Assembly (NCBI GenBank): GCA_002297865.1
Contig: DBKX01000216.1
Coordinates: forward strand, 5,136 to 14,264
From: Lachnoclostridium sp. UBA739
GTDB lineage: Bacteria; Bacillota_A; Clostridia; Lachnospirales; Lachnospiraceae
DNA length: 9,129 nt
Reading direction: 5' to 3'
Positions 1 to 9,129 of the stretch are shown here, piece after piece. Positions within the stretch are counted from its first letter, which is position 1. Each line of letters starts with the position of its first letter. The notes below the pieces were generated by a model. That model had not been told where the DNA came from. It was given only the letters and a program-made list of their open reading frames with translations, and searched no databases. Made by a program: the position numbers and the translations under genes.

Positions 1-78
1 AATTTAAAAGGTTATCACTTTTTTAGCGTATACTTAAAAGGCTGTCGTGTTAAAATTGGTAACCATCAATTTAAATAG
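1..78 (+). CDS. possible C-terminal tail of an upstream gene (partial)
   Basis: Frame 1 is open from the first base to a TAG at 76-78 and gives 25 residues, basic and hydrophilic near the end (ending IGNHQFK). The other two plus-strand frames hit stops within about 35 bases. A hairpin with a short T run follows 14 bases after the stop, as expected for a gene end. Twenty-five open codons can occur by chance in AT-rich DNA, and I do not recognise the peptide, so this is only a plausible gene tail. No function is assigned. Confidence 0.3.
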   Translation, partial: NLKGYHFFSVYLKGCRVKIGNHQFK

Positions 79-92
79 AATGAGCACGAAAT

Positions 93-131
93 AAAAGGGT
101 GTGATTGCAATTTTTTGCAACACCCCCTTTT
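93..131 (+). terminator. hairpin with short T tract, likely upstream-gene terminator
   Basis: GGGTG (97-101) pairs with CACCC (121-125) and TTGCAA (105-110) pairs with TTGCAA (115-120) around a TTTT loop. A three-base TGA bulge sits on the left arm. The stem is flanked by AAAA (93-96) and TTTT (128-131). The T run is only four bases, so termination may be weak. The hairpin ends exactly where the candidate glnS promoter begins, so it could alternatively be a regulatory dyad. Confidence 0.45.
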
Positions 132-156
132 CACTTATAGGCAGATGTGATATTAT
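128..156 (+). promoter_or_regulatory. candidate sigma-A promoter of glnS
   Basis: A TTTTCA -35-like hexamer (128-133, 4 of 6 to TTGACA) lies 17 bp from TATTAT (151-156, 5 of 6 to TATAAT). TG at 148-149 is placed as in an extended -10 element, which would compensate for the weak -35. An overlapping TATAGT (154-159) is an alternative -10. Transcription would start near 163, giving a leader of about 30 bases before the GTG. That is too short for a T-box riboswitch, and no T-box sequence is visible. Confidence 0.5.
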
Positions 157-179
157 AGTATTGATTTTCAAAAAGACGC

Positions 180-188
180 AAGGAGGGG
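180..188 (+). promoter_or_regulatory. ribosome binding site fixing the glnS GTG start
   Basis: AAGGAGGGG lies five bases upstream of a GTG at 194. The upstream in-frame ATG at 101 has no such site, falls inside the hairpin at 93-131 and precedes the candidate promoter. This site therefore decides the start in favour of GTG 194. Confidence 0.85.
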
Positions 189-193
189 ACACA

Positions 194-1879
194 GTGGAAA
201 AGGAACATGTTTCTGAAGAAAAAGAAGTGGTGACGAAAAACTTTATTGAGCAGATTATTGATAAAGATATAGCAGAAGGAAGATGCAAGAAAGTCATAAC
301 ACGATTTCCACCAGAGCCTAACGGATATCTTCATATTGGACATGCTAAGTCCATTCTATTAAATTCAGGATTAGCCGAAAAATATAACGGTCAATTTAAT
401 CTAAGGTTTGATGATACAAATCCTACAAAGGAAAAGACAGAGTTTGTTAAATCAATTGAAGAAGACGTAAAGTGGATTGGAGGCAACTTTGAAGATAGAG
501 TATTTTTTGCCTCTAATTATTTTGAACAGATGTATGAAGCAGCAGTTTTCCTTATTAAGAAAGGAAAAGCATATGTTTGCGATTTAAATGCTGATGAAAT
601 TAGAGAATATCGTGGTACTTTAACAGAGCCAGGTAAGAATAGTCCATATAGAAATCGTTCAGTAGAAGAAAACCTTAAACTATTTGAACAAATGAAAAAT
701 GGAGAATTTGAAGACGGTACTAAAGTTTTACGTGCTAAGATTGATATGTCTTCACCAAATATCAATATGCGTGACCCAATTCTTTACCGTGTGGCAAGAA
801 TGACACACCATAATACAGGAGATAAATGGTGTATTTATCCGATGTATGATTTTGCGCATCCAATCGAAGATGCTTTAGAAGGTGTTACGCATTCAATCTG
901 TACTTTAGAGTTTGAAGATCATAGACCACTATATGACTGGGTTGTAACAGAGTTAGAGTATGAAAACCCGCCAAAACAGATCGAATTTGCTAAGTTATAC
1001 CTCACTAATGTTATAACCGGTAAACGTTATATCAAAAAGTTAGTGGAAGAGGGGATTGTAGATGGATGGGATGATCCTAGATTAGTTTCCATTGCAGCAC
1101 TTCGTCGTAGAGGATTTACACCAGAATCTATTCGTAAGTTTATGGAACTTTGTGGAGTATCAAAGAGTAACAGTTCTGTAGATTATGCGATGCTTGAATA
1201 CTGTATTCGTGAAGATTTAAAGATGAAGAATGATCGTGTCATGGCGGTTCTTGATCCAATTAAGTTAATTATTGATAATTACCCAGAAGGTGAAATAGAA
1301 TATCTTGATGTTCAGAACAATCAGGAAAATGAGGAGCTAGGCACTCGTAAAGTACCATTTGGCCGTGAATTATATATTGACCGCGAAGACTTTATGATTG
1401 AGCCTCCTAAGAAATATTTCAGATTATATCCAGGTAATGAAGTTCGTCTGATGCATGCATATTTCGTAAAATGCGTTGATTATAAAACAGATGAAAATGG
1501 AAATGTTACAGAAGTGCATTGTACGTATGATAAAGAAACCAAGAGCGGTTCAGGATTTACTGGCCGTAAGGTAAAAGGAACAATACATTGGGTAGAATGT
1601 ACGACAGCAGTTCCAGTGGAAGTAAGAAATTATGAGAACATTGTAAATGAAGAATTAGGTGTTTACAATGAAGATGGAAGCCTTAATTTAAATCCAAACT
1701 CTTTAACAGTGCTTAAGAACTGTTTTGTAGAGCCATATTTAAAAGGTGCAAAAGCACTGGAGCGTTTCCAATTTGTTCGTCATGGATACTTCTGTGTGGA
1801 TAGTAAGGACTCCAAAGAAGATGCGTTAGTATTTAATCGTATTGTTTCATTAAAGAGTTCATATAAACCAAGCAAGTAA
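194..1879 (+). CDS. glnS: glutamine--tRNA ligase (GlnRS), class I
   Basis: A cytosolic enzyme that charges tRNA-Gln with glutamine using ATP. From the GTG start it is 561 residues, close to the usual GlnRS length of about 550. The class I HIGH signature is at residues 47-50 within [16 protein letters not shown]. The family block GWDDPRL is at 291-297, followed by [10 protein letters not shown] at 301-310. The C-terminal anticodon-binding beta-barrel region runs from about 345 to 555, with ELYIDREDF at 392-400. The KMSKS-loop position reads VITGKR (273-278), where E. coli GlnRS has VMSKR; the arginine and a preceding lysine remain but Met-Ser is lost. The start is set by the strong SD at 180-188. 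The gene is followed after 35 bases by a DUF2225 gene with no terminator between, so the two are probably cotranscribed. GlnRS is absent from many Firmicutes, which use GatCAB instead, so its presence is informative about lineage. The family call is secure. Confidence 0.97.
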
Positions 1880-1914
1880 TTGTTTTTTGTATTACCACAT
1901 AGGAGGGTTAGATA

Positions 1915-2739
1915 ATGAGTGATTTGTTTTCTGGATTAGAGGAATTCGGTCTTGGGGGGCTAAAAGACGTTGAGGTCTACGAGAACGATGCGTCTAAAGC
2001 TGAAGGAAATGCTACTGTGAAACATCAAGTGACAGAGGCAGAGATCTTATTCGATAAATCATACACTTGTCCTGTATGTGACAAAGAGTTTAAATCGAAG
2101 ACGGTTCGTACAGGTAAGATTAAATTAATTTCAGCAGATACCGATCTGCGACCAAAGTATCAGCTTGTCGATTCCTTAAAATATGATGCTATCGTTTGTC
2201 CACACTGTGGATATGCAGCTTTAAGCCGATATTTCAATTATATGACTTCTACACAGGCTCGCTTTATTAAAGAGAAGATATCGAGTAACTTCAAGGGAAT
2301 ATCCCAAGAAGGAGATATTTATACTTACGATGAAGCAATTTCAAGACATAAACTTGCATTGTTAAGTACTATTGTTAAGAAGAGCAAACAAAGTGAGAAG
2401 GCATATACATGTCTGAAACTTGCCTGGTTATGTCGTGGAAAACGTGAAAGTCTTCCAGAGGATACAAAAGATATAGAGCAGGTAAAGAAAAAACTAGAAT
2501 CCGATGAGTTGGATTTTCTTTCCAAGGCTTATGAAGGATTTCTTGGTGCATTTTCAAAAGAGATGTTTCCAATGTGTGGTATGGATGAGCATACAACCAC
2601 ATATCTTGTAGCTGATTTAGCTAGAAGATGTGGAAAATATGATGAATCAAAGAGATGGTTATCGAAGGTTCTTACATCCAGAGATGCAAAAGAACGTATC
2701 AAGGCGAAAGCTAGAGAGATTAAAGAGCTGATGCAGTAA
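1915..2739 (+). CDS. DUF2225 family zinc-ribbon-like protein
   Basis: A 274-residue soluble protein with no signal peptide or membrane segment. Two CxxC pairs, CPVC at 52-55 and CPHCGY at 95-100, look like one four-cysteine metal site, a hallmark of the DUF2225 family. The motif RPKYQLVDSLKYDAIVCP lies between them (79-96). The rest, about 135-274, is predominantly helical and charged, with repeat-like helices that may be TPR-like (AWLCRGKRES at 170-179 and LVADLARRCGKYDESKRWL at 231-249). Start ATG 1915 has an ideal AGGAGGG site (1901-1907) seven bases away. The gene sits downstream of glnS and ends before a strong terminator, so it is the last gene of that unit. The biochemical role of the family is not established, so none is claimed. 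Confidence 0.85.
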   Translation: MSDLFSGLEEFGLGGLKDVEVYENDASKAEGNATVKHQVTEAEILFDKSYTCPVCDKEFKSKTVRTGKIKLISADTDLRPKYQLVDSLKYDAIVCPHCGYAALSRYFNYMTSTQARFIKEKISSNFKGISQEGDIYTYDEAISRHKLALLSTIVKKSKQSEKAYTCLKLAWLCRGKRESLPEDTKDIEQVKKKLESDELDFLSKAYEGFLGAFSKEMFPMCGMDEHTTTYLVADLARRCGKYDESKRWLSKVLTSRDAKERIKAKAREIKELMQ

Positions 2740-2756
2740 TAGGCAATGATAATTTG

Positions 2757-2797
2757 TGGGGCGGTCCTTTTTGAGAAAAGGGCTAGCCTCATTTTTT
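2757..2797 (+). terminator. rho-independent terminator of the glnS-DUF2225 unit
   Basis: A long hairpin. The outer stem is TGGGGC (2757-2762) with GCCTCA (2786-2791), including one G-T wobble. The inner stem is GTCCTTTT (2764-2771) with AAAAGGGC (2776-2783), also with one wobble, closing a TGAG loop. It is followed directly by TTTTTT (2792-2797). It begins 17 bases after the DUF2225 stop codon and separates this unit from the downstream cluster. Confidence 0.88.
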
Positions 2798-2844
2798 AAC
2801 TTATAAGAAAGTCCTCTGCGAGTCCATCTCTATAAGTTAAAAAA
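2792..2844. repeat. 14-bp perfect inverted repeat with 25-base spacer
   Basis: TTTTTTAACTTATA (2792-2805) and TATAAGTTAAAAAA (2831-2844) are exact reverse complements around a 25-base spacer. The left arm shares its T run with the preceding terminator. A further GGGCT (2780-2784) / AGCCC (2844-2848) match could extend the stem outside, in competition with the terminator. Neither strand has a T run after the stem, so it is not itself a classical terminator. It may be a dispersed intergenic palindrome. That is inference, since only one copy is in the window. Confidence 0.6.
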
Positions 2845-2860
2845 GCCCCTAAAAAACAGC

Positions 2861-2937
2861 GACACCCGTTCGGCGGGGCAAAGTGTCTTCTCCCTCAAGA
2901 TTGAGGGTGGAGGAGTTAATGTGTCGAAGACACTTTG
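2861..2937. other. nested hairpin block in the intergenic region
   Basis: Directly visible elements are: a 12-bp perfect inverted repeat CAAAGTGTCTTC (2879-2890) / GAAGACACTTTG (2926-2937); inside it CCCTCAA (2892-2898) / TTGAGGG (2901-2907); before it CCCG (2865-2868) / CGGG (2874-2877) around TTCGG; and GTGTC-GAA-GACAC at 2921-2933. GACAC occurs at 2861 and 2929, GTGTC at 2883 and 2921, so alternative pairings exclude each other. The block lies downstream of a terminator and upstream of a promoter, so it is either an untranscribed structured element, a small RNA gene, or a repeat. The rest of the 2740-3083 gap shows no convincing gene. Confidence 0.5.
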
Positions 2938-2951
2938 TTCGTTATAAGAAG

Positions 2952-2965
2952 TTGTACGATTGTAC
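2952..2965 (+). promoter_or_regulatory. short direct repeat just upstream of the operon promoter
   Basis: TTGTAC occurs at 2952-2957 and 2960-2965, eight bases apart start to start, ending five bases before the -35 hexamer. This position could suit a regulator site. Two six-base copies in AT-rich DNA are weak evidence, and no regulator is identified. Confidence 0.2.
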
Positions 2966-2970
2966 TTTTT

Positions 2971-2999
2971 TTGACAAATTTCTTGTTTTGTATTATAGT
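2971..2999 (+). promoter_or_regulatory. sigma-A promoter of the ligase/carbamoyltransferase operon
   Basis: A perfect TTGACA (2971-2976), a 17-bp spacer, and TATAGT (2994-2999, 5 of 6 to consensus). Transcription would begin near 3006, leaving a leader of about 78 bases before the first gene. The leader carries an imperfect DNA dyad TTGTGGACACAA (3027-3038) that could be an operator. The near-consensus elements suggest substantial basal expression unless the operon is repressed. Confidence 0.82.
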
Positions 3000-3083
3000 A
3001 GAGATATAAGAATTTAGGCATTTTGCTTGTGGACACAATAAAAACTGAAAAACTATTAATGAAACAAAAGGGGATACATAAAT

Positions 3084-4517
3084 ATGATGCAAATTAGTTA
3101 TAAAAGCATAATAGCTAATTATCAAGGTACTATTTATGATTTAGCTAGTAAGCAAGTGATTAAATGTGAACCATTTCGTGAGAAGCTAAAGGATAATATA
3201 TGTGAACTGAAAAGTGTGGGCATTGCACCGTTACAAAGAGTAGGGATAATTATGAATTCTTCTGTGGGATTTATAATTAATTATTTCTCTTTAATTGAAA
3301 TTGGTGCGGTGCCTATTTTGTTATCAAAATATACAACTGTTTATGAAATAGAACATTATGATGAAGAATATGGAATACATTGGGTCTTAACTGATATGAT
3401 ACCAGAGGAACAAGTAAACGACTTTTTTAATACGAAGAAGGCAGTAAAAAAACTTGAAATATTTTCTTACGAGTATTGTGTCCAACGTGTAAATGCAAAT
3501 GCAGAAATCTATTCGTCTTTAGCGGGAATGACATTACAACCAACCTCAGGTTCTACTGGTACTGTAAAATTTTGTGTCAGAGATGAGTATGGCTGTCTTG
3601 CAGAACCTATAAACCATGTTGAAACTACAGGATTGGAGGGAGGCAATATATTTTGCCCACTTCCACTTAATCACGCTTATGGTTTTGGAACAGCATTTTT
3701 ATTAGCATTCGTTTCATCCTCCGATCTGACGTTATTAAATGAATTTAATCCAAGACAAGTAATGAGGGCATTTCAAGAACAGAATATTTCTATGTTTTTA
3801 GGAACCAATGCCATATATGATTTGCTGACAAAAATGAGAAATAAATCAGATGTCAAGCTGCCTAAAATATTGTTGTCAGCTGGGGCACCATTGTCAGAAG
3901 AAGTTTCAGAAAAAGTACATAGTCAATTTAATCGCTACATTTACCCATCATATGGTTCTACTGAAACGGGCGAAATCTGTTTGGAGCGAGCAGATATTCT
4001 ATCTAAAACTGGCAGTACAGGTACTCCATTAGTGAATACAAAAGTAAAGATTGAAAAAGTGGATGATACGTATGGTCAGGTAATTGTATCAAATCCTTCT
4101 TTAATGGTTGGATATTTGAATACAGATGGAACAATTGATAAAAGCTTGATTCGAGAGGGCAATTATTTCCCGACAGGAGATCTGGGGTATTTTGATGAGC
4201 AAGGAAGACTGATTTTACAGGGCAGATTAAAGAATATGATTAACGTATTTGGAATAAAGGTAAATCCTGTTGAAGTAGAAAAGGTTATTCGAGAAATAGA
4301 TGGTGTTAAGGATGTATATGTTTATGCAGGAAAGCACCGTTCAGGTTCCGATCTTGTGTTTGCAGAAGTATCGGGTAACAAGGATTTAACAGAGAGTAAC
4401 ATTATAGAGTATTGTAAAAGTAAGATGACTATGCAGAAAGTTCCGTCTAAAGTATTTCTTGTAGATGAAGTTCCAAGAAATGCAAGTGGTAAAATAATAA
4501 GGGACAAACTGCATTAA
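3084..4517 (+). CDS. ANL-superfamily adenylate-forming ligase (AMP-binding enzyme)
   Basis: It should activate a carboxylic acid with ATP to an acyl-adenylate and pass it to CoA, a carrier protein or an amine; the substrate is unknown. The 477 residues cover both lobes. Visible motifs are the phosphate-binding loop TSGSTGTVKF (154-163, with V where P is common), YGSTETGE (290-297), TGDLGYFDEQGRL (364-376), the hinge region GRLKNMINVFG (380-390) followed by IKVNPVEVE, and the C-terminal NASGK with the catalytic lysine at 470. All core elements look intact. It is shorter than most acyl-CoA synthetases (about 520-560) because the N-terminal lobe is compact, close to stand-alone acyl or aryl ligases. 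Two ATGs are adjacent (3084 and 3087), with AAAAGGGG about ten bases upstream, so the exact start is off by at most one codon. No carrier protein is in the window. It is the first gene of the cluster and lies 37 bases before the first carbamoyltransferase half. Confidence 0.9.
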   Translation: MMQISYKSIIANYQGTIYDLASKQVIKCEPFREKLKDNICELKSVGIAPLQRVGIIMNSSVGFIINYFSLIEIGAVPILLSKYTTVYEIEHYDEEYGIHWVLTDMIPEEQVNDFFNTKKAVKKLEIFSYEYCVQRVNANAEIYSSLAGMTLQPTSGSTGTVKFCVRDEYGCLAEPINHVETTGLEGGNIFCPLPLNHAYGFGTAFLLAFVSSSDLTLLNEFNPRQVMRAFQEQNISMFLGTNAIYDLLTKMRNKSDVKLPKILLSAGAPLSEEVSEKVHSQFNRYIYPSYGSTETGEICLERADILSKTGSTGTPLVNTKVKIEKVDDTYGQVIVSNPSLMVGYLNTDGTIDKSLIREGNYFPTGDLGYFDEQGRLILQGRLKNMINVFGIKVNPVEVEKVIREIDGVKDVYVYAGKHRSGSDLVFAEVSGNKDLTESNIIEYCKSKMTMQKVPSKVFLVDEVPRNASGKIIRDKLH

Positions 4518-4554
4518 TCATAAAAAAATATGAAGAAAGGATAAGTATATCTGT

Positions 4555-5613
4555 TTGAAAATCGGATATACAAAAGAAGGTATGCAAAGTAGGAATATTC
4601 TTGGTGTAGGTGGCTCAATACACGATTTTTCAAGCTGTCTGCTTCAGGATGGGGTCATGAAGTATTGTATTGAAGATGAACGTATTGTACGAAAGAAGCA
4701 TGCATTTTACCCAGGGGTAGCATATGAGTTAGCAAGAAAAAATGCGGCTCATACATGTATGGAGTTAGCAGGGTTTACGTACGACGACATCGAACTTGCA
4801 GTAGGAAATGATATTTTGAGTCATTTCTATTATCACAAACTTCAGGGAAAAGTAAAAAATTTTGTATTGATTAATCATCATTTAGCACATGCGTGTAGTG
4901 CCTTTTTTCCTTCAGATTTTAGTGAAGCCGCAATTTTGACAATTGATGGTGGCGGAAACTATACAGAGAATGAAGAACAAGATGATAGAAAATTCATCGA
5001 AGTTTGTTCCTTTGGATATGGAACTGGAAACAAGGTAATCGTATCCCAGGTGCAGAATGGAGAGCGAAGCAATGCGGAGCAGTTTGACAATAAGATAGAT
5101 CCTGTTTTGGACTCTATTGGTGGATTTTATGGTGCCATTACATATGCAAGTGGATTTACATTCCACGAAGAAGGAAAGACAATGGGATTATCATCCTATG
5201 GTGATAGCAGTATGTTAAAAGAAATCCGCTCGTACACATCTTTAAAGGAAAAAGGAGCATTTGGTTTCTCTTTAGAAGGAATGAGAATGCTCTATGAACT
5301 AAGAGAACAGTGGGAAAAGGAGACGGACAAGGAAAGACAGTTTGAAATTCGCGCTAATATTGCATATGCTGGACAAAAGATTGCAGAAGACGCTATCATA
5401 CATGCTGCATCTTATCTAAAAGAAGAGACAAAGGCAGATAATATATGTATTGCGGGTGGGGTTGCATTAAACAGTGTAGCAAATTATAAGCTGTATAAAA
5501 CAGGTCTGTTTAAAAATTATTTTATTCAGCCAGCAGCAGGTGACAATGGGACATCAATCGGTGCAGCATATTATGGCTGGCACATGGTGATGAATCAGCC
5601 AAGACAAGTATAA
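4555..5613 (+). CDS. carbamoyltransferase N-terminal (Kae1-like) half, copy 1
   Basis: It corresponds to the N-terminal domain of NodU/CmcH/TobZ carbamoyltransferases, the ASKHA/Kae1-like part that transfers carbamoyl from carbamoyl-adenylate to an acceptor hydroxyl. Family landmarks: GVGGSIHDFS (17-26), EDERIVRKKHAFYPG (40-54), NHHLAHACSAF (107-117), IDGGG (130-134), EEGKTMGLSSYG (205-216) and AAGDNGTSIGAA (327-338). The TobZ metal ligands map to H108, H112, D131 and D330; the 4- and 19-residue spacing between the first three is kept. SS replaces the usual AP in the GLAPYG motif. The protein (352 aa) ends exactly where the family's YrdC-like C-terminal domain would begin, and that domain is the next gene. 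The start is uncertain: TTG 4555 has GAAAGG 14 bases upstream, whereas ATG 4582 has AAGG only one base away and would begin four residues before the first beta strand. It is cotranscribed with its neighbours. Confidence 0.88.
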   Translation: MKIGYTKEGMQSRNILGVGGSIHDFSSCLLQDGVMKYCIEDERIVRKKHAFYPGVAYELARKNAAHTCMELAGFTYDDIELAVGNDILSHFYYHKLQGKVKNFVLINHHLAHACSAFFPSDFSEAAILTIDGGGNYTENEEQDDRKFIEVCSFGYGTGNKVIVSQVQNGERSNAEQFDNKIDPVLDSIGGFYGAITYASGFTFHEEGKTMGLSSYGDSSMLKEIRSYTSLKEKGAFGFSLEGMRMLYELREQWEKETDKERQFEIRANIAYAGQKIAEDAIIHAASYLKEETKADNICIAGGVALNSVANYKLYKTGLFKNYFIQPAAGDNGTSIGAAYYGWHMVMNQPRQV

Positions 5614-5618
5614 AGGAG
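5612..5618 (+). promoter_or_regulatory. ribosome binding site of the carbamoyltransferase C half
   Basis: AAAGGAG overlaps the TAA stop (5611-5613) of the N-terminal half and lies seven bases before ATG 5626. It is a strong, well-spaced site exactly at the domain boundary. This supports a true two-gene arrangement with coupled translation rather than a chance nonsense mutation or sequencing error. Confidence 0.85.
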
Positions 5619-5625
5619 AAGATAT

Positions 5626-6270
5626 ATGTTTAGTCCATTTTTAGGAAAGGTGTATTCAAAAGAAGATATTATATGTGATATTGAGAAGTATAAAGATAAA
5701 ATTGAGGCAACAGAATGTGAAGATGTATTTAAAAAGGCTGCAACTTCTATTTCAGAAGGAAAAATTATTGGATGGTATCAGGATGGGGCAGAATGTGGTC
5801 CGAGAGCATTAGGAAACAGAAGCCTGCTGGCTGATCCAAGAAGAGCAGAAATGAAAGATATTGTAAATAAACGAGTAAAATTTAGAGAACCATTTCGTCC
5901 GTTTGCGCCATCTATTTTATGGGAATGTCAGCAGGAATATTTTGATTTAGATATTCCGTCTCCATATATGCTTATGGTTGCGGATATCTGGCCTAAGAAA
6001 CGTTCTGTGATTCCAGCAGTAACTCATGTAGATGGAACGGGAAGACTGCAGACTGTTATGAAGGAAATGAATCCAAAATATTATAAACTGATTGAGACTT
6101 TCTATGAAATTACGGGAGTACCTGTTGTTTTGGATACTTCTTTCAATGTAAAAGGAGAACCAATCGTAGAAACACCGGAAGATGCAATCAAATGCTTTTT
6201 AGGTTCCAATTTTGATGAACTGTATTTAGGTGATATTCTGGTAGTAAAGAAAGTGCAAGAGGAGAAATAA
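5626..6270 (+). CDS. carbamoyltransferase C-terminal (YrdC-like) half
   Basis: It corresponds to the C-terminal domain of NodU/CmcH/TobZ enzymes. In those enzymes this domain makes carbamoyl-adenylate from carbamoyl phosphate and ATP. The 214 residues are a complete domain: a linker-like start PFLGKVYSKEDI (4-15), GWYQDGAECGPRALGNRS (49-66), LADPRR (68-73), REPFRPFAPS (87-96), HVDGTGRLQTV (134-144) and DTSFNVKGEPIVETPEDA (170-187). Every conserved block I would expect is present. It is in the same reading frame as the preceding N half, with only TAA and four codons between that stop and this ATG. The next gene begins one base after its stop, with AGAGGAG inside its end as the SD. It is the only C-type domain in the window and would have to serve both N-type proteins unless another copy lies elsewhere. 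On its own it could form the activated intermediate but should not transfer it. Confidence 0.93.
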   Translation: MFSPFLGKVYSKEDIICDIEKYKDKIEATECEDVFKKAATSISEGKIIGWYQDGAECGPRALGNRSLLADPRRAEMKDIVNKRVKFREPFRPFAPSILWECQQEYFDLDIPSPYMLMVADIWPKKRSVIPAVTHVDGTGRLQTVMKEMNPKYYKLIETFYEITGVPVVLDTSFNVKGEPIVETPEDAIKCFLGSNFDELYLGDILVVKKVQEEK

Positions 6271-6271
6271 A

Positions 6272-7258
6272 ATGATAATAGTTGGATTAGGTGGATCGGG
6301 TCATGATTTTTCGACTTGTATTTTTAAGGATGACCAGATCATAAGTTTTATTGAAGATGAAAGAGTAATAAGAAAAAAACATTCTTTCTTTCCAGGTATG
6401 GGAAAGGAGTTAATGAAACAGCCGGCACTTCATTATTGTTTCGAGCAGACTGGAATTGATGTTAGTGAGGTTGACTATTGCGTTTCAAATAGTTCTCTAG
6501 AGCCTTACTATTTTGCAAGAAACCCTTGGAAAAAGGAAATTATTCAAATCAATCATCATTTGTCACATGCGGCCAGTGCATTTTATCCTTCTGATTTTAA
6601 GGAAGCAGCAGTTCTTGTTATTGATGGAGCTGGCTTTGCAGAAGAAGAAGGTATGAATGACTCTATTACAATGTGGAGTGGGAATGGAAATGAAATAGAA
6701 AATATTATTAGTCATGGTGGAAAAATTATTTCAAGAAAATTGTACAATGAAATGATTGACCCAGCAGAAAATTCCATAGGAAGTTTCTATCACATTGCAA
6801 CAACGTTAGTTGGGTTCGGACCATTTGATGAGGGAAAAACAATGGGACTAGCACCATATGGAACAAGCCGCTTGTATAAAAAACTTCGAGAACTTGTGGA
6901 TTACGGAAAGGAAGGACAATTTATTTTTCCGATTGAAAGTATTAATGCTTTTGTACAAATGAAGGATCAGATGAATCCAGATGATTTTGACGAGAGAGCG
7001 GATATTGCGTGGGCTGCACAGCAGATTGCGGAAGAGGCACTTATCAATGCTGCAACATATTTAAAGAAACAGACAAATTGTGAAAACTTATGTTATGCAG
7101 GTGGAGTTGCTTTAAATAGTGTTGCAAACTATAAACTGTATAAGACTGGATTATTTAAGAATATCTTTATTCAGCCAGCTGCTGGTGATAATGGTACTTC
7201 TGTTGGAGCTGCATTGTATGGTGCATATAAAATTGCTGGAGTCGAAAGAAAAATATGA
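6272..7258 (+). CDS. carbamoyltransferase N-terminal (Kae1-like) half, copy 2
   Basis: A paralogue of the copy at 4555-5613 and again only the Kae1-like domain (328 aa), with no C-terminal domain behind it. Landmarks: VGLGGSGHDFSTC (4-16), EDERVIRKKHSFFPG (28-42), NHHLSHAASAFYPSDF (94-109), IDGAG (117-121), DEGKTMGLAPYG (186-197) and AAGDNGTSVGAA (303-314). The metal-ligand positions map to H95, H99, D118 and D306, all present, so it looks active rather than a decaying duplicate. The last shared 42 residues (276-317) differ from copy 1 at only three positions, while the middle of the two proteins has diverged strongly. It starts one base after the C half and its TGA overlaps the next ATG by four bases. 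Inference: it gives a second acceptor specificity or forms a complex with copy 1 and the C half. Confidence 0.93.
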   Translation: MIIVGLGGSGHDFSTCIFKDDQIISFIEDERVIRKKHSFFPGMGKELMKQPALHYCFEQTGIDVSEVDYCVSNSSLEPYYFARNPWKKEIIQINHHLSHAASAFYPSDFKEAAVLVIDGAGFAEEEGMNDSITMWSGNGNEIENIISHGGKIISRKLYNEMIDPAENSIGSFYHIATTLVGFGPFDEGKTMGLAPYGTSRLYKKLRELVDYGKEGQFIFPIESINAFVQMKDQMNPDDFDERADIAWAAQQIAEEALINAATYLKKQTNCENLCYAGGVALNSVANYKLYKTGLFKNIFIQPAAGDNGTSVGAALYGAYKIAGVERKI

Positions 7259-8013
7259 GTAAAGAAAAAATGAGTGAAAAACTTGTGGGAAAACATCTTT
7301 TGCTGCAGCCTCATTTAGATGACCTTCCATTTTCGATAGGAAGCATTTTATTAGAACAGTACATAAAAAAGGAAGATAGTATTGTGTATACAATCTTCGG
7401 AAAAGAGTTTTTTAATATTAGAAACTATCAGCACGATGAAAACGCAATGCAGATTCTTAGACAGGAGGAAGCAAAATGGTTTCAGAGTGCTGGAATAAAA
7501 AATCACCGGTTTGAATTAGAAGAAGCGGGCTATCGAGGAATTACGAGTATAAGAAAACTGTTTCGGACAAAAATGGCGGATGACTTTGCAATGAAGTATG
7601 AAGAACTTGAGTATGGAAACTGGGAAGAAGTGCTAGCTTGTGTCAAGACTATTTTAGACAGTCATTCCTGTGATTATGTATGGATTCCAGCAGGAGTTGG
7701 TGGGCATTGTGACCATATTGCGGTAAGACAGGCAATATTGGAACTGGTCTCCTTGTTCCAAGGAAAGGGAATCCTGTTTTTTGAAGAATTGCCTTACAGC
7801 TTATATTCAAAACCGCTGGATTGGAGTAAATGTGTGATACCAGATTTTCATTTGGAAGAAAGAATGGTACATACCTTATCACAGGAGGAAGAAACCTATA
7901 AGTATGAAAGCCTTAAGCATTTTCATTCACAAATAGATGATAGACAAGCAAGGGCTTTGTGCCATCATCCAGAAACCGTTACTTTGTGGATGCGAAATAA
8001 TCAGGAGGAATAA
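7255..8013 (+). CDS. PIG-L/LmbE-family deacetylase
   Basis: A zinc-dependent N-deacetylase of the family that includes MshB and GlcNAc-PI deacetylase, normally acting on N-acetylated amino sugars. The 252-residue protein has the first motif QPHLDDLPFSIG (18-29), giving H20 and D23 as zinc ligands and D22 as general base. The second motif GGHCDHIAVRQA (149-160) gives H154 as the third zinc ligand. Family roles are taken from MshB-type enzymes; the residues are visible here. There is no signal peptide, so it probably acts in the cytosol on a nucleotide sugar, glycolipid or small-molecule intermediate. Its ATG overlaps the preceding TGA by four bases, implying coupled translation, although the GGAG at 7238-7241 is somewhat far; ATG 7270 is a possible alternative. 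The next gene follows after two bases. Substrate is unknown. Confidence 0.88.
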   Translation: MSKEKMSEKLVGKHLLLQPHLDDLPFSIGSILLEQYIKKEDSIVYTIFGKEFFNIRNYQHDENAMQILRQEEAKWFQSAGIKNHRFELEEAGYRGITSIRKLFRTKMADDFAMKYEELEYGNWEEVLACVKTILDSHSCDYVWIPAGVGGHCDHIAVRQAILELVSLFQGKGILFFEELPYSLYSKPLDWSKCVIPDFHLEERMVHTLSQEEETYKYESLKHFHSQIDDRQARALCHHPETVTLWMRNNQEE

Positions 8014-8015
8014 GA

Positions 8016-9129
8016 ATGAAGGTACCTTTTCATAAACCAGATATTGATGATAGAGAAATACAAGCAGTTACCAAAGCGTTAAGGCGCAGGATGATTGGTA
8101 CTGGCCCCATTGTATCATCATTCGAGCGAAAGTTTAAAGAATATATTGGGGCTACCAATGCACTGGCAGTCAATTCTGCTACAGCAGCGTTGCATTTGGC
8201 AGTAGATGCGTTGGGAATTGGATCTGGTGATGAAGTGATTACAACTGCACTTACATTCACATCTACTATATTAGCTATTTTGTATACAGGAGCTACACCA
8301 GTATTTGCTGATGTAAATCCACATACACTTTGTCTGGATGCAGCAGATGTAGAGAAGAAAATAACGAAAAGAACCAAGGCAATTCTGCCAGTACATTACG
8401 CAGGAGTGCCATGTGATATGGATGCACTAACTGCATTGTGCAAAAAGTATAATCTTGCATTAATTGAAGATGCTGCACATGCCTTACCAACGGAATGGAA
8501 GGGAAAGAAAATAGGTTCTGACAGAAGTGAAATTAAAAATATTGCTTGTTTTAGTTTTCAGGCTACGAAAACGTTAGCAATTGGGGATGGCGGAATGGTT
8601 ACCACTTCGGATTCAGAACTTGCAGAAATCATTTCCATGAAGCGCTTGTTTGGAATGAAAAGAAAACAGGATTTTACTAACATTGATCTGGCTTTGCAAT
8701 ATGGAGTGGAGACACTAGGTTATAAGTATAACATGACCGATATCGAAGCTTCTATTGGACAGATTCAGCTTGAGAAATTAGAAGAAATGTATCTGAAACG
8801 AAAAAGGGCAGCAGAGCGTTACATAGAGAAATTAAGTCATCTGGAGGAAATTCGTATACCAAGTATTCCAAAAGAAGCAAAAGTTTCATGGCATCTGTTT
8901 GTGATTATATTAAATGATGAGAAAAAGAGAGGCGCGCTTTTGGAATATTTAAAAGGAAAAGGGATTACGGCTTCCGTTCATTTTATGCCAGTATATGAAT
9001 TCCCGTATTTTCAGCCAATGTTTCCAGATGCAAAACAGCAGTTGACTTACACAGAACAAGTTTCTAAGCAGGTAGTCAGTCTTCCAATGTTTCCTGATAT
9101 TACAGAAGAACAGATTGATTATGTTTGTG
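8016..9129 (+). CDS. DegT/DnrJ/EryC1/StrS-family PLP aminotransferase (3' end outside window)
   Basis: A PLP-dependent sugar aminotransferase of the type that puts an amino group on a keto-sugar nucleotide. I read 371 residues with no stop before the window end; since the family is usually 370-400 residues, only a short C-terminal piece is missing. Motifs: the N-terminal VPFHKPDID (3-11), GTGPIVSSFERKF (28-40), NSATAALHLA (53-62), DEVITTALTFTST (72-84), EDAAHALP (151-158, D152 expected to contact the pyridine nitrogen) and FSFQATKTLAIGDGGM (179-194) with the PLP lysine at K185. The start is ATG 8016 with AGGAGG (8003-8008) seven bases upstream, inside the end of the deacetylase gene. Resemblance to 4-amino-4-deoxy sugar enzymes (ArnB or VioA style) is suggested by motif flavour only. 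Its presence points to an amino-sugar pathway. Confidence 0.93.
   Translation, partial: MKVPFHKPDIDDREIQAVTKALRRRMIGTGPIVSSFERKFKEYIGATNALAVNSATAALHLAVDALGIGSGDEVITTALTFTSTILAILYTGATPVFADVNPHTLCLDAADVEKKITKRTKAILPVHYAGVPCDMDALTALCKKYNLALIEDAAHALPTEWKGKKIGSDRSEIKNIACFSFQATKTLAIGDGGMVTTSDSELAEIISMKRLFGMKRKQDFTNIDLALQYGVETLGYKYNMTDIEASIGQIQLEKLEEMYLKRKRAAERYIEKLSHLEEIRIPSIPKEAKVSWHLFVIILNDEKKRGALLEYLKGKGITASVHFMPVYEFPYFQPMFPDAKQQLTYTEQVSKQVVSLPMFPDITEEQIDYVC

Follow-up and report, generated by a model that had tools for sequence, protein, structure and literature searches.

As judged from its sequence, a NodU/TobZ-type O-carbamoyltransferase is, in the window studied here (the whole stretch of DNA that was analysed, 9,129 nucleotides), cut at the domain linker into three genes, N1, C and N2. 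NodU/CmcH/TobZ carbamoyltransferases are normally one chain, formed by a Kae1-like N-terminal and a YrdC-like C-terminal domain. The three-protein form is found in a small set of bacteria, and it is rather likely that the two transferase subunits there, N1 and N2, have different acceptors and are served by a single activating subunit, C.

The separate genes in the order N1, C, N2 reported in the initial annotation are borne out by the open reading frames (table 1) and by the Pfam matches: Carbam_trans_N (PF02543) is found in N1 at 127.8 bits and in N2 at 140 bits (cut-off 24), Carbam_trans_C (PF16861) is found in C at 234.7 bits (cut-off 27) over profile positions 1-170 of 170, and no single protein of the three carries both domains. 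N1 and N2 share 45% identity. N1 might start instead at an in-frame ATG at 4582, and clear Shine-Dalgarno sites (aaaggagaagatatATG, gaggagaaataaaATG) are present for C and N2. The promoter-like site ahead of the cluster is, on a consensus-only basis, the top one of 28 sites in 2700-9129, shuffled sequences giving a mean of 21.9 sites (s.d. 5.1).

Table 1. Features of the N1, C and N2 locus and its neighbours in the window.
Feature	Position	Strand	Description
Promoter-like site TTGACA-17-TATAGT	2971..2999	+	ahead of the cluster; 11/12 consensus matches
AMP-dependent ligase	3084..4517	+	PF00501 and PF13193; conserved run begins here
N1	4555..5613	+	stand-alone Kae1-like carbamoyl-transfer half, 352 aa, TTG start
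12-nt N1-C spacer	5614..5625	+	Shine-Dalgarno AGGAG ahead of the C start
C	5626..6270	+	stand-alone YrdC-like half, 214 aa; no second C half seen in the window
N2	6272..7258	+	second stand-alone Kae1-like half, 328 aa
PIG-L/LmbE-like de-N-acetylase	7255..8013	+	PF02585 at 35 bits (cut-off 28.2); 4-nt overlap with N2
DegT/DnrJ/EryC1-type aminotransferase	8016..9128	+	PF01041 at 412.7 bits; truncated by the window end

The two folds, the Fe ligands, the histidine base and the YrdC-like positions are all common to N1/C/N2 and the class III O-carbamoyltransferases (TobZ, GdmN, VtdB and NovN). The solved enzymes of this class are, however, single chains, whereas N1, C and N2 each have a gene of their own, two N halves going with one C; instead of one polypeptide of about 550-700 aa, the reading frames encode 352, 214 and 328 aa, and the same is found in Paenibacillus pinihumi and in a Lachnospiraceae metagenome-assembled genome (MAG). 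When N1 and C are read through as a single chain, the predicted structure (pLDDT 91.5, pTM 0.91, fused relatives in the alignment having helped) is nearest to GdmN, TobZ, NovN and VtdB across both domains (TM 0.80-0.83), and N2 alone is predicted to adopt the Kae1-like domain fold (pLDDT 92, pTM 0.91), with TobZ and GdmN as its nearest neighbours.

The gene break falls in the domain linker seen in 24 fused relatives. In the window, the frame of N1 is also that of C and one TAA separates the two, as would be expected if the split were an error, i.e. if a fused gene had been broken by sequencing or mutation and then partially copied. Such an origin is hardly credible. In the P. pinihumi and MAG loci, which carry the same split, the coordinates place N1 and C in different frames, so that the TAA of the window is not a nonsense mutation of a fused gene, and both sequencing error and nonsense mutation were rejected. 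Furthermore, at least 120 C homologues of 183-233 aa are listed, from a search that admitted only about 118-375 aa and, therefore, shows that stand-alone halves are many rather than that fused ones are rare; a branch of modest support (89/81) also separates the split N sequences from the fused ones.

Both N halves had been said to keep the metal-ligand positions of the family, and the alignment agrees: the Fe ligands of GdmN, H133, H137, D156 and D333 (PMC9633730), align with H108, H112, D131 and D330 of N1 and with H95, H99, D118 and D306 of N2, its general-base histidine aligns with H23 of N1 and H11 of N2, and ligands and base are invariant in 18/18 N1 and 24/24 N2-type rows (a few being identical copies). 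The conserved blocks claimed for the C half were found as well. Of the 44 positions conserved at 95% or more among 33 fused enzymes, 40 are retained by 17/17 C halves assigned to N-C-N loci, of which five (P0003, P0007, P0012, P0018 and P0021) were labelled from one N only and two repeat the P. pinihumi and MAG loci. Also kept in 17/17 C rows are K85, M115 and S172, assigned by spacing as the counterparts of TobZ K443, M473 and S530, which are the mutated positions according to PDB titles. C is expected to make carbamoyl-AMP. As for the N halves, 26/27 fused and 70/70 other split N rows have a serine two residues past the glycine motif of the ligand Asp (N2 position 122) that the majority of N1 and N2 rows have replaced, and N1 lacks a tyrosine that corresponds to N2 position 55.

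Separate activator and transferase chains are also found in t6A synthesis, where TsaC is the YrdC-like activator and TsaD the Kae1-like transferase, and where TsaB is a second Kae1-like paralogue that lacks the metal site. N1/C/N2 resembles this system both in the separate chains and in the second paralogue, but N1 and N2 both keep a metal site, unlike TsaB, and their gene context is a biosynthetic cluster as opposed to t6A synthesis. Identity with TsaD was rejected, the scores of N1 and N2 being below cut-off (23.2 and 23.9 against 24.8 for PF00814; 31.0 and 24.9 against 296.1 for TIGR03723), and a degenerate, TsaB-like N half found no support, the ligands being invariant in both N clades. 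HypF, too, combines YrdC-like and Kae1-like domains and carbamoyl-adenylate chemistry, but it is a single chain with reversed domain order and extra acylphosphatase and zinc-finger domains (PMC6022934); neither of these extra domains was found by Pfam in N1, C or N2, and HypF identity was rejected, since the HypF model has a cut-off of 466.1 and the scores are 28.2 and 29.4. Among Bradyrhizobium nod clusters, in the nolMNO operon of B. diazoefficiens, nolN and nolO are two annotated carbamoyltransferase genes, each treated in the sections consulted (PMC8453007) as a carbamoyltransferase of like function, and those sections describe no shared C half. A two-gene split pair, N followed by C as separate genes, was also read; its C is 65% identical, and it has one N per C, against two in N-C-N. 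Some stand-alone halves bear the NCBI names ‘carbamoyltransferase N-terminal’ or ‘C-terminal domain-containing protein’.

The window, P. pinihumi and the MAG agree in gene order: AMP-ligase, N1, C, N2, PIG-L-like, DegT. Among the six proteins common to the three loci, C is the best conserved (74-78% versus 38-64%, window against P. pinihumi and MAG), the counterparts at the same positions in P. pinihumi and the MAG being, respectively, 38% and 43% identical to the window's protein for the AMP-ligase, 49% and 46% for the PIG-L-like protein (at 27.8 and 19.4 bits, below the PF02585 cut-off) and 55% and 56% for DegT. The initial annotation had allowed for a fused enzyme at this locus in close relatives, or for an extra C half for N2; the two relatives read show three separate genes, none fused, and no extra C in about 10 kb (P. 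pinihumi) or about 8 kb (MAG) downstream of N2. In the MAG assembly, two stand-alone N halves over cut-off face one C, its only Carbam_trans_C match, which, together with the lack of an extra C downstream, makes a shared C the economical reading if both N halves are active. It is quite unlikely that N1-C alone is the working carbamoyltransferase, N2 being otherwise employed (in regulation, or with supply from a fused enzyme encoded elsewhere) or redundant with N1: P. pinihumi does have two fused enzymes elsewhere in its genome, and N1 followed by C is the order of the two-gene pair, but N2 has lost neither the Fe ligands nor the base, its mean identity between N-C-N loci is slightly higher than that of N1 (68% versus 62%, 36 pairs each), and no other C was found for it in the MAG assembly.

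The protein matches listed include at least seven N1/C/N2 triples, one with the MAG's sequences, co-occurrence outside the three loci read being judged from contigs of equal size. For at least five N2-type proteins a C, and no such N1, was found on an equal-sized contig among the 120 matches listed, so that N2 may be able to pair with C in the absence of N1. This counts against an obligate complex of N1, C and N2 performing a single carbamoylation, in which one N would be the transferase and the other would shape the pocket or the dimer, like TsaB with TsaD or the loop of the second monomer in GdmN; so does the fact that neither N clade has lost any of the four Fe ligands or the base, unlike degenerate TsaB. 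This complex, the chief alternative although we consider it unlikely, draws on the position of N1 and N2, which flank C in 3/3 loci read, on the next structural neighbours of the N2 model after the TobZ-type enzymes, which are chains of TsaD-TsaB (YgjD-YeaZ) complexes, and on the GdmN homodimer, in which loop 4′ of the second monomer enters the acceptor pocket (PMC9633730).

In a wider contig scan for relatives, which depended on two exact peptide patterns, the best 80 of 112 comprised two N-C-N loci, one N-C pair, 76 fused genes and one cut by the contig end. Carbam_trans_C was found in 12/397 genomes of the MAG's family, with a short frame only in the MAG and no further N-C-N. The N2 profile (1e-60), with at most five candidates scored per genome, matched 6/394 genomes of P. 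pinihumi's family and 3/391 of the MAG's class, split only in P. pinihumi and only in the MAG, respectively. A viral contig scan gave 25 pattern matches and no relative, and a viral origin was rejected; N2 matches in 232 plasmid and 34 phage records were all below 60% identity, and at most 33% in the 40 rows listed. A description of the N-C-N carbamoyltransferase arrangement was not found in the open-access full-text literature, searched in part, nor was a known product pathway matching the cluster found in the literature search.

As to its history, N1 and N2 form clades of their own (support 100/99 and 100/95, respectively) and cluster with a further stand-alone N group (99/96), one N tree having left out one N protein of less than 300 aa. 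A single clade for the C halves of N-C-N loci was rejected on a tree of 90 C proteins, the best of the 120 listed, in which they are not one clade, so that N or C parts may have been exchanged. Where C halves are 75-80% identical, the N halves of N-C loci are 69% identical to each other (17 pairs), whereas identity to these N halves drops to 44% for N1 and 47% for N2 (11 pairs each), which indicates that C stayed similar while both N halves diverged. These comparisons, like that of N1 and N2 conservation across N-C-N loci, rest on N and C paired by eye on the equal size of the longest contig, for 31 N-C loci (P0020/P0197 paired by organism name, one by sequence, and a second N being possible on any) and nine N-C-N loci (three paired by sequence). 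The trees fit a history, considered likely, in which a fused gene was split into N and C and N alone was later duplicated.

Of the proposal that one activator serves two transferases, the sharing fits the lone C, and for different acceptors there is a weak and indirect indication in residues that are specific to one paralogue or the other and lie near the acceptor pocket of GdmN. At one threshold, 10/53 positions in the pocket regions are N1/N2-specific, against 11/269 elsewhere; the enrichment is modest: of eight threshold tests, one gave p=0.001 and the remaining seven 0.012 to 0.13, and rank tests gave 0.08 and 0.45. In this comparison, the helix-1 boundary is approximate, GdmN loop 4′ was left out, and identical or near-identical rows and columns with more than 20% gaps were dropped.

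For the chemistry, for C as a shared subunit and for two acceptors, we infer the following. C would turn carbamoyl phosphate and ATP into carbamoyl-adenylate and would dock on N1 and N2, in turn or in two parallel complexes, through the interface that lies inside the single chain in TobZ; each N, with its Fe site and histidine base, would then hand the carbamoyl group to its own acceptor in the cluster's product. The chances are about even that C is a dissociable carbamoyl-AMP synthetase hub for two competent transferases carbamoylating two positions of one product, which would have arisen when, after the enzyme had been split, its acceptor half alone was duplicated.

In TobZ-type enzymes, reactive carbamoyl-adenylate moves between two active sites of one chain. 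If the shared-activator reading is true, a separate activator must instead pass it over a protein-protein interface to two transferases, and whether it is channelled or released becomes directly testable. The N-C-N genes mark a cluster that is common to Paenibacillus and Lachnospiraceae, and on the same reading they would let one test how an acceptor half can change beside a fixed activator, offering a natural template for trying acceptor halves on one activator.

As the initial annotation had proposed, the two Kae1-like halves, N1 and N2, and the YrdC-like half, C, are encoded in the window by separate genes in the order N1, C, N2, adjacent to one another on the + strand. N1 and C are separated by 12 nt and C and N2 by 1 nt, while N2 and the PIG-L-like gene overlap by 4 nt; ribosome sites are clear ahead of C and N2, and the start of N1 is ambiguous (TTG at 4555 or ATG at 4582). 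N1 and N2 share 45% identity. In an alignment with 24 fused relatives, which carry both halves in one chain, the end of N1 and the start of C fall in the short linker preceding an FSPYLG-like motif and, therefore, the cut corresponds to the domain boundary.

Genes of the split carbamoyltransferase and their neighbours in the window
Gene	Coordinates	Strand	Domain or position
AMP-dependent ligase	3084-4517		upstream side of N1-C-N2
N1	4555-5613	+	Carbam_trans_N
C	5626-6270	+	Carbam_trans_C
N2	6272-7258	+	Carbam_trans_N
PIG-L-like deacetylase	7255-8013		downstream side of N2
DegT-type aminotransferase	8016 to window end		after PIG-L-like gene

The initial annotation had also called for a genome search for N-C-N loci, and a scan of genome contigs with the N2 alignment yielded two more N1-C-N2 loci, one in an isolate, Paenibacillus pinihumi DSM 23905 (L001), and one in a Lachnospiraceae MAG (L002). 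In neither of them does C share the frame of N1, so that their common frame in the window is accidental. A sequencing error as the origin of the split was rejected, the N1-C-N2 arrangement being also real and conserved in L001 and L002. The order of the six genes of the table is identical in all three loci (3/3); the PIG-L-like protein of the window is 49% identical to that of L001 and 46% to that of L002, which score 27.8 and 19.4, respectively, under the Pfam cut-off of 28.2.

Among the best 120 of thousands of matches listed per search for relatives of N1, C and N2, at least seven triples share longest contigs of equal size (40098, 8251, 47701, 109373, 41370, 12729 and 228372 bases, the last corresponding to the L002 sequences), being thus deduced from contig sizes rather than from direct reading of those contigs. 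Equal-size matching also gave 29 further pairs of one N and one C, and a single two-gene N-C locus, L003, was read directly; its N-C pair (L003:10001-11638) adjoins a BpsA_C (branched-chain polyamine synthase) match, a type I phosphodiesterase and a B12-binding radical SAM gene. Five N2-type halves (P0137-P0141) have C partners on equal-size contigs (P0024, P0055, P0061, P0049 and P0066) and no N1 relative with an equal-size contig among the 120 matches listed, and may represent N2-C pairs lacking N1. Stand-alone halves are annotated at NCBI among the matches listed (e.g. as ‘carbamoyltransferase C-terminal domain-containing protein’), and no study of them was found in searches of open-access papers on the enzyme and on its product, those consulted (including PMC9633730, PMC8453007, PMC8670742 and PMC6022934) describing neither a split nor an N-C-N carbamoyltransferase.

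In Paenibacillus and Lachnospiraceae a conserved run of 13 genes is found (L001:6831-19569; L002:6850-19301), in which the AMP-ligase, N1, C, N2, PIG-L-like and DegT genes are followed by two radical SAM/SPASM genes flanking a small carrier-protein-like ORF (PP-binding scores of 21.6 bits in L001 and 20.3 in L002, cut-off 20.8), a family 2 glycosyltransferase, a second DegT aminotransferase, a DhnA-type aldolase and a DHQ synthase II, the latter truncated by the locus end in L002. The aldolase and DHQ synthase II resemble the GriI/GriH pair for 3-amino-4-hydroxybenzoate, on which the product of the run is perhaps built; the L001 aldolase lies over the subfamily cut-off and under the equivalog cut-off of the NCBIfam 2-amino-3,7-dideoxy-D-threo-hept-6-ulosonate synthase. 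In a sample of 394 genomes the nearest is G282, whose DUF2225 protein is 92% identical to that of the window and whose DNA is 86% identical over window positions 1-2734. Neither N2 (at 1e-30) nor Carbam_trans_C has a match in it, and the cluster is therefore accessory there. Past the DUF2225 gene, which ends at 2734, the similarity to G282 (L110) stops, leaving 2735-9129 as an accessory island, in place of which G282 carries a VanZ-like ORF and GroES/GroEL (named by eye).

With the Fe ligands and histidine base of GdmN as reference (PMC9633730), all four metal ligands claimed initially are indeed present in both N1 and N2, together with the base, and the five residues are invariant in 18/18 N1 and 24/24 N2-type rows, which include a few identical copies and five sequences (P0137-P0141) of no known N-C-N setting. 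As for the conserved blocks ascribed to C, 44 positions show a conservation of 95% or more among 33 fused enzymes, and 40 of these are kept in all of the C rows that were assigned to N-C-N loci (17/17); K85, M115 and S172 of C are spaced as K443, M473 and S530 of TobZ (TobZ residues from PDB titles). Residue 170 (window 6133-6135), directly before the conserved TSFN block, is one of the four exceptions, being Asn in 33/33 fused enzymes and Asp in 7/17 of these C rows. Judging from sequence, none of the three subunits looks dead. What would count against intact catalytic parts is the replacement, in most N1 and N2 rows, of the serine at N2 position 122 (kept in 26/27 fused and 70/70 other split rows), and the loss in N1 of the tyrosine at N2 position 55.

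Residues specific to N1 or N2 (score ≥0.7) are enriched in the acceptor-pocket regions of GdmN (10/53 versus 11/269 elsewhere; one-sided p=0.001, helix-1 boundary approximate, loop 4′ excluded); seven other pocket tests of the same kind gave p=0.012 to 0.13, and rank tests 0.08 and 0.45. Except for position 318, such residues are near-absent from the last 80, the nucleotide-binding end. This distribution fits different acceptors, short of proof.

In a careful tree of 59 N domains, N1 (9 rows, 100/99) and N2 (11 rows, 100/95) form clades that cluster with a further stand-alone group of 7 rows (99/96), split and fused rows being separated with weaker support (89/81); all three groupings (N1, N2 and joint) recur in a larger, quick tree built from 151 rows. 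In the C tree a branch (93) sets apart the split C halves, within which those of N-C-N loci are nested and do not form one clade. C is the most conserved of the six proteins common to the window, L001 and L002. In comparisons of non-independent pairs, where C halves are 75-80% identical, the N halves of N-C loci are 69% identical (17 pairs), and N1 and N2 are 44% and 47% identical to them (11 pairs each); at 70-75% C identity the values are 62% (25 pairs), 45% and 46% (29 pairs each). Fission, followed by N duplication and fast change of both copies with C staying similar, would explain this most simply; the alternative is that N was replaced by a foreign half.

G002, the L002 assembly, has two N halves over the cut-off and one Carbam_trans_C match, with a sub-threshold N match in a 346-aa frame that is probably TsaD; G001, that of P. 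pinihumi, has four N and three C frames, two of each belonging to fused 702-aa and 708-aa frames, whose subtraction leaves two N halves and one C, both counts referring to assemblies of unstated completeness. Modelled as a single chain with TAA read as Q, N1 and C (pLDDT 91.5, pTM 0.91) match the fused GdmN, TobZ, NovN and VtdB over both domains (TM 0.80-0.83); resting on an artificial tether and on fused relatives in the alignment, the model shows predicted compatibility, not binding. The N2-alone model (pLDDT 92.0, pTM 0.91) has the same four enzymes as first neighbours (TM 0.77-0.81), followed by TsaD-type chains. The main rival reading, a ternary N1-C-N2 complex, appears rather unlikely; the best supported, and probably correct, one is that a single activator, C, serves both N1 and N2.
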